From: Anaeromyxobacter dehalogenans 2CP-1
GTDB lineage: Bacteria; Myxococcota; Myxococcia; Myxococcales; Anaeromyxobacteraceae
Reading direction: 5' to 3'
DNA length: 64,000 nt
NCBI RefSeq assembly: GCF_000022145.1
Contig: NC_011891.1
Location: forward strand, 3,392,501-3,456,500
Under the pieces are notes generated by a model. It was not told where the DNA came from. It worked only from the letters and a program-made list of their open reading frames with translations, and searched no databases. Numbering within the stretch: the stretch's first letter is position 1; each line of letters starts with the position of its first letter. Of this stretch, positions 1 through 64,000 are shown piece after piece. The translations under genes and the position numbers were made by a program.

Positions 1-275
1 AGCATCTCCCGGTCCGCCGAGTCGGGAAGCTCGGCGGCAACCGGGAATCGCGCCGACCGATCGCGGATGCACTCGATGAGCAGCTGGAGCTTGTTGCCCA
101 CGTGCGTGTAGAGGTCCCGCTTCGACACGTGCGCGCGCGTCGCGATCTCGCTCGTGCTCGTCCCGGAGTAGCCGAGCTCGGCGAACGCAGTGAAGGCTGC
201 CTCGAGGATTCGCCGGCGGAGCGCTGGCTCGTCCGCCTCCCCCTGCCTGTCGTCTCGCGCCGGCTTCGCTCGCAT
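1..275 (-). CDS. TetR/AcrR-family transcriptional regulator (partial, runs off left edge)
   Basis: Reading leftward from an ATG at 275, the protein begins MRAKPARDD and continues into a typical TetR DNA-binding domain (ILEAAFTAFAELGYSGTS, then TSEIATRAHVSKRDLYTHV), about residues 20-65. Only the first 91 codons are present; the ligand-binding half lies outside the window. The start was chosen because GAGGAG sits 8 bases upstream; an in-frame ATG at 311 exists, but its GGAGGG is too close. The gene faces the membrane-protein gene at 470, and three matching GGTACC-pair sites lie between and at the starts, so it probably represses itself and that neighbour. Family is clear; target is inferred. 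Confidence 0.85.
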   Translation of the reverse strand, partial: MRAKPARDDRQGEADEPALRRRILEAAFTAFAELGYSGTSTSEIATRAHVSKRDLYTHVGNKLQLLIECIRDRSARFPVAAELPDSADREM

Positions 276-293
276 GCGGGCCGCTCCTCGGGC

Positions 294-391
294 GGTACCG
301 AAGCGTACCATCATCCCTCCGCGGCGAGCGGTACCACCTGGTACCACAACCGGGACCCGCGCCGCCCTTGACGTTGGTACCGGTCGGTACC
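294..391. promoter_or_regulatory. Triple operator array (paired GGTACC boxes)
   Basis: Three sites each hold two GGTACC-like hexamers whose starts are exactly 10 bp apart: 294/304 (second box CGTACC), 330/340 and 376/386. The rightmost site, 375-392, is TGGTACC-GGTC-GGTACCA, an inverted repeat with a 4-bp spacer. Equal internal spacing in all three, between a TetR gene and a divergent gene, is what an operator array looks like. Binding by the TetR protein is inference. Confidence 0.7.
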
Positions 392-396
392 ATATC
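368..396 (+). promoter_or_regulatory. Putative sigma-70 promoter of the membrane-protein gene
   Basis: TTGACG at 368-373 and CATATC at 391-396 are separated by 17 bp. The best operator (375-392) fills the spacer and touches the -10, so a bound repressor would block polymerase. The -10 match is modest (3 of 6). Confidence 0.45.
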
Positions 397-469
397 CGAG
401 CTGCCCGGCACATCGAACCCACGAGTCGCGCTCGAGTCCGGGATCTGGAATCGACCTGAGGAGACGCTC

Positions 470-985
470 ATGGTGTCACGAATCGCCTTCTTCGCGAGCA
501 TCGCGTTCAGCATCGTCGCGTGGAGCATGGTCGGCACCCGATACATCTGGCCGGCGCTTCGGCACCGGTCGCGAGCCGAGGCGTTGCGACCGCTGCTCGC
601 CCTGCACGGTTTCCGCTTTCTCGGGATGGCCTTCCTCGTCCCCGGCGTCGTCTCGCCCGACCTGCCGGCCGCCTTCGCGCACCCCGCCGCCTACGGGGAC
701 CTCGTGGCGGCGGCGCTCGCCGTGCTCGCCCTGTCACTGCTGCCACGCGCGCCAGGCGTCGTGATCGCGTGGGTCTTCAATGTCTGGGGCCTGGCCGATC
801 TCGTGAACGCCTTCTACCAGGCCGCCCGCGCCGGGCTCGTGCCGGGGCAACTGGGGGCGGCGTACTTCCTGCCGACGCTCGGCGTGCCACTCCTGCTGGT
901 CACGCACGTCCTTGCCTTCCGGGTGCTGCTGCAGGCTCGGAGCGAATGTGTCGCGGGGGAAGACCGCTACCTGGCGCACACCTGA
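470..985 (+). CDS. Hypothetical multi-pass membrane protein
   Basis: A 171-residue protein with four to five hydrophobic segments (about residues 4-24, 48-62, 74-92, 95-117 and 132-155) and few charged residues; no catalytic motif and no family I can name. The start is the ATG at 470 because GAGGAG lies just upstream; the open frame extends left to 368, but that part would overlap the promoter and operator. It is transcribed away from the partial TetR gene across the triple operator, so it is the likely regulated target. Efflux or stress-sensing roles are possible but nothing in the sequence decides. Confidence 0.7.
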   Translation: MVSRIAFFASIAFSIVAWSMVGTRYIWPALRHRSRAEALRPLLALHGFRFLGMAFLVPGVVSPDLPAAFAHPAAYGDLVAAALAVLALSLLPRAPGVVIAWVFNVWGLADLVNAFYQAARAGLVPGQLGAAYFLPTLGVPLLLVTHVLAFRVLLQARSECVAGEDRYLAHT

Positions 986-1395
986 GGGGCTGCGACAGGG
1001 GTGGCCCGAGGACTTCGCCGGGAACTCGACCGACGGTGAAGTATCCCACCCACGCCAGCGCGCTCTTCACGCCTTGCCTCGGTCGCATCATCCGCTCGGG
1101 CTCGACCCGACGCCTACCGCGCCTTGCGTCCCCGGGTGCGTGCAACGAGCTGCCTCGTCACGGACGCTCGTTCGACTCTCCGTGACGGGGTCCGGCTGCT
1201 CCGGCATGTTGGCGCGAGTCTCCCGCATCGCGGGGCGAGGGTCCTGGTGAGGAATCGCCGTACAGCCGGGTGCGGCACGACGAGCACTTCCACATCGACT
1301 TCGAGGACACCTCGGGCCTGGCCTCCGGAGCTCCGCGTGAGGCAAGATGGTCCGCTGCGAACGGCCTCCCCCTCACCCACCGTGGAGCACCTCGC
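986..1395. other. 410-bp gap, no convincing gene; possible coding remnant
   Basis: No complete gene is supported. In the frame running into the next gene, 1270-1305 encodes VRHDEHFHIDFE, which resembles the metal-binding tail of murein endopeptidases (an H-D-x-H-F-H pattern). No matching N-terminal part is visible upstream, so this is at most a decayed fragment. Confidence 0.3.
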
Positions 1396-2001
1396 GTGCA
1401 CGCTCAGACCGTCGCCCTCGCTACAGCGCTCCTCCTCTCCGCCATGCCGCTGGACGCGCGCGCGTACTGGTACGCTCGCCAGGTGTCGGACACCCGCTAC
1501 GGTGGGTGCCAGCAGGCCGAGGACAGCCTGGATGACGTCCTCGCCCATGTGAGCGCCGGGTGGGCGCGGGCGAGCCAGGGCCGCGGGAGGGCCTGTACCG
1601 TGGTCCGGAGCGGTCCCGAGGCCTCGGTCGGGTTCGCCGTGGACTGTGGCGAGGGCGGCGTGCACCTCTTCTTCCGCTCCGAGGCGCAGTGCGCGCTGTT
1701 CGTGTCGACCATCAACGCCGGCCGGCGCGCCACCCCCGAGGACTACGTGCCGCCGGGCGCGAAGAACAGGTCGACCTGGCTCACCACGTACGGTCAGTGC
1801 ATGGAGAGCTGGGTGCATGCCGAGACCGTCCGGCGCCGTGCGCTGCAGGTCACCGCGACGATGTGCGAGTGCCTCGCCGGCGAGCTGGCGGCGTCGGCGG
1901 CGGCGCCCACGGAGGCCCGGGTCCAGGCCGCGGGCCGCGCCTGCCTGGCTGCCGTGCCCGCCTCGGAGAAGGCGAAGCTGGCACCGCCGCGCCCCCGCTA
2001 G
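1396..2001 (+). CDS. Hypothetical secreted Cys-containing protein
   Basis: From a GTG at 1396 (TGGAG upstream) the protein begins with a clear signal peptide (VHAQTVALATALLLSAMP, cut near DARA-YW) followed by about 180 residues. The mature part has several cysteines (GGCQQ, ACTVV, DCGEG, QCALF, QCMES, MCECLAG, ACLAA) that could form disulfides, and an alanine-rich helical tail. The frame is open back to 1270, but those residues look like a separate remnant and would bury the signal peptide. Periplasmic or outer-surface location is inferred. I do not recognise the family. Confidence 0.6.
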   Translation: MHAQTVALATALLLSAMPLDARAYWYARQVSDTRYGGCQQAEDSLDDVLAHVSAGWARASQGRGRACTVVRSGPEASVGFAVDCGEGGVHLFFRSEAQCALFVSTINAGRRATPEDYVPPGAKNRSTWLTTYGQCMESWVHAETVRRRALQVTATMCECLAGELAASAAAPTEARVQAAGRACLAAVPASEKAKLAPPRPR

Positions 2002-2116
2002 CCGCGCGGCATGGCGCGCCTTGCAGCCGGGCCCCCTCGTGGCACAATGGCTCCGCCTGTTCCCCTCGCAGCTCGAGGCGCTGGAAGTCGCGCCCGTCCA
2101 ACGATAGGAGCGAAGC

Positions 2117-2395
2117 ATGAAGATCCAGCTCGGACTCACGAAGGAGTGGACCACCGTCGAGCGCCGCAAGCTGAAGGTGGTGGATCTGCGAGAGTTTCTG
2201 ATGGAGCACTACCCGCGGGACCACGGGTGGCGAGACGAGAAGCAGGCCCTCATCTTCCTGCAGGAGCACCTTCCGACCGAGCAGCTTCACGCGGTGCTCA
2301 AGGGAATGAAGAACGACTCGAACGAGGTCACCCGGGAGACCCCGGAGCTCACGCACAAGAAGTTCTGGTTCGAGATCGTCCCGGACGAGAAGTAG
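2117..2395 (+). CDS. Small conserved-looking hypothetical protein (92 aa)
   Basis: A 92-residue soluble, charged protein starting MKIQLGLTKEW, with AGGAG seven bases before the ATG. It has a lower GC bias in amino-acid use than its neighbours (many K, E, H, F, W), which argues for a genuine folded protein rather than a chance frame. No signal peptide, no membrane segment and no motif I can assign. It stands alone, 115 bp after the secreted protein and 340 bp before infA. Confidence 0.7.
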   Translation: MKIQLGLTKEWTTVERRKLKVVDLREFLMEHYPRDHGWRDEKQALIFLQEHLPTEQLHAVLKGMKNDSNEVTRETPELTHKKFWFEIVPDEK

Positions 2396-2599
2396 CTTCG
2401 CCGTGGGCGCGCGCCGGGGCGCCGGTGGGTACAAGCGTCCGCGTTCCGCCGCGCTAAAGCAGGACTTCAGGCATTCCGCCGGCAACGGCCAGGCTGCCCT
2501 CCGCGGACGGGCGACGTGTAGGCCCGTGTAGTCAACGCCGCAGCCCCGTCCCCGGGACCGGGAGACGCAGCGGTGGCTCGCACGGTCGATCGCGAGTGG

Positions 2600-2628
2600 C
2601 CATCCTGTTGCAGGATGGGCTATATGAT
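2600..2628 (+). promoter_or_regulatory. Inverted repeat plus -10-like TATGAT upstream of infA
   Basis: CCATCCTG (2600-2607) and CAGGATGG (2611-2618) form a perfect 8-bp inverted repeat with a 3-base loop. TATGAT follows at 2623-2628, a good -10 hexamer, but no good -35 sits 17 bp before it; the repeat occupies that place, so it may be an activator or repressor site. The remaining sequence from 2396 to 2599 shows nothing I can call. Confidence 0.4.
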
Positions 2629-2685
2629 GCCCACGCAGCGCCAGGAGCCCGGTCCGGGCCGGGGCGCCGCCACACCCCGGGAACT

Positions 2686-2710
2686 CCCGCCGCGAGGCGG
2701 GTTTCTTTTA
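2686..2710 (+). terminator. Leader hairpin with T-tract (terminator or attenuator) before infA
   Basis: CCCGCC (2686-2691), loop GCGA, GGCGGG (2696-2701), then TTTCTTTTA. This is the classic shape of an intrinsic terminator and is unusual in such GC-rich DNA. It ends 27 bp before the infA start and follows a -10-like box at 2623, so it lies inside the probable infA leader. Confidence 0.6.
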
Positions 2711-2737
2711 CATCCGGGTTCACCGACTGGAGAGCGT

Positions 2738-2956
2738 TTGAGCGAGAAGGAAGCTGGCATCGAGGTTCAGGGGCGCGTCGAGGAGTCGAGCGGCGGCATG
2801 TACCGCGTGAAGCTCGACCAGGGGCCGGTCGTCCTGGCCTACCCGTCCGGCAAGATGAAGCGGTTCCACATCCGCATCATCACGGGCGATCGCGTGAAGG
2901 TGGAGCTGTCGCCGTACGACCTGACGCGCGGGCGCATCACCTACCGCGACAAGTAG
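2738..2956 (+). CDS. infA: Translation initiation factor IF-1
   Basis: A 72-residue S1/OB-fold protein that binds the 30S A site during initiation. The sequence [18 protein letters not shown], then GHI-like [20 protein letters not shown] and RGRITYRDK, is the full IF-1 pattern at the usual length. The start is TTG at 2738 (LSEKEAG), with GGAGAG upstream; the open frame reaches 2573, but that stretch contains the leader hairpin and is not IF-1-like. It is monocistronic here. A TTG start and an upstream terminator-like hairpin suggest expression is held down or attenuated. Compared with E. coli IF-1, GHI is replaced by FHI in the KMR-like region. Confidence 0.93.
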
Positions 2957-3059
2957 CGCCGCCGGCGCGCCGCCCCCGGAGCGACCTGCGGGGGCGTAGC
3001 CCTCGCCGCATGTCACATCCCGAAGCCCTGTCCCGTCCTTCGCGCTGCGAGGAGGAGAC

Positions 3060-3536
3060 ATGTTCGGATCGGGAGTGCGGGAGCGTTGCGCAGGGCTGCT
3101 GTCTGGACTCACGGAGCTGGCTGCCGCCGCAGCGCTCGTTGCGATCGTCGCGCTCGCAGCACCGGCAGCGGCAGCCGCGCAGGTGTCGGACCCGCCGGGC
3201 CCGGTCGCCGCGTATACGCTGACGCCCCAGCGGATCACCGCTCAGGTGGGCGTCCTGGTGGGACTCATCGGCGCGGTTGGCGGAGGGCTGGCCCTCTCCC
3301 GCGCCGCTCGATCCGTCGGTCGCGAGCGCCGCCGCGGGGCCGCGCTGGCGCTGGTGATGGGGCCGCTTGCGGCGATCATCGGCGGGCAGGTGGTGGCCAC
3401 CGCAAAGGGTGGCCTCGGTACAGGCCAGGGGCTCGCCGGAGGGGTCGTCGCAGTGGTGGTGGGGATGATCGCCACCGCGCTGGGCGCGCTCGCGCGGGTC
3501 CGGTCCCGCCGCACCGCGTCCGCCCGCCCGGAATGA
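3060..3536 (+). CDS. DUF6223-like membrane protein
   Basis: A 158-residue protein with an N-terminal signal/anchor (about residues 17-40), then two glycine-rich transmembrane hairpins around ITAQVGVLVGLIGAVGGGL (58-78) and LALVMGPLAAIIGGQVV plus GGVVAVVVGMIATALGALA. The arrangement of glycine-rich helices with GTGQG between them matches what I recall of DUF6223 membrane proteins; function is unknown. GAGGAGACATG provides a good ribosome site. It precedes the broken sigma-factor gene by 15 bp and may once have been co-transcribed with it. Confidence 0.75.
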   Translation: MFGSGVRERCAGLLSGLTELAAAAALVAIVALAAPAAAAAQVSDPPGPVAAYTLTPQRITAQVGVLVGLIGAVGGGLALSRAARSVGRERRRGAALALVMGPLAAIIGGQVVATAKGGLGTGQGLAGGVVAVVVGMIATALGALARVRSRRTASARPE

Positions 3537-3551
3537 CCTGAGCTTCTGCCC

Positions 3552-3967
3552 ATGACCTCGAGCCCTGCCGAGAGCATCGAGCCACATCGCGGGCGGCTGC
3601 TCGGCCTGGCGTACCGCATGCTCGGTTCGATGGCCGACGCCCACGACGCGGTGCAGGAGACCTACGCGCGCTGGCACGGAGCCGACCGCGGTGGGGTGGC
3701 GGACGCGGGAGCGTTCCTCCTGAGAACGACGACGCGGATCTGCCTCGACATGCTGAGCTCGGCGCGCGCGCGGCACGAGGAGTACGTCGGCCCGTGGCTG
3801 CCGGAGCCGGTGCTCGACACGGCCCGCTCCGGCCGGACGCGCACACCGAGCTCGCCGAGGACCTGTCCTACGCGCTGCTCTTGACCCTGGACCGGCTGTC
3901 ACCGCTCGAGCGCTGCGTGGTGCGCAATCCAGACAAAGTGCGGCACCTGTCCGTGGCGGCGCGCTGA
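3552..3967 (+). pseudogene. Broken SigJ-type RNA polymerase sigma factor
   Basis: The first frame (3552-3884) encodes sigma region 2: HRGRLLGLAYRMLGSMADAHD, VQETYARW and the expected GPWLPEPVLDTA. After that the frame is lost near 3825: the frame one base over reads DAHTELAEDLSYALLLTLDRLSPLER, the normal continuation, so about one base is missing. After SPLER the text jumps to CVVRNPDKVRHL, the usual extreme C-terminus of SigJ proteins, so region 4 and the SnoaL-like domain (more than 100 residues) are deleted. Both a frameshift and an internal deletion mean the gene cannot make a working sigma factor. Confidence 0.85.
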
Positions 3968-3984
3968 GCCCGAGGTCCGGGCGC

Positions 3985-4611
3985 TCACAGCACGGCGCGA
4001 AGCACGGCCGAGACCTGCTCGGTCGTGGGCCTCGGCCCCTGGCCGATGGCGTACATGAGCGTGATGCCGTCGATGAGGCCGGCGCACGTCTCGATGGGCG
4101 CGTCGGCGCGCCCGTGCGAGATGAGCTTCACGAAGAACGCGATGGGCCGGCGCGCCGCGGCGGTGAGGCGCTCGCCGACGCCGGCCAGGTCCTCGCGCCG
4201 CGCCGCGGCCATGGTCAGCTCGACGCGGGCCAGGAACAGGTGGCGCGTGTCGTCGGCGTACGCCGCGAGCTCGTCGGCCACGTAGGCGATGGCGGCGTCC
4301 AGGCCCTGCCGAGCGGCGCGCTCGGCGAACCCGACCTGCAGCTCGTCGCACTCCTTCTCCAGCAGGGCGGCGAGGTGGTCGGCGGCCGCGACGAGCAGCG
4401 CGCTCTTCTTCGGGAAGTAGTAGGTCGTCGAGCCCTGGGGCAGCCCGGCGGCGTCGTCCGCCGCGCGGTGGGTCACGCCCTCGAGCCCCCGCGTCGCGAG
4501 CAGCTCCAGCACCGCCTCCAGGATCACGACGCGCCGGTCGGACCGGTCCGCCGTGGCGGCGTCCTTCGGGGCGCGGGGCGCGCGGGCCTTCTTCCTGTCG
4601 GCCGAGCTCAT
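3985..4611 (-). CDS. TetR-family transcriptional repressor
   Basis: A 208-residue regulator: an Ala/Lys-rich leader, a TetR helix-turn-helix (ILEAVLELLATRGLEGVTHR, then DDAAGLPQGSTTYYFPKKSAL) at about residues 27-75, and a helical ligand-binding domain. The start is ATG 4611 with GAGGGAG just upstream; an earlier in-frame start at 4650 would run into the promoter region. It is divergent from the RidA-like gene at 4729, and the gap contains a CTCTAC-GTAT-GTAGAG palindrome overlapping a strong promoter, so it very likely represses that gene and itself. Confidence 0.88.
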   Translation of the reverse strand: MSSADRKKARAPRAPKDAATADRSDRRVVILEAVLELLATRGLEGVTHRAADDAAGLPQGSTTYYFPKKSALLVAAADHLAALLEKECDELQVGFAERAARQGLDAAIAYVADELAAYADDTRHLFLARVELTMAAARREDLAGVGERLTAAARRPIAFFVKLISHGRADAPIETCAGLIDGITLMYAIGQGPRPTTEQVSAVLRAVL

Positions 4612-4643
4612 GGCCCTCCCTCGGGTTCGATCGCCGGGACGCG

Positions 4644-4675
4644 TTGACACGTGGTGATCCTCTACGTATGTAGAG
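4644..4675 (+). promoter_or_regulatory. Promoter with overlapping palindromic operator for the RidA-like gene
   Basis: A perfect -35 TTGACA (4644-4649) and a TATGTA -10 (4667-4672) are 17 bp apart. The palindrome CTCTAC-GTAT-GTAGAG (4660-4675) covers the -10, and a further CTCTAC half-site lies near 4708. This is the expected geometry for TetR repression. Confidence 0.65.
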
Positions 4676-4728
4676 TCCGCCTGACTGCTCCGCAGCGACT
4701 TCCACTACTCTACAGGATTCGTGATCTC

Positions 4729-5139
4729 ATGACCTCTCCCATCGCTCGCCTGAACCCGCCCTCCCTGCCCGACGCCGGGGCTGCAGGCTACTCGCAGATC
4801 TCCGTGGTCGAGCCCGGCAGCCGCATGGCGTACGTGTCGGGCCAGGTAGCGTGGCGTCCGGGAGGCGAGGCCCCGCCCGCCGACCTCGTCGAGCAGACGC
4901 GCATCGTGGCCGCAAACGCCCGCGCCGCGCTCGACGCGCTGGGCGCGACCCCGCACGACATCGTCATGGCCCGCTGCTTCGTGACCGACCTCACGCCCGA
5001 CCGGCTCCACGCCATGTTCCCTCCCCTGCTCGAGCTGTTCGACGGCGCCCGCCCGTGCATCACCGGGGTCGGCGTGGCGGCGCTGGCCGGACCCGATCTG
5101 CAGGTGGAGCTGGAGCTGACGGTCCGGCTGCCGAGCTGA
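4729..5139 (+). CDS. RidA/YjgF/RutC-family protein
   Basis: A 136-residue single-domain protein with the Rid fold: YSQISVVEPGSRMAYVSGQV near the N-terminus, DLVEQTRIVAANARAALDAL in the helix, and RCFVTDL, GVGVAALAGPDLQVELELT at the C-terminus. RidA proteins hydrolyse reactive enamine/imine intermediates from PLP enzymes; the usual R-C-x-V-x-D pattern and final E-x-E are seen, but the substrate subclass cannot be told. The ATG at 4729 follows an AGGA; the open frame extends to 4651 across the operator. It is controlled from the TTGACA promoter and probably by the divergent TetR. Confidence 0.88.
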   Translation: MTSPIARLNPPSLPDAGAAGYSQISVVEPGSRMAYVSGQVAWRPGGEAPPADLVEQTRIVAANARAALDALGATPHDIVMARCFVTDLTPDRLHAMFPPLLELFDGARPCITGVGVAALAGPDLQVELELTVRLPS

Positions 5140-5181
5140 GCCGCCGCCTCGGATCGGCTCGGTCCCGTCCGATCGCCCGCC

Positions 5182-5233
5182 CGCTCGCCGCCCTGGCGGG
5201 TCCTGCGCGGGCGGCGAGCGCGCTTCGCGCGCT
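5182..5233. repeat. Two nested inverted repeats just before the HTH-hydrolase start
   Basis: CGCTCGCCGCC (5182-5192) pairs perfectly with GGCGGCGAGCG (5210-5220), and AGCGCGC (5217-5223) pairs with GCGCGCT (5227-5233). The second hairpin ends two bases before the ATG at 5236 and covers the place where a ribosome site should be. It could end the RidA transcript or hide the start of the next gene. Confidence 0.5.
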
Positions 5234-5235
5234 AC

Positions 5236-6426
5236 ATGGGGCGCATGACCTGGCGGTTCGGAGCGTACGAGCTCGACCCGGCGCGGCGCGAGCTGCGCGT
5301 CGCCGGGGAGCCGAGGGCGCTCCAGCCGCAGGTCTTCGAGGTGCTCACCTACCTCGTCCGCAACCGGCATCGCCTGGTCGTGAAGGACGAGCTGCTGCGG
5401 GAGCTCTGGCCGGACGCGATCGTCACCGACGCGTCGCTGCAGCGCGCGGTGAGCCTCGCGCGCCGCGCGCTCCGCCCGGCGGATCGCGGCCTGCTGCGCA
5501 CGCACGCGCGGCAGGGATACCGGTTCGTGGGCGAGGTCGTGGAGACCGAGCCGGACCCGGCCGACACGGCGGCGGAGGCGCGCCCTGCCTACGTCCGCTC
5601 CGGCGACGTCCACGTGGCGTACCGCACCGCCGGACACGGTCCACTCGACGTGGTCCTGGTGCTCGGGTGGTCGCTGGGCATGCGCGCCGCCCTCGAGCTG
5701 CGGGGAGCGTCCGAGCTCGTCCGGGCGCTCTCCGCGCGCGCCCGCGTGATCCTGTTCGACAAGCGCGGGACGGGTGCGAGCGACCGCGTGAAGGCGTTGC
5801 CGGAGCTGCCGCAGCGGGTCGAGGACCTCGAGGCGGTCCTCGACGCGGTGCGGTCCCCGGGCGCCGTGCTCGTCGGGTTCTCCGAGGGTGGCCCGCTGGC
5901 GCTCACGTTCGCCGTGACCCGTCCGCTCCGCGTGCGCGGCCTCGCCCTCGTCGGCGCCTTCGCCCGCATGTCGGCCGCGCCGGACCACCCTGCCGGCTGG
6001 AGCGGGGCCGAGATCGCGTCGCTGCGCGCGTACATCGCGCGGGGCTGGGGCGCCGGCGCGACGCTGCAGGCGATCGTTCCCGCCCGCCACCTCTCGGCGC
6101 CGCTCCGCGTCTGGGCCGCCCGGGCCGAGCAGGAGGGCGCGAGCCCCGGCGCGGCGCTCGAGCTCCTGGAGATGAACCTCGGGATCGACGTCCGGCCGCT
6201 GCTGGCGCGGGTGCGAGCGCCCGCCGTCGTGCTGCACGCGACCGGCGACCACGTCGTCCGCGTCGGGAACGGGCGCGCGCTCGCCGCGGAGATCCCCGGC
6301 GCACGCCTCGTCGAGGTCCCCGGCGAGGACCACGCGTTCCTGTTCGGCGGCCGGCCGACCCTCGAGCGCGAGCTCCTGGCGCTCCTCGCGCGGGCGGCCG
6401 CCCGGCCCCGGCCCGCGCTCACCTGA
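5236..6426 (+). CDS. Winged-helix (OmpR-type) DNA-binding domain fused to alpha/beta hydrolase
   Basis: A 396-residue fusion. Residues 5-105 form an OmpR/CadC-type winged helix (FGAYELDPARRELRV, FEVLTYLVRNRHRLVVKDEL, LRTHARQGYRFVGEV). Residues 115-390 form an alpha/beta hydrolase with nucleophile elbow GFSEGG, an acid candidate in ATGDHVV and the catalytic His in PGEDHAF. There is no transmembrane helix between the domains, unlike CadC, so this is a soluble one-component regulator in which an ester-like ligand or substrate may control DNA binding. No clear ribosome site precedes ATG 5236; ATG 5245 is an alternative. It overlaps the convergent methyltransferase by 8 bp. Confidence 0.85.
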   Translation: MGRMTWRFGAYELDPARRELRVAGEPRALQPQVFEVLTYLVRNRHRLVVKDELLRELWPDAIVTDASLQRAVSLARRALRPADRGLLRTHARQGYRFVGEVVETEPDPADTAAEARPAYVRSGDVHVAYRTAGHGPLDVVLVLGWSLGMRAALELRGASELVRALSARARVILFDKRGTGASDRVKALPELPQRVEDLEAVLDAVRSPGAVLVGFSEGGPLALTFAVTRPLRVRGLALVGAFARMSAAPDHPAGWSGAEIASLRAYIARGWGAGATLQAIVPARHLSAPLRVWAARAEQEGASPGAALELLEMNLGIDVRPLLARVRAPAVVLHATGDHVVRVGNGRALAAEIPGARLVEVPGEDHAFLFGGRPTLERELLALLARAAARPRPALT

Positions 6427-7084
6427 CCGCGACCGCGGCGATCTGCGAGCGGATCGGCAGGAGCGCCGTGCGCAGCGTGAACGGCGTGATCTCGACGGCG
6501 GCGAACCCGGCTGCACGCAGGAGCCCGGCGACGTCGCGGTGGGTGTCGCAGCCCTCGAAGAGCCACCTCCACGGACGCTCCACGACCTGCTGCAGGCGCG
6601 CGACCCGGCTCCCCACCGGCGCCGCGACGTGCTCGACGCACCAGAAGCGGCCATCGGGACGGAGCACTCGCCGGATCTCCGCCAGCACGCGCGCCGGATC
6701 GGAGACCGTGCAGAGGACCAGGCTCGAGATCACCGCGTCGACGCTCCGGTCCGGCAGGGGCAGGCGCTCCCCCGCGCCCGCGCGCACGTCGACCGTGAGC
6801 TGGCACCGGGCGGCTGCCGCGCGCAGGCTCGCGTGCATGTGCACGTTGGGCTCGATCGCGATCACGTGCGTCCCCGGCGCCAGGTAGCGGAAGCTGGCGC
6901 CGCTGCCCGCCCCGATCTCGACGATCGTTCGCGGCAGCCCTCCGAACAGCTCGCGCTTCACGCGCTGGTACTTGCGATGCGCGTAGCCATCCAGCGCGCG
7001 GAAGATCCACGCGTTCATCCGGGCGCGGACCGGGTGGTCGAGGACCTCTCCCGCGCTCGTCGTGTCCGTCAGGTAAGGGTACAT
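6419..7084 (-). CDS. Class I SAM-dependent methyltransferase
   Basis: A 221-residue methyltransferase: motif I IVEIGAGSGASFRYL (about residues 55-69), acidic IAIEPN after strand 2, RLPLPDRSVDAVISSLVL, and RVLRPDGRFWCVEHV. This matches the UbiE/AKT-like family that methylates small molecules or lipids; the substrate cannot be read. ATG 7084 has GAGGAGG upstream, and the longer open frame to 7363 is non-coding in character. It ends convergently with the HTH-hydrolase gene. The 170 bp before it separates it from the SQR-like gene, so it may have its own promoter. Confidence 0.88.
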   Translation of the reverse strand: MYPYLTDTTSAGEVLDHPVRARMNAWIFRALDGYAHRKYQRVKRELFGGLPRTIVEIGAGSGASFRYLAPGTHVIAIEPNVHMHASLRAAAARCQLTVDVRAGAGERLPLPDRSVDAVISSLVLCTVSDPARVLAEIRRVLRPDGRFWCVEHVAAPVGSRVARLQQVVERPWRWLFEGCDTHRDVAGLLRAAGFAAVEITPFTLRTALLPIRSQIAAVAVR

Positions 7085-7253
7085 GGCCGTCCTCCTCGTG
7101 CGCACGTCGGCGTCACGCGCGAGAAGGTACGGGGCGGTCCCGGTCACGTCCTGACCGAAGCCTGATCTCGCGCCAGGGCGCGAGCGAAGGCCGCTTCCTC
7201 GCCGCCCTCCCCGCGAGCGCGGGCAGCCGCAGCGAGGCGGCCGGTCACGGGAA

Positions 7254-8405
7254 TCACCCCCACCGCCCCAGCCACTCCCGCTCCCACGCCTCCTTCGCGC
7301 GGTGGGCCTCGACACCCGGCGGCTCCAGCGAGACGGCCGGCGTCGGCTCGGCGAAGAAGTCACCGTGGCCGAACGCGGCCATGCCGCCGCCGGTCTCGAC
7401 CCAGCACTCGCCCATGCCCGCGTAGGCGCCGGCGGGCTCGCCGCCGGTCACCTCGGACGCGATCGCGCGGGCCACGACCTCCGCCTCCCCGCGAGCGAAC
7501 GTCGCGGCCTTCGGGAGCGGCTTCCCCATCTTCAGCGGGATCCCGGTGACGTCGCCGATGGCCCACACGCGCTCGAAGCGGGTGCGGAGCGTCGCGCGAT
7601 CGACCGGGATCCATCCGCTCTCGCCGGTGAGGCCCGCCTCCCGCACGGCGCGAGGGGCGCGGTGCGGCGCGACGAATGCGAGCAGGTCGTAGTCGGTCGA
7701 TGCTCCGCTCGAGAAATGCAGGCGGCGCGCCGAAGCGTCCGCGCGTACGACCTGGTGCTCCGGGTGGTAGGCGATGCCCTTGGCTCCGAGCAGCCCGCGC
7801 ACCGCGGCCGACACCGCCGGACCGGCCACCCCCATCGGCGCCGGCTCCGCGGCGTACAGGTCGATGCTGGACCGGCCGCGGACGCCCCTGCGCCGGAGGC
7901 TCCCCTCGATCAGCATCGCCGCCTCGTAGGGCGCGGCCGGGCACTTGTAGGCCGGGGCGGCGGTGAGGACGACGATCCGGCCCCCGTCGAAGCGGGCGAG
8001 CGCGTCCCGCAGCGCGACCGCGCCCTCGAGCGCGTAGAACGAGTGTCCCGCCTCCACCAGCCCGGCGATCGCCGCCGCGTCCAGGTCGGCGCCCAGCGCG
8101 ACGACGAGGTGGTCCGCCTCGAGCTGCCGCGCTCCGACGGTCACGCGCCGTGCCTCGGGGTCGATCCGCTCCACCTCCCCGATCACCACCTCGATGCCCT
8201 GGCGCGACAGCCCGGCGATGGCTCGCGTGACGTCCTCGGGGCGGGCCTCGCCGACGATGAGCCGCAGGAGCGAGGCCCCGAGCACGAAGGTATCCGAGCG
8301 CTCGACCACGGTGATCCGGTGCTCCGGTGGGAGCAGCCGGCGCAGCTCGGCCGCGACGACGTTGCCGCCGACGCCGCCGCCCAGGACCAGGACGCGTTCG
8401 TTCAT
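7254..8405 (-). CDS. FAD/NAD(P)-binding oxidoreductase, sulfide:quinone oxidoreductase-like
   Basis: A 383-residue flavoprotein with an N-terminal FAD-binding loop (VLVLGGGVGGNVVAAEL), a second dinucleotide region (GRIVVLTAAPAYKCPAAPYE) and the C-terminal WAIGDVT motif that binds FAD. Cys155 in the KCPAAPYE segment and a later Cys in GECWVE match the redox cysteines of SQR and flavocytochrome c sulfide dehydrogenase flavoproteins. Reaction likely: sulfide or polysulfide oxidation with quinone reduction, but other NDH-2-like roles are possible. Start ATG 8405 with GGAGGT upstream. No signal peptide; membrane attachment would be peripheral. Confidence 0.82.
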   Translation of the reverse strand: MNERVLVLGGGVGGNVVAAELRRLLPPEHRITVVERSDTFVLGASLLRLIVGEARPEDVTRAIAGLSRQGIEVVIGEVERIDPEARRVTVGARQLEADHLVVALGADLDAAAIAGLVEAGHSFYALEGAVALRDALARFDGGRIVVLTAAPAYKCPAAPYEAAMLIEGSLRRRGVRGRSSIDLYAAEPAPMGVAGPAVSAAVRGLLGAKGIAYHPEHQVVRADASARRLHFSSGASTDYDLLAFVAPHRAPRAVREAGLTGESGWIPVDRATLRTRFERVWAIGDVTGIPLKMGKPLPKAATFARGEAEVVARAIASEVTGGEPAGAYAGMGECWVETGGGMAAFGHGDFFAEPTPAVSLEPPGVEAHRAKEAWEREWLGRWG

Positions 8406-8634
8406 GACGACCTCCGCGCGCTGAGATGCCGGGCGCGCTCCCGGGTCGCAAGTGGTCCTTGGCTCCGCCCCTCCCGTGCCGCGAGGGCGCGGTCCCGCGG
8501 GCGAGCTCATGGTGGCGCGCGGACCGGATCGGCGGTCGGTCCGCTGGTCGTCCAGCGGGGGTGGCACGCGGGTCGCTTCGCGTTGCGCGAGCCGGGCGGC
8601 GGCATCAGACATCCGGGCGAGCAAGGAGGCGCGC

Positions 8635-9060
8635 ATGGCCCACACCGCCACGACCCCGTTCGTGCAGGGCGTTCACGGCGTTCGCTACCAGGTGAGCGAC
8701 GTCGCTCGCTCGGTGGCGTTCTACACGCGACAGCTCGGGTTCGAGCTGCAGCACCAGCAGCTCCCCGCGTTCGCCAACGTCTCGCTCGGCGAGGTGAGCA
8801 TCCTGCTCAGCGGCCCGGGTGCATCCGGGTCGCGGCCCATGCCCGATGGTCGACGGCAGGAGCCGGGCGGCTGGAACCGCGTGGTGCTGAGGGTCCACGA
8901 TCTCCCCGGGCTCATCGTCGCGCTGAAGCACGCCGGAGTTCGCTTCCGCAACGAGGTGGAGACGGGCCCTGGCGGCCGACAGGTCCAGATCGAGGACCCG
9001 GACGGAAACCCCATCGAGCTCTTCGAGCCCGCCCCGTCGCCGGCGGGCGCACGGCCCTGA
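8635..9060 (+). CDS. VOC-superfamily (glyoxalase/bleomycin-resistance-like) protein
   Basis: A 141-residue protein with one VOC module: GVRYQVSDVARSVAFYTRQL at residues 13-32, NVSLGEVSILLSGPG in the middle, and VQIEDPDGNPIELFEP near the end, where the final Glu is the usual metal ligand. Members act as metal-dependent lyases, dioxygenases or drug-binding proteins. Start ATG 8635 has AAGGAGG at ideal spacing; the frame is open to 8452 without a signal. It is divergent from the SQR-like gene across about 230 bp. Confidence 0.88.
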   Translation: MAHTATTPFVQGVHGVRYQVSDVARSVAFYTRQLGFELQHQQLPAFANVSLGEVSILLSGPGASGSRPMPDGRRQEPGGWNRVVLRVHDLPGLIVALKHAGVRFRNEVETGPGGRQVQIEDPDGNPIELFEPAPSPAGARP

Positions 9061-9177
9061 CGTGACGACCTCGCCCGCATCGGGACGGCCGCGACCCGCG
9101 CCGCCGAGCGGGAGGGTGCGGCTCGCGGCGGCGGCGTGCGACGCGGTCGCCGGTGCAACCAGCGCGGCCGCGGCCCG

Positions 9178-9924
9178 TCAGGGCGAGGCGGCCGAGGATC
9201 CCAGCGCGTCGCCGAGCGCTCGGAGCAGCGCCGCGCCGTCGCCCTCCCACGCCTGCCCGTGCATGCACGCGAGCCTCGTGGGCCGGCGCGCTGCGAGCTT
9301 CTCGATGAGCGGCGCAAGGTGGCGCGTCCCGCTGAAGTAGTCGAGCCCGCGCCGGAGCGCCTCGCTCGGCGCGAGGATGTCGCCGGTGGTCACGGCGGGT
9401 CCGTCGGCGCGGCCGGGCTGCGTGAAGAGGTCCCCGCACAGGAGCGTCCCGGTGCTCCGCTCGAACAGGTACCCGCACTCCCAGCCGTGCGGGAGGTGCG
9501 GCGTGTCGATCCAGGTCACCTCGTGGCTCCCGAGCCGGAGCGCCTCGCCGTCGGCCAGCGGCCGGGGCGGCCGATCGGCGACGTCGGCGATGGAGACCAT
9601 CGCGGCGATCTGCCCGCACAGCGGCGCCGCCTGCGGCGCGGCCGCCAGCCACTCGTTCAGCGACCCGCACTCGTCCGCCTCGTAGTGCGAGAAGCCGATC
9701 CAGCGGAGCCCCTCGACCGGCGCCACCGCGGCGACCGCCTCGCGCACCAGCGGGAACAGCCGCCTCGGCCCGGTGTGGAACAGGAGCGGCTGCTCGTCGA
9801 CCACGAGGTACTGGTTGAAGCTGAAGCCGCCCGGCATGGCGGCCGGCGGGATCGGGGTGGAGATGCGGAAGATGCCGGCGGCGACCTCGTCGACGCGCGT
9901 TCCGGAGCCGGTGTTCGTGATCAT
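9178..9924 (-). CDS. MBL-fold metallo-hydrolase, flavodiiron/ODP-like
   Basis: A 248-residue protein resembling the metallo-beta-lactamase domain of flavo-diiron proteins and stand-alone ODP oxygen sensors: FNQYLVVDEQPLLFHTG, IGFSHYEADECGSLNEWL, DTPHLPHGWECGYLF, TLLCGDLFTQ and ACMHGQAW. The usual H-x-E-x-D-H metal motif is present as H-Y-E-A-D-E, with the last His missing, while later His and Asp ligands remain. It lacks the flavodoxin domain. Role could be oxygen or NO sensing or reduction; this is inference. Start ATG 9924. It is divergent from the ECF sigma gene. Confidence 0.8.
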   Translation of the reverse strand: MITNTGSGTRVDEVAAGIFRISTPIPPAAMPGGFSFNQYLVVDEQPLLFHTGPRRLFPLVREAVAAVAPVEGLRWIGFSHYEADECGSLNEWLAAAPQAAPLCGQIAAMVSIADVADRPPRPLADGEALRLGSHEVTWIDTPHLPHGWECGYLFERSTGTLLCGDLFTQPGRADGPAVTTGDILAPSEALRRGLDYFSGTRHLAPLIEKLAARRPTRLACMHGQAWEGDGAALLRALGDALGSSAASP

Positions 9925-10050
9925 GTGGGGTCCCTCTCTCGATGCGCCCGCGAGAGCCGGGCGCCTTCACCTCTCGGAGGTGGCGCGGCCGCGTCCGCCG
10001 TTACGCCGCCTCTGAAGGGGCGGCGGGGGCGCACCGGGCACCGCGCGGTT

Positions 10051-10632
10051 ATGCGCTGCTCCATGCGCTGGGCAGGGACGGTGGAAGCGCCGGCCGATGC
10101 GGCGGACGGAGCGCTGGCGCGGCGCGCCGCCTGCGGGGATCGTGCGGCCGAGGAGGCGCTGTGCCGGCGCTTCCGCCCGCGGATCCACCTGTACGGCCTC
10201 CGTCACCTGCGCGACGACGCCGCCGCGGCCGACCTGGCGCAGGACGTGCTCCTGGCGGTGATCGCGCGCCTCCGCGCCGGCGCGGTGCGCGAGCCGGACC
10301 ACCTCGCGTCGTTCGTGCTCTCGACCTGCCGCCAGCTCGCCGGGAGCGCCGTCCGGAGCGAGCGCCGCCGCGAGGCGCTCCTCGCCGCCGAGCCCCTCCC
10401 CGCGCCGCACGACCCGCCGGCCGACCCGCTCCCGCGCGATCGCCTCGCGCGCTGCCTCCAGGCGCTCGCCGCCCGGGAGCGGGCCGTCGTGGTCGCGACG
10501 TTCTACGCGGAGCAGCCCGCCGAGGCGATCTCGCGCGACCACGCGCTCAGCGCGGGTCACGTCCGCGTCCTGCGCCACCGCGCGCTGCGCCGCCTGCGCA
10601 CCTGCCTCGGCCTGGAGGAGGCCGCCGGATGA
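10051..10632 (+). CDS. ECF-type RNA polymerase sigma factor
   Basis: A 193-residue protein with sigma region 2 (CRRFRPRIHLYGLRHLRD, AADLAQDVLLAVIARL) and region 4 (CLQALAARERAVVVATFYA, then ISRDHALSAGHVRVLRHRAL). It lacks a C-terminal extension. Start ATG 10051 is the first in the plausible frame; ATG 10063 is a second choice, and neither has a strong ribosome site. Its stop overlaps the next gene by 4 bp (ATGA), and that gene encodes a zinc-finger protein, so the pair is a sigma/anti-sigma operon. The signal it answers is unknown; the divergent MBL protein is a possible target or sensor. Confidence 0.85.
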   Translation: MRCSMRWAGTVEAPADAADGALARRAACGDRAAEEALCRRFRPRIHLYGLRHLRDDAAAADLAQDVLLAVIARLRAGAVREPDHLASFVLSTCRQLAGSAVRSERRREALLAAEPLPAPHDPPADPLPRDRLARCLQALAARERAVVVATFYAEQPAEAISRDHALSAGHVRVLRHRALRRLRTCLGLEEAAG

Positions 10633-11216
10633 GCCCCGGACCTCGCTGCCCGAGCTGGGACGACCTCGCGGACTGGTGGGCCGGCGACCTCGCGCCCGCG
10701 GACCGGGACGCGATCGAGGAACACCTGCTCGCCTGCGAGGCGTGCGCCGGCCGGGCGGGACGGCTCGCCGACCTGGCGGGCGGCGTCGCCGCGCTGGCGC
10801 GGGCCGGCGCCGTGCCGGGGCCCACCACCGCGGCGGTGCTCGACCGGCTCGAGCGCGACGGGCTGCGCGTGCACCGGTACCCCATCGCCGCGGGCCAGGT
10901 GGTCCCCTGCGCCGTCTGGCCGGACGACGAGGTCATGGCGGCCGTGCTGGACGTGCGCGCCCTCGGCGGCGCCGAGGGCGCGCGGTTCGACGTGCTGGCC
11001 CGCGCCGGCGACGACCCGCCGATCCGGGTCGAGGACGTGCCGCTCGACCGGACCACCGGCACGCTCGTCTGGCTCTCGGTGGCGGCGCTCGAGCGGCGGC
11101 GCTCCGCCACGCGCGTGTCGTTCCGGCTGATCCGCGTGTCCGCGGAGGGCGAGGCGGTGGTGGGCGAGTACGGGCTCGCCCACGAGCCCTGGACCGGCCC
11201 CTCGTCGCCGCGCTGA
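10629..11216 (+). CDS. Zinc-finger anti-sigma factor-like protein
   Basis: A 195-residue protein. Residues 8-40 hold an anti-sigma zinc finger: WWAGDLAPADRDAIEEHL then LACEACAGR, giving the H-x3-C-x2-C pattern. The rest, about 150 residues, has no clear transmembrane helix, so this would be a soluble anti-sigma factor that may sense redox or metal through the zinc site. It is translationally coupled to the ECF sigma gene by the ATGA overlap. The C-terminal part is unrecognised. It would bind and silence the sigma factor until the signal releases it (family knowledge; partner inferred). Confidence 0.82.
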   Translation: MSPGPRCPSWDDLADWWAGDLAPADRDAIEEHLLACEACAGRAGRLADLAGGVAALARAGAVPGPTTAAVLDRLERDGLRVHRYPIAAGQVVPCAVWPDDEVMAAVLDVRALGGAEGARFDVLARAGDDPPIRVEDVPLDRTTGTLVWLSVAALERRRSATRVSFRLIRVSAEGEAVVGEYGLAHEPWTGPSSPR

Positions 11217-11267
11217 GCGGCGCCGGTCCACCCCGGCGGTACGGCGGCGCACCGCGCCCTGGCGCGT

Positions 11268-13187
11268 TCACCGATAGAGAACGCGCGGCAGCCAGAGCCC
11301 GATCTGCGGGAACACGTAGAGCAGCACCAGCGCCAGGATCTGGATGGCCATGAACGGCATCATCCCGGCGAAGATCTGGTTCAGGGTCACGTGCCGCGGC
11401 GCGACGCCCTTCAGGTAGAACGCCGCCATGGCCACCGGGGGCGAGAGGAACGCCGTCTGGAGGTTGAGCGCCACCAGGAGGCCGAAGAAGAGCGGATCGA
11501 TCTGGAAGTGCCCGAGCAGCGGGATGAAGATGGGCATGAAGATCACGATGATCTCGGTCCACTCCAGCGGCCAGCCGAGCAGGAAGATGATCGCCTGCGC
11601 CAGCACCATGAACTGGATGGGCGTGAGGTCGAGCCCGAGCACCCACCGCTCGATGAGCCCCTGGCCCCCGAGCAGCGCGAACGCCGCCGAGAAGATCGAC
11701 GAGCCCACGAACAGCCAGCACACCATGGCCGTGGTCTTCGCGGTCAGGAACACCGACTCCTTCAGCACCGACCACCTGAACTGCCGGTAGGCGCCGGTGA
11801 GGACCATCGCGCCGGCGGCGCCGAGCGCGGCCGCCTCGGTCGGCGTGGCCCACCCGAACACGATCGATCCGAGCACGGCGAGGATGAGCGTGGTCAGGGG
11901 GAAGAAGCTGGTGAGCAGCATCTTCAGGATCTCGAGCCGCTCGAGCGTGAAGATGCCGTAGTGCACGGCGAGCGCGGCCAGCGCCGCAGCGACCGCGATC
12001 CAGAACGCCGCCGGGGCGGGCTTGCGGTCCGCCGGCGCCGCCGGCACCCGCGCCTCCGCGCCGGCCTCGCGGACCTCCTCCACCTTCGCGTCGTCCCCTG
12101 CGGTCGGCACCGGCTCGGCCCCGGCCTCCGCCGGAGCGCCGTCGTCCTCGAGCGGCGCGAGCTCCGCCCCCTGGTACGTCTCCTCGGCCGCCGCGTCGCC
12201 GTCGCCCACCTCGACGAGGCCGCCGGTGTCCACCACGCGCTCGGCGGTCACGACGCCGTGCACGACGCCGATCCCGGCGGCCAGCGCGGCCGCCGGCAGG
12301 AGCGCGGCGGCGAGCTGGCGCCCCGCCCAGCGGCGCCCGACGCCGGGCCGCGGGCGCGCCAGCGCCCCGAGCAGCGCCGGGACGGCCAGCCGGCGCCGCC
12401 CGCCCGCCAGGATCCGAGAGGGCTCCGGCAGCGTGACCGTCCGCTCCTCCAGCGTGGCCGGCGGGGCGAGCGACGGCCGGAGCCGCGCGATCAGCACCAC
12501 GTACGCGATGTACAGGCCGGCGAGCAGCAGGCCGGGGAAGAACGCGCCCGCGTACAGCTGGACCACCGAGACGCCGGCGGTGGCGCCGTACAGGATGAGC
12601 ATCACCGAGGGCGGGATGAGGATGCCGAGGCAGCCGCCCGCGGTGATCGCCCCCGCGGAGAGCTTGATGTCGTAGCCGGAGCGGAGCATCGCCGGGAAGG
12701 CGAGCAGGCCCATGAGCGTCACCACCGCGCCGACGATCCCGGTGGCGGTCGCGAACAGCGCGCAGGTGGCGAGCGTGGCGACCGCGAGCGACCCCGGCAC
12801 GAAGGCCATGGCGAGGTGGAGGCTCTTGAACAGCCGCTCGATGAGGTTGGCCCGCTCGACGAGGTACCCCATGAACACGAACAGCGGGATCGAGATGAGG
12901 ACGTCGTTCGTCATCACCGCGTAGGTCCGCTGGACCATGAGGTCGAGCGTCTGCTGCGTGGCGATGGCGGGGTTGTCGAAGCGGTACGCCAGCCACGCGA
13001 AGAGCACGCCCATGCCCATGAGCGTGAACGCGGTGGGGAAGCCCAGCATGATCGCGACCACCACGAGCGACAGCATGAGCAGCCCGAGGTGGCCGCCGGT
13101 CATCTGCGCCGGGGCGGGCATGATCCACGCGGTGATCGCGACGATCACCGCCATCATGCCGAGGCCGAACCAGAGCTCCTTCCTCAT
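11268..13187 (-). CDS. TRAP transporter large permease (DctM-type) with large insertion
   Basis: A 639-residue membrane protein. Residues 1-240 and 425-639 are the two halves of a DctM permease (LLMLSLVVVAIMLGFPTAFT, IPLFVFMGYLVERA, GILIPPSVMLILYG; and TPTEAAALGAAGAMVL, AFLSPPVAMAAFYLKGV). Ordinary DctM proteins have about 430 residues; here residues ~245-425 are extra, with two added hydrophobic stretches and an acidic Glu/Ala/Pro-rich linker. It moves an organic acid with Na+ together with the Q and P proteins. ATG 13187 overlaps the Q stop (ATGA), so the two are coupled. Confidence 0.88.
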   Translation of the reverse strand: MRKELWFGLGMMAVIVAITAWIMPAPAQMTGGHLGLLMLSLVVVAIMLGFPTAFTLMGMGVLFAWLAYRFDNPAIATQQTLDLMVQRTYAVMTNDVLISIPLFVFMGYLVERANLIERLFKSLHLAMAFVPGSLAVATLATCALFATATGIVGAVVTLMGLLAFPAMLRSGYDIKLSAGAITAGGCLGILIPPSVMLILYGATAGVSVVQLYAGAFFPGLLLAGLYIAYVVLIARLRPSLAPPATLEERTVTLPEPSRILAGGRRRLAVPALLGALARPRPGVGRRWAGRQLAAALLPAAALAAGIGVVHGVVTAERVVDTGGLVEVGDGDAAAEETYQGAELAPLEDDGAPAEAGAEPVPTAGDDAKVEEVREAGAEARVPAAPADRKPAPAAFWIAVAAALAALAVHYGIFTLERLEILKMLLTSFFPLTTLILAVLGSIVFGWATPTEAAALGAAGAMVLTGAYRQFRWSVLKESVFLTAKTTAMVCWLFVGSSIFSAAFALLGGQGLIERWVLGLDLTPIQFMVLAQAIIFLLGWPLEWTEIIVIFMPIFIPLLGHFQIDPLFFGLLVALNLQTAFLSPPVAMAAFYLKGVAPRHVTLNQIFAGMMPFMAIQILALVLLYVFPQIGLWLPRVLYR

Positions 13188-13858
13188 GGCCGCGTGTCCT
13201 TCCGACCCGCCTCGGGCGGCTCGTCGCCCGGCCCCGCGGCGCCGCCCTCGCGCCGGACCACCAGCGCGTCGAGGGCGGCGAGGTCCTCGTCCTTGACGTG
13301 GACGAGCTCCTTCAGCTTGTCGACGTCCACCTCCTCCACGTCCTGGGTGCGCGACGGCCACTCGCCGGCCCGGAGGCAGGCGAGGCAGCGGACGATCTCG
13401 ACCGCACCCTGCAGCAGGAGGAGCCCGCCCGCGAGCGGGATGGCCGCCTTGAACGGATAGATGGGCGGCCCGTCCACCGTGATGGTGGAGTGCTCTCGGA
13501 TCGCGAACGACTCCGCGGCGTACGTCCACCCGGCGTACACCATCGCCAGCACGCCCGGGACGAAGAACGCGACGTACAGGACGAGGTCGAGCCCGGCCTG
13601 CACGCGCGGCGGGAAGAAGCCGTAGAGCACGTCGCCCCGCACGTGGCCGCTCTTCGCGAGGGTGTAGGCGCCCGCCATCATGAACAGGACGCCGTACATC
13701 ATGATCTGCGCGTCGAAGGCCCAGGCGTGCGGGGCGTCGAGGAACTTCCGCGAGAAGACCTCCCACGTCACGAGCCCGGTGATCGCCACGATGAGCCAGG
13801 CGAACGCCTGGCCGACGGCGGTGGAGAGCCGGTCCACCGCGAGGAGGAGTCGCTGCAT
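13184..13858 (-). CDS. TRAP transporter small permease (DctQ-type)
   Basis: A 224-residue protein with four transmembrane helices (about residues 16-36, 52-70, 88-112, 134-155) and the family pattern WEVFSRKFLDAPHAWAFDAQ. A charged cytoplasmic tail of about 60 residues (EEVDVDKLKELVHVKDEDLA) follows, longer than usual, and may contact the inserted region of the large permease. It lies between the substrate-binding gene (9 bp away) and the large permease (4-bp overlap), so P-Q-M is one operon read leftward. Confidence 0.88.
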   Translation of the reverse strand: MQRLLLAVDRLSTAVGQAFAWLIVAITGLVTWEVFSRKFLDAPHAWAFDAQIMMYGVLFMMAGAYTLAKSGHVRGDVLYGFFPPRVQAGLDLVLYVAFFVPGVLAMVYAGWTYAAESFAIREHSTITVDGPPIYPFKAAIPLAGGLLLLQGAVEIVRCLACLRAGEWPSRTQDVEEVDVDKLKELVHVKDEDLAALDALVVRREGGAAGPGDEPPEAGRKDTRP

Positions 13859-13867
13859 GCGGCGCTC

Positions 13868-15031
13868 CTACGTGGCCTTCTTCTTCCCGCCGAAGAAGTG
13901 GTTGTAGGCCATCTTGAAGTCCACGTTCGTGTCGTTCTGCCAGCGCGCCGCCCGCTGCGCGAACTTGCGCTGCGACTCGAGCACCTTCTTGAACATGGGG
14001 TTCTCGGCCGAGCGCTTCTCCATGACCCCGTCCCAGATCTCGAGCTGCCGCTTCAGGACCTCCGGGCGCGTCGAGTAGAACTTCACGCCCTGCTTGTCCC
14101 GCATCTCGAAGTAGTCGGTGGAGTAGCGGTCGATGGCCTTCCAGCTCATGTCCGCCGAGGCGGCCTGCGCCGCGGTCGAGATGATGGACTTGAGGTCGGT
14201 CGGCAGCGCCTGGAAGCGCTTGCCGTTGAACAGGATCTCGAACTGCTCCGAGCACTGGTGGAAGCTCTGCAGCATGCAGATCTTGGCGACGTCGGGGAAC
14301 CCGAGCACGCGGTCGGACGAGGCGTTGTTGAACTCGGCGGCGTCGAGCAGCCCCCGGTCCATCGCCGGCACGATCTCGGCGCCGGGCAGCGCGTTCACCG
14401 CCGCGCCCAGGCCGTTGAAGATGTCGATGGAGAGGCCGACGGTCCGGAACTTGAGCCCCTTCATGTCGTCCGGCTTCGCGACCGGCTTCTGCTTGAACCA
14501 GCCCAGCGGCTGGGTCGGCATGGGTCCGTACATGAGCGAGACGACGTCGAGGTTGAGGGACTTGTAGATCTCCTCGAGGAGCTGCCGCCCGCCGCCGTAG
14601 TGGTGCCAGGCGAGCACCATGTTCGGATCCATCCCGAACGCGGGGCCGGAGCCCCACAGCGCCAGCGCGGTGTTCTTGCCGTACCAGTAGGCGACCACGC
14701 CGTGGCCGCCGTCGAGCGTGCCCTTCGAGACCGCGTCGAGGAGGTCGAACGCCTTCACCACCGAGCCGGCCGCGAGCACCTCGATCTTGAGGCGCCCGCC
14801 GGACATCTCGTTCACCTTCTTCGCGTAGTCCTGCGCGAACTCGTGGAAGATGTCCTTCTGCGGCCAGGTGCTCTGGAAGCGCAGCGTGATGGGCGCCTGC
14901 GCGACGTGGATGGCCGGCGCCGCCGCCCCTGCCGCGACGCCCGCCGCGCCCAGGGCGGCCTTCTTCAGGAACGAACGGCGGGAAGCCTTCGGGGCGGTGT
15001 CCGGCTGGGACCTGCTCGTGGTCTTCTTCAT
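13868..15031 (-). CDS. TRAP transporter substrate-binding protein (DctP-type, Tat signal)
   Basis: A 387-residue periplasmic protein with a Tat signal (ASRRSFLKKAALG) and mature sequence ITLRFQSTWPQKDIFHEFA. The region GLKFRTVGLSIDIFNGLGAA carries the Arg that salt-bridges the substrate carboxylate in DctP proteins. Similarity to the alpha-keto acid-binding subgroup (TakP-like) is suggested by the WGSGPAFGMDP and AAEFNNASSDRVLGFPDVA stretches, so a 2-oxo acid or similar monocarboxylate is a reasonable guess. Tat export hints at folding or metal loading before export. First gene of the operon; GGAGGAG precedes ATG 15031. Confidence 0.88.
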   Translation of the reverse strand: MKKTTSRSQPDTAPKASRRSFLKKAALGAAGVAAGAAAPAIHVAQAPITLRFQSTWPQKDIFHEFAQDYAKKVNEMSGGRLKIEVLAAGSVVKAFDLLDAVSKGTLDGGHGVVAYWYGKNTALALWGSGPAFGMDPNMVLAWHHYGGGRQLLEEIYKSLNLDVVSLMYGPMPTQPLGWFKQKPVAKPDDMKGLKFRTVGLSIDIFNGLGAAVNALPGAEIVPAMDRGLLDAAEFNNASSDRVLGFPDVAKICMLQSFHQCSEQFEILFNGKRFQALPTDLKSIISTAAQAASADMSWKAIDRYSTDYFEMRDKQGVKFYSTRPEVLKRQLEIWDGVMEKRSAENPMFKKVLESQRKFAQRAARWQNDTNVDFKMAYNHFFGGKKKAT

Positions 15032-15113
15032 GCGCGCTCCTCCCGGAAATCGGGGTGGTCAGCGGTTCTTTGTGCTGTCCGGGGCACCGGCAATCCTTCG
15101 TCCGGGTACAGCG

Positions 15114-15151
15114 CGCCGAATTCGGCGTGGCGCCGATTGACGATCCGTCAA
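15114..15151 (-). promoter_or_regulatory. Palindromes upstream of the TRAP operon
   Basis: CGCCGAATTCGGCG (15114-15127) is a perfect 14-bp palindrome and TTGAC-GATCC-GTCAA (15137-15151) is an inverted repeat with a 5-bp spacer. Both lie 80-120 bp before the TRAP substrate-binding gene, where a regulator of uptake would bind. No regulator gene is adjacent. Confidence 0.45.
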
Positions 15152-15271
15152 GCCGGCACCGCCCGGGGCGAGCGAGGTCGCGCCTCGCCCCCCGCAGCGG
15201 GCGCCGCGGGCGTGGCACCCTCGGCGCGTCACGCACCGCCGCGGGGTGTGCCGGTGGGGTCGGGGCTGGCG

Positions 15272-15439
15272 CTCAGAGCGCGTGAATCAATCCCCGGACC
15301 GAGCCAGGCGGTCGAGACGCGAGCAGCGCGAGGCGCGACGACCGAGCATGCCCGTCGGCATGTGAGGGAGGAGCAACGAAGCGATGCGACGCGGATCGGC
15401 CGCCGCGGCGACGGGAGGGGATTGGTTCACGTGCTCTCA
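15272..15439 (+). repeat. 168-bp structured repeat, copy 1
   Basis: Begins CTCAGAGCGCGTGAATC and ends GGTTCACGTGCTCTCA; the same 168-bp unit occurs at 33312 and 34979. The first and last ~20 bases form a long stem with two G-U pairs on this strand, and an inner hairpin GCATGCC/GGCATGT sits near the middle. Copy 1 differs from copy 3 at about six positions, including a paired change (left CA for CC, right TTG for TGG) that keeps the stem. It abuts the stop codon of the histidine phosphatase gene on the other strand. Confidence 0.9.
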
Positions 15440-16057
15440 TCAGGGCTCGATGCCGTCGAGCGCGACGGCGCCGATCACGCGGCCGGCCACGAGGCGCACG
15501 CGCCACACGCCGCCGTTCGGGACGAGGCGCGGCGCGACCACCCGGCCGCCGGGGCCGGCATCGAGGACGGCGGAGAGGAACGCCCGGATGACTCCACCGT
15601 GCGTCACGAGCAACGCGGGCGAGGCGAGGCGCTCGGCGACCCGGTGGACGGCCGGCACCACGCGCGCGAGGAGCGCGTCGTGGGTCTCGCCGCCGGGCGG
15701 CGGCGTGCGCGGGTCGGCGAGGTGGCGCGCCCACGCGTCGGGGTGGCGCACCTCGCACTCGCCGCGGGTCAGCCCCTCCCACGCGCCGTAGCCGCGCTCG
15801 CGCAGGTCCGCGTCGACGAGCGCGAGCTCCAGGCCGAGCGCCCCGCCCACGATCTCCGCGGTGCCGCGCGCGCGGGAGAGGTCGCTCGAGGCGATGGCGC
15901 GGATGCCCTCGGCGCGGAGGCGGGCCGCGAGGGCGAGCGCCTGCGCCCGCCCCGTCGCGTTGAGCGGCACGTCGGTCTGGCCCTGCAGGCGCCCGGCCGC
16001 GTTCCAGTCGGTCTCGCCGTGGCGGGCGAGGAGCAGGTGGCGCTCGGGCGGCGGCAT
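15440..16057 (-). CDS. Histidine phosphatase (phosphoglycerate-mutase-like)
   Basis: A 205-residue protein with the catalytic RHG motif (LLLARHGETDWNAAGRLQGQ), the second-His region ERGYGAWEGLTRGE, and the conserved LLVTHGGVIRAFLS near the C-terminus. It belongs to the histidine phosphatase superfamily (GpmB/CobC/PhoE group), which dephosphorylates sugars, alpha-ribazole or similar; the substrate cannot be decided. ATG 16057 is preferred to a TTG at 16093. Its stop codon is immediately followed by repeat copy 1. It is 46 bp from the cupin gene and in the same direction, so possibly co-transcribed. Confidence 0.87.
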   Translation of the reverse strand: MPPPERHLLLARHGETDWNAAGRLQGQTDVPLNATGRAQALALAARLRAEGIRAIASSDLSRARGTAEIVGGALGLELALVDADLRERGYGAWEGLTRGECEVRHPDAWARHLADPRTPPPGGETHDALLARVVPAVHRVAERLASPALLVTHGGVIRAFLSAVLDAGPGGRVVAPRLVPNGGVWRVRLVAGRVIGAVALDGIEP

Positions 16058-16102
16058 CCGCCCGAACCTACCCTCGCCGGCCCGGACCGCCAAGCGCGGC
16101 GC

Positions 16103-16582
16103 TCAGTACGGCGTCCCGTCCTTGTGCACGAAGCGCCGCCGGCCGTCCGGCCCGGGCACGAGCATGAGGTCGTCCATCGGGTAGATCACCTGATCGCCGG
16201 TGGCGCGGTCGCCCACCTCCAGCACGACGACGTCCTGCTGGGTGCGGTTCTCGAGGTGGTGCGCCCGCCCGCTCGCGGGGAAGCCGGCGCACATCCCGGG
16301 GGCGAGCTGCACGTCGCCGTCGTCGGTGACGAGCGTCGGGTGGCCCTCGAGGACGTACACGAACTCGTCCTGCACCGTGTGCCGGTGGTGGATGGCCGAG
16401 GTGTCGCCGGCGGGCAGCCGCATGAGGTTCACCCCGAACGCCTTCAGACCGAACGGATCCCCGAGGGCGTGCTTGACCCGCCGCGCGAGGCGCGTCGCGA
16501 ACGGCTCGGGGACGAGCTGGGCGCCCTTGCGCGAGGGGGCGGTGGCGGCCTCGAGGGCGATGGGGGGCGCGGGCGGGCTCAT
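16103..16582 (-). CDS. Cupin-domain protein
   Basis: A 159-residue protein with a double-stranded beta-helix: LPAGDTSAIHHRHTVQDEFVYVLEG (metal-binding His, His and Glu around residues 63-75) and PGMCAGFPASGRAHHLENRT (second His). The spacing is that of metal-binding cupins such as small isomerases and dioxygenases. ATG 16582 has AAGGAG at the right distance. No signal peptide; cytosolic. It follows the ackA-pta operon at 140 bp, with a hairpin between, so it is probably a separate unit. Substrate unknown. Confidence 0.87.
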   Translation of the reverse strand: MSPPAPPIALEAATAPSRKGAQLVPEPFATRLARRVKHALGDPFGLKAFGVNLMRLPAGDTSAIHHRHTVQDEFVYVLEGHPTLVTDDGDVQLAPGMCAGFPASGRAHHLENRTQQDVVVLEVGDRATGDQVIYPMDDLMLVPGPDGRRRFVHKDGTPY

Positions 16583-16678
16583 GCGGTGCTCCTTCGTGGC
16601 GGACGGTGGGGCGCGGAGCATAGCGCCCGCGGCGCCGGCCGCCTCGCATTCGACCGCCACCGCCACCAGCAGCCCTCG

Positions 16679-16701
16679 GCGGGACGCCCCGGCCGTCCCG
16701 C
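16679..16701 (-). terminator. Hairpin after ackA-pta
   Basis: GCGGGACG (16679-16686) pairs perfectly with CGTCCCGC (16694-16701) around a 7-base loop, about 20-45 bp after the pta stop. There is no T-run, as is common in very GC-rich genomes, so it may act as a Rho-assisted terminator or transcript end stabiliser. Confidence 0.4.
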
Positions 16702-16722
16702 ACCCGGACGTGCCCCGGTGCC

Positions 16723-18867
16723 TCAGCGCGCCCGGCGCGCCGCCAGCTGTTGCGCCTGGATGGCCGTGAGCGCGATCGTGAAGACGATGTCCTCGACCAG
16801 GCACCCGCGGCTCAGGTCGTTCACCGGCCGGGCCAGCCCCTGCAGCATCGGGCCGATGCTGACCACGTTCGCGCTCCGCTGCACGGCCTTGTAGGTGACG
16901 TTCCCGGTGTTGAGGTCCGGGAACACGAGCACCGTCGCGCGGCCGGCCACGCTCGACTTCGGCGCCTTCTGGCGCGCCACGTCCGGCATGACCGCCGCGT
17001 CGTACTGCAGCGGCCCGTCGATGGCGAGGTCCGGCCGCGCCGCGCGCGCGAGCTCGGTCGCGCGCTTCACCTTCTCGACCTCCTCGCCCGCGCCGCTCGT
17101 GCCGGTCGAGTAGGACAGCATCGCCACGCGGGGCTCGATCCCGAACGCGGCGGCCGAGTCGGCGCTCTGGATCGCGATGTCGGCGAGCTGCTCGGGGCTG
17201 GGCGTCGGGTTCACGGCGCAGTCGCCGAACACCAGCACCTGCTCCGGGAGGCACATGAAGAACACGCTCGACACCAGGTCGCAGCCGGGCACCGTCTTCA
17301 CGATCTGCAGCGCGGGCCGGATGGTGTGGGCGGTGGTGTGGAGCGCCCCGGAGACGAGCCCGTCCGCCTCGTCGAGCGCCATCATCATGGTGCCGACCAT
17401 GACGGCGTCGCCCAGCTCCTGCGCGGCCTGGGCCGCGGTCATCCCCTTGGCCGCGCGCCGCTCCACCAGCGGCGCCACGTACCAGGGCGCGACCCGCACC
17501 GGATCGACGATCTCGATCGACGGCGGCAGCGCGATCCCCTGCCGGCGCGCGACCTCGTGGACCTCGTCCGCGTCGGCGAGCAGGACGCAGCGCGCGATCC
17601 CGCGCTCCTGGGCGATGGCCGCCGCGGCCACCGTGCGCGGCTCGGCGCCCTCCGGCAGGACGATCCGCTTGTTCGCGGCGCGCGCCGCCTCCACCAGCCG
17701 CTGCCGGAACGCGGGCGGCGAGAGGCGCCGCACGCGGCTCGTCGCGGCGCGGGACCGCAGCCAGGCGGGGTCGATGAGGTCGGCCACCGCCGTCATCACG
17801 CGCTCCACGCGCGCGGGGTCGTCGGGCGGCACCTGGAGGTTCATGCCCGCCACCGCGGTCGCGGCGGCGTAGCTGCCCTGCTCCACCGCGAGCACCGGCA
17901 GCCCGGCCCGGAGCGCGGAGTCGCACATCTCGAAGACGTGGGGCTCGGGCTCGACACCGCCGGTGAGCAGCACGCCCGCGAGCGGCACGCCGTTCAGCAC
18001 GGCCAGCGCGGCGGCCAGCAGGATGTCGCTCCGGTCGCCCGGGGTGATGACGAGCGTGCCGGGCCGGAACGTCTTGATGGAGCCCGGCACCGCCATGGCG
18101 CACAGCGCCACGTGCCGGATGCGCCGGCCCTCGAGATCGCCCGCGCGGAGGACCCGCGCCCCGATGGCCTCGGCGAGGTCCTTCACGCGCGGCGCGGCGA
18201 GGTCGCCCCGAGCGGGCACCACCGCGATCGGCCGGAGCCGCTCCGCCTCCAGCGCCGTGCGGTAGGTCTCGATCTCCTCCGGTGGGAGCTCAGCCTCCTC
18301 CCCCGCCTCCAGCCAGATGGGCCGGGACTCGCCGACGCGTGCGGCCGGCGTCCTCGGGGCGACGCGGTTCAGGAAGCAGCTCACCGGCTCGCCGTCGGAG
18401 AACCCGCCGAGCCCGCGCGCCGCGATCGCCATCGCGTCCGCCAGCTCCGCCGGCGTCTCGCCGCGCGGCGAGCCCACCAGGACCAGCTCCGCGTCGAGCG
18501 CCTTCAGCATGAGCGCGTTGACCCGCGCCGAGTGCACCATCCCGGGCTCGGGCCACATCCCGGCGACCACCAGGACGTCCGCGCCCTCGGCCGCGCCGGC
18601 GCAGAGCGCCACCACCCGCTCCATCAGCGTCTGGTCGTCGCCGGAGGCGAGCAGCGCGTCCGCCTGGGCGCGCGGGATCGGGTCGGGCGGCCGCAGGCTG
18701 GAGCCGAGCCGGACCAGCGCGGAGACGCGGTCCTCGCCGCGCGCGGCGATGGGCTTCGCGAACGCCACCCGGACGCCCTGGCGATCGAGGGCGCGGACCA
18801 GGCCGAGGCAGGCGGTGGTGAGGCCGACCTGGCGCCCGGCCGGCGCGAGCAGGAGGACATGGGCCAT
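16723..18867 (-). CDS. pta: Phosphate acetyltransferase, long form
   Basis: A 714-residue enzyme that interconverts acetyl-CoA and acetyl phosphate. Residues 1-220 are the N-terminal P-loop-like regulatory domain (LLLAPAGRQVGLTTACLGLV), 230-350 a DRTGG-type domain, and 390-714 the catalytic PTA domain (ANKRIVLPEGAEPRTVAAA, GALHTTAHTIRPALQIV, VFGDCAVNPTPSPEQLADIA, AMLSYSTGTSG). This is the long E. coli-like type, not the short ~330-residue form. ATG 18867 lies 20 bp after the ackA stop, so ackA-pta is an operon read leftward. It feeds acetate into acetyl-CoA or makes ATP by acetate excretion. Confidence 0.96.
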   Translation of the reverse strand: MAHVLLLAPAGRQVGLTTACLGLVRALDRQGVRVAFAKPIAARGEDRVSALVRLGSSLRPPDPIPRAQADALLASGDDQTLMERVVALCAGAAEGADVLVVAGMWPEPGMVHSARVNALMLKALDAELVLVGSPRGETPAELADAMAIAARGLGGFSDGEPVSCFLNRVAPRTPAARVGESRPIWLEAGEEAELPPEEIETYRTALEAERLRPIAVVPARGDLAAPRVKDLAEAIGARVLRAGDLEGRRIRHVALCAMAVPGSIKTFRPGTLVITPGDRSDILLAAALAVLNGVPLAGVLLTGGVEPEPHVFEMCDSALRAGLPVLAVEQGSYAAATAVAGMNLQVPPDDPARVERVMTAVADLIDPAWLRSRAATSRVRRLSPPAFRQRLVEAARAANKRIVLPEGAEPRTVAAAAIAQERGIARCVLLADADEVHEVARRQGIALPPSIEIVDPVRVAPWYVAPLVERRAAKGMTAAQAAQELGDAVMVGTMMMALDEADGLVSGALHTTAHTIRPALQIVKTVPGCDLVSSVFFMCLPEQVLVFGDCAVNPTPSPEQLADIAIQSADSAAAFGIEPRVAMLSYSTGTSGAGEEVEKVKRATELARAARPDLAIDGPLQYDAAVMPDVARQKAPKSSVAGRATVLVFPDLNTGNVTYKAVQRSANVVSIGPMLQGLARPVNDLSRGCLVEDIVFTIALTAIQAQQLAARRAR

Positions 18868-18887
18868 GTGCGTGCGCTCCCCGGCCC

Positions 18888-20165
18888 TCAGGCGAACGCG
18901 CGCCGCTCGGCGGCGGGCCGCTCGGCGTCCCCGGCGCCCTCCGCGGGGGCGGCGCCCGCCTGGCCGTGGGCCTCGACGTGCCCGTGCGCGGACGCGATCT
19001 CGGCGGTGTCCATCGCGATCATCAGCTCCTCGTTCGTGGCGATCACCGCGGCCATCGGGCTGGTCGTGCGGGTGATCCGGCCCCGGAGCGCCTTGCCGTG
19101 GAACGCGTTCGCGTGGGCGTCGAGCGCGAAGCCCGCGAACCCGAGCAGCTCCACGATGCGGGCCCGGACGTCCACCGCGTTCTCCCCGATCCCGCCGGTG
19201 AACACGAGCGCGTCCACCCGCCCCAGCGACACGAACATGCCCGCGGCGGCCTTCGCGACGGAGTAGCAGAACTTGTCGATGGCCAGCTGGGCCCGCTCGT
19301 GCCCTTCGGCGGCCGCCTCCTGCAGCGTGCGCATGTCGTTCGACAGGCCGGAGATGCCGAGCAGGCCGGAGTTCCGGTTCAGCTCGTCCATGACGTGGTC
19401 GGCGGTGCAGTGCAGCGCCTTCTTCATGTGCGCGATGATCGACGGGTCGATGTTGCCGCTGCGCGTGCCCATCACCACCCCGTCCACCGGGGTGAGCCCC
19501 ATGGTCGTGTCCATGCTGGCGCCGTTGCGGACCGCGGCGAGCGAGCAGCCGTTCCCGAGGTGCGCCGTGACCACCGCGTGATCCTCCGGATCCAGGCCGA
19601 GCTGCTTCACCGCCTGCTGGGACACGTAGCGGTGGCTGGTGCCGTGGAAGCCGTACCGCCGCACCTCGTGCTTCGCGAACCACTCGTACGGCACGGCGTA
19701 CAGGTACGCGCGCGACGGCATCGTCTGGTGGAAGGCGGTGTCGAACACCGCGACTTGCGGCAGCGCCGGGAACAGCTCCTGGGCGATGCGGATGCCGAGC
19801 AGGTTGGCCGGGTTGTGGAGCGGGCCGAGCGGGATGCACTCCTCGATCTTCGCCACCACCGCGGGGGTGATGGGCATCGATCCGGAGAACTTGGCGCCGC
19901 CGTGCACGACGCGGTGCCCGACGCCGGCGATCTCGTGGGCCACCCCGAGCTCGTCCAGGAGCTCGACCACCGCGCGCAGCGCCCGCTCGTGCCCGGCGCC
20001 GTGCAGGAGGCGCGACTCCTTCCTGCCCTCCACCTTGAAGTCGAGGGTCGCCTGCGCCGAGCCGACCCGCTGCGCCACGCCGGAGACCAGCTCCCGGCCG
20101 GTCACGGCGTCGATCACCGCGAACTTCGCCGACGAGCTTCCGCAGTTCAGCACCAGAACGATCAC
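18888..20165 (-). CDS. ackA: Acetate kinase
   Basis: A 425-residue acetate kinase: MIVLVLNCGSSSAKF at the start (Asn and Ser that bind phosphate), the GHRVVHGG loop, FDTAFHQTMP, YGFHGTSHRYVS, TAHLGNGCSLAAV and VFTGGIGENAV. It catalyses ATP + acetate to acetyl phosphate. The core ends near residue 395; the last ~30 residues (AHGQAGAAP onward) are an alanine-rich extension not needed for the fold. First gene of ackA-pta. The 240 bp upstream to the divergent Rossmann gene should contain the promoter, but no strong match was found by eye. Confidence 0.97.
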   Translation of the reverse strand: MIVLVLNCGSSSAKFAVIDAVTGRELVSGVAQRVGSAQATLDFKVEGRKESRLLHGAGHERALRAVVELLDELGVAHEIAGVGHRVVHGGAKFSGSMPITPAVVAKIEECIPLGPLHNPANLLGIRIAQELFPALPQVAVFDTAFHQTMPSRAYLYAVPYEWFAKHEVRRYGFHGTSHRYVSQQAVKQLGLDPEDHAVVTAHLGNGCSLAAVRNGASMDTTMGLTPVDGVVMGTRSGNIDPSIIAHMKKALHCTADHVMDELNRNSGLLGISGLSNDMRTLQEAAAEGHERAQLAIDKFCYSVAKAAAGMFVSLGRVDALVFTGGIGENAVDVRARIVELLGFAGFALDAHANAFHGKALRGRITRTTSPMAAVIATNEELMIAMDTAEIASAHGHVEAHGQAGAAPAEGAGDAERPAAERRAFA

Positions 20166-20406
20166 GCCACCTACCTCCAGGAGATGAGGGCTCCGTCGCG
20201 CCGACGGGCACGGAGTCTGGACGGGACTTGGGCTGGGGCCGTAAGCCTCGCGGACGCGATGGCCTCGGAACGGTCACGCTCTCATGTGGGGCGCAGGGTG
20301 CGCAAGAGCCACTCGCGGCAATTCCGCGCACCGAGCCGCGTCTTGATCGTGGTCACGCGTTCGCTGACGCATCGCGGCGCGCGGCGCGCCGGGTTAATCC
20401 CATGCC

Positions 20407-21075
20407 ATGCGGACCCTCGTCATCGCCGGCGGCTCCGGCCTCGTCGGCTCCCTCGCGCTGCGCCGCCTGCTCGCCCGCGACGACGTCGCCCGCGTGATCG
20501 CGGTCGGCCGCCGCGCGCTCCCGGTCGAGCACGCCCGGCTCTCCTCGCGGATCGCGGACCTCCGCGATCCGGCGGCCATCCAGCGGGCGCTGCCGGAGCC
20601 GGTGGACGTGGCGGTCTGCTGCCTCGGCACGACCATGAAGCAGGCCGGGTCGCGGGAGGCGTTCCGGGCAGTGGACCTCGAGGCGGCGGTCGCGTTCGGC
20701 GAGGCCGCGCGGGCGAGCGGCGCCCGGCGCTTCGTGCTGGTGAGCTCGCTCGGCGCGAGCCCGCGCTCGAGGAGCTTCTACCTGCGGACGAAGGGCGAGG
20801 CCGAGGAGGCGCTGGCGCGCCTCGGCTACGCGCAGCTCACCGTGCTCCGCCCGTCCTTCATCGACGATCGCGGCGCGCGGAAGGAGCCCCGGCTCGGCGA
20901 GCGGCTCGCGCTCCCGCTCGCCCGCGCCGCGTTCGCGCTGCTCGGCAGGGAGCGGCGCCACGCGCCCGTCCCAGCGGAGACCGTCGCCCGCGCGCTCGTA
21001 CGCCTCGCGCTCGACGGGTCCGCGGAGCCGGTGCGCATCGTGGAGAGCGAGGCGCTGCACGCGCTGGGGCGCTGA
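20407..21075 (+). CDS. NAD(P)-binding Rossmann protein (atypical SDR, TIP30/HTATIP2-like)
   Basis: A 222-residue protein with the dinucleotide loop TLVIAGGSGLVGSLALRRL at the N-terminus, VAVCCLGTTMKQAGS in strand 4, FVLVSSLGAS before the active region, and FYLRTKGEAEEAL, where Tyr and Lys occupy the SDR catalytic places. LTVLRPSFI follows as in TIP30-like atypical SDRs. It probably binds NADPH; the substrate is unknown. ATG 20407 is close to the end of a 240-bp gap shared with divergent ackA. No operon partner on the same strand. Confidence 0.85.
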   Translation: MRTLVIAGGSGLVGSLALRRLLARDDVARVIAVGRRALPVEHARLSSRIADLRDPAAIQRALPEPVDVAVCCLGTTMKQAGSREAFRAVDLEAAVAFGEAARASGARRFVLVSSLGASPRSRSFYLRTKGEAEEALARLGYAQLTVLRPSFIDDRGARKEPRLGERLALPLARAAFALLGRERRHAPVPAETVARALVRLALDGSAEPVRIVESEALHALGR

Positions 21076-21095
21076 CGCCCGACGCCGCCGCCGGC

Positions 21096-23210
21096 TCACC
21101 GCCCGGGGCGCTCCACGAGCACCAGGTCCGAGCGCTCCTGCACCTGCTCCAGCACCAGCTCGCGGCCGTCCGGGGACACGTCGAAGTCGCCGACGTCGAA
21201 GTCGCGCGGCAGCACGACCAGCCGGCGCGAGGCGCCCGACGCGAGGTCCACCGCCGCGAGGTGCTTGCGGCGGATCTCGCCGCGGAGCACCGCGATGGAC
21301 CGCCCGTCCGGAAGGAACGCGACGTGCCGCGCTCCCCGCGTCAGCGTGAGCGGAGGCATGCGGTGCGCGCTGCCGTCGGCGTTCACCGCCCGCAGCGGGA
21401 AGGTGGTGCCGACGTCGGCGCCGGTGAACGCGAGCAGATCGCCCGCCGGAGACCAGGCCGGATCCGCGGACGGCTCGGCCACCAGCGCCGCGGGCTCGCC
21501 GCCGTCGAGCGGCACCCGGAACAGCCGCGGCGCACCCTCCACGATCGCGCCGACGGCGATCGATCGGCCATCCGGCATCCAGGCCGGCGCGCCGGAGAGC
21601 TGGAGCGCGTCGGTGACGACGCGCCCCCCGGTGCCGTCCGCGTCCACCACGCGGAGCCGCGTCCGCCCACCCTCTCGCGTCCAGAACGCGATCGTCCGGC
21701 CATCCCGCCGGACGGCGGGCGCGCCGGCGATCCGCGCGCCCGGCTGGCTCCAGAGCTCGGTGCTGGCGCCGTCCTGCAGCTTCCACAGGCCGTCGCCGGC
21801 GCCCTTCGCCGACAGGTAGACCAGGTATCCGGGGCCGAGCCGCGGAGACCACCCGTTGCCGGTGGTCAGCGGGATGGGGCTCGCCGCGGCGAGGTCGGCG
21901 TGGTCCGGACCGAGCGGCACGCGCCAGAGCGTGCGCTTCGGGCTCGCCTGCGTGAGGACCAGGCGCCGACCGTCGGCGCTCGCCGCGAGCGAGGTGTACC
22001 GCTCCGCGCCGGTGGCCACGCGCCGCGTCGCCCTGCCCTCGACGTCCAGCGCGTGCAGCCACGGGCCGGAGCCGTCGGGGTCGGTCGCGAGGTACAGCAG
22101 GGTCCGTTCGTCGGCGAACACCGGATGGCTGACCACGCCGTCGTGGTGGGTCAGGCGCTCCGGCGCGCTGCCGTCCGGCCGGATGCGCCACAGGTCGAGG
22201 CGGTCCGGGAGCGCCCCCTGCACGAAGTAGATGAACGCCTGGTCCGGCGACCACACCTGGAAGTGCGCGTGCAGCCCCGAGGGCGCCGAGAAGATCCGGC
22301 GGGCGTCCTGCGGCCGGCCGGCCTCGCTCACGTACATCGGATCCCCCGGCCCCGGCGTGTGGTGGACGAGGCGCGTGCCGTCGCGCGTCCAGGCGTACTC
22401 CGCCGCGCCCTCCAGGTACGGCCGCGGCGGACCGCCCAGCAGCGGCACCGCCCAGATCCCGATGTCCGGCGGGCTCGAGCCGGTGCGGCCGCGCGCCCAG
22501 AACGTCACCAGCGCGCCGTCCGGCGAGAAGCCCAGCGTCCGGATCGACGGATTCACCAGCTCCGGCGCGCTCCCGCGCGTCAGGTCCTGGAACTGCCCGG
22601 AGCCGACCTGCGTGAGCCAGACGTCCACCCGCCCGGCGCGGTCCGACAGGAACGCCACGAAGCGGCCGTCGGCCGAGATCGCGGCCGCCTGCTCGACGCC
22701 GCCGAAGTCGGTCAGCGGCACGAAGCGCGCGCCCGAGAGCGGATCGAGCGCGGAGGCGGCGCGGCGCTGCAGGAGCCAGGTGGCGCCCGCGCCGATCGCC
22801 GCGGCCACGGAGATGCCGGCCGCGAGGAGCGCCCCGCGCCAGGGTCGCGCCGCGCCCAGCGGCGGCCCGCCCGGCGCCTGCTCTCGATCGCCGGCATCGA
22901 CCGGGAGCGCCGCGGGGCCGGTCACCCGACCGCGACCGCTTTCCTCCTCGACCGCGCCGTCGACCGCTCCTCCGCCCGCCGCCCCGGCGCTCCGGCGGCG
23001 CGCCCAGGCGTCGAGGTCGGAGCGGAACGCGTACACCGACCCGAGCTTGTCGTGGACGTGCCGGTGCACCGGCATGCCCTCGCGCCGCTCCCAGCGCTGC
23101 ACGGTGGTGACGTCGCGCCGGAGGTAGGTCGCGATCTCCTTCCAGGACTCGAGCCGGTCCGACGCAGGCCGCGCCGCGCCGGAGGACCCTGTGGGAGTCG
23201 AGTCGGGCAT
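21096..23210 (-). CDS. HTH - transmembrane - PD40 beta-propeller regulator
   Basis: A 704-residue protein. Residues 18-70 are a MerR/excisionase-like HTH (SWKEIATYLRRDVTTVQRWE and VYAFRSDLDAWARRR). A Gly/Ala/Glu-rich linker leads to one transmembrane helix near residues 125-145 (GALLAAGISVAAAIGAGATW). The remainder, from residue ~155, is a series of WD40-like PD40/TolB blades (AISADGRFVAFLSD, GFSPDGALVTFWA, AWMPDGRSIAVGA, SPDGRELVLEQ). The layout puts DNA binding in the cytoplasm and the propeller in the periplasm, so it could pass an envelope signal directly to DNA. ATG 23210 chosen. No partner gene adjacent. Confidence 0.83.
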   Translation of the reverse strand: MPDSTPTGSSGAARPASDRLESWKEIATYLRRDVTTVQRWERREGMPVHRHVHDKLGSVYAFRSDLDAWARRRSAGAAGGGAVDGAVEEESGRGRVTGPAALPVDAGDREQAPGGPPLGAARPWRGALLAAGISVAAAIGAGATWLLQRRAASALDPLSGARFVPLTDFGGVEQAAAISADGRFVAFLSDRAGRVDVWLTQVGSGQFQDLTRGSAPELVNPSIRTLGFSPDGALVTFWARGRTGSSPPDIGIWAVPLLGGPPRPYLEGAAEYAWTRDGTRLVHHTPGPGDPMYVSEAGRPQDARRIFSAPSGLHAHFQVWSPDQAFIYFVQGALPDRLDLWRIRPDGSAPERLTHHDGVVSHPVFADERTLLYLATDPDGSGPWLHALDVEGRATRRVATGAERYTSLAASADGRRLVLTQASPKRTLWRVPLGPDHADLAAASPIPLTTGNGWSPRLGPGYLVYLSAKGAGDGLWKLQDGASTELWSQPGARIAGAPAVRRDGRTIAFWTREGGRTRLRVVDADGTGGRVVTDALQLSGAPAWMPDGRSIAVGAIVEGAPRLFRVPLDGGEPAALVAEPSADPAWSPAGDLLAFTGADVGTTFPLRAVNADGSAHRMPPLTLTRGARHVAFLPDGRSIAVLRGEIRRKHLAAVDLASGASRRLVVLPRDFDVGDFDVSPDGRELVLEQVQERSDLVLVERPGR

Positions 23211-23405
23211 GAGCGCTCCCGCGCGTGACGGATGAAGCGTCCGGCGACCGGTATCTAGTCGCGGGCCGGTGGAGGCCGCAATCGACTGCATCGCGCGGCA
23301 CTCTGCGGCGTTCGCCCCCGCGCCGCGCTTCGCGCTTTGCGCGCGCTCGGCGCGCCGGCCACCCTCGCCTCGAGCGGCTCCTCCGGGCCGCGAGCGAGGG
23401 CACAC

Positions 23406-23942
23406 ATGCGAACGAGCTGGAACTGGATGCGGGTGATCGGCTGGCTGGCCATGGGGGCGCTGCTGTTCGTCGGGGGCGCGGGCGCCACGGGGCAGGTGGG
23501 ATTCACCGGGAGTACCTATGCGAGCGGGCTCCTGGAGGACGACGTGGACGTCCTGAACCGGGTCATCCTTCCGGAGGGGGTCGCGGGCAGCGCCCAGGCG
23601 AACCTCTGGTTGTCGCTCCAGAAGACACGCGGGCCGTCGTTCCTGTTCGTCCAGACGAACACCTGGGAGCCCGGCGCGACCACCGGGTGGCACACGCACC
23701 CGGGCCACAGTCTCATCATCGTCACGCAGGGGACGATCACCGCGTACGACGCGGATTGCACGCCGCGGACCTACTCGGCCGGCCAGGTCTTCGTAGACCA
23801 GGGCGGCGACCACGTGCACGTGCTGCGCAACGAGAGCACGGCCGAGAAGGCGGCCACGGTCGCGGTCCAGCTCGTGCCCGCGAGCGAGCGCAACCGGCGC
23901 CGCGGGGACGCGAACGCGCCGCCGGGCTGCCCGATCCTCTGA
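23406..23942 (+). CDS. Secreted cupin-domain protein
   Basis: A 178-residue protein with an N-terminal signal/anchor (MRVIGWLAMGALLFVGGAG) and one cupin: FVQTNTWEPGATTGWHTHPG with metal-binding His residues at about 98-100, LIIVTQGTITAYDADC, and QVFVDQGGDHVHVLRNES with a further His pair. The GAGGG before ATG 23406 supports the start. A periplasmic cupin may bind or convert a small molecule, or sense it. It ends 75 bp before the convergent nrfA. Function unknown. Confidence 0.82.
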   Translation: MRTSWNWMRVIGWLAMGALLFVGGAGATGQVGFTGSTYASGLLEDDVDVLNRVILPEGVAGSAQANLWLSLQKTRGPSFLFVQTNTWEPGATTGWHTHPGHSLIIVTQGTITAYDADCTPRTYSAGQVFVDQGGDHVHVLRNESTAEKAATVAVQLVPASERNRRRGDANAPPGCPIL

Positions 23943-24017
23943 ACTGCGACGCGCGCGCCGGCGTTCGCCCCCGGGCTCGTGCACCGCGACCGGTGAGCGG
24001 CGCCGGCGCGCTGGTCC

Positions 24018-25691
24018 CTACCTGCCCGGCTGCGACGCGGGCACGGCCGCCGCGGACGCGGTGGTCCCGGCGGCGAGGCGCGTGGCCTTCACCTCCGCCT
24101 CGCGCGAGAGGTCGATCGACTCGCCCAGGATGCGGGCCAGCTCCTGCGGCGCGTGGAAGCCCATCGAGTTCTCGGCCGCCACGAAGTCGAGGCGCCACTG
24201 CGCGGCGCGCTGCAGCTTCTCCAGCTCCTGCAGCGCCGGCGTCTTCGCGATCACCTCGCGCCAGGAGGCGAGCAGGTTCGCCTTCACCTCGGCCGCCAGC
24301 TTCTTGTCCTGCTCCTCCTTCGGCGCCTTCTGGAACGCGTCCTGCTTCCCGAGCGTGTCCTTCGCCTTGGCGGTGGCCGCGGCGAGGTTCCGCTCGTCGT
24401 ACGGCTTCCGCACCGTCACGATGGCGTCGATCATGGCCACCGCGGCGTTGCCGGCGCGGGTGAGCAGCGCGAAGTGCCGGTCCTGGATGCCGAGCACGCG
24501 CGCCTTCAGCTCGTCGTCGGTCAGCGGGTGACAGGTGGCGCAGGCGCGGTTCGGCTGGAGCAGCGGGCTGCGGACCCAGTGGTCGGAGTACTTCTGCGCG
24601 CCCTCGCGCTTGTACGGCATGTGGCAGTCGGCGCAGGTGACGCCGCTCCGGGCGTGGATGCCCTGGCTCCACACCTCGAACTCGGGGTGCTGCGCCTTCA
24701 GCACCTCGAACCCGGTCTCGGCGTGCACCCAGTCCTTGAAGCGCTGCCCCTTGACCTGCAGGTTGTCGTAGAGGTGCTCGGCGTTCTCGACCTTGAGCCC
24801 CTCGGCCCACGGGAACAGCAGCGTCATTCCCTTCCCGCAGAAGTACTCGACGTGGCACTGCCCGCACACGTAGGCGCGGCGCTCCTGGCGCGTGGAGTCG
24901 AGGTTCGGATCGTAGGGCTTCGACCGGTCGCCCTTGCGCCAGCGGTCGATCGACGGCAGGTGCGGCACCTCCGCCGAGCCCGCCGCGAGCTTCTGGATGC
25001 CGGCGATGAAGCCGGGGCGCGAGACCCGCACCTCCATCGACGCCGGATCGTGGCAGTCCACGCAGGAGACCGGGTGCGCCTTGCCGCCGCCCATCTCCTC
25101 GAGCGCCTTGTGCGCGTCCCAGTAGCCCATCTCCGCCACCTTCGCGAGGCCGGCCTGGAGCTGCTCGGCCGGCGACCCCTGCGGCGCCGCCTCCTTCCCG
25201 AGCTTGCGGTAGAGCGGCATGATCGAGCCGTGGCAGTGGAGGCAGTTGCCGGACTGCTTTCCCTCGCCCGGGATGTTGCGCTTCGTGATCTCCTGGTCCT
25301 TCAGCATGAAGGCGTGGCCGCGGCGGTCGCGGTAGTCCACCGCGAACAGGTAGCCGGCGAAGACGCGCTTCAGCCAGGGGTCGCGCTCCGCCTTCTGCGG
25401 CGCCATCTCGCCCTCGGCGGTGCCGATCGCGCCGCCGTACTTCGTGCTGGTCCGCTCGGCGGTGCGCTTGTAGTCGTCGAACTCGCGCGGCCAGTTCTTG
25501 CCCCACTTGGCCGGGTCGGTGTCGTCCTCGCCGACCTCGACCACCCGCACGTACGAGAAGCGCGCCTCCGACTTCTTCTCGCTGATGTTCACCAGCAGCA
25601 TCGCGACGCCCACCGCGACCAGGGCGAACACCCCGGCCACGAGCGCGATGAGCAGCGCGCGGTTCTTGGTGGGCTGGGTCTCGGCGGGCAT
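24018..25691 (-). CDS. nrfA: Cytochrome c nitrite reductase, ammonia-forming (NrfA)
   Basis: A 557-residue pentaheme enzyme that reduces nitrite to ammonium with six electrons in the periplasm. N-terminal anchor at residues 10-34. Heme motifs: CLHCH (150-154), CVDCH (210), CGQCH (276), CADCH (353), CATCH (384). Active-site context VCGQCHVEYFCGKGMTLLFPW has the conserved Tyr and Lys. The first motif is CxxCH, not the CxxCK of E. coli, so the active heme is probably His-ligated, as in the known CxxCH clades of NrfA. Start ATG 25691 with AAGGAG upstream. It follows nrfH by 40 bp in one operon. Confidence 0.95.
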   Translation of the reverse strand: MPAETQPTKNRALLIALVAGVFALVAVGVAMLLVNISEKKSEARFSYVRVVEVGEDDTDPAKWGKNWPREFDDYKRTAERTSTKYGGAIGTAEGEMAPQKAERDPWLKRVFAGYLFAVDYRDRRGHAFMLKDQEITKRNIPGEGKQSGNCLHCHGSIMPLYRKLGKEAAPQGSPAEQLQAGLAKVAEMGYWDAHKALEEMGGGKAHPVSCVDCHDPASMEVRVSRPGFIAGIQKLAAGSAEVPHLPSIDRWRKGDRSKPYDPNLDSTRQERRAYVCGQCHVEYFCGKGMTLLFPWAEGLKVENAEHLYDNLQVKGQRFKDWVHAETGFEVLKAQHPEFEVWSQGIHARSGVTCADCHMPYKREGAQKYSDHWVRSPLLQPNRACATCHPLTDDELKARVLGIQDRHFALLTRAGNAAVAMIDAIVTVRKPYDERNLAAATAKAKDTLGKQDAFQKAPKEEQDKKLAAEVKANLLASWREVIAKTPALQELEKLQRAAQWRLDFVAAENSMGFHAPQELARILGESIDLSREAEVKATRLAAGTTASAAAVPASQPGR

Positions 25692-25731
25692 TGCGTGCTC
25701 CTTCTCCGGTGCTGCGGGGCGGACGGGCGGA

Positions 25732-26187
25732 TCAGCGGAGGTGGCCCACGTTGCGGTGGCACCGCACGCAGGAGACGTCGCCCCCGTGCGCGATGTCCTC
25801 GACCACGGCGGCGTGGCAGCGGCGGCAGTTGTCTTCCACCACCTCGGCGCTCTCGGGGCGCGCCTTGATGGCGTCCGGGTAGCCACCCATCGTGAATGCC
25901 ATGGAGTGGTGATAGCCGTTGGTGGCCTTCACCCAGTACTTCGGGATGAACGCGGCGGGCGTGTGGCAGTCATTGCAGGTCGCGACCGCGTGGTGCGTGC
26001 CCGCCAGCCACCCGGCGTAGTGGCCTTCCATCACGTGGCAGTTGGCGCAGGTCCTCGGGTCGTTCCCGAGGTACGAGGAGCCCTTCGCGTAGTCGAACGC
26101 GAACGCGCCGAGCCCGAGCGCCAGCCCGGCGGTGGCCGCCAGCACGAGCGACAGCGGGAACACGGACACTCCGCGGCTCGTTCGCAT
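25732..26187 (-). CDS. nrfH: NrfH-type tetraheme quinol dehydrogenase
   Basis: A 151-residue NapC/NirT-family membrane cytochrome. One N-terminal membrane helix (about residues 8-30, PLSLVLAATAGLALGLGAF) anchors four CxxCH hemes: CANCH, CNDCH, CRRCH and CVRCH. It takes electrons from menaquinol and hands them to NrfA. Start ATG 26187 has GAGGG upstream; the open frame reaches 26274 without a better start. The gene is directly before nrfA, the normal nrfHA order. The 159 bp upstream must hold the promoter; no FNR- or NarL-type site was certain by eye. Confidence 0.94.
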   Translation of the reverse strand: MRTSRGVSVFPLSLVLAATAGLALGLGAFAFDYAKGSSYLGNDPRTCANCHVMEGHYAGWLAGTHHAVATCNDCHTPAAFIPKYWVKATNGYHHSMAFTMGGYPDAIKARPESAEVVEDNCRRCHAAVVEDIAHGGDVSCVRCHRNVGHLR

Positions 26188-26346
26188 GGACCCTCGAAGG
26201 TCGCCCTCCGGCGACGCGCACGTTCGCGATTGGCGCACGTTAGCGCGGATTGCGCCCGGAGCTGGGTACTTCAATCGGGGATGCGCACAAGGGACGCAGG
26301 GGTTCCCCGGCGGGGTGGCCAGCCGGCCGCCGGGCGGCCGTGGCGC

Positions 26347-28053
26347 TCACCGGATGGCCCGCGCGTCCCACTTCCCCTCGCGCCGGAGACCCTCGACCAG
26401 CTCGCGGGCGCGCTCGCGCAGCACGACGTAGTCCACCTTGGCGACGCGGTTGAGCGGGAGCGTCCCGGTGGACACCACCTCCACGTGGCTCGGGCGGGCG
26501 TACGAGGCGATCCCCTGGCACGCAGCGTGGACGTCCTCGGGCGTGACGGTGGCGTCGGGCGCCTCCTCCACGAACAGCACGATCGCCTCCGACCAGCGCG
26601 CGTGCTCGACGCCGACGCAGGCCGCCGCAGCCACCTTGCCCGGCAGCGCGGACACCACGTGGTTCTCCACGTCGCCCGGGAACACCTGGAAGCCCTTCGG
26701 CTTGATGACGAGCTTGGCGCGGCCGGCGAGCCGGAGCCCGCGCGCCGGGTCGTAGCTGCCGAGGTCGCCCGTGTAGCAGACGCCGTCCTTCGTGACCGCC
26801 TGCGCGGTGGCGGCCGGGTCGTTCAGGTACCCGAGGAACACCTGCGGGCCCGAGAAGCAGATCTCCCCCACCGTCCCCGCGGGCAGCTCGGGGCCGGCGT
26901 GCCCGTCCGCGGTCATCGGCCCGCGGATGGAGACGGGGCAGAGCGGCGAGTCGAAGCCGATGCCGTCCGCGAGGTCGTCGGCGCTCGCGCCCACGGCGGT
27001 GTAGGTGCAGAAGCCGGAGGTCTCGGTGAGGCCGAGGCCGGTGCCGATCTCCGGGGCCATGGCGCGGAGCCGGTCGAGGAACGCGCGCGGCACGCCCTGC
27101 CCCCCGTAGATGGCGGCGCGCAGGCTGGAGAGGTCGAGCTCGGCGTAGCGGCGGTGGCTCCACTCTGCGTTGAAGAGCGCGGGGATCTGCCCGACCACGC
27201 TGACGCGGTGCTCGGCGATCGCCTCGAGACTCTTCAGCGCGTCGAAGACGTGCAGGAGCACCGAGGTGATGCCCTCGTACAGCGCCGTGCCGAGCAGCTC
27301 GGTGGTGCAGCCCACGTGCGAGGGCGGGAGGTTCACCAGCAGCCGGTCGTCCGGGCGGAGGTCGAACCCGACGGTGAGCCCGACGTTCTGGACGAGGATG
27401 CTCTCGTGGCAGAGGAGCGCCGGCTTGGGCGAGCCGGTCGAGCCGGTGGTGAAGATGATGAGGCAGCCGTCGCGCCTGCCGACGCGCGCGCGGGCGCGCC
27501 GCACCGTGCCGAGGAGCCTCGCCTTCAGGTAGTCGAGCTTGATCCGGCGGGTGAAGTCCTTCGCCCAGGTGGCGCCGGGGAGGATGCCCTCCGGGTCCTT
27601 CTGGAACTGCACCCAGTGGCGGACCCCCGGGAACTTGCCGACCACCTCCTGGAGCACCGGCATGAGCGCGGGCGCGCCGACGAAGAAGTAGCCCCTGGGA
27701 CGGAGCTTCTCGAACGCGGTCCGGATCTCTCCCGCGCGCAGCCGCAGGTCGAGCGGCGCCAGGATCACGCCGACGCGGTAGCAGGCCACGAGCAGGAAGA
27801 CGTGCTCCTTGAGCAGCGGCAGGCTGGTGGCGACGACGTCGCCCTTGCGGTAGCCCGCGGCGAGCAGCCGCGCCGCGAACGCGTCGGCGGCGGTGTCGAG
27901 CTGCTTCCAGGTGACGGTCTCGCCGGTGTTGTGCTCGAGCAGCGCGATGGCCCCGGGGGCACGCCGCGCGTGCTCGGCGACCCGGTCGGCGATGTTCTCG
28001 GGGAGCCGCGCCGCGCGGTCGCGGCAGGCCTGGTCCTGGGCGGCGGTCTTCAT
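26347..28053 (-). CDS. AMP-forming acyl-CoA synthetase/ligase-family enzyme
   Basis: A 568-residue adenylate-forming enzyme: LIIFTTGSTGSPKPALLCHE is the P-loop-like AMP motif (about residues 190-209), GQGVPRAFLDRLRAM and TGLGLTETSGF form the A5 region, CYTGDLGSYDP the hinge Asp, and PLNRVAKVDYVVL the catalytic Lys near the end. It should activate a carboxylic acid with ATP, then CoA or a carrier; chain length cannot be read. ATG 28053 has no clear ribosome site. It stands alone between nrfHA and a divergent PAP2 gene. Confidence 0.85.
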   Translation of the reverse strand: MKTAAQDQACRDRAARLPENIADRVAEHARRAPGAIALLEHNTGETVTWKQLDTAADAFAARLLAAGYRKGDVVATSLPLLKEHVFLLVACYRVGVILAPLDLRLRAGEIRTAFEKLRPRGYFFVGAPALMPVLQEVVGKFPGVRHWVQFQKDPEGILPGATWAKDFTRRIKLDYLKARLLGTVRRARARVGRRDGCLIIFTTGSTGSPKPALLCHESILVQNVGLTVGFDLRPDDRLLVNLPPSHVGCTTELLGTALYEGITSVLLHVFDALKSLEAIAEHRVSVVGQIPALFNAEWSHRRYAELDLSSLRAAIYGGQGVPRAFLDRLRAMAPEIGTGLGLTETSGFCTYTAVGASADDLADGIGFDSPLCPVSIRGPMTADGHAGPELPAGTVGEICFSGPQVFLGYLNDPAATAQAVTKDGVCYTGDLGSYDPARGLRLAGRAKLVIKPKGFQVFPGDVENHVVSALPGKVAAAACVGVEHARWSEAIVLFVEEAPDATVTPEDVHAACQGIASYARPSHVEVVSTGTLPLNRVAKVDYVVLRERARELVEGLRREGKWDARAIR

Positions 28054-28134
28054 GGCGGGGCGTTCTAGCGCAAACCGCCCGGCCGGGCGAGCGCGGCGGG
28101 CGCGAGGTCGACTTCGCCGCGGACCGGGGCGAAG

Positions 28135-28902
28135 ATGCCGCGCATGCGAGGCGCGCGCCCGGACGGGCCACCCGGATCGCCGCTCCGGCGCCTGCTCCGC
28201 GCCCGAGAGCTCGTCACCGTGGCGCTGGTGGCGGTGGCGGCGGGCGGGCTCTGGCTCTTCCTCGAGCTGGCGGAGGCGATCCGCCACGACGAGGTCCGCT
28301 CCCTCGACCGGGCGGTGCTCCTCGCGCTGCGGGATCCCGCCGATCCGTCCGAGCCGCTCGGCCCGCGCTGGGTGGAGGAGATGGGGCGCGACCTCACCGC
28401 GCTGGGCGGGACCGCCGTGCTCACGCTGGTCTCGCTCGCGGCCGCGCTGTTCCTGTGGATGGCGCGCCGCCCGCGCTCGATGCTGCTCCTGGCGGTCGCG
28501 ATCGCCGGGGGACAGGTGCTGAGCCTGCTCCTGAAGCACGGCTACGCGCGGCCGCGGCCGGACCTCGTGCCGCACGGATCGTACGTGTACACCGCGAGCT
28601 TCCCGAGCGGCCACTCGATGATGTCGGCGGTGGTCTACCTGACGCTGGGCGCGCTCCTCGCGCGCGTGCTGCCGCGCCGCCGCATGAAGCTCCTCGTCAT
28701 GGCCTGCGCGCTGGGGGCCACCGCGCTCACCGGCGCGAGCCGCGTGTACCTGGGGGTGCACTGGCCCACCGACGTGATCGCCGGGTGGGCCGTCGGCGGG
28801 AGCTGGGCCGTCGCCTGCTGGCTGGCGGCGGACCTCCTCGACCGGCGCCGCGCGCGCGGCACGGCGCCCGAGGGGAGCGGCCCGGGGTCGGAGCAGGCGT
28901 AG
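28135..28902 (+). CDS. PAP2-family membrane phosphatase
   Basis: A 255-residue membrane protein with five to six helices and the full type-2 phosphatidic acid phosphatase signature: LLKHGYARPRPDL (motif 1, K-x6-RP), SFPSGHSMMSA (motif 2, PSGH) and SRVYLGVHWPTDVIAGW (motif 3, SR-x5-H-x3-D). The active site faces the periplasm and removes phosphate from lipids such as undecaprenyl diphosphate or phosphatidate. ATG 28135. It is divergent from the acyl-CoA ligase gene and convergent with the amylase gene 8 bp away. Confidence 0.92.
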   Translation: MPRMRGARPDGPPGSPLRRLLRARELVTVALVAVAAGGLWLFLELAEAIRHDEVRSLDRAVLLALRDPADPSEPLGPRWVEEMGRDLTALGGTAVLTLVSLAAALFLWMARRPRSMLLLAVAIAGGQVLSLLLKHGYARPRPDLVPHGSYVYTASFPSGHSMMSAVVYLTLGALLARVLPRRRMKLLVMACALGATALTGASRVYLGVHWPTDVIAGWAVGGSWAVACWLAADLLDRRRARGTAPEGSGPGSEQA

Positions 28903-28909
28903 GCCGCGG

Positions 28910-30349
28910 TCAGCGCCGGCCGGCGCGGTCCACCAGGATCACGGCCTCCTGCGCGCCCAGCTCGACCTCCAGGGTGCCGGCGCCCGCGCGCCGCACCGCC
29001 ACCGGTCGCTGCGAGATCGCGTCCCAGTCCGGCAGCGGGCCCGCCGGGCCCTGCAGGCGGAGCCGCGCCGGGCCCCCGAAGTTGAGCACCACCAGCGCGC
29101 GCCCCGCCGGCCCCGCGTCGCGCAGGAACGCGAACGCCTCCGGGTGCCCGGGGACCGCGAGCCGCCGGTACGCGCCGCGGCGGAGCGCCGGTAGGTCCTC
29201 GCGGAGCGCCGCGAGGCGCCGGTACAGCGGGCGGAGGCCGTGGGCGTCCACCCAGGACACCGGCGGCCCCTCCTCGTACGGCTGGAACTCGGCGCCGACC
29301 TCGTCGCCGGTGTAGACCACCGCGATGCCGGGCAGCGCGTGGAGGAGCACGGCCGCGACGCGCGTCATGGCGAGGCCGTGGCGGGTGACGAACCGCTCGC
29401 CGGTGTCGTTGTTGTTGAGGAAGCGCGCCACCCGGTGCATCGGCGTCGCGCGGGAGGCGAGCGCGGCGTCGAGCGCCGGCCCGATGCGCGTGGGATCGTC
29501 AAAGACCTTCTCCCAGGCCCAGTGGCCGAGCTCGCCGGTCCAGTCGTACGCCGCGTCGAAGCCGTTCCGCACGTAGAACGGGTCGCGCGCGCTCGCCTCC
29601 GCGAGCAGGAACACGCCCGGCTTCACCGCGTCGAGCCGCCGGCGCAGCGCCCCCCAGAACGCCGGCGCGCGCCGGCGGATCCCCCAGGCCGCGTCCACGC
29701 GGAACCCGTCCACGTCGTACTCGCGGACCCAGTACGCGAACGCGTCCAGCATCATCTGCCGGACGAGCGGGTTGCCGTAGTCGAGGTTCGGCAGGTGCTT
29801 CCAGTCGAAGTAGTGCGTCTCTCGGCCGGCCGGATCGCGATCGTACCAGGCCCACCACGGCGAGGCCCGGCCTCGCGCCGCGGCGTCGAGGTGGTGCGGG
29901 TGGCCGACCGAGGTGTGGTTCGGGACGAAGTCGAGGAGCACGCGCAGGCCGCGGGCGTGTGCCTCGCGGACCAGGGTGCGGAGGTCCTCGGGCGTGCCGA
30001 AGTCGGCGCGCAGGCCGAAGTAGTCGGTGATGGCGTAGCTGACGTCGCCGGGATCGTCGGTGGGGTTGAGCGGCGCGAGCCAGAGCGCGTCTACGCCGAG
30101 CTCGCGGAGGGCGTCGAGCCGCGCGGTCACCGCCTTCAGGGGCTCGGGGCCGAACCGCGGCGAGACGACGCCGTAGACCACGGCGCCGCGGTACCACTCC
30201 GGATCCGGCCGGACGTCGGCGCCGGCCCGCAGCGGTCCGGCGCAGAGGAGCGCCAGCAGGGCGGCCAGGGGAGCGCGCGCCCTCCCGGCAGGCGCTCGCG
30301 TCGAGCCCGCGGAACCGCGAGCGGGAGGGTGGAGCGGGCGGGCGCGCAT
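28910..30349 (-). CDS. Secreted alpha-amylase-family (GH13) glycoside hydrolase
   Basis: A 479-residue enzyme. An Arg/Pro-rich start leads to a hydrophobic signal (APLAALLALLCAGPLRA). GH13 motifs follow: LLDFVPNHTS (region I), GFRVDAAWGI with the nucleophile Asp (region II), GVFLLAEASA with the acid/base Glu (region III) and FLNNNDTGE with the stabilising Asp (region IV; Asn where His is usual). A small C-terminal beta domain ends the protein. It probably cuts alpha-1,4-glucans or maltodextrins outside the cytoplasm. No transport or regulator partner is adjacent. Confidence 0.9.
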   Translation of the reverse strand: MRARPLHPPARGSAGSTRAPAGRARAPLAALLALLCAGPLRAGADVRPDPEWYRGAVVYGVVSPRFGPEPLKAVTARLDALRELGVDALWLAPLNPTDDPGDVSYAITDYFGLRADFGTPEDLRTLVREAHARGLRVLLDFVPNHTSVGHPHHLDAAARGRASPWWAWYDRDPAGRETHYFDWKHLPNLDYGNPLVRQMMLDAFAYWVREYDVDGFRVDAAWGIRRRAPAFWGALRRRLDAVKPGVFLLAEASARDPFYVRNGFDAAYDWTGELGHWAWEKVFDDPTRIGPALDAALASRATPMHRVARFLNNNDTGERFVTRHGLAMTRVAAVLLHALPGIAVVYTGDEVGAEFQPYEEGPPVSWVDAHGLRPLYRRLAALREDLPALRRGAYRRLAVPGHPEAFAFLRDAGPAGRALVVLNFGGPARLRLQGPAGPLPDWDAISQRPVAVRRAGAGTLEVELGAQEAVILVDRAGRR

Positions 30350-30412
30350 CCCCTGAGCAACGCCGCGCGGCGCGGCGGTGTTCCAGGGAGCGCGTGAGCC
30401 CGGAGACGAGAA

Positions 30413-30445
30413 GGGCGAGGCGAGCAGGATGCGCTCGCCTCGCCC
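30413..30445 (-). terminator. Strong terminator hairpin after the decaheme cytochrome gene
   Basis: GGGCGAGGCGAGC (30413-30425) and GCTCGCCTCGCCC (30433-30445) form a perfect 13-bp stem around a 7-base loop, 50-85 bp beyond the stop codon. On the minus strand it is followed by TTCTCGTCTCC, a weak T-tract. Confidence 0.65.
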
Positions 30446-30496
30446 GGTTGCCTCATGGCAGGCGGAACGGGCCGGAGCCCGCCCCGCCCGCCACGA

Positions 30497-32842
30497 CTAC
30501 TTGAACAGCGCCATGATCTTCGCGACGGCCGCGTCGAACACGCCCGAGGCGTTCTGCACCTCGAAGCCGAACGTCGCGGTGTGCTGGTCGAACGCCGCCA
30601 GGCGGCCGGCGTCGTCCTCGTTGATCAGCTCCGCACGGTGGCAGGAGCCGCAGGCGCGGGCGCCGGCGCCGGTGACCACGGACGGGACGCTGCCGATGTT
30701 GCGATCCCAGTTCTTGGGCGTCGCGGCGGCCGAGAGGACGCCCGGCAGCGACTTCGACTGATCCGGAGCCTCGTAGGTGCCCGCCTCGTGGCAGGACTCG
30801 CAGTTCAGGATCGTGAAGTTCGGGTAGGTCGACTCGACGTGGTGGCCGTAGCGCAGCTGGGCCACCGGGTTCGAGAAGTCGATGTTGGACAGGTCGAACG
30901 GCTGCATCGAGTGGATCGCGTGGACGTAGGAGTCGATCGACCGCGACTGCATCTCGAGGTGGTAGGCGCCGTCACGGGGCGTGTGGCAGATGCGGCAGGC
31001 GACGACGCCGGCGCTGCCGTAGTTCGGGTTGTGGAACGTGGTCCCGAGCGCCTCGTGGCACTTGTTGCACTTGTCGGCGCTGACGAGCTTCTTGCCGTAC
31101 ACGTCCGCGTCGGCGACCTGCGTGCCGTTGACGAGGTCCACCGTGGCCGTCGTGCCGGCGACCGCGATGGCCGCGTTGGTGGCGCTCACCGCCGCCGCCT
31201 GGTTGGCGCCGACCGTGGGCAGGAACGCGACCTCGGCCTGCTTCACCGCGCCCTGGGCGATCAGGTCGGACCAGAGCGTGAGGTCGGCGGTGGCGGTCCA
31301 CTGCGTGACGCCGGCGGTGGCCGCGGCGGGTGCGAGCGTCAGGCGGGCGCTGTTCGACGACTTGGTCGGATCGCCGCGCTGGGTGGCGCCCTCGGTGTAC
31401 TCGAGGTTGGCGGTGCCGTCCGCCTGCGAGTTGTGGCCGCTGACCAGCATGTCCTTCGTGCCGTAGCCGTACAGGCCGACCACGACGGTGGGCTTCACGA
31501 TGGCGCCCGCGGCCGCGCCGACCACGCTGAACTTGACGGTCAGCGTGTTGGTGGTGCTGTCGAACGTCGCCGAGTCGACCTTCGAGGTGAAGGTGCTCGA
31601 GTGCTTGGTGGTCGCGTTCGCGTAGATCTGCGCGTTGAAGCCGCCGTGCACCGCGGCGAACTCCGGCGCGAAGCCGCCCTCGGCCTGCGGCTTGTGGCAG
31701 CTGTTGCAGGCGACGGCGGTCGTGTAGAGGTCGGTCGGGTGGTACGGCGCCGCCGGGATGACGTCCTTCAGCGCGGGGGCGCGCTTCGGGTCGCCGTTCA
31801 CGCCGGTCACCGGGTGGCAGCTCTTGCAGGTCGCGAGCGTGAAGTTCGCGGCGGTGAGGACGCGGTCGAGCTTGCCGGCGTGGCAGGTCACGCAGTTCGC
31901 CATCGACTGCGGGTAGGCGAACTCCATCGCGTGCGACATGTGCACGTCGTTCATCACGGTCTTCTTGTAGGCGTACTTCGCCTTCTGCTCGGCCGTCGGG
32001 GTACCGCCCTGCGCCGCGTACGCGGCCGGGTCGTCTGCGAGGAGCTGCCAGCCCTCGTGGCCACCGGCGGACTCGTCGGTGTGGCAGGCCTTGCAGGCCG
32101 CGAAGTCCGGCAGGCCGGCGACGGCCGCGGCGCGGTAGCCGTGCTTCAGGTACGGCGCGCCGTGGCACTTCTCGCAGCCCGCGACGTTGGCCGTGGACGC
32201 GTAGGTGCTCGCGTCGCCGTACGCGATGCCCGTGTTCGACACGTCGGTGTACAGCTGCATGCCCTCGGTCGAGAGCGGGCCGTCGGCGACGTACGCATAG
32301 GCCTGGGCGTTCGACAGCTCGGGCTGGAAGGTGGCCGTCGCGTACGACGCGGTGTAGACGCCGTTGCCCTGGCTCGTGATGTTCCCGTAGGAGAACGCGG
32401 TCACGAACTTCCGCGTCGCGCTGTCGTAGGTGGTCGCGTAGAAGCGCTTCTGGTCGAGGCCGGCGAGGCCGGCGTCCACGTACGGCGCACCGTTCTTGGT
32501 GACCGTGAACGTCATCGTCGACGTGTAGTTCGTGCCGCCCGCGTTCGCGACCGTCGAGACGCCGTTGATGACGACGCTCAGCTGGCTTGCGTCGGTGTAC
32601 TGGTTGTAGATGCCCTGGTGCTGCGCCCCGGCGTTGCCGTGGCACACGGCGCACGACTCCGGCTTGGCGCTGGCCACCAGATCCTGGCCGTCCTGCCCGG
32701 GCTGGCCGGGCGCGCCCGGCTGACCGTCCTGACCGGCGGGACCCTGAGGGCCGGTCTTGCCGTCCTCGCCAGAGCACCCCGCAATCGCGAGCACGCCGGC
32801 GAAGAGCAGCGCGCCGGTCGTCCGCATCGTCCACTTGTGCAT
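30497..32842 (-). CDS. Decaheme c-type cytochrome lipoprotein, OmcA/MtrC-like, with collagen-like tether
   Basis: A 781-residue outer-surface cytochrome. Signal and lipobox (LLFAGVLAIAGC, lipidated Cys23) are followed by a collagen-like Gly-x-x run (GKTGPQGPAGQDGQPG and on, residues 28-53). Ten CxxCH motifs: CAVCH, CEKCH, CKACH, CVTCH, CKSCH, CNSCH, CNKCH, CRICH, CESCH, CGSCH. Beta-rich stretches (TFTVTKNG, LTVKFSVVGAA) alternate with heme blocks as in OmcA/MtrC proteins. It probably passes electrons to extracellular acceptors. Start ATG 32842 has GGAGAGG. No porin or periplasmic decaheme partner (MtrA/MtrB) is adjacent, unlike Shewanella. Confidence 0.9.
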   Translation of the reverse strand: MHKWTMRTTGALLFAGVLAIAGCSGEDGKTGPQGPAGQDGQPGAPGQPGQDGQDLVASAKPESCAVCHGNAGAQHQGIYNQYTDASQLSVVINGVSTVANAGGTNYTSTMTFTVTKNGAPYVDAGLAGLDQKRFYATTYDSATRKFVTAFSYGNITSQGNGVYTASYATATFQPELSNAQAYAYVADGPLSTEGMQLYTDVSNTGIAYGDASTYASTANVAGCEKCHGAPYLKHGYRAAAVAGLPDFAACKACHTDESAGGHEGWQLLADDPAAYAAQGGTPTAEQKAKYAYKKTVMNDVHMSHAMEFAYPQSMANCVTCHAGKLDRVLTAANFTLATCKSCHPVTGVNGDPKRAPALKDVIPAAPYHPTDLYTTAVACNSCHKPQAEGGFAPEFAAVHGGFNAQIYANATTKHSSTFTSKVDSATFDSTTNTLTVKFSVVGAAAGAIVKPTVVVGLYGYGTKDMLVSGHNSQADGTANLEYTEGATQRGDPTKSSNSARLTLAPAAATAGVTQWTATADLTLWSDLIAQGAVKQAEVAFLPTVGANQAAAVSATNAAIAVAGTTATVDLVNGTQVADADVYGKKLVSADKCNKCHEALGTTFHNPNYGSAGVVACRICHTPRDGAYHLEMQSRSIDSYVHAIHSMQPFDLSNIDFSNPVAQLRYGHHVESTYPNFTILNCESCHEAGTYEAPDQSKSLPGVLSAAATPKNWDRNIGSVPSVVTGAGARACGSCHRAELINEDDAGRLAAFDQHTATFGFEVQNASGVFDAAVAKIMALFK

Positions 32843-32965
32843 TGTGTTGAACCTCTCCACGTTGGCGGGCCTAGGCCCGTTTGGCTGACCTCGGGGCGGG
32901 ACCCTACCAAAGCGCCGCAGGAGTTCCCCGTGCGGCAGGGCGCGTGCGACAACATGCCCGGGTCT

Positions 32966-32994
32966 TTTATTGGCCTTTGCGCCATATGGCCCAA
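32966..32994 (-). promoter_or_regulatory. Possible promoter of the decaheme cytochrome gene
   Basis: On the minus strand TTGGGC (32994-32989) and AATAAA (32971-32966) are 17 bp apart in the only AT-rich patch of the gap. The spacer holds the palindrome GCCATATGGC, a possible regulator site. The leader would be about 115 nt. Hexamer matches are partial. Confidence 0.35.
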
Positions 32995-33143
32995 TTCCGC
33001 TTGACGAAGATCATTGCGCGCGTGCCGCGATGTAGGTTCGACGGCCCCGCGGACGGGACCTGACGCCGTCGCGCGGCCGCCGGGACGCCCGCCGCGCCGC
33101 GCCCGCGGCCGTGCGGCGCGCGGCCGGACGCCGCGCGGCATAT

Positions 33144-33253
33144 GGACCCACCGTGAACGTCCGGCGGACCCACCGTGAACGTTGTGGGGACCCACCGTGA
33201 ACGTCCGGCGGACCCACCGTGAACGTTGTGTGGACCCACCGTGAACGTCCGGT
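33144..33253. repeat. Five 22-bp tandem repeats in A-B-A-B-A order
   Basis: Each unit begins GGACCCACCGTGAACGT; the last five bases alternate CCGG(C/T) in units 1, 3, 5 and TGTG(G/T) in units 2, 4, giving a 44-bp higher-order period. Units start at 33144, 33166, 33188, 33210 and 33232 with no spacer. They lie 59 bp left of the 168-bp repeat copy 2 and about 150 bp upstream of the cytochrome promoter. Confidence 0.92.
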
Positions 33254-33311
33254 GCCCCACCGCGCGCCGGAGCGCGCGCCCCGGCGCGCACCGGGTCGGC
33301 GGGCGCGCGCC

Positions 33312-33479
33312 CTCAGAGCGCGTGAATCCATCCCCGGACCGAGCCAGGCGGTCGAGACGCGAGCAGCGCGAGGCGCGACGACCGAGCATGCCCCGAGGCA
33401 TGTGAGGGAGGAGCAACGACGCGATGCGACGCGGATCGGTCGCCGCGGCGACGGGAGGGGATGGGTTCACGTGCTCTCA
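33312..33479 (+). repeat. 168-bp structured repeat, copy 2 (left side of IS)
   Basis: Same 168-bp unit as at 15272 and 34979; differs from copy 3 only at one position near the GATCGG(T/C)CG site. Its right end CTCTCA touches the left end of the IS element at 33480. Terminal stem and central GCATGCC/GGCATGT hairpin are intact. Confidence 0.92.
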
Positions 33480-34978
33480 GGGACCGTGAAGTAATCCGTC
33501 CGCGCTGCGGGTGCGGCGCGGGCAGGCGCCCGGGGTCGAGACGCGCCCACCTTCGGGGACGCGGGGGCGTCGGAGGGCTCGTTCAGCCGGCGGAGCTCGG
33601 TCCGGCGCCGGGAGTCCCGTCCGGAGGCGATTAGGCCGAGAGTCTGCTCGCGATGAGACGCATGATGTTGAAGCTGATCGCGGCGAGCAGCACGATCGTC
33701 TTCACCTTTACCAGCCCTCGGACGTTCAGCCGGTCGAGTCGCCGGTGCACACGGAGATCTGCGTTCGTCCTCTCGGCGAGGACGCCGCGCTGCACGTAGA
33801 CGCGCTTGGCGTCCTCTGTGCCCATCCGCACGCGCCATGCCCCGATCGCAGGTGTGTCGTTGCGCTTCGGAGCGTGCGGATCGACGGCTTTGCTCTTCGG
33901 CTTCGGTAGCGGCGCATACGGAGTCGCGCCCCGCTCTGCGATGGCCTCGATGTTGTCGAGCGTCACGAAGCCACCGTCGACCAGGTACTCGCGTGGCGTC
34001 TCGCCCGTTCGGCGCCGGATCTCGTCGAGCATCGGCACGACGTGCGGCTGGTCGGTACCGTTGTTCGTGACGTCGGTGCCCACGATGACACCGCTCTCGT
34101 CCGTCGCGAACTGCACGTTGTAGGCGGGCCGGAACCCACCGTCCGCCATCTTCATCACGCGGCTCTCCGCGTCCGTGGTGCTGACGCGGATCTCGCCGCG
34201 ACGCCTCGCGTCCGAGGGCTTCTTCTCGTCTCGCTCGACGCGCTGCTTCTCGACGACTTCGACCTCCGCAAGTGCGGCCTCGACGGCATCGAGCCGAGCT
34301 TGCGCGGCCCGCTCCTTCGCAGCCTGCACACGCTTCGTCGAAGCTGACGGATCGCTCTCGATCTCGCGCCTGAGCTTTCGGACCTGTTCCTCGGCTTCCT
34401 TGCGGCAGCGCTCCAGTGACTGACGACGCCGGAAGCTCGCCGCGCCGGCGCTCGCCCGGACCTTCATCCCGTCCTGCGCCACGCGCCGGAGCTGCACCAC
34501 GCCTTCCTTCATGAGCGCGGCCAGCACCTGCGTCATGAGCCGGTCGAGCTTCTTCCCGTGCTCCACGCGAAAGTCGGCGAGCGTATGGTGGTTCACCGGC
34601 ACCCCGCCGCAGATCCAGCGGTAGGGCGCGTCCCGCTCGCACAGCCGCTCGAGCAACCGCGCGCTCCCCACGCCCTCCGAGTTGGCGAACAGCCACAGCG
34701 CGAGCAGCACCGCCGGGTCCGTTGCTGGCCGCCCAGCATTGCTGCCGCGCGACGCGATCTCGTCGTAGAACGCCGACAGGTCCAGCCGCTCGACCAACGT
34801 CCAGATGGCGCGAACCGGGTGCTCGTCCGGGACCAGCGCTTCGAGGTCCGTCGGCTGCAGCGAGAGTTGATTTCGGACCGGCCTCACCACCCGCGGCGCC
34901 TCGTGTTCGCTCACGCCCCGAGAAGATCACGGCCGGCGGCCACAGTCCATGGGGCACCGGCCGATTCCTTCACGCTCT
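33480..34978 (-). mobile_element. IS1182-type insertion sequence
   Basis: About 1.5 kb holding one transposase gene. Inward-reading ends are GGGACCGTGAAGTAATCC (left, from 33480) and GAGCGTGAAGGAATCGG (right, from 34977), which share GTGAAG-x-AATC as an imperfect inverted repeat. Exact termini are uncertain by one or two bases; TCTCA occurs on both sides (33475-33479 and 34978-34982) and may be a target duplication. Both flanks are copies of the 168-bp repeat. Confidence 0.78.
33631..34914 (-). CDS. IS1182-family transposase
   Basis: A 427-residue DDE transposase. The N-terminal half is the DUF772-type domain (LSLQPTDLEALVPDEHPVRA, DPAVLLALWLFANSEGVGSA, RWICGGVPVNHHTLADF), then VAQDGMKVRASAG with the first catalytic Asp, a long charged coiled coil (residues ~195-265), PAYNVQFATDESGVIVG with a second acidic position, and a C-terminal RTNADLRVHRRLDRLNVRG. 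Length and lack of stop codons suggest an intact, possibly active gene. Codon use is less GC-extreme than neighbours, consistent with recent arrival. Confidence 0.93.
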   Translation of the reverse strand: MSEHEAPRVVRPVRNQLSLQPTDLEALVPDEHPVRAIWTLVERLDLSAFYDEIASRGSNAGRPATDPAVLLALWLFANSEGVGSARLLERLCERDAPYRWICGGVPVNHHTLADFRVEHGKKLDRLMTQVLAALMKEGVVQLRRVAQDGMKVRASAGAASFRRRQSLERCRKEAEEQVRKLRREIESDPSASTKRVQAAKERAAQARLDAVEAALAEVEVVEKQRVERDEKKPSDARRRGEIRVSTTDAESRVMKMADGGFRPAYNVQFATDESGVIVGTDVTNNGTDQPHVVPMLDEIRRRTGETPREYLVDGGFVTLDNIEAIAERGATPYAPLPKPKSKAVDPHAPKRNDTPAIGAWRVRMGTEDAKRVYVQRGVLAERTNADLRVHRRLDRLNVRGLVKVKTIVLLAAISFNIMRLIASRLSA

Positions 34979-35146
34979 CTCAGAGCGCGTGAATCCATCC
35001 CCGGACCGAGCCAGGCGGTCGAGACGCGAGCAGCGCGAGGCGCGACGACCGAGCATGCCCCGAGGCATGTGAGGGAGGAGCAACGACGCGATGCGACGCG
35101 GATCGGCCGCCGCGGCGACGGGAGGGGATGGGTTCACGTGCTCTCA
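34979..35146 (+). repeat. 168-bp structured repeat, copy 3 (right side of IS)
   Basis: Same 168-bp unit. It starts CTCAG at the right end of the IS and ends CTCTCA at 35146. The last three bases (TCA, 35144-35146) are the reverse complement of the stop codon of the DUF488 gene on the minus strand, so the repeat supplies that stop. Confidence 0.92.
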
Positions 35147-35530
35147 GGCCAGCCGCGCCCCGCGCTCGCCGAGGAGCTCGCGCAGCACCGACCGGTGGCA
35201 GCGCGCCTCGTCCTCGCAGTAGCAGCCGACCGCGAAGTCCGCGCCGTGCGAGAGCGCCGCGAGCAGGTCGAGCGTCCGTCGCGCCGCCGGCTCCGCCATC
35301 TCGGCGCGGAAGCGCCGCCGGAACGCCGCCCACTCGCGCTCGCTCCGCGCCGCCTGCGCGAGCTTCATGGTCGGGACGGTCGGCGCCAGGTTCGGGAACC
35401 AGACGTCGTACCAGTCGTCGGCGGCGAAGCGCGACGCGGCGACGCCCCGGGGCGGGCGGCGCACCGTGCCGATGCGAAGCCCCTCCCCGCGCGCGCGCGG
35501 GCTCCCGAGCCGGACGATGCGGATCGCCAT
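35144..35530 (-). CDS. DUF488-family protein
   Basis: A 128-residue protein beginning MAIRIVRLGSPRARGEGLRIGTVRRPPRG, with DDWYDVWFPNLAP and the family ending FAVGCYCEDEARCHRSVL, where Cys, Cys and His could bind metal. DUF488 proteins are widespread and uncharacterised. The stop codon is provided by the end of repeat copy 3, so the original C-terminus may have been slightly different. It stands alone and is downstream-adjacent to the IS region, a hint that the insertion used the 3' end of this gene. Confidence 0.88.
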   Translation of the reverse strand: MAIRIVRLGSPRARGEGLRIGTVRRPPRGVAASRFAADDWYDVWFPNLAPTVPTMKLAQAARSEREWAAFRRRFRAEMAEPAARRTLDLLAALSHGADFAVGCYCEDEARCHRSVLRELLGERGARLA

Positions 35531-35606
35531 GGCGCCAGCCTACCGGGACGCGCCGGCGCGGTGCAGCGACCGGAGAGGTCGCGTCGCGGTGCGCGGCGAC
35601 TCATTG

Positions 35607-35921
35607 TCAGGGCCCGAAGGCGCCGGCGGTCGCGGCGGCGCCCTCCGCGTCTCCGGGGTGGACCCCCAGGTACGTGAGCAGGCGCCACTGGTGGACCGTG
35701 AGCCCGCGCACGGAGATCTGCGCGCCCGGCACCCACGCCAGCAGGCTCGCGAAGCGCGCCAGCGCCGCGTCGTCGCACTGCCGCACGGCGCCGAAGTCGA
35801 CGCTGAGGCGTGCGAACGGACCGAGCACCTCGATCGTCTCCTGCAGCCGCCGCACGTCGTTCGCGCCGAACGTCCTCCCCACGCGGACGTCCAGCGCATC
35901 CCGGATCGCATCGATCTGCAT
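35607..35921 (-). CDS. STAS-like small protein
   Basis: A 104-residue protein: VRVGRTFGANDVRRLQETIE, then RLSVDFGAVRQCDDAALARFASLL and a late ISVRGLTVHQWRLLTYLGV. The order beta-alpha with D-F-x-x-V-x-x-x-D-D followed by a helix is like STAS/anti-anti-sigma domains, in which the Ser/Asp-Ser site is phosphorylated; here the site reads Cys-Asp-Asp, so ordinary phospho-switching may be lost. Start ATG 35921 with GGGGAG upstream. No anti-sigma kinase nearby. Confidence 0.65.
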   Translation of the reverse strand: MQIDAIRDALDVRVGRTFGANDVRRLQETIEVLGPFARLSVDFGAVRQCDDAALARFASLLAWVPGAQISVRGLTVHQWRLLTYLGVHPGDAEGAAATAGAFGP

Positions 35922-36233
35922 GGTCTCCCCCCGGAGACGGTTCGATCCTGGCTTACCACTGTGAGTGCAGGGCTCCTGCGCGGTCGATCGACGCGCGCCC
36001 GGAGCAAGGCGGCCGCCCGGGTGCGGCAGGCACGGAGCCGCCCGCCGGCCGCGCGTTGTCCCCGCCGCCGCACTCCGGCGAGGGGCGAGGCTGCGGCGCG
36101 GGATTGCTGTCATGGCGCCGCGTGGTTGCAGGGGCGGCGTCCGGCGCTGGCCATCGGTAAGCGAATGATGACGCGACTTGTCCCCATCGCCGACCGGCCG
36201 GTGGCCTCCGGCCGGCGAGGGGCGGCGCGTCCG
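35922..36233. other. 312-bp gap without a supported gene
   Basis: No coding frame is convincing on either strand. CCGGCCGG (36194-36201) and CCGGCCGG (36208-36215) make a hairpin just after the stop of the zinc-ribbon gene on the minus strand and may end its transcript. The promoter of the STAS-like gene should lie near 35930-36000 but is not obvious. Confidence 0.5.
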
Positions 36234-36416
36234 CTAGTCGTGCCCGAAGGCGCAGTCGGCGCAGAGGACGACGACCTCGGGGCCCTCGTCGCGCCGCTCG
36301 ACGCGCTGGACGGCGGTCTCGCGGTTCACGGCGCAGCCGCAGAAGTCGCAGCGGCCGTCGACGTCGTCGTGGAGCGGGTGCGGGCTGGCGGAGGATTCGG
36401 TGGTCGGCGATTGCAT
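36234..36416 (-). CDS. Small zinc-ribbon-like protein (60 aa)
   Basis: A 60-residue protein with two CxxC pairs, GRCDFCGCAV and VVLCADCAFGHD, about 30 residues apart, typical of a zinc ribbon. The start is ATG 36416 because AGGAG sits upstream; an in-frame ATG at 36548 lies before a region with no coding character. It could be a small regulator or redox protein. Nothing nearby reveals a partner. Confidence 0.68.
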   Translation of the reverse strand: MQSPTTESSASPHPLHDDVDGRCDFCGCAVNRETAVQRVERRDEGPEVVVLCADCAFGHD

Positions 36417-36727
36417 GGCGGGCTCTCCTGGCGTGGTCGTGCGGTGCGTCAAAACGTCCATGACGCGACCAGCCATGAGCCGCACCGTCCCCTTTGGGCC
36501 CATCTTGCGGTCGGATCCCTGCCTCGAGCCCCCCGACGTCGGCAGCATCGGCTCCGCGCGGGGCGCAATTGCGCACGGTCGGTGAAACGCGAGCCGCGCG
36601 CGGCACGGTCGCCGCCGCCCGCCGCCGGCACGCTCGGTCGCACCACGAGGTCCATCCCCAACGGCCCTTCCGCGAGTTCGGCCGGAGCGTGAAAAGTGGT
36701 GCCGAACCCCGACTCGGAGGAGGCGCC
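36417..36727. other. 311-bp divergent gap with an inverted repeat
   Basis: Between the zinc-ribbon gene and the divergent lipoprotein gene. GCGTCA (36446-36451) and TGACGC (36461-36466) form an inverted repeat 30-50 bp before the zinc-ribbon start and could be an operator. No gene is supported; the rest is featureless to my eye. Confidence 0.4.
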
Positions 36728-37048
36728 ATGATGCGGATGGCAGGACTGTTGGTGCTCGGGCTGCTCGCCGCGGGCTGCGCGACGAACGGCTCCGTGAAGC
36801 AGCAGATCGACCCGCTCGCCGACCGGATCACCGCGGTGGAGCAGCAGCAGGCGGCGATGAACGCCAAGCTCGACGCGCAGACGGCCGAGCTCCAGGCACT
36901 GCGCAAGGACGTGGCGGACTCCGCGGCCACCTCGGCGCGGGCGCAGGAGGCCGTCAAGGCGGCGCAGGATGCGGCGCAGCGGGCCGAGCTCGCGGCCCAG
37001 AAGTCCGCGAAGGCGTTCGAGCTGACGCAGGTGAAGGGCAAGATGTAG
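36728..37048 (+). CDS. Small coiled-coil (Lpp/alanine-zipper-like) lipoprotein
   Basis: A 106-residue lipoprotein. Signal and lipobox LLVLGLLAAGC put the lipid on Cys17. The mature part is almost all helix with heptad spacing (IDPLADRITAVEQQQAAMNA, then Ala-rich AQEAVKAAQDAAQRAELAAQ), like Lpp and alanine-zipper lipoproteins that trimerise and may tie the outer membrane to the wall. GGAGGAGG before ATG 36728 suggests high expression. Unlike E. coli Lpp it ends KGKM rather than YRK, though a final Lys-Met remains. It sits beside L,D-transpeptidase genes, the enzymes that attach Lpp to peptidoglycan. Confidence 0.85.
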   Translation: MMRMAGLLVLGLLAAGCATNGSVKQQIDPLADRITAVEQQQAAMNAKLDAQTAELQALRKDVADSAATSARAQEAVKAAQDAAQRAELAAQKSAKAFELTQVKGKM

Positions 37049-37060
37049 CGGCGCACGCTG

Positions 37061-37093
37061 GGGGCGCGCGGCGGCTGCCGGCCGCCGCGCCCC
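37061..37093. terminator. Two-way terminator hairpin between convergent genes
   Basis: The arm at 37061-37075 (ending GCGGCGGC) pairs with GCCGCCGCGCCCC (37081-37093), loop TGCCG, with a two-base bulge. It lies 12 bp after the lipoprotein stop and directly before the L,D-transpeptidase stop on the other strand, so it can serve both. Confidence 0.6.
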
Positions 37094-37094
37094 G

Positions 37095-37943
37095 TCACTC
37101 GGCGCTCACGTCCACGGGCATCCCGCTGCGCGCCGCGAGCGCGCGCTCGAGCTTGCCCGGATCCACCCGCTCCCGCACGCCGCGATCCCGCAGCAGCCGC
37201 TCCGCGAGCTCCCCCGGAGCGGCCGCGGCCGCGTCGTCGCGGTGCACCTCGACCAGCACGCGTCCGTCCCGGACGCCCACCTTGACCGGCTCCCGCACGA
37301 TCGCGACCCGGGTGCCGACGCGCACCGCGCGGTAGAGCAGCGGCATGTCCTCGGGGTAGAGCCGGATGCAGCCGTGCGACACGCGCCGCCCCACGCCGAA
37401 CGGCCGGTTGGTGCCGTGGATGAGGAGGGTCGGCACGGAGAGCCGGAGCGCGTGGCTGCCGAGCGGGTTCTCCGGTCCCGGCGGCACCGCGGCGGGCAGC
37501 TCGGGATCCTCGCGCCGGATCGCGGGCGTCGGGTACCACGTCGGCGAGACCAGCTTCTGCTCCACGGTGAGCACGCCGAGCGGCGTCGCGCCCGCCTCCA
37601 CCGCCACGCCGATCGGGAAGCTGAGGAGCGGCCCGGCCCCGGGCCGCAGGTAGTAGAGGCGCATCTCCGACAGGTTCACGACCACGGTCCCCGCCTCGGC
37701 GGCAGCCGGGAGGATCCAGGCCGTCGGCACGGTCGCGACGGTGCCCGGCGGCGGGACGAACGCGTCCAGGCGCGGGTTCGCGGCCGCGATCTCGCCGAAC
37801 CCGAGGTCGTACCGGCGCGCGATCTCGATGAGCGACTCGCCCCGCCCGACGCGGTGGGCGCCGATGGCGCCGACCACCTCGCCGCCGTCCGGCCCGGCGG
37901 CGGGCACCAGCGAGAGCAGCAGGACGAGGACCGGCGACCCCAT
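37095..37943 (-). CDS. LysM - L,D-transpeptidase (YkuD)
   Basis: A 282-residue periplasmic enzyme. Signal at residues 2-18; LysM-like wall-binding module HRVGRGESLIEIARRYDLGF (about 30-75); YkuD catalytic domain with IHGTNRPFGVGRRVSHGCIRL (His, Ser-His-Gly-Cys-x-Arg signature; Cys is the nucleophile). It makes 3-3 cross-links in peptidoglycan or joins lipoproteins to it. Start ATG 37943 chosen by the signal peptide; the frame is open to 38075. It converges with the Lpp-like gene and is divergent from a second L,D-transpeptidase. Confidence 0.93.
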   Translation of the reverse strand: MGSPVLVLLLSLVPAAGPDGGEVVGAIGAHRVGRGESLIEIARRYDLGFGEIAAANPRLDAFVPPPGTVATVPTAWILPAAAEAGTVVVNLSEMRLYYLRPGAGPLLSFPIGVAVEAGATPLGVLTVEQKLVSPTWYPTPAIRREDPELPAAVPPGPENPLGSHALRLSVPTLLIHGTNRPFGVGRRVSHGCIRLYPEDMPLLYRAVRVGTRVAIVREPVKVGVRDGRVLVEVHRDDAAAAAPGELAERLLRDRGVRERVDPGKLERALAARSGMPVDVSAE

Positions 37944-38089
37944 GTCGGCACCCGCGTGCGGGCGGACTCCGCCGTCCCACCATCGCGCGAGCAGCGCCTC
38001 GCCGCGACCGCCCTGGCGGACTGCGCCGGGGGGGTGCGCGCGGCCGCCCGCTGGCCGCTGCGCTCCGGCGCGCATAGGATGTCGGTTCG

Positions 38090-38617
38090 ATGGGGAGGGG
38101 CGCGCGCTCCAGCGGAGACGGCCGGCGGCTCGCCGCGTGGGTGCTCGCGTTGCTGCCGGCGCTCGCGCCGGCCGGCGCTGGCGCGCTCGATCCGTCCCCG
38201 TCCCCGTGCCCTCGCGCGCGCGACGCGGTCGTGGTGGTGACCGACCGCCGGGAGCTGTGGCTGTGCCGCGGCGGGATCCCGGCGGCGCAGTTCGCGGTGG
38301 CGCTCGGCCGCAGCGGCGTGGGCAAGCGCCGCCACGGCGACGGGCGCACGCCGCTCGGGACCTATCCGCTCGGCGACCCGCGCCCGTCCACGCAGTACGG
38401 CACGTTCATCCCCATCGCGTACCCGACCCCGGCGCAGGCCGCCCGCGGCTTCACCGGCGCGGCGGTCGGGATCCACGGGCCGCCGCGCGGGACCGAGGGG
38501 TACCCGGTCACCGAGGTGGACTGGACGCAGGGCTGCATCGCGACCGGCACCGACGAGGACGTGGACGCCATCGCCGCGTTCGTGCGCGCGCGGCGGCCGC
38601 GGCTCGTCATCCGCTGA
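38090..38617 (+). CDS. Short L,D-transpeptidase (YkuD) without LysM
   Basis: A 175-residue secreted protein. Signal (LAAWVLALLPALAPAGAGA), then AVVVVTDRRELWLCRGG, GDGRTPLGTYPL, and the catalytic part VGIHGPPRGTEG with VDWTQGCIATG, where Cys is the nucleophile and Thr-Gln-Gly-Cys replaces the usual Ser-x-Gly-Cys. Shorter than the other copy and lacking wall-binding modules; such proteins can hydrolyse or make cross-links. It is divergent from the LysM form over about 150 bp, so both may answer the same signal. Confidence 0.88.
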   Translation: MGRGARSSGDGRRLAAWVLALLPALAPAGAGALDPSPSPCPRARDAVVVVTDRRELWLCRGGIPAAQFAVALGRSGVGKRRHGDGRTPLGTYPLGDPRPSTQYGTFIPIAYPTPAQAARGFTGAAVGIHGPPRGTEGYPVTEVDWTQGCIATGTDEDVDAIAAFVRARRPRLVIR

Positions 38618-38769
38618 GCGGGCGGGGCGCCCTCCCCGGCACGGCTTCACGCTTCTTCACGAGCCGCACAGGCCCCGGACACCTCCGCCCCGCATCCTCC
38701 CACCGTGCCCGCCCGCGGTGGGCGGGGCCGGAAGCTCATGGTGAGCTTGTCGAACCAGGAGACGAGGAC

Positions 38770-39222
38770 ATGAAGCGGATCATCGGCGCCATCGCGGCGC
38801 TCGGAGTGCTGGCGGTGGGGTTCGTGGCGCTCACCGGGTTCCACGGCGGATGCGGCTGGCGCGGGCACGGGCACGACCCGGCGCGGATGGCGGCGTTCGT
38901 GACGGATCGGGTGGACGACCTGCTCGACGACGTGGACGCGACGCCGGAGCAGCGCACCCGCATCCACGCGGTGAAGGACCGCATGCTCGCCGCGGCGGGC
39001 GAGGTGCGCGCCGGGCAGGACGAGGCCCACCAGGCGCTCCTCGCGGAGTGGAAGGCCGACGCGCCGGACCGTGCCCGGCTGCACGCGCTGGTGGACGCCC
39101 GCGCGGAGGCGTTCCGGAAGGTCGCGCACGAGGCGGTGGATGCGGGCGTCGACGTCCACGACGCGCTCACCCCGGCGCAGCGCGAGAAGCTCACGCGCAA
39201 GATCGAGCGCCTGCATCGCTAG
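38770..39222 (+). CDS. CpxP/Spy-like periplasmic stress protein
   Basis: A 150-residue helical protein with a signal/anchor (IIGAIAALGVLAVGFVALTG), a His/Gly-rich start to the mature part (HGGCGWRGHGHDP) and long helices with LDDVDATPEQRTRIHAVKD and ALTPAQREKLTRKIERL, both resembling the LTxxQ repeats of CpxP/Spy. It would be a chaperone or metal/stress sensor for the next two genes. GAGGAC lies before ATG 38770. It is 57 bp before the response regulator gene. Confidence 0.85.
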   Translation: MKRIIGAIAALGVLAVGFVALTGFHGGCGWRGHGHDPARMAAFVTDRVDDLLDDVDATPEQRTRIHAVKDRMLAAAGEVRAGQDEAHQALLAEWKADAPDRARLHALVDARAEAFRKVAHEAVDAGVDVHDALTPAQREKLTRKIERLHR

Positions 39223-39279
39223 CCCGTGCCCCGGAGCGGACCCGCGGTGACGGCGCGAGCCCCACGCTATGATGCCCCG

Positions 39280-39984
39280 ATGACCGCCGCGACCCCGCTC
39301 CTGGCGCTGCTCGTCGAGGACGACCTCCGCCTGGCCGCGTTCACCCGCGAGTATCTCGAGGGGCACGGCGTGGCGGTGGTCCACGCGACCGACGGGCGAC
39401 GCGGCCTCGACGAGGCGCTCGGCGGCCGCTTCGACGTGGTGCTGCTCGACCTCATGCTGCCGGGCAAGGACGGCCTGGAGGTCTGCCGCGAGCTCCGGTC
39501 GCGCTCCGACGTCCCCGTCATCGTCCTCACCGCGCGCGGCGAGGAGGCGGACCGCGTGATGGGCCTCGAGCTCGGCGCCGACGACTACCTGGCGAAGCCG
39601 TTCTCGCCGCGCGAGCTGCTCGCGCGGATCCGCGCCGTGGTCCGGCGCGCCACCGGCCGCGCCGGGCCGCCGCGCGAGGTGGTGCGGGTCGGCGGGCTGG
39701 TGGTGGACCCGGCGGCGCGCCGGGTGACGCTGGACGGGCGCGAGGTGGCGCTCACCGGGTACGAGTTCGCGCTGCTGCACGCGCTGGCGCGCCGCGCGGG
39801 CCGGGTGCTCGCCCGGGAGCAGCTCATGGAGCTGGCCGGCGGCAGCGCGGAGGAGGCGTTCGACCGCTCCGTGGACGTGCACGTCTCCCGGCTGCGGCAG
39901 AAGCTCGGCGACGATCCCCGGCGGCCCCGCCTCATCAAGACGGTCCGCGGCGCCGGGTACCTGCTCGCCGGGGAACCGGGATGA
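39280..39984 (+). CDS. OmpR-family response regulator
   Basis: A 234-residue regulator: receiver domain with acidic pair VEDD (start), phospho-Asp in VVLLDLMLPGKDGLE, Thr in VIVLTARGEE and Lys in YLAKPFSPRELL; then a winged helix (VRVGGLVVDPAARRVTLDG, RSVDVHVSRLRQKLGDDP, IKTVRGAGYLLAG). Start ATG 39280. It overlaps the histidine kinase gene by 4 bp (ATGA). Together with the CpxP-like gene this looks like a CpxP-CpxR-CpxA module for envelope stress, though it may answer metals. Confidence 0.93.
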   Translation: MTAATPLLALLVEDDLRLAAFTREYLEGHGVAVVHATDGRRGLDEALGGRFDVVLLDLMLPGKDGLEVCRELRSRSDVPVIVLTARGEEADRVMGLELGADDYLAKPFSPRELLARIRAVVRRATGRAGPPREVVRVGGLVVDPAARRVTLDGREVALTGYEFALLHALARRAGRVLAREQLMELAGGSAEEAFDRSVDVHVSRLRQKLGDDPRRPRLIKTVRGAGYLLAGEPG

Positions 39985-41267
39985 GCCGCCGCGCGCACGG
40001 GCCGCTCTTCTGGCGCGTCTACCTGCACGGCGTGCTCCTGCTGCTGGTGGTGGCGATCGCGGTCGGCGCGGTCGGCTTCGCGCTGCGCCGCGGGAGCGGC
40101 TGGTGGTCGGAGCGCGGGGCCGGCCGCTACGCCGCGGAGCGCGTGGGCGAGCTGGTCGGGGATCCGCCGCGCCTCTCCGCGGAGCTCGCGCGCGTGCGCG
40201 AGGCGTTCGGGGTCGAGGCGTCGGTGTACGCGCCCGGCGGCGGGCTCGTCGCCACGAGCGCGCGCGACCCCGCCGCCGCGGCGCGCCCCGACGCGCGGCG
40301 GCGCGGGTGGACGGTGCCGCTCCGGGACGGCGGGACGCTGGTGGTCCACTCTCGACCGCACGATCCGGCGCGCGGGCTGCTGTTCATCGGGGCGGTCCTG
40401 GCTGCGCTCGCGGTCGCCTCCTACCCGCTCACCCGCGCGATCGTCGCGCCGGTGGAGCGGCTCACCGCGGCCGCCCGCGCGCTCGGCGCCGGCGACCTCG
40501 CCGCGCGGGCCAACGTCCGCGCGCACGGCGAGCTGGGCGAGCTGGGCCGCTCGTTCGACGAGATGGCCGCGCGGCTCGAGGCGCTGGTGCGCGGCGAGCG
40601 CGAGCTGCTCGCGAACGTCTCGCACGAGCTGCGCACGCCGCTGGCCCGGATCCGGGTCGCGCTGGAGCTGGCCGCCGAGGGCGACGCCGCGCGCGCCCGC
40701 CGCTACCTCGGCGAGATCGGTCAGGACCTCGCGGAGCTGGACGCGCTGGTGCAGGACGTGCTCGACGCCGCGCGCCTGGAGGCCCGGGGCGCGGCGGCGC
40801 TCCGGCTCGACGCCGGACCGCTGGAGCTCGCGGACGTGGCGCGCGCGGCGGCCTCGCGCTTCCACGGCGGGCACGAGGGGCGCGCCCTCGAGCTGGAGGT
40901 GGGGCCCGGGACCCGGGTCCACGGCGACGCGGCGCTCCTCCGGCGCATGCTCGACAACCTGCTCGACAACGCGGCGAAGTACTCGGAGGCTCCGTCGCCG
41001 GTCCGGCTCTCGGTCCGGGCCGAGCCCGGGGCGGCGATCCTGGAGGTGTCCGACCGCGGGATCGGCATCGCCCCGGAGGACCTGCCGCGCCTGTTCACGC
41101 CGTTCTTCCGCACCGACCGGAGCCGCGAGCGCGGCACCGGCGGGACCGGCCTCGGCCTGGTGCTGGCACGGCGCGTCGCGGAGGCGCACGGCGGGTCCAT
41201 CTCGGTCGAGAGCGCGCCGGGGCAAGGTTCCACGTTCCGCGTGCGGATCCCGTCGGCACCGGCCTGA
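39981..41267 (+). CDS. Sensor histidine kinase (CpxA-like)
   Basis: A 428-residue membrane kinase. TM1 near residues 12-34, a periplasmic sensor of about 95 residues, TM2 near 132-152 (LLFIGAVLAALAVASYPLT), HAMP (VERLTAAARALGAGDLAAR), then the His box NVSHELRTPLARIRVALEL, N box MLDNLLDNAAKYSE, G1 GIGIAPEDLPRLF and G2 GTGGTGLGLVLARRV. It should phosphorylate the regulator at 39280, to which it is coupled by a 4-bp overlap. The short sensor and CpxP-like neighbour suggest inhibition by the periplasmic protein. Confidence 0.93.
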   Translation: MSRRAHGPLFWRVYLHGVLLLLVVAIAVGAVGFALRRGSGWWSERGAGRYAAERVGELVGDPPRLSAELARVREAFGVEASVYAPGGGLVATSARDPAAAARPDARRRGWTVPLRDGGTLVVHSRPHDPARGLLFIGAVLAALAVASYPLTRAIVAPVERLTAAARALGAGDLAARANVRAHGELGELGRSFDEMAARLEALVRGERELLANVSHELRTPLARIRVALELAAEGDAARARRYLGEIGQDLAELDALVQDVLDAARLEARGAAALRLDAGPLELADVARAAASRFHGGHEGRALELEVGPGTRVHGDAALLRRMLDNLLDNAAKYSEAPSPVRLSVRAEPGAAILEVSDRGIGIAPEDLPRLFTPFFRTDRSRERGTGGTGLGLVLARRVAEAHGGSISVESAPGQGSTFRVRIPSAPA

Positions 41268-41426
41268 CGATGGGCGCTCCGCGGCGCGATCGACCGCCGC
41301 GCGCGCCTGCCGCACGCGATCGGTGCAGCACGTCGACGATCCACCCTCGGCGCCACCCCTTGGATGTGCCCGCGCGCGACCGCCGGCGTCCGCGCGGCGC
41401 GCGACCATCCTTCCCGGGGTGCGCCC

Positions 41427-41693
41427 ATGCGGATCGCGATCGCGGCCATGCTGCTCGCGCTGAGCTCGACGTCCTGTCACAACGAGTGCGACGAGGGGAA
41501 GCTGCGCTGCAGCGGCCACGACCTCCAGGTCTGCGTCGATCCCTCGGGCGGCTCGGATCCTGGGTGGCGCACCGTGGTGGACTGCCAGGAGGAGGGCCTC
41601 CCCCTCGTCGGGAGCTGCTACGACTGCAGCGACGGGACGCACCTCTGCTCGGACGACCCCACCAATCCGTGCTCCGGTCACGGCGGCCTGTAG
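41427..41693 (+). CDS. Small cysteine-rich lipoprotein
   Basis: An 88-residue protein with a signal and lipobox-like LLALSSTSC, then a Cys-rich mature part (HNECDEGKLRCSGHDLQVC, VDCQEEG, GSCYDCSDGTHLC, NPCSGHGG). The spacing suggests disulfide-stapled small repeats, as in many myxobacterial Cys-rich lipoproteins. Start ATG 41427 was chosen because the signal begins there; the frame is open to 41364. Function unknown. Confidence 0.65.
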   Translation: MRIAIAAMLLALSSTSCHNECDEGKLRCSGHDLQVCVDPSGGSDPGWRTVVDCQEEGLPLVGSCYDCSDGTHLCSDDPTNPCSGHGGL

Positions 41694-41785
41694 CGCTCAC
41701 GTCGCCGACGCGCCGCCCGTGGTCACGTCGCGCGCGCCGGGCGTTCCAGACACGGGGGCTCGGAGTCCGCTGGAGGACGCGGAGC

Positions 41786-42070
41786 ATGGGCCGGATCGGC
41801 AAGCTGCTGCTCGGGATCGTGAACCTGGGGCCCATCGGCTTCATGGCCGTGGCCGTCTACCGCCACGGCGACCTGCCTGCCTGGGCGGTGGCCGCGCAGG
41901 TCGCGGTGGTGGCCGTGCTGCTGGCGATCTACCTGCGCCACCTCGCCGGGAACGACCAGCTCACCCGCGGCCTGCGCCGCGGCTGGGCGCTGGTGCTCCT
42001 CGCCGGGAACTGGGCGGTGTTCCCGGTGTACTGGCACCAGTTCGTCTGGCAGGAGCCGCGCGAGCGCTGA
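41786..42070 (+). CDS. Small membrane protein (94 aa)
   Basis: A 94-residue protein with three hydrophobic segments: residues 5-22 (GKLLLGIVNLGPIGFMAVA), 32-48 (AVAAQVAVVAVLLAIYL) and 66-82 (ALVLLAGNWAVFPVYW). Short loops with Arg on one side predict an inner-membrane location. Ribosome site GGAGGA is slightly distant. Family not recognised. The 190 bp after it, before the MarR gene, keeps a coding-like base pattern but no complete frame. Confidence 0.7.
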   Translation: MGRIGKLLLGIVNLGPIGFMAVAVYRHGDLPAWAVAAQVAVVAVLLAIYLRHLAGNDQLTRGLRRGWALVLLAGNWAVFPVYWHQFVWQEPRER

Positions 42071-42261
42071 GGCGGCGCGGCTCGCGGTGCGCTGCTCCAG
42101 CCGCTCGAGGGCGGCCAGGGGCTCTCGGTCTGCGTCCCGCTCCCGGGCGCCGATGCGGCGCGGCCCGAGGAGGCGCTCGCGGTGGTCCTTCGCACGATGA
42201 TGCGGCGCCCGCCCCTTCCGAGCGCGGCGGTCGCGTTGCGCGGCCTGGACGACGCGGGTAG

Positions 42262-42699
42262 ATGCCCGCAATGGATCGGGTCCCCTGCTACGCCGCGAAC
42301 GTTCGGCGCGCCGCGCTCGCGCTGACCTCGCTCTACGACGCGGCGCTCACGCCGCACGGCCTCAAGGTGACGCAGTACTCGCTGCTGCACGCGGTCAAGC
42401 GGCACGGCCGGACGAACCTCACCGCGCTCGGGGACGCCACGGGGCTCGATCGCAGCACGCTCGGGCGCAACCTGCGGGTGCTGGAGGGCATGGGGCTGGT
42501 GGCGCTCGAGCCCGGCGAGGACCAGCGGGACCGCGTCGCCGCCCTCACCGAGGAGGGCCGGGCGCGGCTCCGGGCGGCGGCGCCGGGATGGGCCGCGGCG
42601 CAGCGGGCGGTGGAGCGCGTGCTCGGGGCGAACGCCGAGCAGCTCACCGAGCTCGCCCGCCGCCTCGCCGCGCTCCCGGGCGATTCGGAGGCAGCGTGA
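42262..42699 (+). CDS. MarR-family transcriptional regulator
   Basis: A 145-residue winged-helix regulator: LTSLYDAALTPHGLKVTQYS (helices 1-2), HGRTNLTALGDATGLDRSTL (HTH) and GLVALEPGEDQRDRVAALTE (wing). It should dimerise and bind a palindrome near its own promoter, released by a small phenolic-type ligand (family knowledge). Its TGA overlaps the GTG start of the MFS gene (42696-42699), so it controls and is co-translated with that exporter. ATG 42262 used; ATG 42271 is possible. Confidence 0.88.
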   Translation: MPAMDRVPCYAANVRRAALALTSLYDAALTPHGLKVTQYSLLHAVKRHGRTNLTALGDATGLDRSTLGRNLRVLEGMGLVALEPGEDQRDRVAALTEEGRARLRAAAPGWAAAQRAVERVLGANAEQLTELARRLAALPGDSEAA

Positions 42700-43922
42700 G
42701 CCGCGCCGGGACCCAGGGCTGGCGCGGGCCGGCCGCGGTGCTCGCCGCCGGCGCGCTCACGCTCACCGTGTCGCTCGGGATCCGCCACGCGTTCGGGCTG
42801 TTCCTCGAGCCCATGAGCCGCGACAACGGCTGGACGCGCGAGGTGTTCGCGTTCGCCATCGCGCTGCAGAACCTGGTGTGGGGCGCCGCCCAGCCCTTCG
42901 CCGGCCGCCTCGCGGATCGCCGCGGCGCGGCGCGGGCGGTGCTGGGCGGCAGCGTCCTGTACGTCGCGGGCCTGCTGCTGATGGCGACCGCGCACGGCGC
43001 GTCCGCCCTGGCGCTCTCCGCCGGCGTGCTGGTGGGCCTGGGCCTGTCGGGCACCTCCTACCCGATCGTCTTCGGCGCCATCTCGCGGTGCACCGCGCCG
43101 GAGCGGCGCAGCCTCGCCACCGGCATCGCCATGGCGGTGGGCTCGCTCGGTCAGTTCGCGATGCTGCCGGGCGCGCTCGCGGCCATCGACGCGATCGGCT
43201 GGGCGGGGGCGCTGGTGGCGCTGGCCGCGCTCGGCGCCACCATGGCCCCGCTCTCGGCGGCCCTGCGCGAGCGCCCGTCGACGGCCGGCGTGGCCACGGG
43301 CGGGGGCGCGCGCGAGGCGCTGGCGGGGGCGCTCCGCCACCGCGGGTTCTGGCTGCTCTCCTTCGGCTTCTTCGTGTGCGGGTTCCACGTGGTCTTCATC
43401 GCCACCCACCTGCCCGCGTTCCTCGCGGACCGGGGGCTCGGGCCGCGGGCGGGCGCCGCGGTGCTCGCGCTGGTGGGCCTGTTCAACATCGGCGGCTCCT
43501 ACTGCGCCGGGCTGCTCGGCGGGCGCATGAGCAAGCCCGGGCTGCTGGTGGGCCTCTACCTGCTCCGCGCCGCGGTCATCGCGGCGTTCGTCCTCGCGCC
43601 GGTGACCGAGGGCTCGGCCTACGCGTTCGGCGCGGCCATGGGGTTCCTGTGGCTCTCGACGGTGCCGCTCACCAACGGCACCATCGCGACGCTCTTCGGG
43701 ACCCGGCACCTGGCCATGCTGGGGGGAGTGGCCTTCTTCTTCCACCAGGTCGGCGCGTTCCTGGGCGGCTGGCTGGGCGGGCGGCTCTACGTCGCGACGG
43801 GCAGCTACGAGCTGGTGTGGTGGATCTCGATCGCGCTCGCGCTCCTGGCGGCGCTGGTGAACGTGCCGGTCCGCGAGGCGCCGGTAGCGCGCGCGGCGGG
43901 GGCGCCGGAGCCGGCCGCGTGA
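42696..43922 (+). CDS. MFS transporter
   Basis: A 408-residue permease with 12 predicted helices. Features: GIRHAFGLFLEPMSRDNGWT in helix 1, GAAQPFAGRLADRRGAARA (the MFS motif A between helices 2 and 3), and a second-half FNIGGSYCAGLLGGRMSKPG. This resembles the oxalate/formate-antiporter-like or YhjX-type subgroup of monocarboxylate carriers. GTG start chosen because it overlaps the MarR stop. Substrate unknown; drug or organic-acid efflux controlled by the MarR protein is likely. Overlaps the next small gene by 4 bp. Confidence 0.87.
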   Translation: MSRAGTQGWRGPAAVLAAGALTLTVSLGIRHAFGLFLEPMSRDNGWTREVFAFAIALQNLVWGAAQPFAGRLADRRGAARAVLGGSVLYVAGLLLMATAHGASALALSAGVLVGLGLSGTSYPIVFGAISRCTAPERRSLATGIAMAVGSLGQFAMLPGALAAIDAIGWAGALVALAALGATMAPLSAALRERPSTAGVATGGGAREALAGALRHRGFWLLSFGFFVCGFHVVFIATHLPAFLADRGLGPRAGAAVLALVGLFNIGGSYCAGLLGGRMSKPGLLVGLYLLRAAVIAAFVLAPVTEGSAYAFGAAMGFLWLSTVPLTNGTIATLFGTRHLAMLGGVAFFFHQVGAFLGGWLGGRLYVATGSYELVWWISIALALLAALVNVPVREAPVARAAGAPEPAA

Positions 43923-44047
43923 CGCGCACGGTGCTCCGGGCCGCGCTCGTCGCGCTCGCGGCGCTGATCGCGCTGTGGGCCTTCGTCTCGTACCTGCAGC
44001 CGGCGTTCTCCGGGGAGCGGATGGCCGCGCTGCTTCGCTGCAACTGA
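43919..44047 (+). CDS. Tiny single-pass membrane protein (42 aa)
   Basis: From GTG 43919, overlapping the MFS stop, 42 codons encode VTRTVLRAALVALAALIALW and an amphipathic tail SYLQPAFSGERMAALLRCN: one transmembrane helix with an Arg-rich cytoplasmic side. Position and overlap suggest it is a helper subunit of the MFS carrier, like other small proteins bound to transporters. Not conserved in any family I can name; could be spurious. Confidence 0.5.
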   Translation: MTRTVLRAALVALAALIALWAFVSYLQPAFSGERMAALLRCN

Positions 44048-44207
44048 CGCCCGGGCGCTGTCTCCCGGGGATCGCGACCGCTGGCCATGATCCCGACACC
44101 CGGCGCGCCGGATCCGGCGCGATTCCGCGTCCTCCCGCCGGCGCGCCGCGGTGGCACGGCCGATGCTCTCCTCCCCGGTGCGCGCTCACGCGCGCCGGGT
44201 GAAGCGC

Positions 44208-44633
44208 ATGCCGAACGGAGCGGGACGACCAGGGGACGAGGCGCCGATCGAGGCCGTCGCCGCCGCTCGAGGCGCCTCGGCGGAGCTGGTCGCGCAGGCG
44301 CTCGCGAGGCCCGGCAGCGACGAGCCGACCACGGTCGCCCTACGCCTCTGGTGCCTGCTCCCGCCGCACCGATGCGGTCGACCGGAGGCCGCGGCGCTGG
44401 ACGCGGTCGCGCGCGACCTCCGGCGCATCGCGGCGGCGATCGGTCCCGGCGTCGATCCGCCCGTGCACACGGTGGTGGGCGAGTTCCTCCCCGCGGAGTA
44501 CCCGGCCCGGCGGGCGCCCGGCCGCTGCGAGGTCTCGCTCGCGGTCGTGCTCCGCGCGGCGGGCCGCGTCCCGGCCCTCGCCGCGCGGGTCCGGGCGCGG
44601 CTGGCGGCGCTGGGCGTGCCCGAGCGGCGCTGA
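44208..44633 (+). CDS. Hypothetical soluble protein
   Basis: About 141 residues from ATG 44208 (MPNGAGRPGDEAP); the frame is open back to 44151. Mostly helical, with APIEAVAAARGASAELVAQA at the N-terminus and EVSLAVVLRAAGRVPALAAR near the end. No motif recognised. Other frames are also open in this GC-rich stretch, so the call rests on the amino-acid make-up. Confidence 0.45.
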   Translation: MPNGAGRPGDEAPIEAVAAARGASAELVAQALARPGSDEPTTVALRLWCLLPPHRCGRPEAAALDAVARDLRRIAAAIGPGVDPPVHTVVGEFLPAEYPARRAPGRCEVSLAVVLRAAGRVPALAARVRARLAALGVPERR

Positions 44634-44654
44634 GCCGGCGGTTGCGCGGCGGCT

Positions 44655-44681
44655 GAAACGCGAATACGGTATTCGCGTTTC
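44655..44681. promoter_or_regulatory. 27-bp perfect palindrome, probable TetR operator
   Basis: GAAACGCGAATAC and GTATTCGCGTTTC flank one central G: 13 of 13 bases pair. It lies 25-52 bp before the amidase start. The amidase operon ends with a TetR gene, which is the best candidate to bind it and control its own operon. Confidence 0.75.
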
Positions 44682-44706
44682 GGCACCCTGCCCCAGGAGC
44701 CCGCCC

Positions 44707-46188
44707 TTGGCCGCCCGATCCGACCTCCCCGCCCCGACCGATCCCTTCGCCGCGCTCGACGCCACCGCGCAGGCCGCGCTGGTGCGCGAGGGCGACGCCA
44801 CGCCGCTCGAGCTGGTGGACGCGGCGCTCGCCCGCCTCGACCGCCTCGGCGACCTCAACGTCGCCGCCTCGGTCGATCCGGAGCGCGCCCGGCGGGCCGC
44901 CCGCGAGGTCCGCCGCGGCGCGCCGCTCGCCGGCGTGCCGTTCCTGCTGAAGGACCTGCTCCCCTACCCTGGCCTGCCGCTCGGCTGCGGCTCGCGCCTC
45001 CTGGCCGGCCAGGCGTCGCCCCCGGCGCCGGACCTCGCGCGCGCGTTCGACGACGCGGGGCTGGTCGTGCTGGGCAAGAGCACCACCTCCGAGTTCGGCC
45101 TGCTCGGCACCACCGAGACCCTGGCGTGCGGCGCCACCCTCAACCCCTGGGATCCGGCGCGCTCGCCGGCCGGTTCGTCCGGCGGCTCGGCCGCCGCGGT
45201 GGCGGCGGGCATCGTCCCGGTGGCGCACGCGTCCGACGGCGGCGGCTCGATCCGCATCCCGGCCTCGGTGTGCGGCGTTGTGGGGCTGAAGCCCAGCCGC
45301 GGGCGGCAGCGCGACGTCGGCATGCCGCTCGACACGCCGCTCGCTGCGCTGGTGGTGGATCACTGCGTGAGCCGCTCCGTCCGGGACAGCGCGGCGCTGC
45401 TCGGGCTGACGCAGCGGCGCGACGCCACCGCGCCGTGGCCCCCGCTCGGCCCCGAGGCGCTCTCGCCCTCGGCGCACCCGCGGCGGCTCCGGATCGGCGT
45501 GTACGCGCGGACCGGCTTCGACCGCGCGCCCGCCCCCGAGATCCGCGCCGGCCTGGACGCGGCGCGCCGGCTGTGCGAGGGGCTCGGCCACGAAACGATC
45601 GAGGTCGCCGGGCCACGCTTCGACGCGGCCGCCACCCGCGACGCGATCTTCCTCCTGTTCGGCGCGACGCTCGGCCCGCTGGTGGCGCAGGTCCGGGGCG
45701 CCGCGGGGGAGGCCGCGCTCCCCGCCCTGCTCGAGCCGTTCACGCTCGAGCTGGTGGAGCGCGCGGAGGCCGCCGGTCCGGCGGCGCTCGCGGCGGCGAG
45801 AGCCGCGCTCGACGTCGCCGCCCGCGAGGGCCTGGCCTTCCTCGACGGGCTCGACGCCGCGCTCAGCCCCACCACCGCCGTGCTCCCGTTCCCGCTCGAT
45901 ACGCTCTCGCCGCGCCACCCCGTCGATCGGAACCTCGCCTTCACCGAGGACCTCGCCGGCTACACGGCCATCCACTCGATCACCGGCGCGCCCGCGATGT
46001 CCGTCCCCCTGCACTGGACCGCCGGCGGCCTGCCGGTGGGGATGCAGCTCGTGGCACGCCCCGGGGACGAGGCCCTGCTGCTGCAGCTCGCGTATGCGCT
46101 GGAGGCGGCGGCGCCCTGGAAGGATCGGTGGCCGCCGCGCTCCGCCGTGGCGGTCGCCGCCGGGGAGGGCCCGTGGCGCAGCGCCTGA
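44707..46188 (+). CDS. Amidase (amidase-signature family)
   Basis: A 493-residue serine amidohydrolase. The Ser-cisSer-Lys triad is visible: Lys in [12 protein letters not shown] (about residue 82), cis-Ser and nucleophile Ser in [17 protein letters not shown] and [24 protein letters not shown] and the C-terminal [16 protein letters not shown] complete the family. Related to 6-aminohexanoate-cyclic-dimer hydrolase-type amidases; substrate not decidable. Start is TTG 44707 with AGGAG upstream. Its last 16 bases overlap the TetR gene, so both form one operon under the 27-bp operator. Confidence 0.9.
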
Positions 46189-46820
46189 AGGAGGACGTGC
46201 GCGCCCGCCTGGTGGACGCGGCGCTGTCCGAGTTCGTCCGGCAGGGCTGGCGCGGGGCGCGGCTGGTGGACATCGCCGCCGCGGCGGGCGCGTCCATCGG
46301 GAACGTGTACCGGTACTTCCCGGACAAGGAGGCGCTGCTCCGGGCCGCGGTGCCGCCGGAGCTCGGCACCGAGCTGGTGCGGCTGCTCCGGGGGCGGGTG
46401 CGCGCCCTCGGGGCGATGGGCGACTGGCGCCTGGGCGACGCGGCCGGCTCGGACCGCGCGGCCGCCCTGCTCGCGTTCTGGATCGCGCACCGGCGCGAGG
46501 TGGTGGTGCTGCTGGGGCGGGCGGAGGGCTCGCCGCTCGCCCACGTCCGCCCGCTGGTCGCCGGCGAGCTGACGCGCGCCGCGGCGCGCTACCTGCGCGA
46601 CCACTCGGACCGGCCGGTGCCGCGCGAGGTCCGCTTCGTGCTGGAGCGGATCTTCGAGGGCACGCTGGGGATGATCGTGGACGTGCTGGCCGCGCACGAG
46701 ACGCCGGAGGAGATCTCGGCGGCGTTCGGCGCGTTCTGGCGGTTCCAGCTCGCCGGGCTGCAGGCGCTGCTCGCGCCACCGCGCCCGCCGCGCGGCGCCG
46801 GCGGACGCGCGCGACGCTAG
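46173..46820 (+). CDS. TetR-family regulator, second gene of the amidase operon
   Basis: A 215-residue regulator starting at GTG 46173 ([20 protein letters not shown]), HTH in ARLVDIAAAAGASIGNVYRY and FPDKEALLRAAV, then a helical ligand domain. GGGGAGG stands upstream, inside the amidase gene. It overlaps amidase by 16 bp and likely represses the operon by binding the perfect palindrome at 44655; the amidase substrate or product may be the inducer (inference). Its 3' end overlaps pgaD by four bases on the other strand. Confidence 0.88.
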   Translation: MAQRLKEDVRARLVDAALSEFVRQGWRGARLVDIAAAAGASIGNVYRYFPDKEALLRAAVPPELGTELVRLLRGRVRALGAMGDWRLGDAAGSDRAAALLAFWIAHRREVVVLLGRAEGSPLAHVRPLVAGELTRAAARYLRDHSDRPVPREVRFVLERIFEGTLGMIVDVLAAHETPEEISAAFGAFWRFQLAGLQALLAPPRPPRGAGGRARR

Positions 46821-47368
46821 GCCGCGACCGCCTGGCCGCGGGCGACCGGCTCGCAGGCGAGGGCCGCGCCGCAGCCGGCGGGCTCGAGCGGCTCGACCAC
46901 GGGCGGGCTGCGGCGCTCGGCGGGGGCGGGAGTCGCCACCGGCCCGCGGCACTCCAGGCGGACGATCCGGCCCTCGTCGTCGTGGTGGACCACGCACACG
47001 GCGGCGCGGCGGCCGGCCTGGAGCGAGGACTCGGGCAGCGCGAAGTGGCGCGCGTAGTCGCGGAGCGAGAGCGCCTCGTCGTCGGCGAGCGCCTTGCGCG
47101 CCGGCAGGCCCTTCCACACCAGCAGCGTGCCGGAGGTCCCCACCAGCGCCATCACGGAGCTGGGGAGGTCCCCGGCCGTCCCGTTCGCCACCAGCTTCAC
47201 CAGCACCGGCGAGGAGCGCATCCCGAGCTCGGCGACGGCGCGGAGGATGGGGACCCACAGCCAGAGCCAGGCGCCCCACATGACGGCGGTGGAGGCATCG
47301 GAGAGCAGCCGCTGGTACCAGGCCAGCCGGTGACGCGCGTTGATGATGAGTGATCCGCTCATGTCCAT
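46817..47368 (-). CDS. pgaD: PgaD-like subunit of PNAG synthase
   Basis: A 183-residue protein. Residues 5-85 match PgaD: LIINARHRLAWYQRLLSDAS then TAVMWGAWLWLWVPILRAV (first helix) and a second helix near 83-100. PgaD binds PgaC and is needed for polymerisation of beta-1,6-N-acetylglucosamine in response to cyclic-di-GMP. The last ~85 residues, beyond the normal PgaD core, contain CVVHHDDEGRIVRLEC and an Ala/Pro-rich end and are unexplained. Third gene of pgaBCD, 112 bp after pgaC. Start ATG 47368; ATG 47362 is equally possible. Confidence 0.8.
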   Translation of the reverse strand: MDMSGSLIINARHRLAWYQRLLSDASTAVMWGAWLWLWVPILRAVAELGMRSSPVLVKLVANGTAGDLPSSVMALVGTSGTLLVWKGLPARKALADDEALSLRDYARHFALPESSLQAGRRAAVCVVHHDDEGRIVRLECRGPVATPAPAERRSPPVVEPLEPAGCGAALACEPVARGQAVAA

Positions 47369-47480
47369 CCTTCGCCTTCGCTGCGGCGCGCCACCTGCTC
47401 CGCCTGCCGTCTCCATCCGCCGGGCCGGCCGCTGCGCCGGCCCGGGGGCCGCAAGGGGACGTGGCGGCACCCCGGTCTAT

Positions 47481-48746
47481 TCAAGGGCGGAACCCTCGGT
47501 CCGGGCTGACCCAGCGCGCCCGCGAGCCGCGGCGCCGCGCCACGACCTTCGGGTAGGCGACCACCGTGGCCGCGCAATTTATCACCCAGAATACGAAGGG
47601 ATACCAGATCATCCAGAAGAGGTTGCGGAACAGCCCGCGGTCGTACCGGCTGTCGAGCCAGGTGCTGAACGCGAACTGGGCCAGGCAGGCGGCGCCCAGG
47701 ACGACGCCGCTCCCCTGCAACCCCATGGGTGATCCGACCGCCGGGAGGACGCCCCCCGGCAGCACCAGACCGACCAGCCAGGTGGCCGTGACCAGCACCA
47801 TGGCGTACGACCAGGCCACGCTGACCACCATCTCGACGAGCAGCGGCCACAGCGACCGCTGCGCCGGCTCGAGCGCCGCGTCGATGTTCTTGAGGAGCAC
47901 CTGGGCGCCGCCCATGGCCCAGCGCAGCCGCTGCTTCCACAGGCCGCGCAGCGTCTCGGGCATGAGGATCCAGGTGAGCGCCCGCGGCTCGAACCGGACG
48001 TCCCACCCGGCGCGCTGCAGCTTCCAGGTGATGTCGATGTCCTCGGTCAACATGTCGGCGCTCCAGTAGCCCACCTGGTGCACCGCCGACTTGCGGAACG
48101 CGGTGATCACGCCGCTGACCGTGAAGATCCTGCCGAACACCCGCTGCGCCCGCTTGATGATGCCGACGATCGACGAGAACTCGCCGACCTGCACGCGCCC
48201 GAGCAGCGTGGAGCGGTTGCGGATCCGCGGGTTGCCGGTCACCGCCGCGACGTCGGGGGACTCGACGAAGTGGCGGACCAGCCAGTGCGCCGCCCTCGGG
48301 TCGAGCAGGGCGTCGCCGTCGATGCAGACGAGGATCTCGTGCCGCGCCAGCAGCGCGCCGGCCTGCAGCCCCATCGCCTTGCCCTGGTTCTCCGCCAGGT
48401 GCACCACCCGCAGGCGCGGGTCGCGCGCCGCCAGCCGCTCCAGCACCGCGCCGGTGTCGTCGCTGCTGCCGTCGTTGATCGCGACCACCTCGAACTCCGG
48501 GTAGTCGAGCGCGAGCGCGTGGCTCACCGTCTCCTCGGCGTTCTCCCCCTCGTTGTACGAGGGGATGAGGACGGTCACCGGCGGCCAGTGCGGGAGCGGC
48601 GGAGGCCGGTCGAGGCTGCGCTCCGCCCGCTCGAAGCGCCAGTAGAACAGCGCCGCGCCGGTCATCCACAGGAAGGACATGAACAGCGGGTAATAGAACA
48701 CGAAGGCCAGCAGGCCTTGCCACGCGCTGTCGAGGGTGGCGGTCAC
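47481..48746 (-). CDS. pgaC: Poly-beta-1,6-N-acetylglucosamine synthase (PgaC)
   Basis: A 421-residue inner-membrane GT2 enzyme: helix at residues 10-35, then the transferase domain with VTVLIPSYNEGENAEETVSH, VVAINDGSSDDTG (D), VCIDGDALLDP (DxD) and MLTEDIDITWKLQRAGW plus the Q-x-x-RW motif QRLRWAMGG, and three C-terminal helices. It polymerises UDP-GlcNAc and exports the chain, with PgaD. Ten bp separate it from pgaB upstream. Start ATG 48746. Confidence 0.94.
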   Translation of the reverse strand: MTATLDSAWQGLLAFVFYYPLFMSFLWMTGAALFYWRFERAERSLDRPPPLPHWPPVTVLIPSYNEGENAEETVSHALALDYPEFEVVAINDGSSDDTGAVLERLAARDPRLRVVHLAENQGKAMGLQAGALLARHEILVCIDGDALLDPRAAHWLVRHFVESPDVAAVTGNPRIRNRSTLLGRVQVGEFSSIVGIIKRAQRVFGRIFTVSGVITAFRKSAVHQVGYWSADMLTEDIDITWKLQRAGWDVRFEPRALTWILMPETLRGLWKQRLRWAMGGAQVLLKNIDAALEPAQRSLWPLLVEMVVSVAWSYAMVLVTATWLVGLVLPGGVLPAVGSPMGLQGSGVVLGAACLAQFAFSTWLDSRYDRGLFRNLFWMIWYPFVFWVINCAATVVAYPKVVARRRGSRARWVSPDRGFRP

Positions 48747-48755
48747 GCGGCGGCC

Positions 48756-50738
48756 TCAGCGAACCGCGGGAGCGTTCGGCTTCGAGTCGAGCACCGGCTT
48801 CAGGACCCGCGGATCGGGCTGCCCGGCGAACAGCGCGTCGGGGTAGTAGCCGACGTGCATGACGCCCATCGCGTAGAGCGAGCGGATGGTCTCGGCGAGC
48901 TCGCGGCTGGGGATGGGCTTGTTGCCGTCGCGCCAGTCCACCGCCTGCAGCTCGAACACGACCTTCTTCATCGCGTCGCGGTACTCGACCGCGCGCACCA
49001 GCTCGTGGAAGAAGGCGGCGTGATCGGCGGCCTTCTCCATGTACGGCATGGCCATGATGGCGGTGAAGTCGTAGCGGGCGATGGAGTTGTCGAGCGCCTG
49101 CGAGTACCAGACCTCCGCCCTGGGGTTGAGCGCCACCCGCGCGTAGAGGTTGCGCGCCACCACCAGCGCGGGCTGCTGCGCGCGCACCGCCGCGGCGGCC
49201 TCCATGGCGAGGTCGTCGATGGCGTTGATCTTGAGGATGGTCCACCGGCCCAGCAGGTCGTCGCTCCGGCGGATCTCCTCGATGCTCCCGGGCAGGCTCC
49301 AGGCCCGGTACTGCGCCAGCGCCGCGGGGCTGGCGTCCTCGTAGTCGGAGAGCGTGGCGTCGTCGTGGAAGAGCAGCCCGTCGAACGGGGCCGAGCGCGC
49401 CAGGTCCTGGTACAGCTCGCGGATCGCCTCGCGCGCCCGCGCCGAGAACGGCGAGAGCCGGTGGTAGCCCATGTTCACGCGGTCGGTGCGGTCGCCGGCC
49501 AGCGTCACCACCTGGTCCTGCGCGGCCGGGTCGCCCTTCGGCAGCTCCCACGCCAGCAGCGGCATCCACGCGTACAGCCGCTTCACCGGCGTGCGCGTCC
49601 GGATCTGCCAGGCCACCCGGTTGAACAGGTCGGCGCGCATCGGCATGCGGCGGGACGGGAAGTACACCGCGTCCGCCGAGCCGTTGCCGTCCGGGTCCGA
49701 GAACGCCTGCAGGTAGACCGCGTTCACGCCCATGGCGGCGATGCGGTCGAGCAGGTGACCGAGGTTGCGCTCCTGCTGCGCCGGATCCGGGTCGTACACG
49801 TAGTCCAGGTCCACGTGCATGACCTTCTGCGGGCGGTCGTTGTCGGAGAGGTCCGCGTTGCGGATGGCGATCTCGCGCTCGACGTCCCAGAGCGCCATCC
49901 CGCCCTCGACCAGGATGCGGCGCAGGCCCCACAGCGGCGTGTCGCGGGTGTTCGCGCCGTCGTCCAGCGTCAGGCCGACGCGCATCCCGAGCCGCTCGGC
50001 GGTCTCCCGCGTGGTCGCGTTGTAGCGCCCGTAGGGCCAGGCGACGACGCGCGGCGCCCGGCCGGTGTTGCGCCGGATGAGCGCCACGCTGCGCTCCAGG
50101 TCCGCCTGGACGCGCCGGCGATAGGTGGCCTCGTCCTCGTAGCGCCGCGCGCCCGCGTCGTAGCGTCGCGTGGTCCCGGCCGGCTCCAGGTTGCCCTGCG
50201 GATTGCCCAGGATGCCCTTGTGCAGGTCGAAGCTGTGGCTGCCCACCTCGACCAGGCCGCTGGCGGCGAGCTCGCGCAGCTCGCTCCAGGAGAGGAGCCG
50301 CTCCCGCGGCAGCTTCTTGCCGTCGAAGTCGACGGTCCCCTTCTCCTCGAGCCACCCGGCCACCACGTTGATGACCGCCGGGATGCGGAACATCTTCAGG
50401 ACCGGCCAGGCGTTCCGGTAGACCGACTGGTACGCGTCGTCGAAGGTGACGAGCACCGCCTTCGGCGGCAGCGGCCGGCGCCCCTCGCGCGCCGCCAGCA
50501 GGTCGTCCACCGAGACGAAGCGGTAGCCGTGGTTGCGGAGCCAGTCCATCTGCCGCAGGAAGGCGGTCGGCGAGACGGCGTACTGCGGGACCAGCGCCTC
50601 CGCGCGATCCGCCACCTCGTGATAGCTGAGGATGGTCAGCTCCTCCTCGGTCGCCGCGAGGGTCCGCGAGGCGGGCAGCGCGGCGGCGGCGAGCAGCAGC
50701 GCCGCGGCGGCGGGGAGTGACACGGGTCGCAGGGTCAT
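48756..50738 (-). CDS. pgaB: PNAG N-deacetylase (PgaB)
   Basis: A 660-residue protein. Signal at residues 5-28, then the NodB polysaccharide deacetylase domain (TILSYHEVAD, VTFDDAYQSVY with metal Asp, EVGSHSFDLHKG with two metal His, RVVAWPYGRYN) to about 290, and a C-terminal TIM-barrel hydrolase domain (HVDLDYVYDPDP, FDGLLFHDDATLSDYED) typical of PgaB, which binds and cuts dPNAG. It partly deacetylates the polymer before export. The signal lacks an obvious lipobox Cys, unlike E. coli. First gene of pgaBCD; no pgaA outer-membrane porin is adjacent. Start ATG 50738. Confidence 0.93.
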   Translation of the reverse strand: MTLRPVSLPAAAALLLAAAALPASRTLAATEEELTILSYHEVADRAEALVPQYAVSPTAFLRQMDWLRNHGYRFVSVDDLLAAREGRRPLPPKAVLVTFDDAYQSVYRNAWPVLKMFRIPAVINVVAGWLEEKGTVDFDGKKLPRERLLSWSELRELAASGLVEVGSHSFDLHKGILGNPQGNLEPAGTTRRYDAGARRYEDEATYRRRVQADLERSVALIRRNTGRAPRVVAWPYGRYNATTRETAERLGMRVGLTLDDGANTRDTPLWGLRRILVEGGMALWDVEREIAIRNADLSDNDRPQKVMHVDLDYVYDPDPAQQERNLGHLLDRIAAMGVNAVYLQAFSDPDGNGSADAVYFPSRRMPMRADLFNRVAWQIRTRTPVKRLYAWMPLLAWELPKGDPAAQDQVVTLAGDRTDRVNMGYHRLSPFSARAREAIRELYQDLARSAPFDGLLFHDDATLSDYEDASPAALAQYRAWSLPGSIEEIRRSDDLLGRWTILKINAIDDLAMEAAAAVRAQQPALVVARNLYARVALNPRAEVWYSQALDNSIARYDFTAIMAMPYMEKAADHAAFFHELVRAVEYRDAMKKVVFELQAVDWRDGNKPIPSRELAETIRSLYAMGVMHVGYYPDALFAGQPDPRVLKPVLDSKPNAPAVR

Positions 50739-51155
50739 CGGGTCGGGAACGTCGGCAGGGACGAGGAATTCCGGGCGGCGTACGGCGCTCGCCCCTTGGC
50801 GGGAGGAGGCCACCCGCGGGCCGGCATGATCAGCAGGTTGGTCGGGAGGCGTCAAGGACGCGCCCGGACGGCCAGGCAGCCGCTGGCCCGCTCGGTGCGC
50901 GCTGGCCACCTGACGCAGGAGCCCGCCGCGCCATTCAACGGCGCGTCCGGCGCTCCGGCGCGCGACCACGCGGCCGCGAGCGAGGTGGGCTTGCGGCGGC
51001 GAATGTGCGGGCTCCTCCCATCGCCCGATATCGCGGCCCCATCTTTGTCCCGCGAACATACGACGAACGCACGAACCGGTTCGCGGGGACCGCGCTCCAT
51101 CTCCTCTGCCGGCGGGGCGCCCGGCATCCACGCGAGGGGTGAAGGGCGAGGTTCC
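50739..51155. other. 417-bp divergent control region with an inverted repeat
   Basis: Lies between pgaB and the divergent nine-heme lipoprotein. CCCGCGAAC (51048-51056) and GTTCGCGGG (51078-51086) form a perfect 9-bp inverted repeat with a 21-bp spacer, about 80 bp before the cytochrome start, suitable for a dimeric regulator. No gene is supported here. Confidence 0.5.
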
Positions 51156-53105
51156 ATGAGACGAGGCATGATCTTGGCCGCGGTCGCGGCGGGCGCGCTC
51201 GCGTCCGCCTGCGGCGGCGGCTCCGGCTCGGATGCGGGCAGCGCCGCCGACGCAGCCAGGAGCGCGGCCACCGGCGTCACCGGGACGGTCCGCGACACCG
51301 CCGGCGCGCCGATCGCTGGCGCCGTGGTGAGCGACGGCCAGCGCTCCGCCACGAGCGGATCCGACGGCTCCTACGCGCTCGCCGAGCGCGCGGGCACCGT
51401 CACGCTGACCGCCTCCAGGGCGGGCTACGCCAGCGCGACGCAGACGGTCGGCGTTCCGAAGCGCGGCGCCGTGCAGGTGGACTGGGCGCTCGCGCCCACC
51501 GCGCCGCCGCCGCCGTCGGGCGGCGCGGTCCGCGTGTTCGCGAACAACGATCTCGGGATGCACTGCGTGGACCGGAGCTTCGCGGTGTTCTCGATCCTGC
51601 CCCCGTACAACGTGGTGAACGCGCAGGTGGTCGCGCTCCAGGCGAGCGGCAAGCCGGTGCTCCTCGACGCCTCGCAGGTGGACCTGCGCTACGCGGCGAT
51701 CGCGGACGCGACCGGCTCCATCAACTCCACGAGCAAGGGCAAGACCGACTTCTGGACCTACGCGGCCACGCTGTACGGCGCCGCCCTGCCGGAGGGCGCC
51801 GGCCTGATGGGCCTGTGGATGCCGGCCGACGCGCCGGACGCGCGCGGCACCACGCTGTCCTGGGACGCCGGCCTGGGCCTGTTCCACGCGCCGGGCATCC
51901 CCATCCTGCCGATCGACGACGCCGGGCGGACCAACCCCTACCCGCTCCTGCGCTTCTCCGCGTACGACAAGGCCGGCACCGCGCTCGCCGCCACCGACGT
52001 GGTGCTGCCGGTCTCCGACGAGACCTCCTGCCAGAACTGCCACGCGACCGGCAAGGTGGCCGCGGCGGAGCCGGGGATCGCCTGGTCCGCGGACCCCGAC
52101 CTGGAGGCGCAGGCGCGCCAGAACGTGCTCGCGCTCCACGACGCGGAGCACGGCACCGCGCTCCGGCAGCAGGCGCCGGTGCTCTGCGCCTCGTGCCACT
52201 ACTCGCCCGCGCTCGACCTCGCCGGCACGGGGCCCTCGCCGCAGCAGGCGCTGCACCCGACCATGTCGAGCGTGATGCACGGCTTCCACGCCGACAAGGT
52301 GGCCGGGCTGTGGGACGCGCCCGTCCCGGTGGGCGGCACGATCCCGCCCGCGGCGCAGCAGGCCTGCTACCAGTGCCACCCCGGCGCGCAGACGCAGTGC
52401 CTGCGCGGCGCCATGAGCTCGAAGCTCGCCTGCCAGAACTGCCACGGCGACATGGCCGCCGTGGGCGGCGCGATCCCGCTCCTCGCGGGCGGCAGCGTCG
52501 ACGGGACCGGCGACGGCGCCTCCCGCCGCCCGTGGAGGGACGAGCCGAGGTGCCAGAGCTGCCACGCGAACGACGCGGTCTCGAAGACCACGCTGGCGAG
52601 CGCGCCGCCGCTCGCGGCGGACGGGCTGCGCTTCAACGAGGGGTTCCGCGCGGGCGATCCCTCCGCGTCGCCCATCCTGGCCTCGAACCGGCGCTTCGCC
52701 GAGGAGCCGGGCAAGCTGTACCGGCACAGCAAGGGCCACGGCGGGCTCGCCTGCGAGGCGTGCCACGGCAGCACGCACGCGATCTGGTCCGGCAACGCGA
52801 ACGACGACGTGGCCGCCACCCAGCTGCAGGGCCACGCCGGCACGGTGGGCGAGTGCAGCACCTGCCACCTGTCGCCGCCGACCATGGGCCTGGGCGGCCC
52901 ACACGGCATGCACCCGGTGGGCGACGCCTGGGTGCGGGCCCACGGCGCGGTGGCGGAGGCCGACCTGACCGCGTGCCAGGCGTGCCACGGGACCGACTAC
53001 CGCGGCACCGTGCTCTCGCGCATGTTCGCGACGCGCACGCTGATGGGCCGGACGCTGACCGCCGGCACGCCGGTGGGCTGCTTCCACTGCCACAACGGTC
53101 CGTGA
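51156..53105 (+). CDS. Nine-heme c-type cytochrome lipoprotein with N-terminal carboxypeptidase-regulatory-like domain
   Basis: A 649-residue protein. Signal and lipobox (LAAVAAGALASAC), then a carboxypeptidase-regulatory-like beta domain (VTGTVRDTAGAPIAGAVVSD, GSYALAERAGTVTLTASR). From residue ~120 comes a region with DLGMHCVDRSFAVFSILPPY and no heme, then nine CxxCH motifs: CQNCH, CASCH, CYQCH, CQNCH, CQSCH, CEACH, CSTCH, CQACH, CFHCH. It is likely an outer-surface or periplasm-facing electron carrier, distinct from the OmcA/MtrC type. ATG 51156 has a GAAGGGCGAGG upstream. No partner cytochromes adjacent. Confidence 0.87.
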   Translation: MRRGMILAAVAAGALASACGGGSGSDAGSAADAARSAATGVTGTVRDTAGAPIAGAVVSDGQRSATSGSDGSYALAERAGTVTLTASRAGYASATQTVGVPKRGAVQVDWALAPTAPPPPSGGAVRVFANNDLGMHCVDRSFAVFSILPPYNVVNAQVVALQASGKPVLLDASQVDLRYAAIADATGSINSTSKGKTDFWTYAATLYGAALPEGAGLMGLWMPADAPDARGTTLSWDAGLGLFHAPGIPILPIDDAGRTNPYPLLRFSAYDKAGTALAATDVVLPVSDETSCQNCHATGKVAAAEPGIAWSADPDLEAQARQNVLALHDAEHGTALRQQAPVLCASCHYSPALDLAGTGPSPQQALHPTMSSVMHGFHADKVAGLWDAPVPVGGTIPPAAQQACYQCHPGAQTQCLRGAMSSKLACQNCHGDMAAVGGAIPLLAGGSVDGTGDGASRRPWRDEPRCQSCHANDAVSKTTLASAPPLAADGLRFNEGFRAGDPSASPILASNRRFAEEPGKLYRHSKGHGGLACEACHGSTHAIWSGNANDDVAATQLQGHAGTVGECSTCHLSPPTMGLGGPHGMHPVGDAWVRAHGAVAEADLTACQACHGTDYRGTVLSRMFATRTLMGRTLTAGTPVGCFHCHNGP

Positions 53106-53272
53106 CGTCGCGGGTGGCATGAAGGACGGCCGTCCCCGGCGCCGCTGCCTGCGGCGCCGGGGGCGCGCCCGCTCGCACATCCGCGCCCACCCGCCGCGCG
53201 CGCCGCACACCGGCGACGCTCGCGCTTCACCGTCCGTCTGCTATCGTGCGCGCTCCAACACCTGGAGTGCAC

Positions 53273-54616
53273 ATGGCCCTCGACCCGCGTCTCGTTTCCC
53301 CCAAGGAGAAGCCGCTCTTCGTCGCCGGCGCGATCTTCTCCGGCCTCGTCTGGCTGGTCGCCGTCGTCTCCGTCGTCGGCCTCCTGTACGCGCTGCTCGG
53401 CGCCCTGTTCGTCCTCGGCGCGCACGCGCTGTTCCTCGCCCACGTGCGCACCAACGCCGTGCGCGTGGACGAGCGGCAGCTCCCCGACCTGCACGCGCGC
53501 GTGAAGGCCGCCGCGGCCCGCCTGGGCCTGGCGGACGTCCCGGCGGTCTACGTGATGAACGGCGGCGGCCTGCTCAACGCGTTCGCCACCAAGCTGCTCT
53601 CGCGGCGCTACGTGATCCTGCTCTCGGACCTGGTGGACCACTGCGAGGACCCGCGCCAGGTGGACTTCGTGGTGGGCCACGAGCTCGGCCACTTCGCGGC
53701 GGGGCACCTGAAGTGGAACGCGTTCCTGCTCCCCTACGCGCTCGTGCCCTGGCTGGGCGCCGCCTACGCGCGGGCCCGCGAGTACACCTGCGATCGCTGC
53801 GGCCTCGCCGCGGCGGGCGACCTCGAGCAGTCGATGCGCGGCCTGGTGGTGCTGTCGGCCGGCGGACGGATCGCGGCGCGGGTGGACCTGGCGGCGTTCG
53901 CCTCGCAGCGCGACGAGGCGGGCGCGTTCTGGCCCACCGTGCTCGAGCTCACGTCCTACCACCCGTTCCTCTCGAAGCGCGTGGCCGCGCTCCACGAGCT
54001 GAGCGCCCCCGGGTCCGCGCGCCCGGTGCGCCGCAGCGTGGCGGGCTGGATCTTCGCGCCGGCGCTGGGCGCGCTCGGCGGCGGCGCGGGCGCGGCGCCG
54101 GTGATGGTGGTGGCGATCGTGGGCATGCTGGCCGCGATCGCCATCCCGAACTTCGTGCGCTACCAGCTCAAGGCGAAGGACGCCGGGGCGCAGGCCGCCC
54201 TCGAGGCCCTGTACCGCGCCGAGGTGGCCGCGCACGAGAAGGACGGCAGCTTCCGCGAGCTGCAGCTCGGCGAGGCCGCCACCCGCACGCCGGCCGCGTT
54301 CGCGGACGCGGAGCTGGCCGCCGCGCGCGAGCTCGGGTGGCAGCCCCCGGCGGGCGGGCACCACGTGTACACGGTGGGCGTGGGCCGGACGCAGGACGGC
54401 CGCCAGGCGTTCGCGGCGTGCGCGGAGAGCGACGCCGACGGCGACGGGGTCTACGCCGCCTGGATGGTGTGGGAGCCGCTGGAGGACGGCGAGGGCAACC
54501 TCATCGCGCCCGGCTCGCCGTGCCGCTTCCAGCCGAAGCTGGCGCGCCAGCCGGTCTTCGGCGAGGGTGACGCGGCGGGCGTCCCGGTGCGCGTGTCGCC
54601 GGAGGACGTGTTCTAG
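53273..54616 (+). CDS. M48 metallopeptidase fused to a type IV pilin-like segment
   Basis: A 447-residue protein. Two helices at 16-60; M48 peptidase with zinc motif VVGHELGHFAAGH (136-144) and third-ligand Glu in REYTCD (170). Residues 277-330 read VMVVAIVGMLAAIAIPNF then VRYQLKAKDAGAQAALEALY, almost exactly the N-terminal helix of a type IVa pilin but without the GFTLIE cleavage site. The last ~120 residues resemble a pilin head (HHVYTVGVG, ACAESDADGDGVYAAWMVW, Cys pair). It is probably an inner-membrane protease with a pilin-like periplasmic sensor. Start ATG 53273 with TGGAG. Confidence 0.88.
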   Translation: MALDPRLVSPKEKPLFVAGAIFSGLVWLVAVVSVVGLLYALLGALFVLGAHALFLAHVRTNAVRVDERQLPDLHARVKAAAARLGLADVPAVYVMNGGGLLNAFATKLLSRRYVILLSDLVDHCEDPRQVDFVVGHELGHFAAGHLKWNAFLLPYALVPWLGAAYARAREYTCDRCGLAAAGDLEQSMRGLVVLSAGGRIAARVDLAAFASQRDEAGAFWPTVLELTSYHPFLSKRVAALHELSAPGSARPVRRSVAGWIFAPALGALGGGAGAAPVMVVAIVGMLAAIAIPNFVRYQLKAKDAGAQAALEALYRAEVAAHEKDGSFRELQLGEAATRTPAAFADAELAAARELGWQPPAGGHHVYTVGVGRTQDGRQAFAACAESDADGDGVYAAWMVWEPLEDGEGNLIAPGSPCRFQPKLARQPVFGEGDAAGVPVRVSPEDVF

Positions 54617-54632
54617 CCGGCGGCTCGGGGCC

Positions 54633-56447
54633 TCAGGCGCCGGCGTCGCGCAGCGCGCGGGCGATGGCCGCGGCGTCCGGCGTCCGGCGCGGCACCTCGA
54701 GCGGATCGCAGCGCGCCTCGGGCGGCCCGCACACCGGGCAGTCCGGGGCGCGCGCCGGCGTGAGCCACACCGACTGGTACGCGCCCTGCCCCGGCGTGTC
54801 ACCGAACACCTGCGGGTAGAACCAGTAGCCGGGCACGGTCGAGAGCGTGAGGTAGGTGGCGCCGGACGCGATCACCTGCTCCGCGAACGGCCCCGGCCCG
54901 GCGTCGCCCTCCGGCGCCAGCAGCGCCAGCGCCAGCTTCGCCGCGGCGCTCGCCACGTGCTGCACGTCGGCGGCGAGCGCGACCTCGCCCCGCAGCCGCC
55001 CGGTGCCGTAGTCCAGCTCGCGCGCCACCCGGCCGCCGGCGCGCTCCAGCCCGTGGCGGCTCCGGGTCGCGCACAGGTAGCACGCGGTCCGGCCCGGGAC
55101 CGTGAGGATCACCTCGCCGCCCTGCGCGCCCGCGTACAGGCCCACGAACAGCGCCGGGCGCCCGCGCGCGTACGCGAAGCGGTCGAGGGCGCGCTGCGCC
55201 GCGGGATCGTCGGTGGCGGCGAGCACGAGGTCCGCCTCGCGCACCCGCGCGTCCAGCGCCGCCGGCGGGAGCCCGTCCACCGCGCGCGGCTCGAGCGCCA
55301 GCGCGATCGACGGCTCCACGGCGAGCAACCGCCGGGCCAGCGCCTCCGGCTTCGACCGGCCCACGTCCTCGGCGGCGAACACGGTGCGCGAGAGGTTCGC
55401 GGGCTCCACCACCTCCGGATCGAGGAGCGCGAGCCGCCCCACGCCGGCCCGCGCCAGCAGCTCGGCCAGGTACGAGCCCACCGACCCGCACCCGGCCACC
55501 AGCACGGCGCGCTCGCGCAGCGCCTCGGGCAGCCGCGCCGCGCTCCGCGCGCGCAGCCCGCCGCGCCGCGCCGCCTCGCGCGCCTCCGGGCCGCCGTCCG
55601 CGAGCCGCGCGGTCCACCCCGCCAGCCGTGCTCGTCCCGGGTCGCGCGTCAGCGCCGGGCCGCCGGGTGGCCCGTACGCGCGCCGGCGCGGGCCGCGCCC
55701 CTCCAGCACCGCCGCGAGCGCGGCGGCGAGCCGCTCGTCCTCGGCGAGCGCGAGCGGCCACGAGAGCGCGAGCTGGCCGCTGGCCTCGCGCTCGCCGGCG
55801 GCGAGCGCCACCGGCGGCAGCGCCGGGTAGTGCTCGCCGGCGAGCACCAGCAGCTCGCCGCCGCCGTCGAGGCGCAGGCGACCGGCCAGCAGCGGCCCCT
55901 CGCCGGCGTCGGTGACGAACGGCTCGGCGCGTCCGCCGCCGAGCGCCTGCGCGGCGCGCTCCAGGTCGCGGAGCAGCGGGATGGCGCGGAGCGGCTCCGG
56001 GGCGACCTCGGCGCCGCCGCCCCGGCTCCGGCGCGCGGCGAACAGCGAGAGCTTCCCGCGCGCCAGCGCCACCTCGTGCGCGCCCAGGCCGGCGGGCGGC
56101 TCGAGCGAGACGATCGGGCCCAGATAGCAGGCGAGGTGCGGGTTGTGCGCGAGCCCGGCGGCGAGCTCGCGCGCGTCCTGGGCCGAGGGCTGGTCGAGGG
56201 CGCCGGGGTGCGAGTGCACCAGCCCCTTCAGCTCCAGCCCCTCGCCGCGCTCGAGCGCGGTGACCCGCTCCCCCAGCCCGGCCGACGGCGCCCACCGGCT
56301 CGCGCTGGCGTGCGCCCCCGGATCCGGCTCGAATCGGGTGACGAGCGGCCGCCCCGGCGGACCGAGCAGCGCGCCGCCGCGCTCCGGCGGATGGCCGCCG
56401 AGCTCCGCGTCGAGGGCGCGGAGGACCCAGTCGGCCACGCACCACAC
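54633..56447 (-). CDS. JAB (JAMM) - E2-like - E1 (ThiF) fusion of a ubiquitin-like system
   Basis: A 604-residue fusion from GTG 56447. Residues 1-130: JAMM isopeptidase, with Glu22 (PERGGALLG), His78/His80 (LVHSHPG), Ser88 and Asp91 all present. Residues 190-252: E2-like segment (LLVLAGEHYPALPPVALAA) with the Y-P-x-x-P-P motif, but GQLALSW where an active E2 has G-x-x-C-L. Residues 300-600: E1/ThiF domain, VLVAGCGSVGSYLAEL, LLDPEVVEPANLSR, VGRSKPEA, and zinc Cys pairs CYLC (456) and CPVC (570). It should adenylate a modifier C-terminus and also trim or remove it. Third gene of the E2/small-protein set. Confidence 0.87.
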   Translation of the reverse strand: MWCVADWVLRALDAELGGHPPERGGALLGPPGRPLVTRFEPDPGAHASASRWAPSAGLGERVTALERGEGLELKGLVHSHPGALDQPSAQDARELAAGLAHNPHLACYLGPIVSLEPPAGLGAHEVALARGKLSLFAARRSRGGGAEVAPEPLRAIPLLRDLERAAQALGGGRAEPFVTDAGEGPLLAGRLRLDGGGELLVLAGEHYPALPPVALAAGEREASGQLALSWPLALAEDERLAAALAAVLEGRGPRRRAYGPPGGPALTRDPGRARLAGWTARLADGGPEAREAARRGGLRARSAARLPEALRERAVLVAGCGSVGSYLAELLARAGVGRLALLDPEVVEPANLSRTVFAAEDVGRSKPEALARRLLAVEPSIALALEPRAVDGLPPAALDARVREADLVLAATDDPAAQRALDRFAYARGRPALFVGLYAGAQGGEVILTVPGRTACYLCATRSRHGLERAGGRVARELDYGTGRLRGEVALAADVQHVASAAAKLALALLAPEGDAGPGPFAEQVIASGATYLTLSTVPGYWFYPQVFGDTPGQGAYQSVWLTPARAPDCPVCGPPEARCDPLEVPRRTPDAAAIARALRDAGA

Positions 56448-56461
56448 GCGCCGCCCTGCCG

Positions 56462-56650
56462 TTACGCGAACACCGCCGGGTGCACCCTCGACAGCATGCG
56501 CTGCTCGGCGTCGCCCTGCTCCACGCCGATCACCACCCGGCCGTCCGGCGTCACCCACACCCGGCCGCGCGCCTCCGGCGCCCGGGGGCCCGGGTCGCGC
56601 CGCTCGTCCCGCATCGCCTCGCGAAGTCGTTCGAGAACCGTCTGCGACAT
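56462..56650 (-). CDS. Small protein (62 aa) between E2 and JAB-E1
   Basis: A 62-residue protein starting MSQTVLERLREAMRD, with GGAGGAGG at ideal spacing before ATG 56650. An N-terminal amphipathic helix is followed by VWVTPDGRVVIGVEQG (two strands) and a short helix ending HPAVFA. Position, 34 bp after the E2 stop and 14 bp before the JAB-E1 start, shows it is part of the operon. It is too short and lacks the C-terminal glycine expected of a ubiquitin-like modifier, so an adaptor or target is more likely. Not recognised. Confidence 0.75.
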   Translation of the reverse strand: MSQTVLERLREAMRDERRDPGPRAPEARGRVWVTPDGRVVIGVEQGDAEQRMLSRVHPAVFA

Positions 56651-56684
56651 GCCTGCCTCCTCCGGAGCCCCGCATGCGCGGGGG

Positions 56685-57065
56685 CTAGAACGGGAACCGC
56701 CCCTCGCGCGCGAACACGCTGAAGCCGTTGCACCACAGGACGCTGCGCGCGTACGCGTCCTCCAGCGACTCCATCCCGCCCCCGGCGTCGCTCGAGAGGC
56801 ACAGCCGCCCGTCGGGGAAGACGTGGCAGGCGTGCGGATCGAAGCGCCCCAGGACCTGCGGCTCGACCAGCTTCACCTGGTAGCCGGCCCCGTCGAACCA
56901 GAGGAACAGCTGGTACGGATCGCCCAGCTCGCTGACGATCGGGAACAGCCAGCCGCTCACCCCCTCCACCGCGAGGTAGCGGGTGCTCGACGGGAGGCTC
57001 CCCTCCGCCCGCGCCCGATCGCGGAGCACCCGGCCGAAGCCGTCGACGAAGCAGGCGAGGCCCAT
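56685..57065 (-). CDS. E2-like (ubiquitin-conjugating-fold) protein
   Basis: A 126-residue protein from ATG 57065 (a GTG at 57101 could add 12 residues). Middle strands LFPIVSELGDPYQLFLWFDG, GYQVKLVEPQVLGRF and the loop HACHVFPDGRLCLSSD give the E2 layout, with Cys89 after DGRL in the place of the active-site cysteine; a helix LEDAYARSVLWCNGFSVFA follows. This is the pattern of prokaryotic E2 families found beside E1 and JAB proteins. It probably carries a modifier as thioester from the E1 at 54633 to its target. It starts 126 bp after the DUF815 gene. Confidence 0.82.
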   Translation of the reverse strand: MGLACFVDGFGRVLRDRARAEGSLPSSTRYLAVEGVSGWLFPIVSELGDPYQLFLWFDGAGYQVKLVEPQVLGRFDPHACHVFPDGRLCLSSDAGGGMESLEDAYARSVLWCNGFSVFAREGRFPF

Positions 57066-57190
57066 CGTCCAAGAGTTCGCCTCGCCGGGCCCGGCGGGCA
57101 CCGCCCCGGGGGGAGAGGCGGCCCTGCGGGCGGGCGGCGCGGGGCGCGCGCGCCTCGCCTGGCGCGGGAGGTGGCGCGAGCGCGCCGGCC

Positions 57191-58084
57191 TCAGGATCCC
57201 CGCTGCTGCTCCATGACGCTGCGGCCCACCCAGTCGCAGGCGAACTGGTAGGCGATGCGGCCGCTGCGGTCGCCCTTGCGCTGCGACCAGAGCACCGCCG
57301 CGGTCTCCGCCTCGCGCGTCCAGGGCACGTTCACGCCGGTGCGCTCGCACAGCTTCCCCGCCCAGCGCCGCGCCACGTCGACGTAGAGGTCCTGGCTGAA
57401 GGTGTGGAACCCGACCCACAGGCCGAAGCGCCCGGACAGCGAGATCTTCTCCTCCACCGCCTCGCCGTGGTGGATCTCGCCCTCGACCATCATGGCGCCG
57501 CGGTTGTCGCTCTCGTACTCCGGCACGAGGTGCCGGCGGTTCGAGGTGACGTAGATGAGGACGTTTTCGGGCAGCGCGTACACCGAGCCGTCGAGCGCGC
57601 TCTTCAGCACCTTGTAGCTCGCGTCGCCGGGCCCGAAGGACAGGTCGTCGGAGAACAGCACGAACCGGTACGGCTGGCCCTTCACCGCGTCCACGATGGC
57701 GGGCAGGCTCACCAGGTCGTCCTTGTCCACCTGGATGATGCGCAGGCCGCGGTCCGCGTAGGCGTGCAGGAGCGCCCGCACCAGCGACGACTTGCCGGTG
57801 CCGCGCACGCCCCAGAGCAGGGCGTTGTTGGCCGGCAGGCCGGCCAGGAACTGGCGGGTGTTGTCCTCCAGCGCCTTCTTCTGCGGCTCGATGCCGAGCA
57901 GGTCCTCGAGGCGGATGCCCTCGATGCTGGGGACCGGCTCCAGGGTCCCGGCGAAGGTGCTGCGGTGCCAGTTGGCGGCGTGGCAGGCGGCCCAGTCGAC
58001 GGGCACCGCGGGCCGGGGGAGCAGCGGCTCCACCGCCGCCAGCACCCGCTTCAGCCGCTCGATCAGCTCGGGGTCGAGGCTCAT
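57191..58084 (-). CDS. DUF815-family ATPase (AAA-like)
   Basis: A 297-residue ATPase with Walker A in ALLWGVRGTGKSSLVRALLH (about residues 87-106), Walker B-like FVLFSDDLSF, sensor-1 VLIYVTSNRRHL and a C-terminal KISLSGRFGLWVGFHTFSQD. This is the DUF815 protein common in proteobacteria, with unknown role. ATG 58084 has GGAGGG. It lies upstream of, and on the same strand as, the E2 gene, so co-transcription is possible, but it is widespread without E1/E2 genes and a terminator-like hairpin precedes it. Confidence 0.9.
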   Translation of the reverse strand: MSLDPELIERLKRVLAAVEPLLPRPAVPVDWAACHAANWHRSTFAGTLEPVPSIEGIRLEDLLGIEPQKKALEDNTRQFLAGLPANNALLWGVRGTGKSSLVRALLHAYADRGLRIIQVDKDDLVSLPAIVDAVKGQPYRFVLFSDDLSFGPGDASYKVLKSALDGSVYALPENVLIYVTSNRRHLVPEYESDNRGAMMVEGEIHHGEAVEEKISLSGRFGLWVGFHTFSQDLYVDVARRWAGKLCERTGVNVPWTREAETAAVLWSQRKGDRSGRIAYQFACDWVGRSVMEQQRGS

Positions 58085-58111
58085 TCGCCCTCCGTGCGCC
58101 AGAAACGCAGC

Positions 58112-58139
58112 GGGGCAGGGACGCGCGCGCCCCTGCCCC
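58112..58139 (-). terminator. Terminator hairpin after sdhCAB
   Basis: GGGGCAGGG (58112-58120) and CCCTGCCCC (58131-58139) pair perfectly around a 10-base loop, 30-57 bp after the sdhB stop on the minus strand; a short GTTTCT follows. Confidence 0.6.
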
Positions 58140-58168
58140 GCCTCATGCCGTCATGCGGTCCGCGTCGG

Positions 58169-58978
58169 CTACTCCGCCTTCTCGGACTTCTTCAGCGCGC
58201 CGACCTTGTCCATCACCAGCGCCTTGCGGAACTCGCGGTTCAGGCGGGCGATGAACTTCACGTCGATGCCCTTCGGGCAGGCGGCCTCGCACTCGTAGTG
58301 GTTCGAGCAGTTGCCGAACCCGTTGTCGGCCATCGCCTGGATCATGGCGGCGACGCGCTCCGGCGCCTCCACCTGGCCCTGCGGCAGCTCGGCGAGCTGG
58401 GACACCTTGGCGCCGGCGAACAGCATCGCCGCGCCGTTCGGGCAGGCCGCCACGCAGGCGCCGCAGCCGATGCACTCGGCCGCGTCCATGGCGTAGTCGG
58501 CGGCGCGCTTCGGGATGGGCGTCGAGTTGCCGTCGGGGACGCCGCCGGTGTGGGCCGACGTCCAGCCGGCCGCCTGGATGAGGCGGTCGAGGGCGCCGCG
58601 GTCCACCATCAGGTCCTTGATGATGGGGAACGCGCGGGCGCGCCACGGCTCGAGGTAGATCGCGTCGCCGTCCTTGAACTTCCGCATGTGCAGCTGGCAG
58701 AGCGTGGTGCGCTTGTAGCCGCCGTGCGGGACGCCGTTGACCACGGCCGAGCAGGCGCCGCAGATGCCCTCGCGGCAGTCGTGGTCGAAGACGATCGGGT
58801 CCTTGCCCTGCTTGATCAGGTCCTCGTTCACCACGTCCAGCATCTCCAGGAAGGAGTGATGCGGCGTGATGCCCTTCGCGTCGTAGGTCTCGAAGCGTCC
58901 AGGCTCGTTGGGACCGGCCTGCCGCCAGACGATGAGCTTCAGGTTCATCGTCCCGTGCTCGGAAGCGTGCGCGCTCAT
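58169..58978 (-). CDS. sdhB: Succinate dehydrogenase/fumarate reductase iron-sulfur subunit
   Basis: A 269-residue subunit. [2Fe-2S] site [15 protein letters not shown] with a later Cys (TTLCQLHM), [4Fe-4S] [14 protein letters not shown] and [3Fe-4S] [14 protein letters not shown], each in normal order. It passes electrons between FAD in SdhA and the hemes/quinone of SdhC. The start ATG overlaps the sdhA stop (TAATG), so the two are coupled. Third gene of sdhCAB. The C-terminus is Lys-rich. Confidence 0.96.
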
Positions 58979-60894
58979 TACTTGTAGCTCCTCACCGCGA
59001 GGTGGACGTTCTCGAACTTGAGCGGCTCCTTGTGGAGCTCCGGCTCCTTGCCGATTCCCTTGAACTCCCAGGCGGCCGTGTAGCAGAAGTTCGCGTCGTC
59101 GCGCTTCGCCTCGCCGTCCGGGTACTGGTGCTCGACGCGGAAGTGACCGCCGCAGGACTCCTCGCGGTTCAGGGCGTCGCGCGCGAGCAGCTCGGCGAAC
59201 TCGAGGAAGTCGGCGGTGCGGCCGGCGTTCTCGAGCTGCTGGTTGAGCTCCTCACCCTTGCCCGAGACCTTCACGTTCTCCCAGAACTCCTTGCGGATGG
59301 CCGGGATCTTCTGGAGCGCCTTGGTGAGCGACTCCTTGCTCCGGGCCATGCCGACGTCCTCCCACATCGTCGTGCCGAGCTCTCGGATGAACTCGGTGAC
59401 GGTCTTCTTGCCGTTGATGCCGAGCAGCTTCTTGGAGGCGCCCTGCACCTCCTCCACCGACTTCTTGAACTCGGGGTGGTCGGCCTTCACCTTCCCGGGC
59501 TTGGTCGTCGCGAGGTAGCCGGCGATGGTGTTCGGGATGACGAAGTAGCCGTCCGCCAGGCCCTGCATCAGCGCGCTCGCGCCCAGGCGATTCGCGCCGT
59601 GGACCGAGAAGTTCGCCTCGCCGAGCACGAACAGGCCGGGGACGTTGCTCATCAGGTTGTAGTCCACCCAGAGGCCGCCCATCGAGTAGTGCGGGGCCGG
59701 GTAGATGCGCATCGGCTGCTTGTACGCGTTCTCGTCGGTGATCCGCTCGTACATCTCGAACAGGTTGCCGTAGCGCTCGCGGACCACGTTCTCGCCCAGC
59801 CGCTTGATGGAGGCGGCGAAGTCGAGGTAGACGCCGCGGCCGCCGGGGCCGACGCCGCGGCCCTCGTCGCACTGCTCCTTGGCGGCGCGGGACGCGATGT
59901 CGCGCGGGGCGAGGTTGCCGAACGTCGGGTACTTCCGCTCGAGGTAGTAGTCGCGATCCTCCTCGGGGATCTCGTTCGGCGGCTTGTTGCAGTCCTCCTT
60001 CTTCTTCGGCACCCAGATCCGGCCGTCGTTGCGGAGCGACTCGGACATGAGCGTCAGCTTCGACTGGTAGTCACCCGCCTGCGGGATGCACGTCGGGTGG
60101 ATCTGCGTGAAGCAGGGGTTCGCGAGGTACGCCCCCTTCTTGTGCGCCTTCCAGATCGCGGTGACGCTGCAGCCCATCGCGTTCGTGGACAGGTAGAACA
60201 CGTTCACGTAGCCGCCGGTGGCGAGCACCACCGCGTCGCCGACGTGCGTGCGGATCTCCCCGGTGACCAGGTCGCGGACCGTGATGCCCTTCGCCTCGCC
60301 GTCCACCACCACCAGGTCCAGCATCTCGGTGCGGGGGAACAGCTTCACCGTGCCGGCCTTGATCTGCCGGGACAGCGCCGAGTACGCGCCGAGCAGGAGC
60401 TGCTGCCCGGTCTGACCGCGCGCGTAGAAGGTGCGGGACACCTGCGCGCCGCCGAAGGAGCGGTTGTCCAGGTAGCCGGCGTAGTCGCGCGCGAACGGCA
60501 CGCCCTGCGCGACGCACTGGTCGATGATGTTGTTGCTGACCTGCGCGAGGCGCCACACGTCGGCCTCGCGGGCGCGGAAGTCGCCGCCCTTGATGGTGTC
60601 GTAGAACAGCCGGTAGATGCTGTCGCCGTCGTTCGGGTAGTTCTTCGCGGCGTTGATGCCGCCCTGCGCCGCGATGGAGTGCGCGCGCCGCGGAGAGTCC
60701 TGGTAGCAGAACGTCTCCACGTTGTAGCCGAGCTCACCGAGCGTGGCGGCCGCCGAGGCGCCGGCGAGGCCGGTGCCGACCACCAGGATCTTGAACTTCC
60801 GCTTGTTCGCGGGGTTCACCAGCTTCAGGTCGAAGCGGTACTTGTCCCACGACTCTTCGATGCGGCCGGTAGGTGCCTTTCCGTCGAGGATCAC
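58978..60894 (-). CDS. sdhA: Succinate dehydrogenase/fumarate reductase flavoprotein subunit
   Basis: A 638-residue subunit with the FAD-binding [20 protein letters not shown], the covalent-FAD His region [15 protein letters not shown], substrate residues in the capping domain, and active-site Arg/His near [19 protein letters not shown] and [19 protein letters not shown]. The length and capping domain match the Bacteroidetes/epsilon/delta type (SdhA/FrdA of group B complex II). It interconverts succinate and fumarate. Ten bp after sdhC; overlaps sdhB. Confidence 0.96.
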
Positions 60895-60904
60895 GGTGTC
60901 TCCC

Positions 60905-61570
60905 TTAGTTCCCGGCGATGCCGGCGAGGATGAGCAGCGGAATGGCGCCGAAGCCGACCAGCAGGATCCCGGCCAGCGTCTTGCCGAGCACGCCCCACCG
61001 CGGCAGCAACGTGTTGTTGCTCAGGCCGAGGGTCTGGAAGGTGCTCTGGATGCCGTGCTTCAGGTGGAGGAACAGCGCGATCATCCCGACCACGTAGATC
61101 GCGGCGATGGGCACGAGCCGGAACTGCTGGACCACCATGCCGAACACGTCGAAGCGGCCGAGCCCGTCCTGGCCGAGCACGAGGCCGGGGGTCACGCGCA
61201 GCGTGAACTGGAGCAGGTGGTAGACGATGAACGCGCCGAGGATGAGGCCCGTCCAGATCATCGTCTTGCCCGAGAACGTGGCCTTCAGGCTGCGCTGGAC
61301 CGCGTAGCGCGTCGGGTTGGCGGCGCTGTTCTCCAGGGTGATCTGCACCGCGAGGACCGCGTGCAGCACCACCGAGAGCCCCACGACGACCCGGGTGCCC
61401 CACACCAGCGGCGCCAGCTGGTGGAGCTTCTCCGCGTAGGCGTTGATGCCGTCCGGCCCGTTGAAGATCGAGAGGTTTCCGAGCAGGTGACCGACGACGA
61501 ACAGGACCATGATGAGGCCGGTCACGGCCATCACGATCTTCCTGCCAATCGAGTCCGAGAACAGTCGCAT
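60905..61570 (-). CDS. sdhC: Succinate dehydrogenase cytochrome b subunit (type B, diheme)
   Basis: A 221-residue membrane anchor with five helices, starting [20 protein letters not shown]. His residues that would ligate two b hemes sit in [42 protein letters not shown] and [10 protein letters not shown]. One-subunit diheme anchors occur in Wolinella- and Bacillus-type enzymes that work with menaquinone and can run in either direction. First gene of sdhCAB. Promoter candidate at 61655-61685. Confidence 0.94.
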
Positions 61571-61654
61571 TGAGCCGTATCCCTTCTTCGTGGATGAGCT
61601 TCCGCCGCCGAGACGGTGTCGCCTCGCGCCCTGAACAGGAGTGCGCGGAATGGC

Positions 61655-61685
61655 ACCATAGCTGCGACCCCTTGGGGCACGTCAA
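61655..61685 (-). promoter_or_regulatory. Possible sdhCAB promoter
   Basis: TTGACG (61685-61680, minus strand) is followed after 19 bp by TATGGT (61660-61655); the spacer contains CCCCAAGGGG, a palindrome. The long spacer makes it weak alone; it lies 85 bp before sdhC. Confidence 0.3.
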
Positions 61686-61784
61686 GGACGGGAGAAGTCG
61701 GTTTTGTCGCAAGGTTGGGCGATCCCCCACCTGCGATCCCGGCAGGGTGCTACAGCGCCAGCGATCGGATCGAGCAGGCGCCCG

Positions 61785-63626
61785 TCAGGGGCGCCCCAGC
61801 GGACGTTCGTGCTCCAGCGCCGCCCAGGCCTGCTCGCGCCACCCGCGGCCGTGCTCCACCAGATCGGCGCGCGTGGTCGCGTACCGGCGGTCCGGCGCCA
61901 CCGGGCGGTTCTCCAGCGCCAGCGCCGCGAAGAAGTCGTCGGCGGAGGCCTGCTCGCCGGCGCCGCCGGGCGGCTGGACGCCCATGGCGGCGTTCGGGAT
62001 CGACACCGAGAGTCGCCCGCGCGAGTCGGTCCAGCGCGCGGCGAGCCCCTTCGCCTCCTGCTGGCTCCCGCCGGCGCCCTCGGTCGGGCCGCCCACCAGC
62101 ACCGCCCGCCCGCCGCCGCGGAGCAGCCCGGCGAGCCGCTCGCACGCGCTCATGCACGAGGGCGAGGTGAGCGCCACCACGCGGCCGCGGAACCCGCCCT
62201 CGGCCGGGTCCGGCCGGAGCGGCGGCTCCAGCAGCGCCGGGGTGAAGTCGTCGCCCGCCTTGCGCGCGCCGCGGATCGACTCGAGCACCCGCTCCGGCTC
62301 GGAGCGCGACCGGACGCCCACCGCGGGCGCGCCGCCCAGCATCGGCGCGCGCTCGCGGTACACGCCCTCGTTGAACTCGGTGGCGCGCAGCACCAGCGCG
62401 CCGCCCGGCGACGACGCGCCGGCGGGCAGGAGCATCCGCGCCAGCGCGGTCGAGTGCGAGAGGTACCCGCCGCCGTTCTGGCGCAGGTCGAGCACCAGGT
62501 CGGCGCCCCGGGCGTCGCAGGCGCGCAGGAACTCGCCCAGCACCTCGGTGAACGGGCGGCGCTCGCCGTCCGCGGAGAGCGCCTCGGTGTGGAGCGAGAG
62601 GAGCTGCGCGTAGCACACCGGCTGGCCCGCCGGCCCCGGCACCTCGCCGAGGCGCACCGCCGGCCCGCCGCCGTCGCCGGTGTACGTCCGGAGCGCGGCC
62701 GCCTCGTCCGGCGCGAAGATCGAGTCGGTCCGGCGCACCCCGCCGGCCGGGTCGCCGCCGTCCACCAGCGCGGCCGCAGCCTCGCCCAGGCCGGCCGTCC
62801 GGATCCCGGTGCGGGCCAGGAGCGCACGGCCCAGCGCGCCGCGCTCCGCGCCCGGCGAGGCCCACCACGGCAGGCGCACCGTCCGGCGGGCGCCGCGGGC
62901 GATCACGGTCAGGGCGGCGGTGGCGCGGTCGGGGTGCAGGAAGTCGCGGCGGGTGAGCGCGTCCACGGCGCGCTCGTCGCGGGCCGCGGCCGAGCTGCCC
63001 GGCAGGTGCGCGGCGAGCACGTCCATCGCCTCGCGCACCGGGCGGCCGTCGATCGCGACGACGCGGGTGCCGGGCGCGAGCAGCGCACCCGGGTCGTCGA
63101 ATCCGGCGCTCGCCAGCGCCTGGCGCAGCGCCGGCGAGCGGCTCGCCACGTAGACCCGGCCGTCGGAGGCGAGGCGCAGGCCGACGCCGAGCGCGACCTG
63201 GGGCGCGCCGGAGGGCACCCGCAGCAGCAGGTGCCCGTCCTCGAACCCGGCCACGCAGCGGCGCATCCGGTCGTAGAACCGGAGCGGATCGCGCTCGACC
63301 GCGACGGCGCGCTCGCCCTCGACGCACGCCTCGAGGTGGGCGCGCGGCTCGAACGCCGGGCGGCCGGCGGCGGCGAGCGTGAACGGCTTGGTGGTGAGGA
63401 ACACGTATCGCGCCTCGATGGCCTGCCGGAGCTCGCAGGCGATCCGGGCGCGCTCGGCCGCGGGGCAGAGCGGCCCCTCCCCGTCGCAGGCCGCGGGCGC
63501 GGGCTCCGGCGCGGCGTCGCAGGCGGCCGATCCGGGCGCGGGCGCCGCGGCCGAGGCGTTCGCCGCGGGCAGCGGGGAGGCCAGCGCGAGGAGCGCGGCG
63601 AGCGGGAGGAGCAGGACGGGACGCAT
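61785..63626 (-). CDS. S41 (C-terminal processing)-family peptidase-like protein
   Basis: A 613-residue secreted protein: signal at 5-22, a PDZ-like region (DGRVYVASRSPALRQALA, ALLAPGTRVVAIDG), then the S41 catalytic part with LVLDLRQNGGGYLSHS and VVALTSPSCMSACERLAGLL (Ser nucleophile in SPSCMSA) and ALVGG-like AVLVGGPTEGAGGSQQEA. It differs from Prc in the Cys residues by the catalytic Ser and the poorly conserved Lys region, so it may be an S41-like pseudo-protease. It stands alone, about 210 bp from sdhC. Confidence 0.82.
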   Translation of the reverse strand: MRPVLLLPLAALLALASPLPAANASAAAPAPGSAACDAAPEPAPAACDGEGPLCPAAERARIACELRQAIEARYVFLTTKPFTLAAAGRPAFEPRAHLEACVEGERAVAVERDPLRFYDRMRRCVAGFEDGHLLLRVPSGAPQVALGVGLRLASDGRVYVASRSPALRQALASAGFDDPGALLAPGTRVVAIDGRPVREAMDVLAAHLPGSSAAARDERAVDALTRRDFLHPDRATAALTVIARGARRTVRLPWWASPGAERGALGRALLARTGIRTAGLGEAAAALVDGGDPAGGVRRTDSIFAPDEAAALRTYTGDGGGPAVRLGEVPGPAGQPVCYAQLLSLHTEALSADGERRPFTEVLGEFLRACDARGADLVLDLRQNGGGYLSHSTALARMLLPAGASSPGGALVLRATEFNEGVYRERAPMLGGAPAVGVRSRSEPERVLESIRGARKAGDDFTPALLEPPLRPDPAEGGFRGRVVALTSPSCMSACERLAGLLRGGGRAVLVGGPTEGAGGSQQEAKGLAARWTDSRGRLSVSIPNAAMGVQPPGGAGEQASADDFFAALALENRPVAPDRRYATTRADLVEHGRGWREQAWAALEHERPLGRP

Positions 63627-63872
63627 CGGTGCGGGAGGGGCGCGCCGGGGCGAGGGCCCCGCGCGCTCCCCTCGAACGCCTCACCAGGCGCGAGACATTC
63701 CGCCGGACGCACCTCCAGCGCGCGCGGTGTCGCGCGATGTGCGCGTCCTCCGCACCTCGCCTCCACGCGCTCCCTCGCCCCGGCAGATGGGCTCGCGGAT
63801 GTCAAGGTCGCGCCGAATTTGCGGAAACAGCCGGCGTGCGTACCATGGGGCCCACTGTGGGAGGACGCAGGA

Positions 63873-64000
63873 ATGGCCGCAACGGACAAGCAGAAGCAGT
63901 CGCTCTACTTCCCGGAGGAGACGCTCCGCGAGATCATGAGCGAGGCGGTGCGCCTCGATCGTTCGCTCTCGTGGACGGTGCAGCAGGCGTGGCGCCTCGC
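63873..64000 (+). CDS. TIGR04563-like small ribbon-helix-helix protein (partial, runs off right edge)
   Basis: From ATG 63873 (GCAGGA upstream) the frame reads MAATDKQKQSLYFPEETLRE then IMSEAVRLDRSLSWTVQQAW. This matches, as far as I recall, the short TIGR04563 family of myxobacteria and relatives, in which a beta strand (KQSLYFPEE) and two helices form an RHH-like DNA-binding fold. Only 42 codons are visible. Upstream AATTTGCGG and TACCAT boxes may be a promoter. Confidence 0.78.
   Translation, partial: MAATDKQKQSLYFPEETLREIMSEAVRLDRSLSWTVQQAWRL

What the first reader, a model, noticed from the sequence alone, without database searches (positions are those of the whole stretch)
54633..57065. 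Compact ubiquitin-like conjugation locus: E2, 62-aa protein and a JAB/E2-like/E1 fusion
Seen: an E2-like gene, a tiny gene and a 604-residue fusion with intact JAMM residues and an intact adenylating domain, spaced by 34 and 14 bp on one strand. Known: bacterial E1/E2/JAB sets (Cap2-Cap3 in CBASS, Bil/Bub systems) conjugate a modifier to proteins and often defend against phage. Here JAB and E1 are one chain, the E2 is separate, and no modifier, nucleotidyltransferase or effector is visible. The layout differs from the CBASS and Bil layouts I know and could be a new branch.
Basis: partly seen in the sequence, partly recalled or inferred. Interest (0 to 1): 0.9.

Follow-up and report, generated by a model that had tools for sequence, protein, structure and literature searches.

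The report
Compact bacterial ubiquitin-like conjugation cassette
Three adjacent bacterial genes encode a small ubiquitin-like tagging machine (an activating and tag-removing enzyme in one protein, a separate transfer enzyme, and a 62-residue protein that may itself be the tag); if that protein is the tag, it would be only the second known tag of this kind that is not built like ubiquitin.

Summary
On the minus strand lie an E2-fold protein (126 aa, His81/Cys89 invariant), a 62-aa protein, and a 604-aa JAMM protease / E2-RWD-like / E1 fusion, spaced 34 and 14 bp. The cassette is real and self-contained: all nine loci compared (the window and eight related genomes) share only these genes, in several different chromosomal settings. 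Two distant relatives (Planctomycetota and Hyphomicrobiales MAGs) carry the same modules, with the 62-aa module ahead of the E2. Predicted structures match CBASS E2 (Z 9.9), MoeB/ThiF/UBA5 and the whole Bub-system JAB-E1 protein (BubCD). Differences: no beta-grasp Ubl, a Cys-bearing E2, an extra domain between JAB and E1, and an E1 with no invariant cysteine outside its zinc site. The missing modifier may be the 62-aa protein: its last two residues, Phe61-Ala62, are invariant in 11/11 aligned sequences, 6 of 10 free-standing copies stop exactly there, and CBASS already uses a non-beta-grasp modifier ending in Gly or Ala. This is an inference, unproven. An anti-phage role is unsupported: the cassette is genus-wide and has no conserved defence-gene neighbours.

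The parts
56685..57065 (-). E2-like (UBC-fold) protein, 126 aa; His81 (codon 56825-56823) and catalytic-type Cys89 (codon 56801-56799) in HVFPDGRLCL
   Evidence: H81 and C89 invariant in 14 relatives. AF2 model of the L038 homologue matches E2/UEV folds, best CBASS CdnG-E2 Z 9.9. Four of nine weak PDB sequence hits are ubiquitin-conjugating enzymes, the best aligned at the H..G.xC motif. PADLOC E2 E=0.002 for the L037 homologue.
56462..56650 (-). 62-aa protein, candidate modifier; invariant terminal Phe61-Ala62 (codons 56470-56465) followed directly by the stop
   Evidence: Found with confidence only in genomes carrying the cassette, between E2 and the fusion; coding by dN/dS; F61-A62 invariant in 11/11; 6 of 10 free copies end at this Ala, others add AP, APRS, AGQG or APLR; fused ahead of E2 in L038 and, across a frameshift, L039. 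No Pfam/NCBIfam/PADLOC/PHROGs match.
54633..56447 (-). 604-aa JAMM - E2/RWD-like - E1 fusion
   Evidence: Prok-JAB 1.9e-11 and ThiF 1.4e-30; AF2 model matches MoeB Z 27.2, ThiF, UBA5, and Citrobacter BubCD over model residues 2-590.
56028..56447 (-). JAMM (JAB) protease domain, residues 1-140; metal-site motif E22, H78-x-H80, D91
   Evidence: Prok-JAB; motif read directly.
55698..55976 (-). E2/RWD/UEV-like domain without a cysteine (residues 158-250; YPxxPP motif)
   Evidence: Inferred from predicted secondary structure and motif; no profile relation to the active E2.
54633..55574 (-). E1 adenylation domain (residues 292-604) with zinc pairs C456/C459 and C570/C573
55002..55013 (-). Crossover-loop motif D479-Y480-G481-T482 (D-Y-G-[T/S]), in the loop where E1s carry their catalytic cysteine
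   Evidence: D479, Y480, G481 invariant in 11 sequences, position 482 T or S, no invariant Cys outside the zinc pairs; loop 473-490 is low-confidence in the model. Catalytic role inferred.

Best explanation
This is a self-contained, reversible ubiquitin-like conjugation cassette. Shown by sequence or predicted fold: an E1 adenylation domain, a separate Cys-bearing E2, and a JAMM protease fused to the E1. Inferred: the E1 domain adenylates the C-terminal alanine of the 62-aa protein (any short tail first trimmed by the JAMM domain). The acyl group reaches Cys89 of the E2, either directly or via a crossover-loop hydroxyl residue, because the E1 has no conserved catalytic cysteine. The E2 attaches it to a target, and the JAMM domain removes it. 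The target is unknown; a housekeeping or stress role fits the genus-wide presence at least as well as phage defence. My confidence is about 0.85 that this is a conjugation/deconjugation enzyme set and about 0.4 that the 62-aa protein is the modifier; the figure given is for the whole statement.
For: Conserved enzymatic residues and folds. The three genes are the only ones shared by all nine loci compared, in several unrelated chromosomal contexts. The 62-aa gene was found with confidence only where the cassette is. Its last two residues are invariant (11/11) while the stop position floats by 0-4 residues, as in modifier precursors. The module is fused N-terminally to E2 in L038 and, across a frameshift, L039, as Iyer et al. 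2006 report for Ubl and E2-like domains in type 6e operons (PMC1779556). CBASS proves that an E1/E2/JAMM set can use a non-beta-grasp modifier whose C-terminal residue is Gly or Ala (PMC10097602). No other modifier candidate is encoded in the cassette, and the beta-grasp carriers examined in the genome belong to other pathways.
Against: Nine of the eleven aligned 62-aa sequences come from one bacterial family, so conservation may reflect limited divergence. The E2 C-terminus (FPF) is conserved as well, so an invariant end is not unique to modifiers. In the L038 model the end of the 62-aa module is helical (residues 59-66), as for a docking element, and fusion to E2 also fits a permanent accessory domain. 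L039 needs a frameshift to join the module and E2. A trans-encoded beta-grasp modifier cannot be excluded. No activity has been measured.
Confidence: 0.42

Rival explanations
1. The enzymes form a conjugation system, but the 62-aa protein is an accessory: an E2 N-terminal docking element (like the UBE2M N-terminal extension that binds the NEDD8 E1) now encoded as a separate gene. The modifier is a protein elsewhere in the genome.
For: In L038 and (across a frameshift) L039 the module precedes the E2, and its conserved end is predicted as a helix. UBE2M extensions dock on E1 (PMC12355090). Four ThiS/MoaD-type matches exist in the genome.
Against: It leaves a self-contained cassette without a modifier. 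Two of the carriers sit with thiG or as a MoaD-MoaE fusion and a third lies beside another E1-like match. It does not explain why the free protein stops at the same Ala in 6 of 10 copies.
Confidence: 0.35
2. It is a degenerate or reduced Bub (type 6e) system whose multi-beta-grasp BubA was lost or moved and whose chemistry is otherwise Bub-like.
For: JAMM fused N-terminally to E1, separate E2, whole-chain match to BubCD. An E1 without an invariant catalytic Cys recalls the oxyester chemistry reported for Bub (Ye et al. 2026; recalled, paper not held).
Against: The E2 keeps an invariant Cys. No Multi_ubiq domain was found in the genome (though its control genomes were silent too, so this is weak). 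The 62-aa module has no homologue in the family libraries searched. E1 sequence similarity is greater to MccB, MoeB, UBA5 and Cap2 than to BubCD.
Confidence: 0.12
3. A peptide-modification (RiPP- or microcin-C-like) pathway: the E1 domain activates the C-terminus of the 62-aa precursor to make a small product, with JAMM as maturation protease.
For: MccB is the closest solved E1 by sequence (E 3e-22); the 62-aa gene has precursor size.
Against: MccB similarity is confined to the adenylation core, and MoeB and UBA5 score about equally. An E2-fold protein with an invariant His/Cys has no role in microcin C synthesis, and no transporter or tailoring gene is conserved at the loci.
Confidence: 0.05
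4. A sulfur-carrier system (thiocarboxylate on a MoaD/ThiS-like protein, with JAMM trimming) for cofactor or amino-acid biosynthesis.
For: JAMM and ThiF/MoeB-type E1 pairs occur in such pathways (PMC1779556 rows 4a-4d).
Against: No carrier and no rhodanese in the cassette, and a dedicated E2.
Confidence: 0.03

Closest known systems
Bub (bacterial ubiquitination-like) systems / Iyer et al. 2006 operon type 6e (BubCD-BubB-BubA; PDB 9ea4, 9eae, 9eav)
   Same: JAMM fused to the N-terminus of E1; E2-like protein as a separate gene or fused to the modifier; whole-chain structural match.
   Different: No multi-beta-grasp BubA; E2 has an invariant Cys; extra E2/RWD-like domain between JAMM and E1; unique 62-aa protein; no capW/capH/capK-type regulator was noticed at the loci examined (not searched systematically).
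Type II CBASS Cap2/Cap3 and stand-alone CBASS E2 (CdnG-E2, 8yjy)
   Same: E1, E2, JAMM; the E2 fold is closest to CdnG-E2 (Z 9.9); precedent for a non-beta-grasp modifier ending in Gly/Ala.
   Different: No CD-NTase, no cyclic-nucleotide effector, no E1-E2 fusion; JAMM and E1 share one chain.
Bil (BilABCD)
   Same: E1, separate Cys-E2 and JAMM (recalled).
   Different: JAMM and E1 are fused here; no BilA-type double beta-grasp modifier.
MoeB/ThiF with JAMM, sulfur-carrier operons (rows 4a-4d of Iyer 2006)
   Same: Adenylation core and zinc site (Z about 27).
   Different: No carrier, no rhodanese; has an E2.

Membership tests
Bub / type 6e system | JAMM (or other protease) domain fused to the N-terminus of an E1 domain | tested here: met
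Bub / type 6e system | Separate E2-fold protein in the operon | tested here: met
Bub / type 6e system | BubA-type protein with one to three beta-grasp domains in the operon | tested here: not met
   Only the three cassette genes are shared by all loci; the 62-aa protein has no family match and its homologue is predicted alpha-beta-beta-alpha. Genome-wide absence of Multi_ubiq is weak because the control was silent.
Bub / type 6e system | Oxyester intermediates on E1 and E2 | not testable with these tools
   E1 lacks an invariant catalytic Cys but E2 has one; chemistry not measurable here; Bub chemistry recalled, not read
Type II CBASS | CD-NTase and effector in the operon | tested here: not met
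   No such gene is conserved beside the cassette; contrast a true CBASS locus, L082
Type II CBASS | E1-E2 fusion (Cap2) with separate JAMM (Cap3) | tested here: not met
   JAMM is fused to E1 and E2 is separate
Bil | BilA double beta-grasp modifier and separate JAMM gene | tested here: not met
E2 (UBC) enzymes | UBC fold with catalytic Cys and nearby His | tested here: met
   Predicted fold; H81 and C89 invariant
E2 (UBC) enzymes | Forms a thioester with a modifier | not testable with these tools
   Needs biochemistry
E1 superfamily | Adenylation residues and zinc site | tested here: met
E1 superfamily (thioester-forming branch) | Conserved catalytic Cys in the crossover loop | tested here: not met
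   Invariant Cys are only the two CxxC zinc pairs
JAMM/JAB peptidases | E..HxH..D metal-binding motif | tested here: met
   E22, H78, H80, D91
ThiS/MoaD sulfur-carrier pathway | Beta-grasp carrier adjacent to the E1 | tested here: not met
   The matches to PF02597 in the genome lie 0.6 Mb or more away

The most novel reading that the evidence does not exclude
The 62-aa protein is a non-beta-grasp protein modifier with a C-terminal alanine, activated by a cysteine-less E1, passed to a Cys-E2 and removed or trimmed by the fused JAMM domain: a very small modifier and the second non-ubiquitin-fold one after CBASS cGAS.
Probability: 0.38. Interest if true: 0.85.

Novelty: new variant of a known kind. 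Interest (0 to 1): 0.6.

Why it matters
[quoted passage not shown] This cassette is a compact, directly testable candidate: three genes, one possible modifier, one E2, one E1/JAMM chain. It would also give an E1 that works without a conserved catalytic cysteine while its E2 keeps one, between Bub (oxyester, recalled) and thioester systems. Even if the 62-aa protein is only an accessory, the family is a conserved E1/E2/JAMM set whose E2 and 62-aa proteins no searched family library names.

Tried and rejected
1) Sulfur-carrier biosynthesis: no rhodanese and no carrier in the cassette; carriers examined in the genome belong elsewhere. 2) Planctomycetota loci L058-L061 carry a small protein, then E2, JAMM and E1, which first looked like an independent parallel for a small modifier; the small protein's other homologues (L075-L080) are CxxC-type small proteins in mobile-element-like backbones without detectable E1/E2/JAMM genes, so I dropped that argument. 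3) Middle domain of the fusion as a homologue of the active E2: no profile signal. 4) Viral contigs: two scans, no relatives. Plasmids: no full-length relative; of the four partial hits of the fusion, one inspected is a CBASS Cap2 and one a ThiF in an ectB/ATP-grasp biosynthetic cluster; E2: none. Phages: only partial E1-core matches. 5) Conserved neighbours: none beyond the cassette. 6) RNA elements and promoter/terminator consensus: none. 7) Mapping the DYG[T/S] motif to BubCD Tyr370 (mutated in PDB 9eav): no sequence alignment reached that region, so this stays a lead. 9) The key Bub and Bil papers are not held.

Full report
**Where it is.** The window is part of a complete 5,029,329-bp single-contig genome. 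The size equals that of Anaeromyxobacter dehalogenans 2CP-1 (recalled); named relatives found are Anaeromyxobacter species, and G002 is a 5,013,479-bp chromosome whose fusion is 92% identical.

**Checking the observation.** The three ORFs lie on the minus strand: an E2-like gene 57065..56685 (126 aa), a 62-aa gene 56650..56462, and a 604-aa fusion 56447..54633. The gaps are 34 and 14 bp. Pfam finds Prok-JAB (1.9e-11, residues 7-99) and ThiF (1.4e-30, residues 308-463) in the fusion and nothing in the two small proteins. The small genes are real: they are conserved as protein in the related cassettes (the E2 of G011 is split by a frameshift). Differences to two relatives concentrate at codon position 3, and dN/dS is 0.16-0.43.

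**Anatomy of the fusion.** The JAMM motif is complete (E22, H78-x-H80, D91). The E1 part keeps the nucleotide-binding and catalytic residues (GxGxxG, NLSR, K366, D413/D414) and both CxxC zinc pairs. In an 11-sequence alignment the only invariant cysteines are those four zinc ligands. In the flexible crossover loop, where E1s carry their catalytic cysteine, the family has D-Y-G-[T/S] instead (loop of low confidence in the model). By sequence the E1 domain is nearest MccB, MoeB, UBA5/6 and ThiF, with Cap2 lower. By predicted fold it is nearest MoeB (Z 27.2), ThiF and UBA5; Citrobacter BubCD, a JAMM-E1 fusion, matches over the whole chain, residues 2-590, with a large rmsd that suggests a different placement of the domains. 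Between the two enzymes lies a domain predicted as helix, four strands, helix with a YPxxPP motif and no cysteine. It looks like an inactive E2/RWD/UEV domain, but no profile relation to the active E2 was found, so that label is an inference.

**The E2.** His81 and Cys89 are invariant in 14 relatives. The model of the Planctomycetota homologue (mean pLDDT 80) gives only E2-fold or E2-complex entries in the listed rows of the structural alignment: the CBASS CdnG-E2 complex (Z 9.9), Tsg101 UEV (8.6), UFC1 (7.5), UBE2W (7.0) and BubCD-BubB (6.8). Foldseek alone gave weak E-values, so the fold rests on the aligner's consistent list plus the active-site motif. An E2 profile against PDB sequences put ubiquitin-conjugating enzymes at the top, aligned at H-x7-C, at weak E-values (0.4 and up).

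**The cassette as a unit.** In Myxococcota, 10 of 195 genomes carry the E2, all in Anaeromyxobacter (8 of 9; the ninth is 66% complete) or one related genus. The 62-aa protein is found with confidence in exactly the same 10 genomes out of 99 searched. Nine loci compared share no other gene family; the flanks fall into several different chromosomal settings. Beyond the family, two MAG contigs hold divergent members. In L038 (Planctomycetota) the 62-aa module and E2 are one 198-aa protein, an E2/RWD-like-E1 protein follows, and then the JAMM protein. In L039 (Hyphomicrobiales) a JAMM protein is followed by a 62-aa module and an E2 in different frames, then E1. The modules are thus long-standing partners whose fusions vary.

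**Is the 62-aa protein the modifier?** Eight positions are invariant in 11 sequences: M1, V33, G37, G42, L53, S54, F61, A62. Two of them are the last two residues of the window protein. Of ten free-standing copies, six stop right after this alanine and four add two to four residues (AP, APRS, AGQG, APLR). This is the pattern of modifier precursors with a trimmed tail. Three further points fit. First, CBASS shows that an E1/E2/JAMM set can conjugate a protein without the ubiquitin fold, and its C-terminal residue is Gly or Ala (PMC10097602). Second, in type 6e operons the Ubl is sometimes fused ahead of an E2-like domain and otherwise encoded beside it (PMC1779556), which is how the 62-aa module behaves here. 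Third, the cassette has no other candidate, and the beta-grasp carriers I inspected in the genome serve thiamine (beside thiG) and molybdopterin (MoaD-MoaE fusion).

**Evidence against the modifier reading.** The sampling is narrow (nine of eleven aligned sequences from one family). The E2 C-terminus is also conserved. The conserved end is predicted helical in the fusion. An E1-docking extension like that of UBE2M would explain fusion to E2 as well. I hold the modifier reading at about 0.4 and the docking reading at about 0.35.

**Comparison with known systems.** The nearest architecture is Bub / type 6e (JAMM fused to E1, separate E2), not CBASS or Bil. Membership is not claimed, because the multi-beta-grasp modifier is missing from the cassette; the E2 also keeps its cysteine. 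The Bub chemistry (oxyesters) is recalled from the abstract of Ye et al. 2026, which is cited in PMC13373217 but was not readable here. [quoted passage not shown]

**Function.** Nothing here points specifically to phage defence. The cassette is present in all well-covered genomes of the genus and no other gene is conserved beside it. PADLOC hits are generic E1/E2/JAB models. A regulatory or stress-related protein modification is at least as likely.

**Verdict.** This is a real, conserved new variant of bacterial ubiquitin-like conjugation systems. The point worth testing is whether the 62-aa protein is a non-ubiquitin modifier.

Noticed in passing
L058-L061 (Planctomycetota G495, G584), e.g. 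L059 4864-9739: Two copies per genome of an E2-JAMM-E1 operon; in L058 and L059 it lies downstream of what looks like a diversity-generating retroelement (Avd-like 115 aa, formylglycine-enzyme-like variable protein, reverse transcriptase 361 aa) inside mobile-element-like DNA. The E2 belongs to the same broad family as the window's E2.
   Followed up: partly
L075-L080: Family of about 68-aa CxxC..CWxC small proteins, apparently in planctomycete mobile-element backbones; one branch that has lost most of the Cys sits beside the E2-JAMM-E1 operon.
   Followed up: partly
L108 7742-8133 (G011): E2 gene split by one frameshift in an otherwise intact cassette; sequencing error, decay or programmed shift not distinguished.
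   Followed up: no
L039 2880-3466: 62-aa module and E2 lie in different, overlapping frames; probable frameshift in the MAG or two overlapping genes. Nearby genes look like a resolvase and a group II intron-type maturase.
   Followed up: no
window 57191-58084 (-): DUF815 AAA+ ATPase just upstream of the E2 gene; shared only with the close relative G002 among the loci compared, so not part of the cassette.
   Followed up: yes
window 50796-53105 (+): 769-aa ORF with several CxxCH motifs (multihaem cytochrome-like) and an apparent lipoprotein-type start inside it.
   Followed up: no
window 47481-50700 (-): Glycosyltransferase next to a polysaccharide deacetylase-like protein, reminiscent of a PgaC/PgaB-type exopolysaccharide operon.
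   Followed up: no
G000:C1:4065930-4066736: MoeB-like E1 next to a ThiS/MoaD-type carrier; possibly the Anaeromyxobacter operon listed as row 4b in Iyer et al. 2006.
   Followed up: partly
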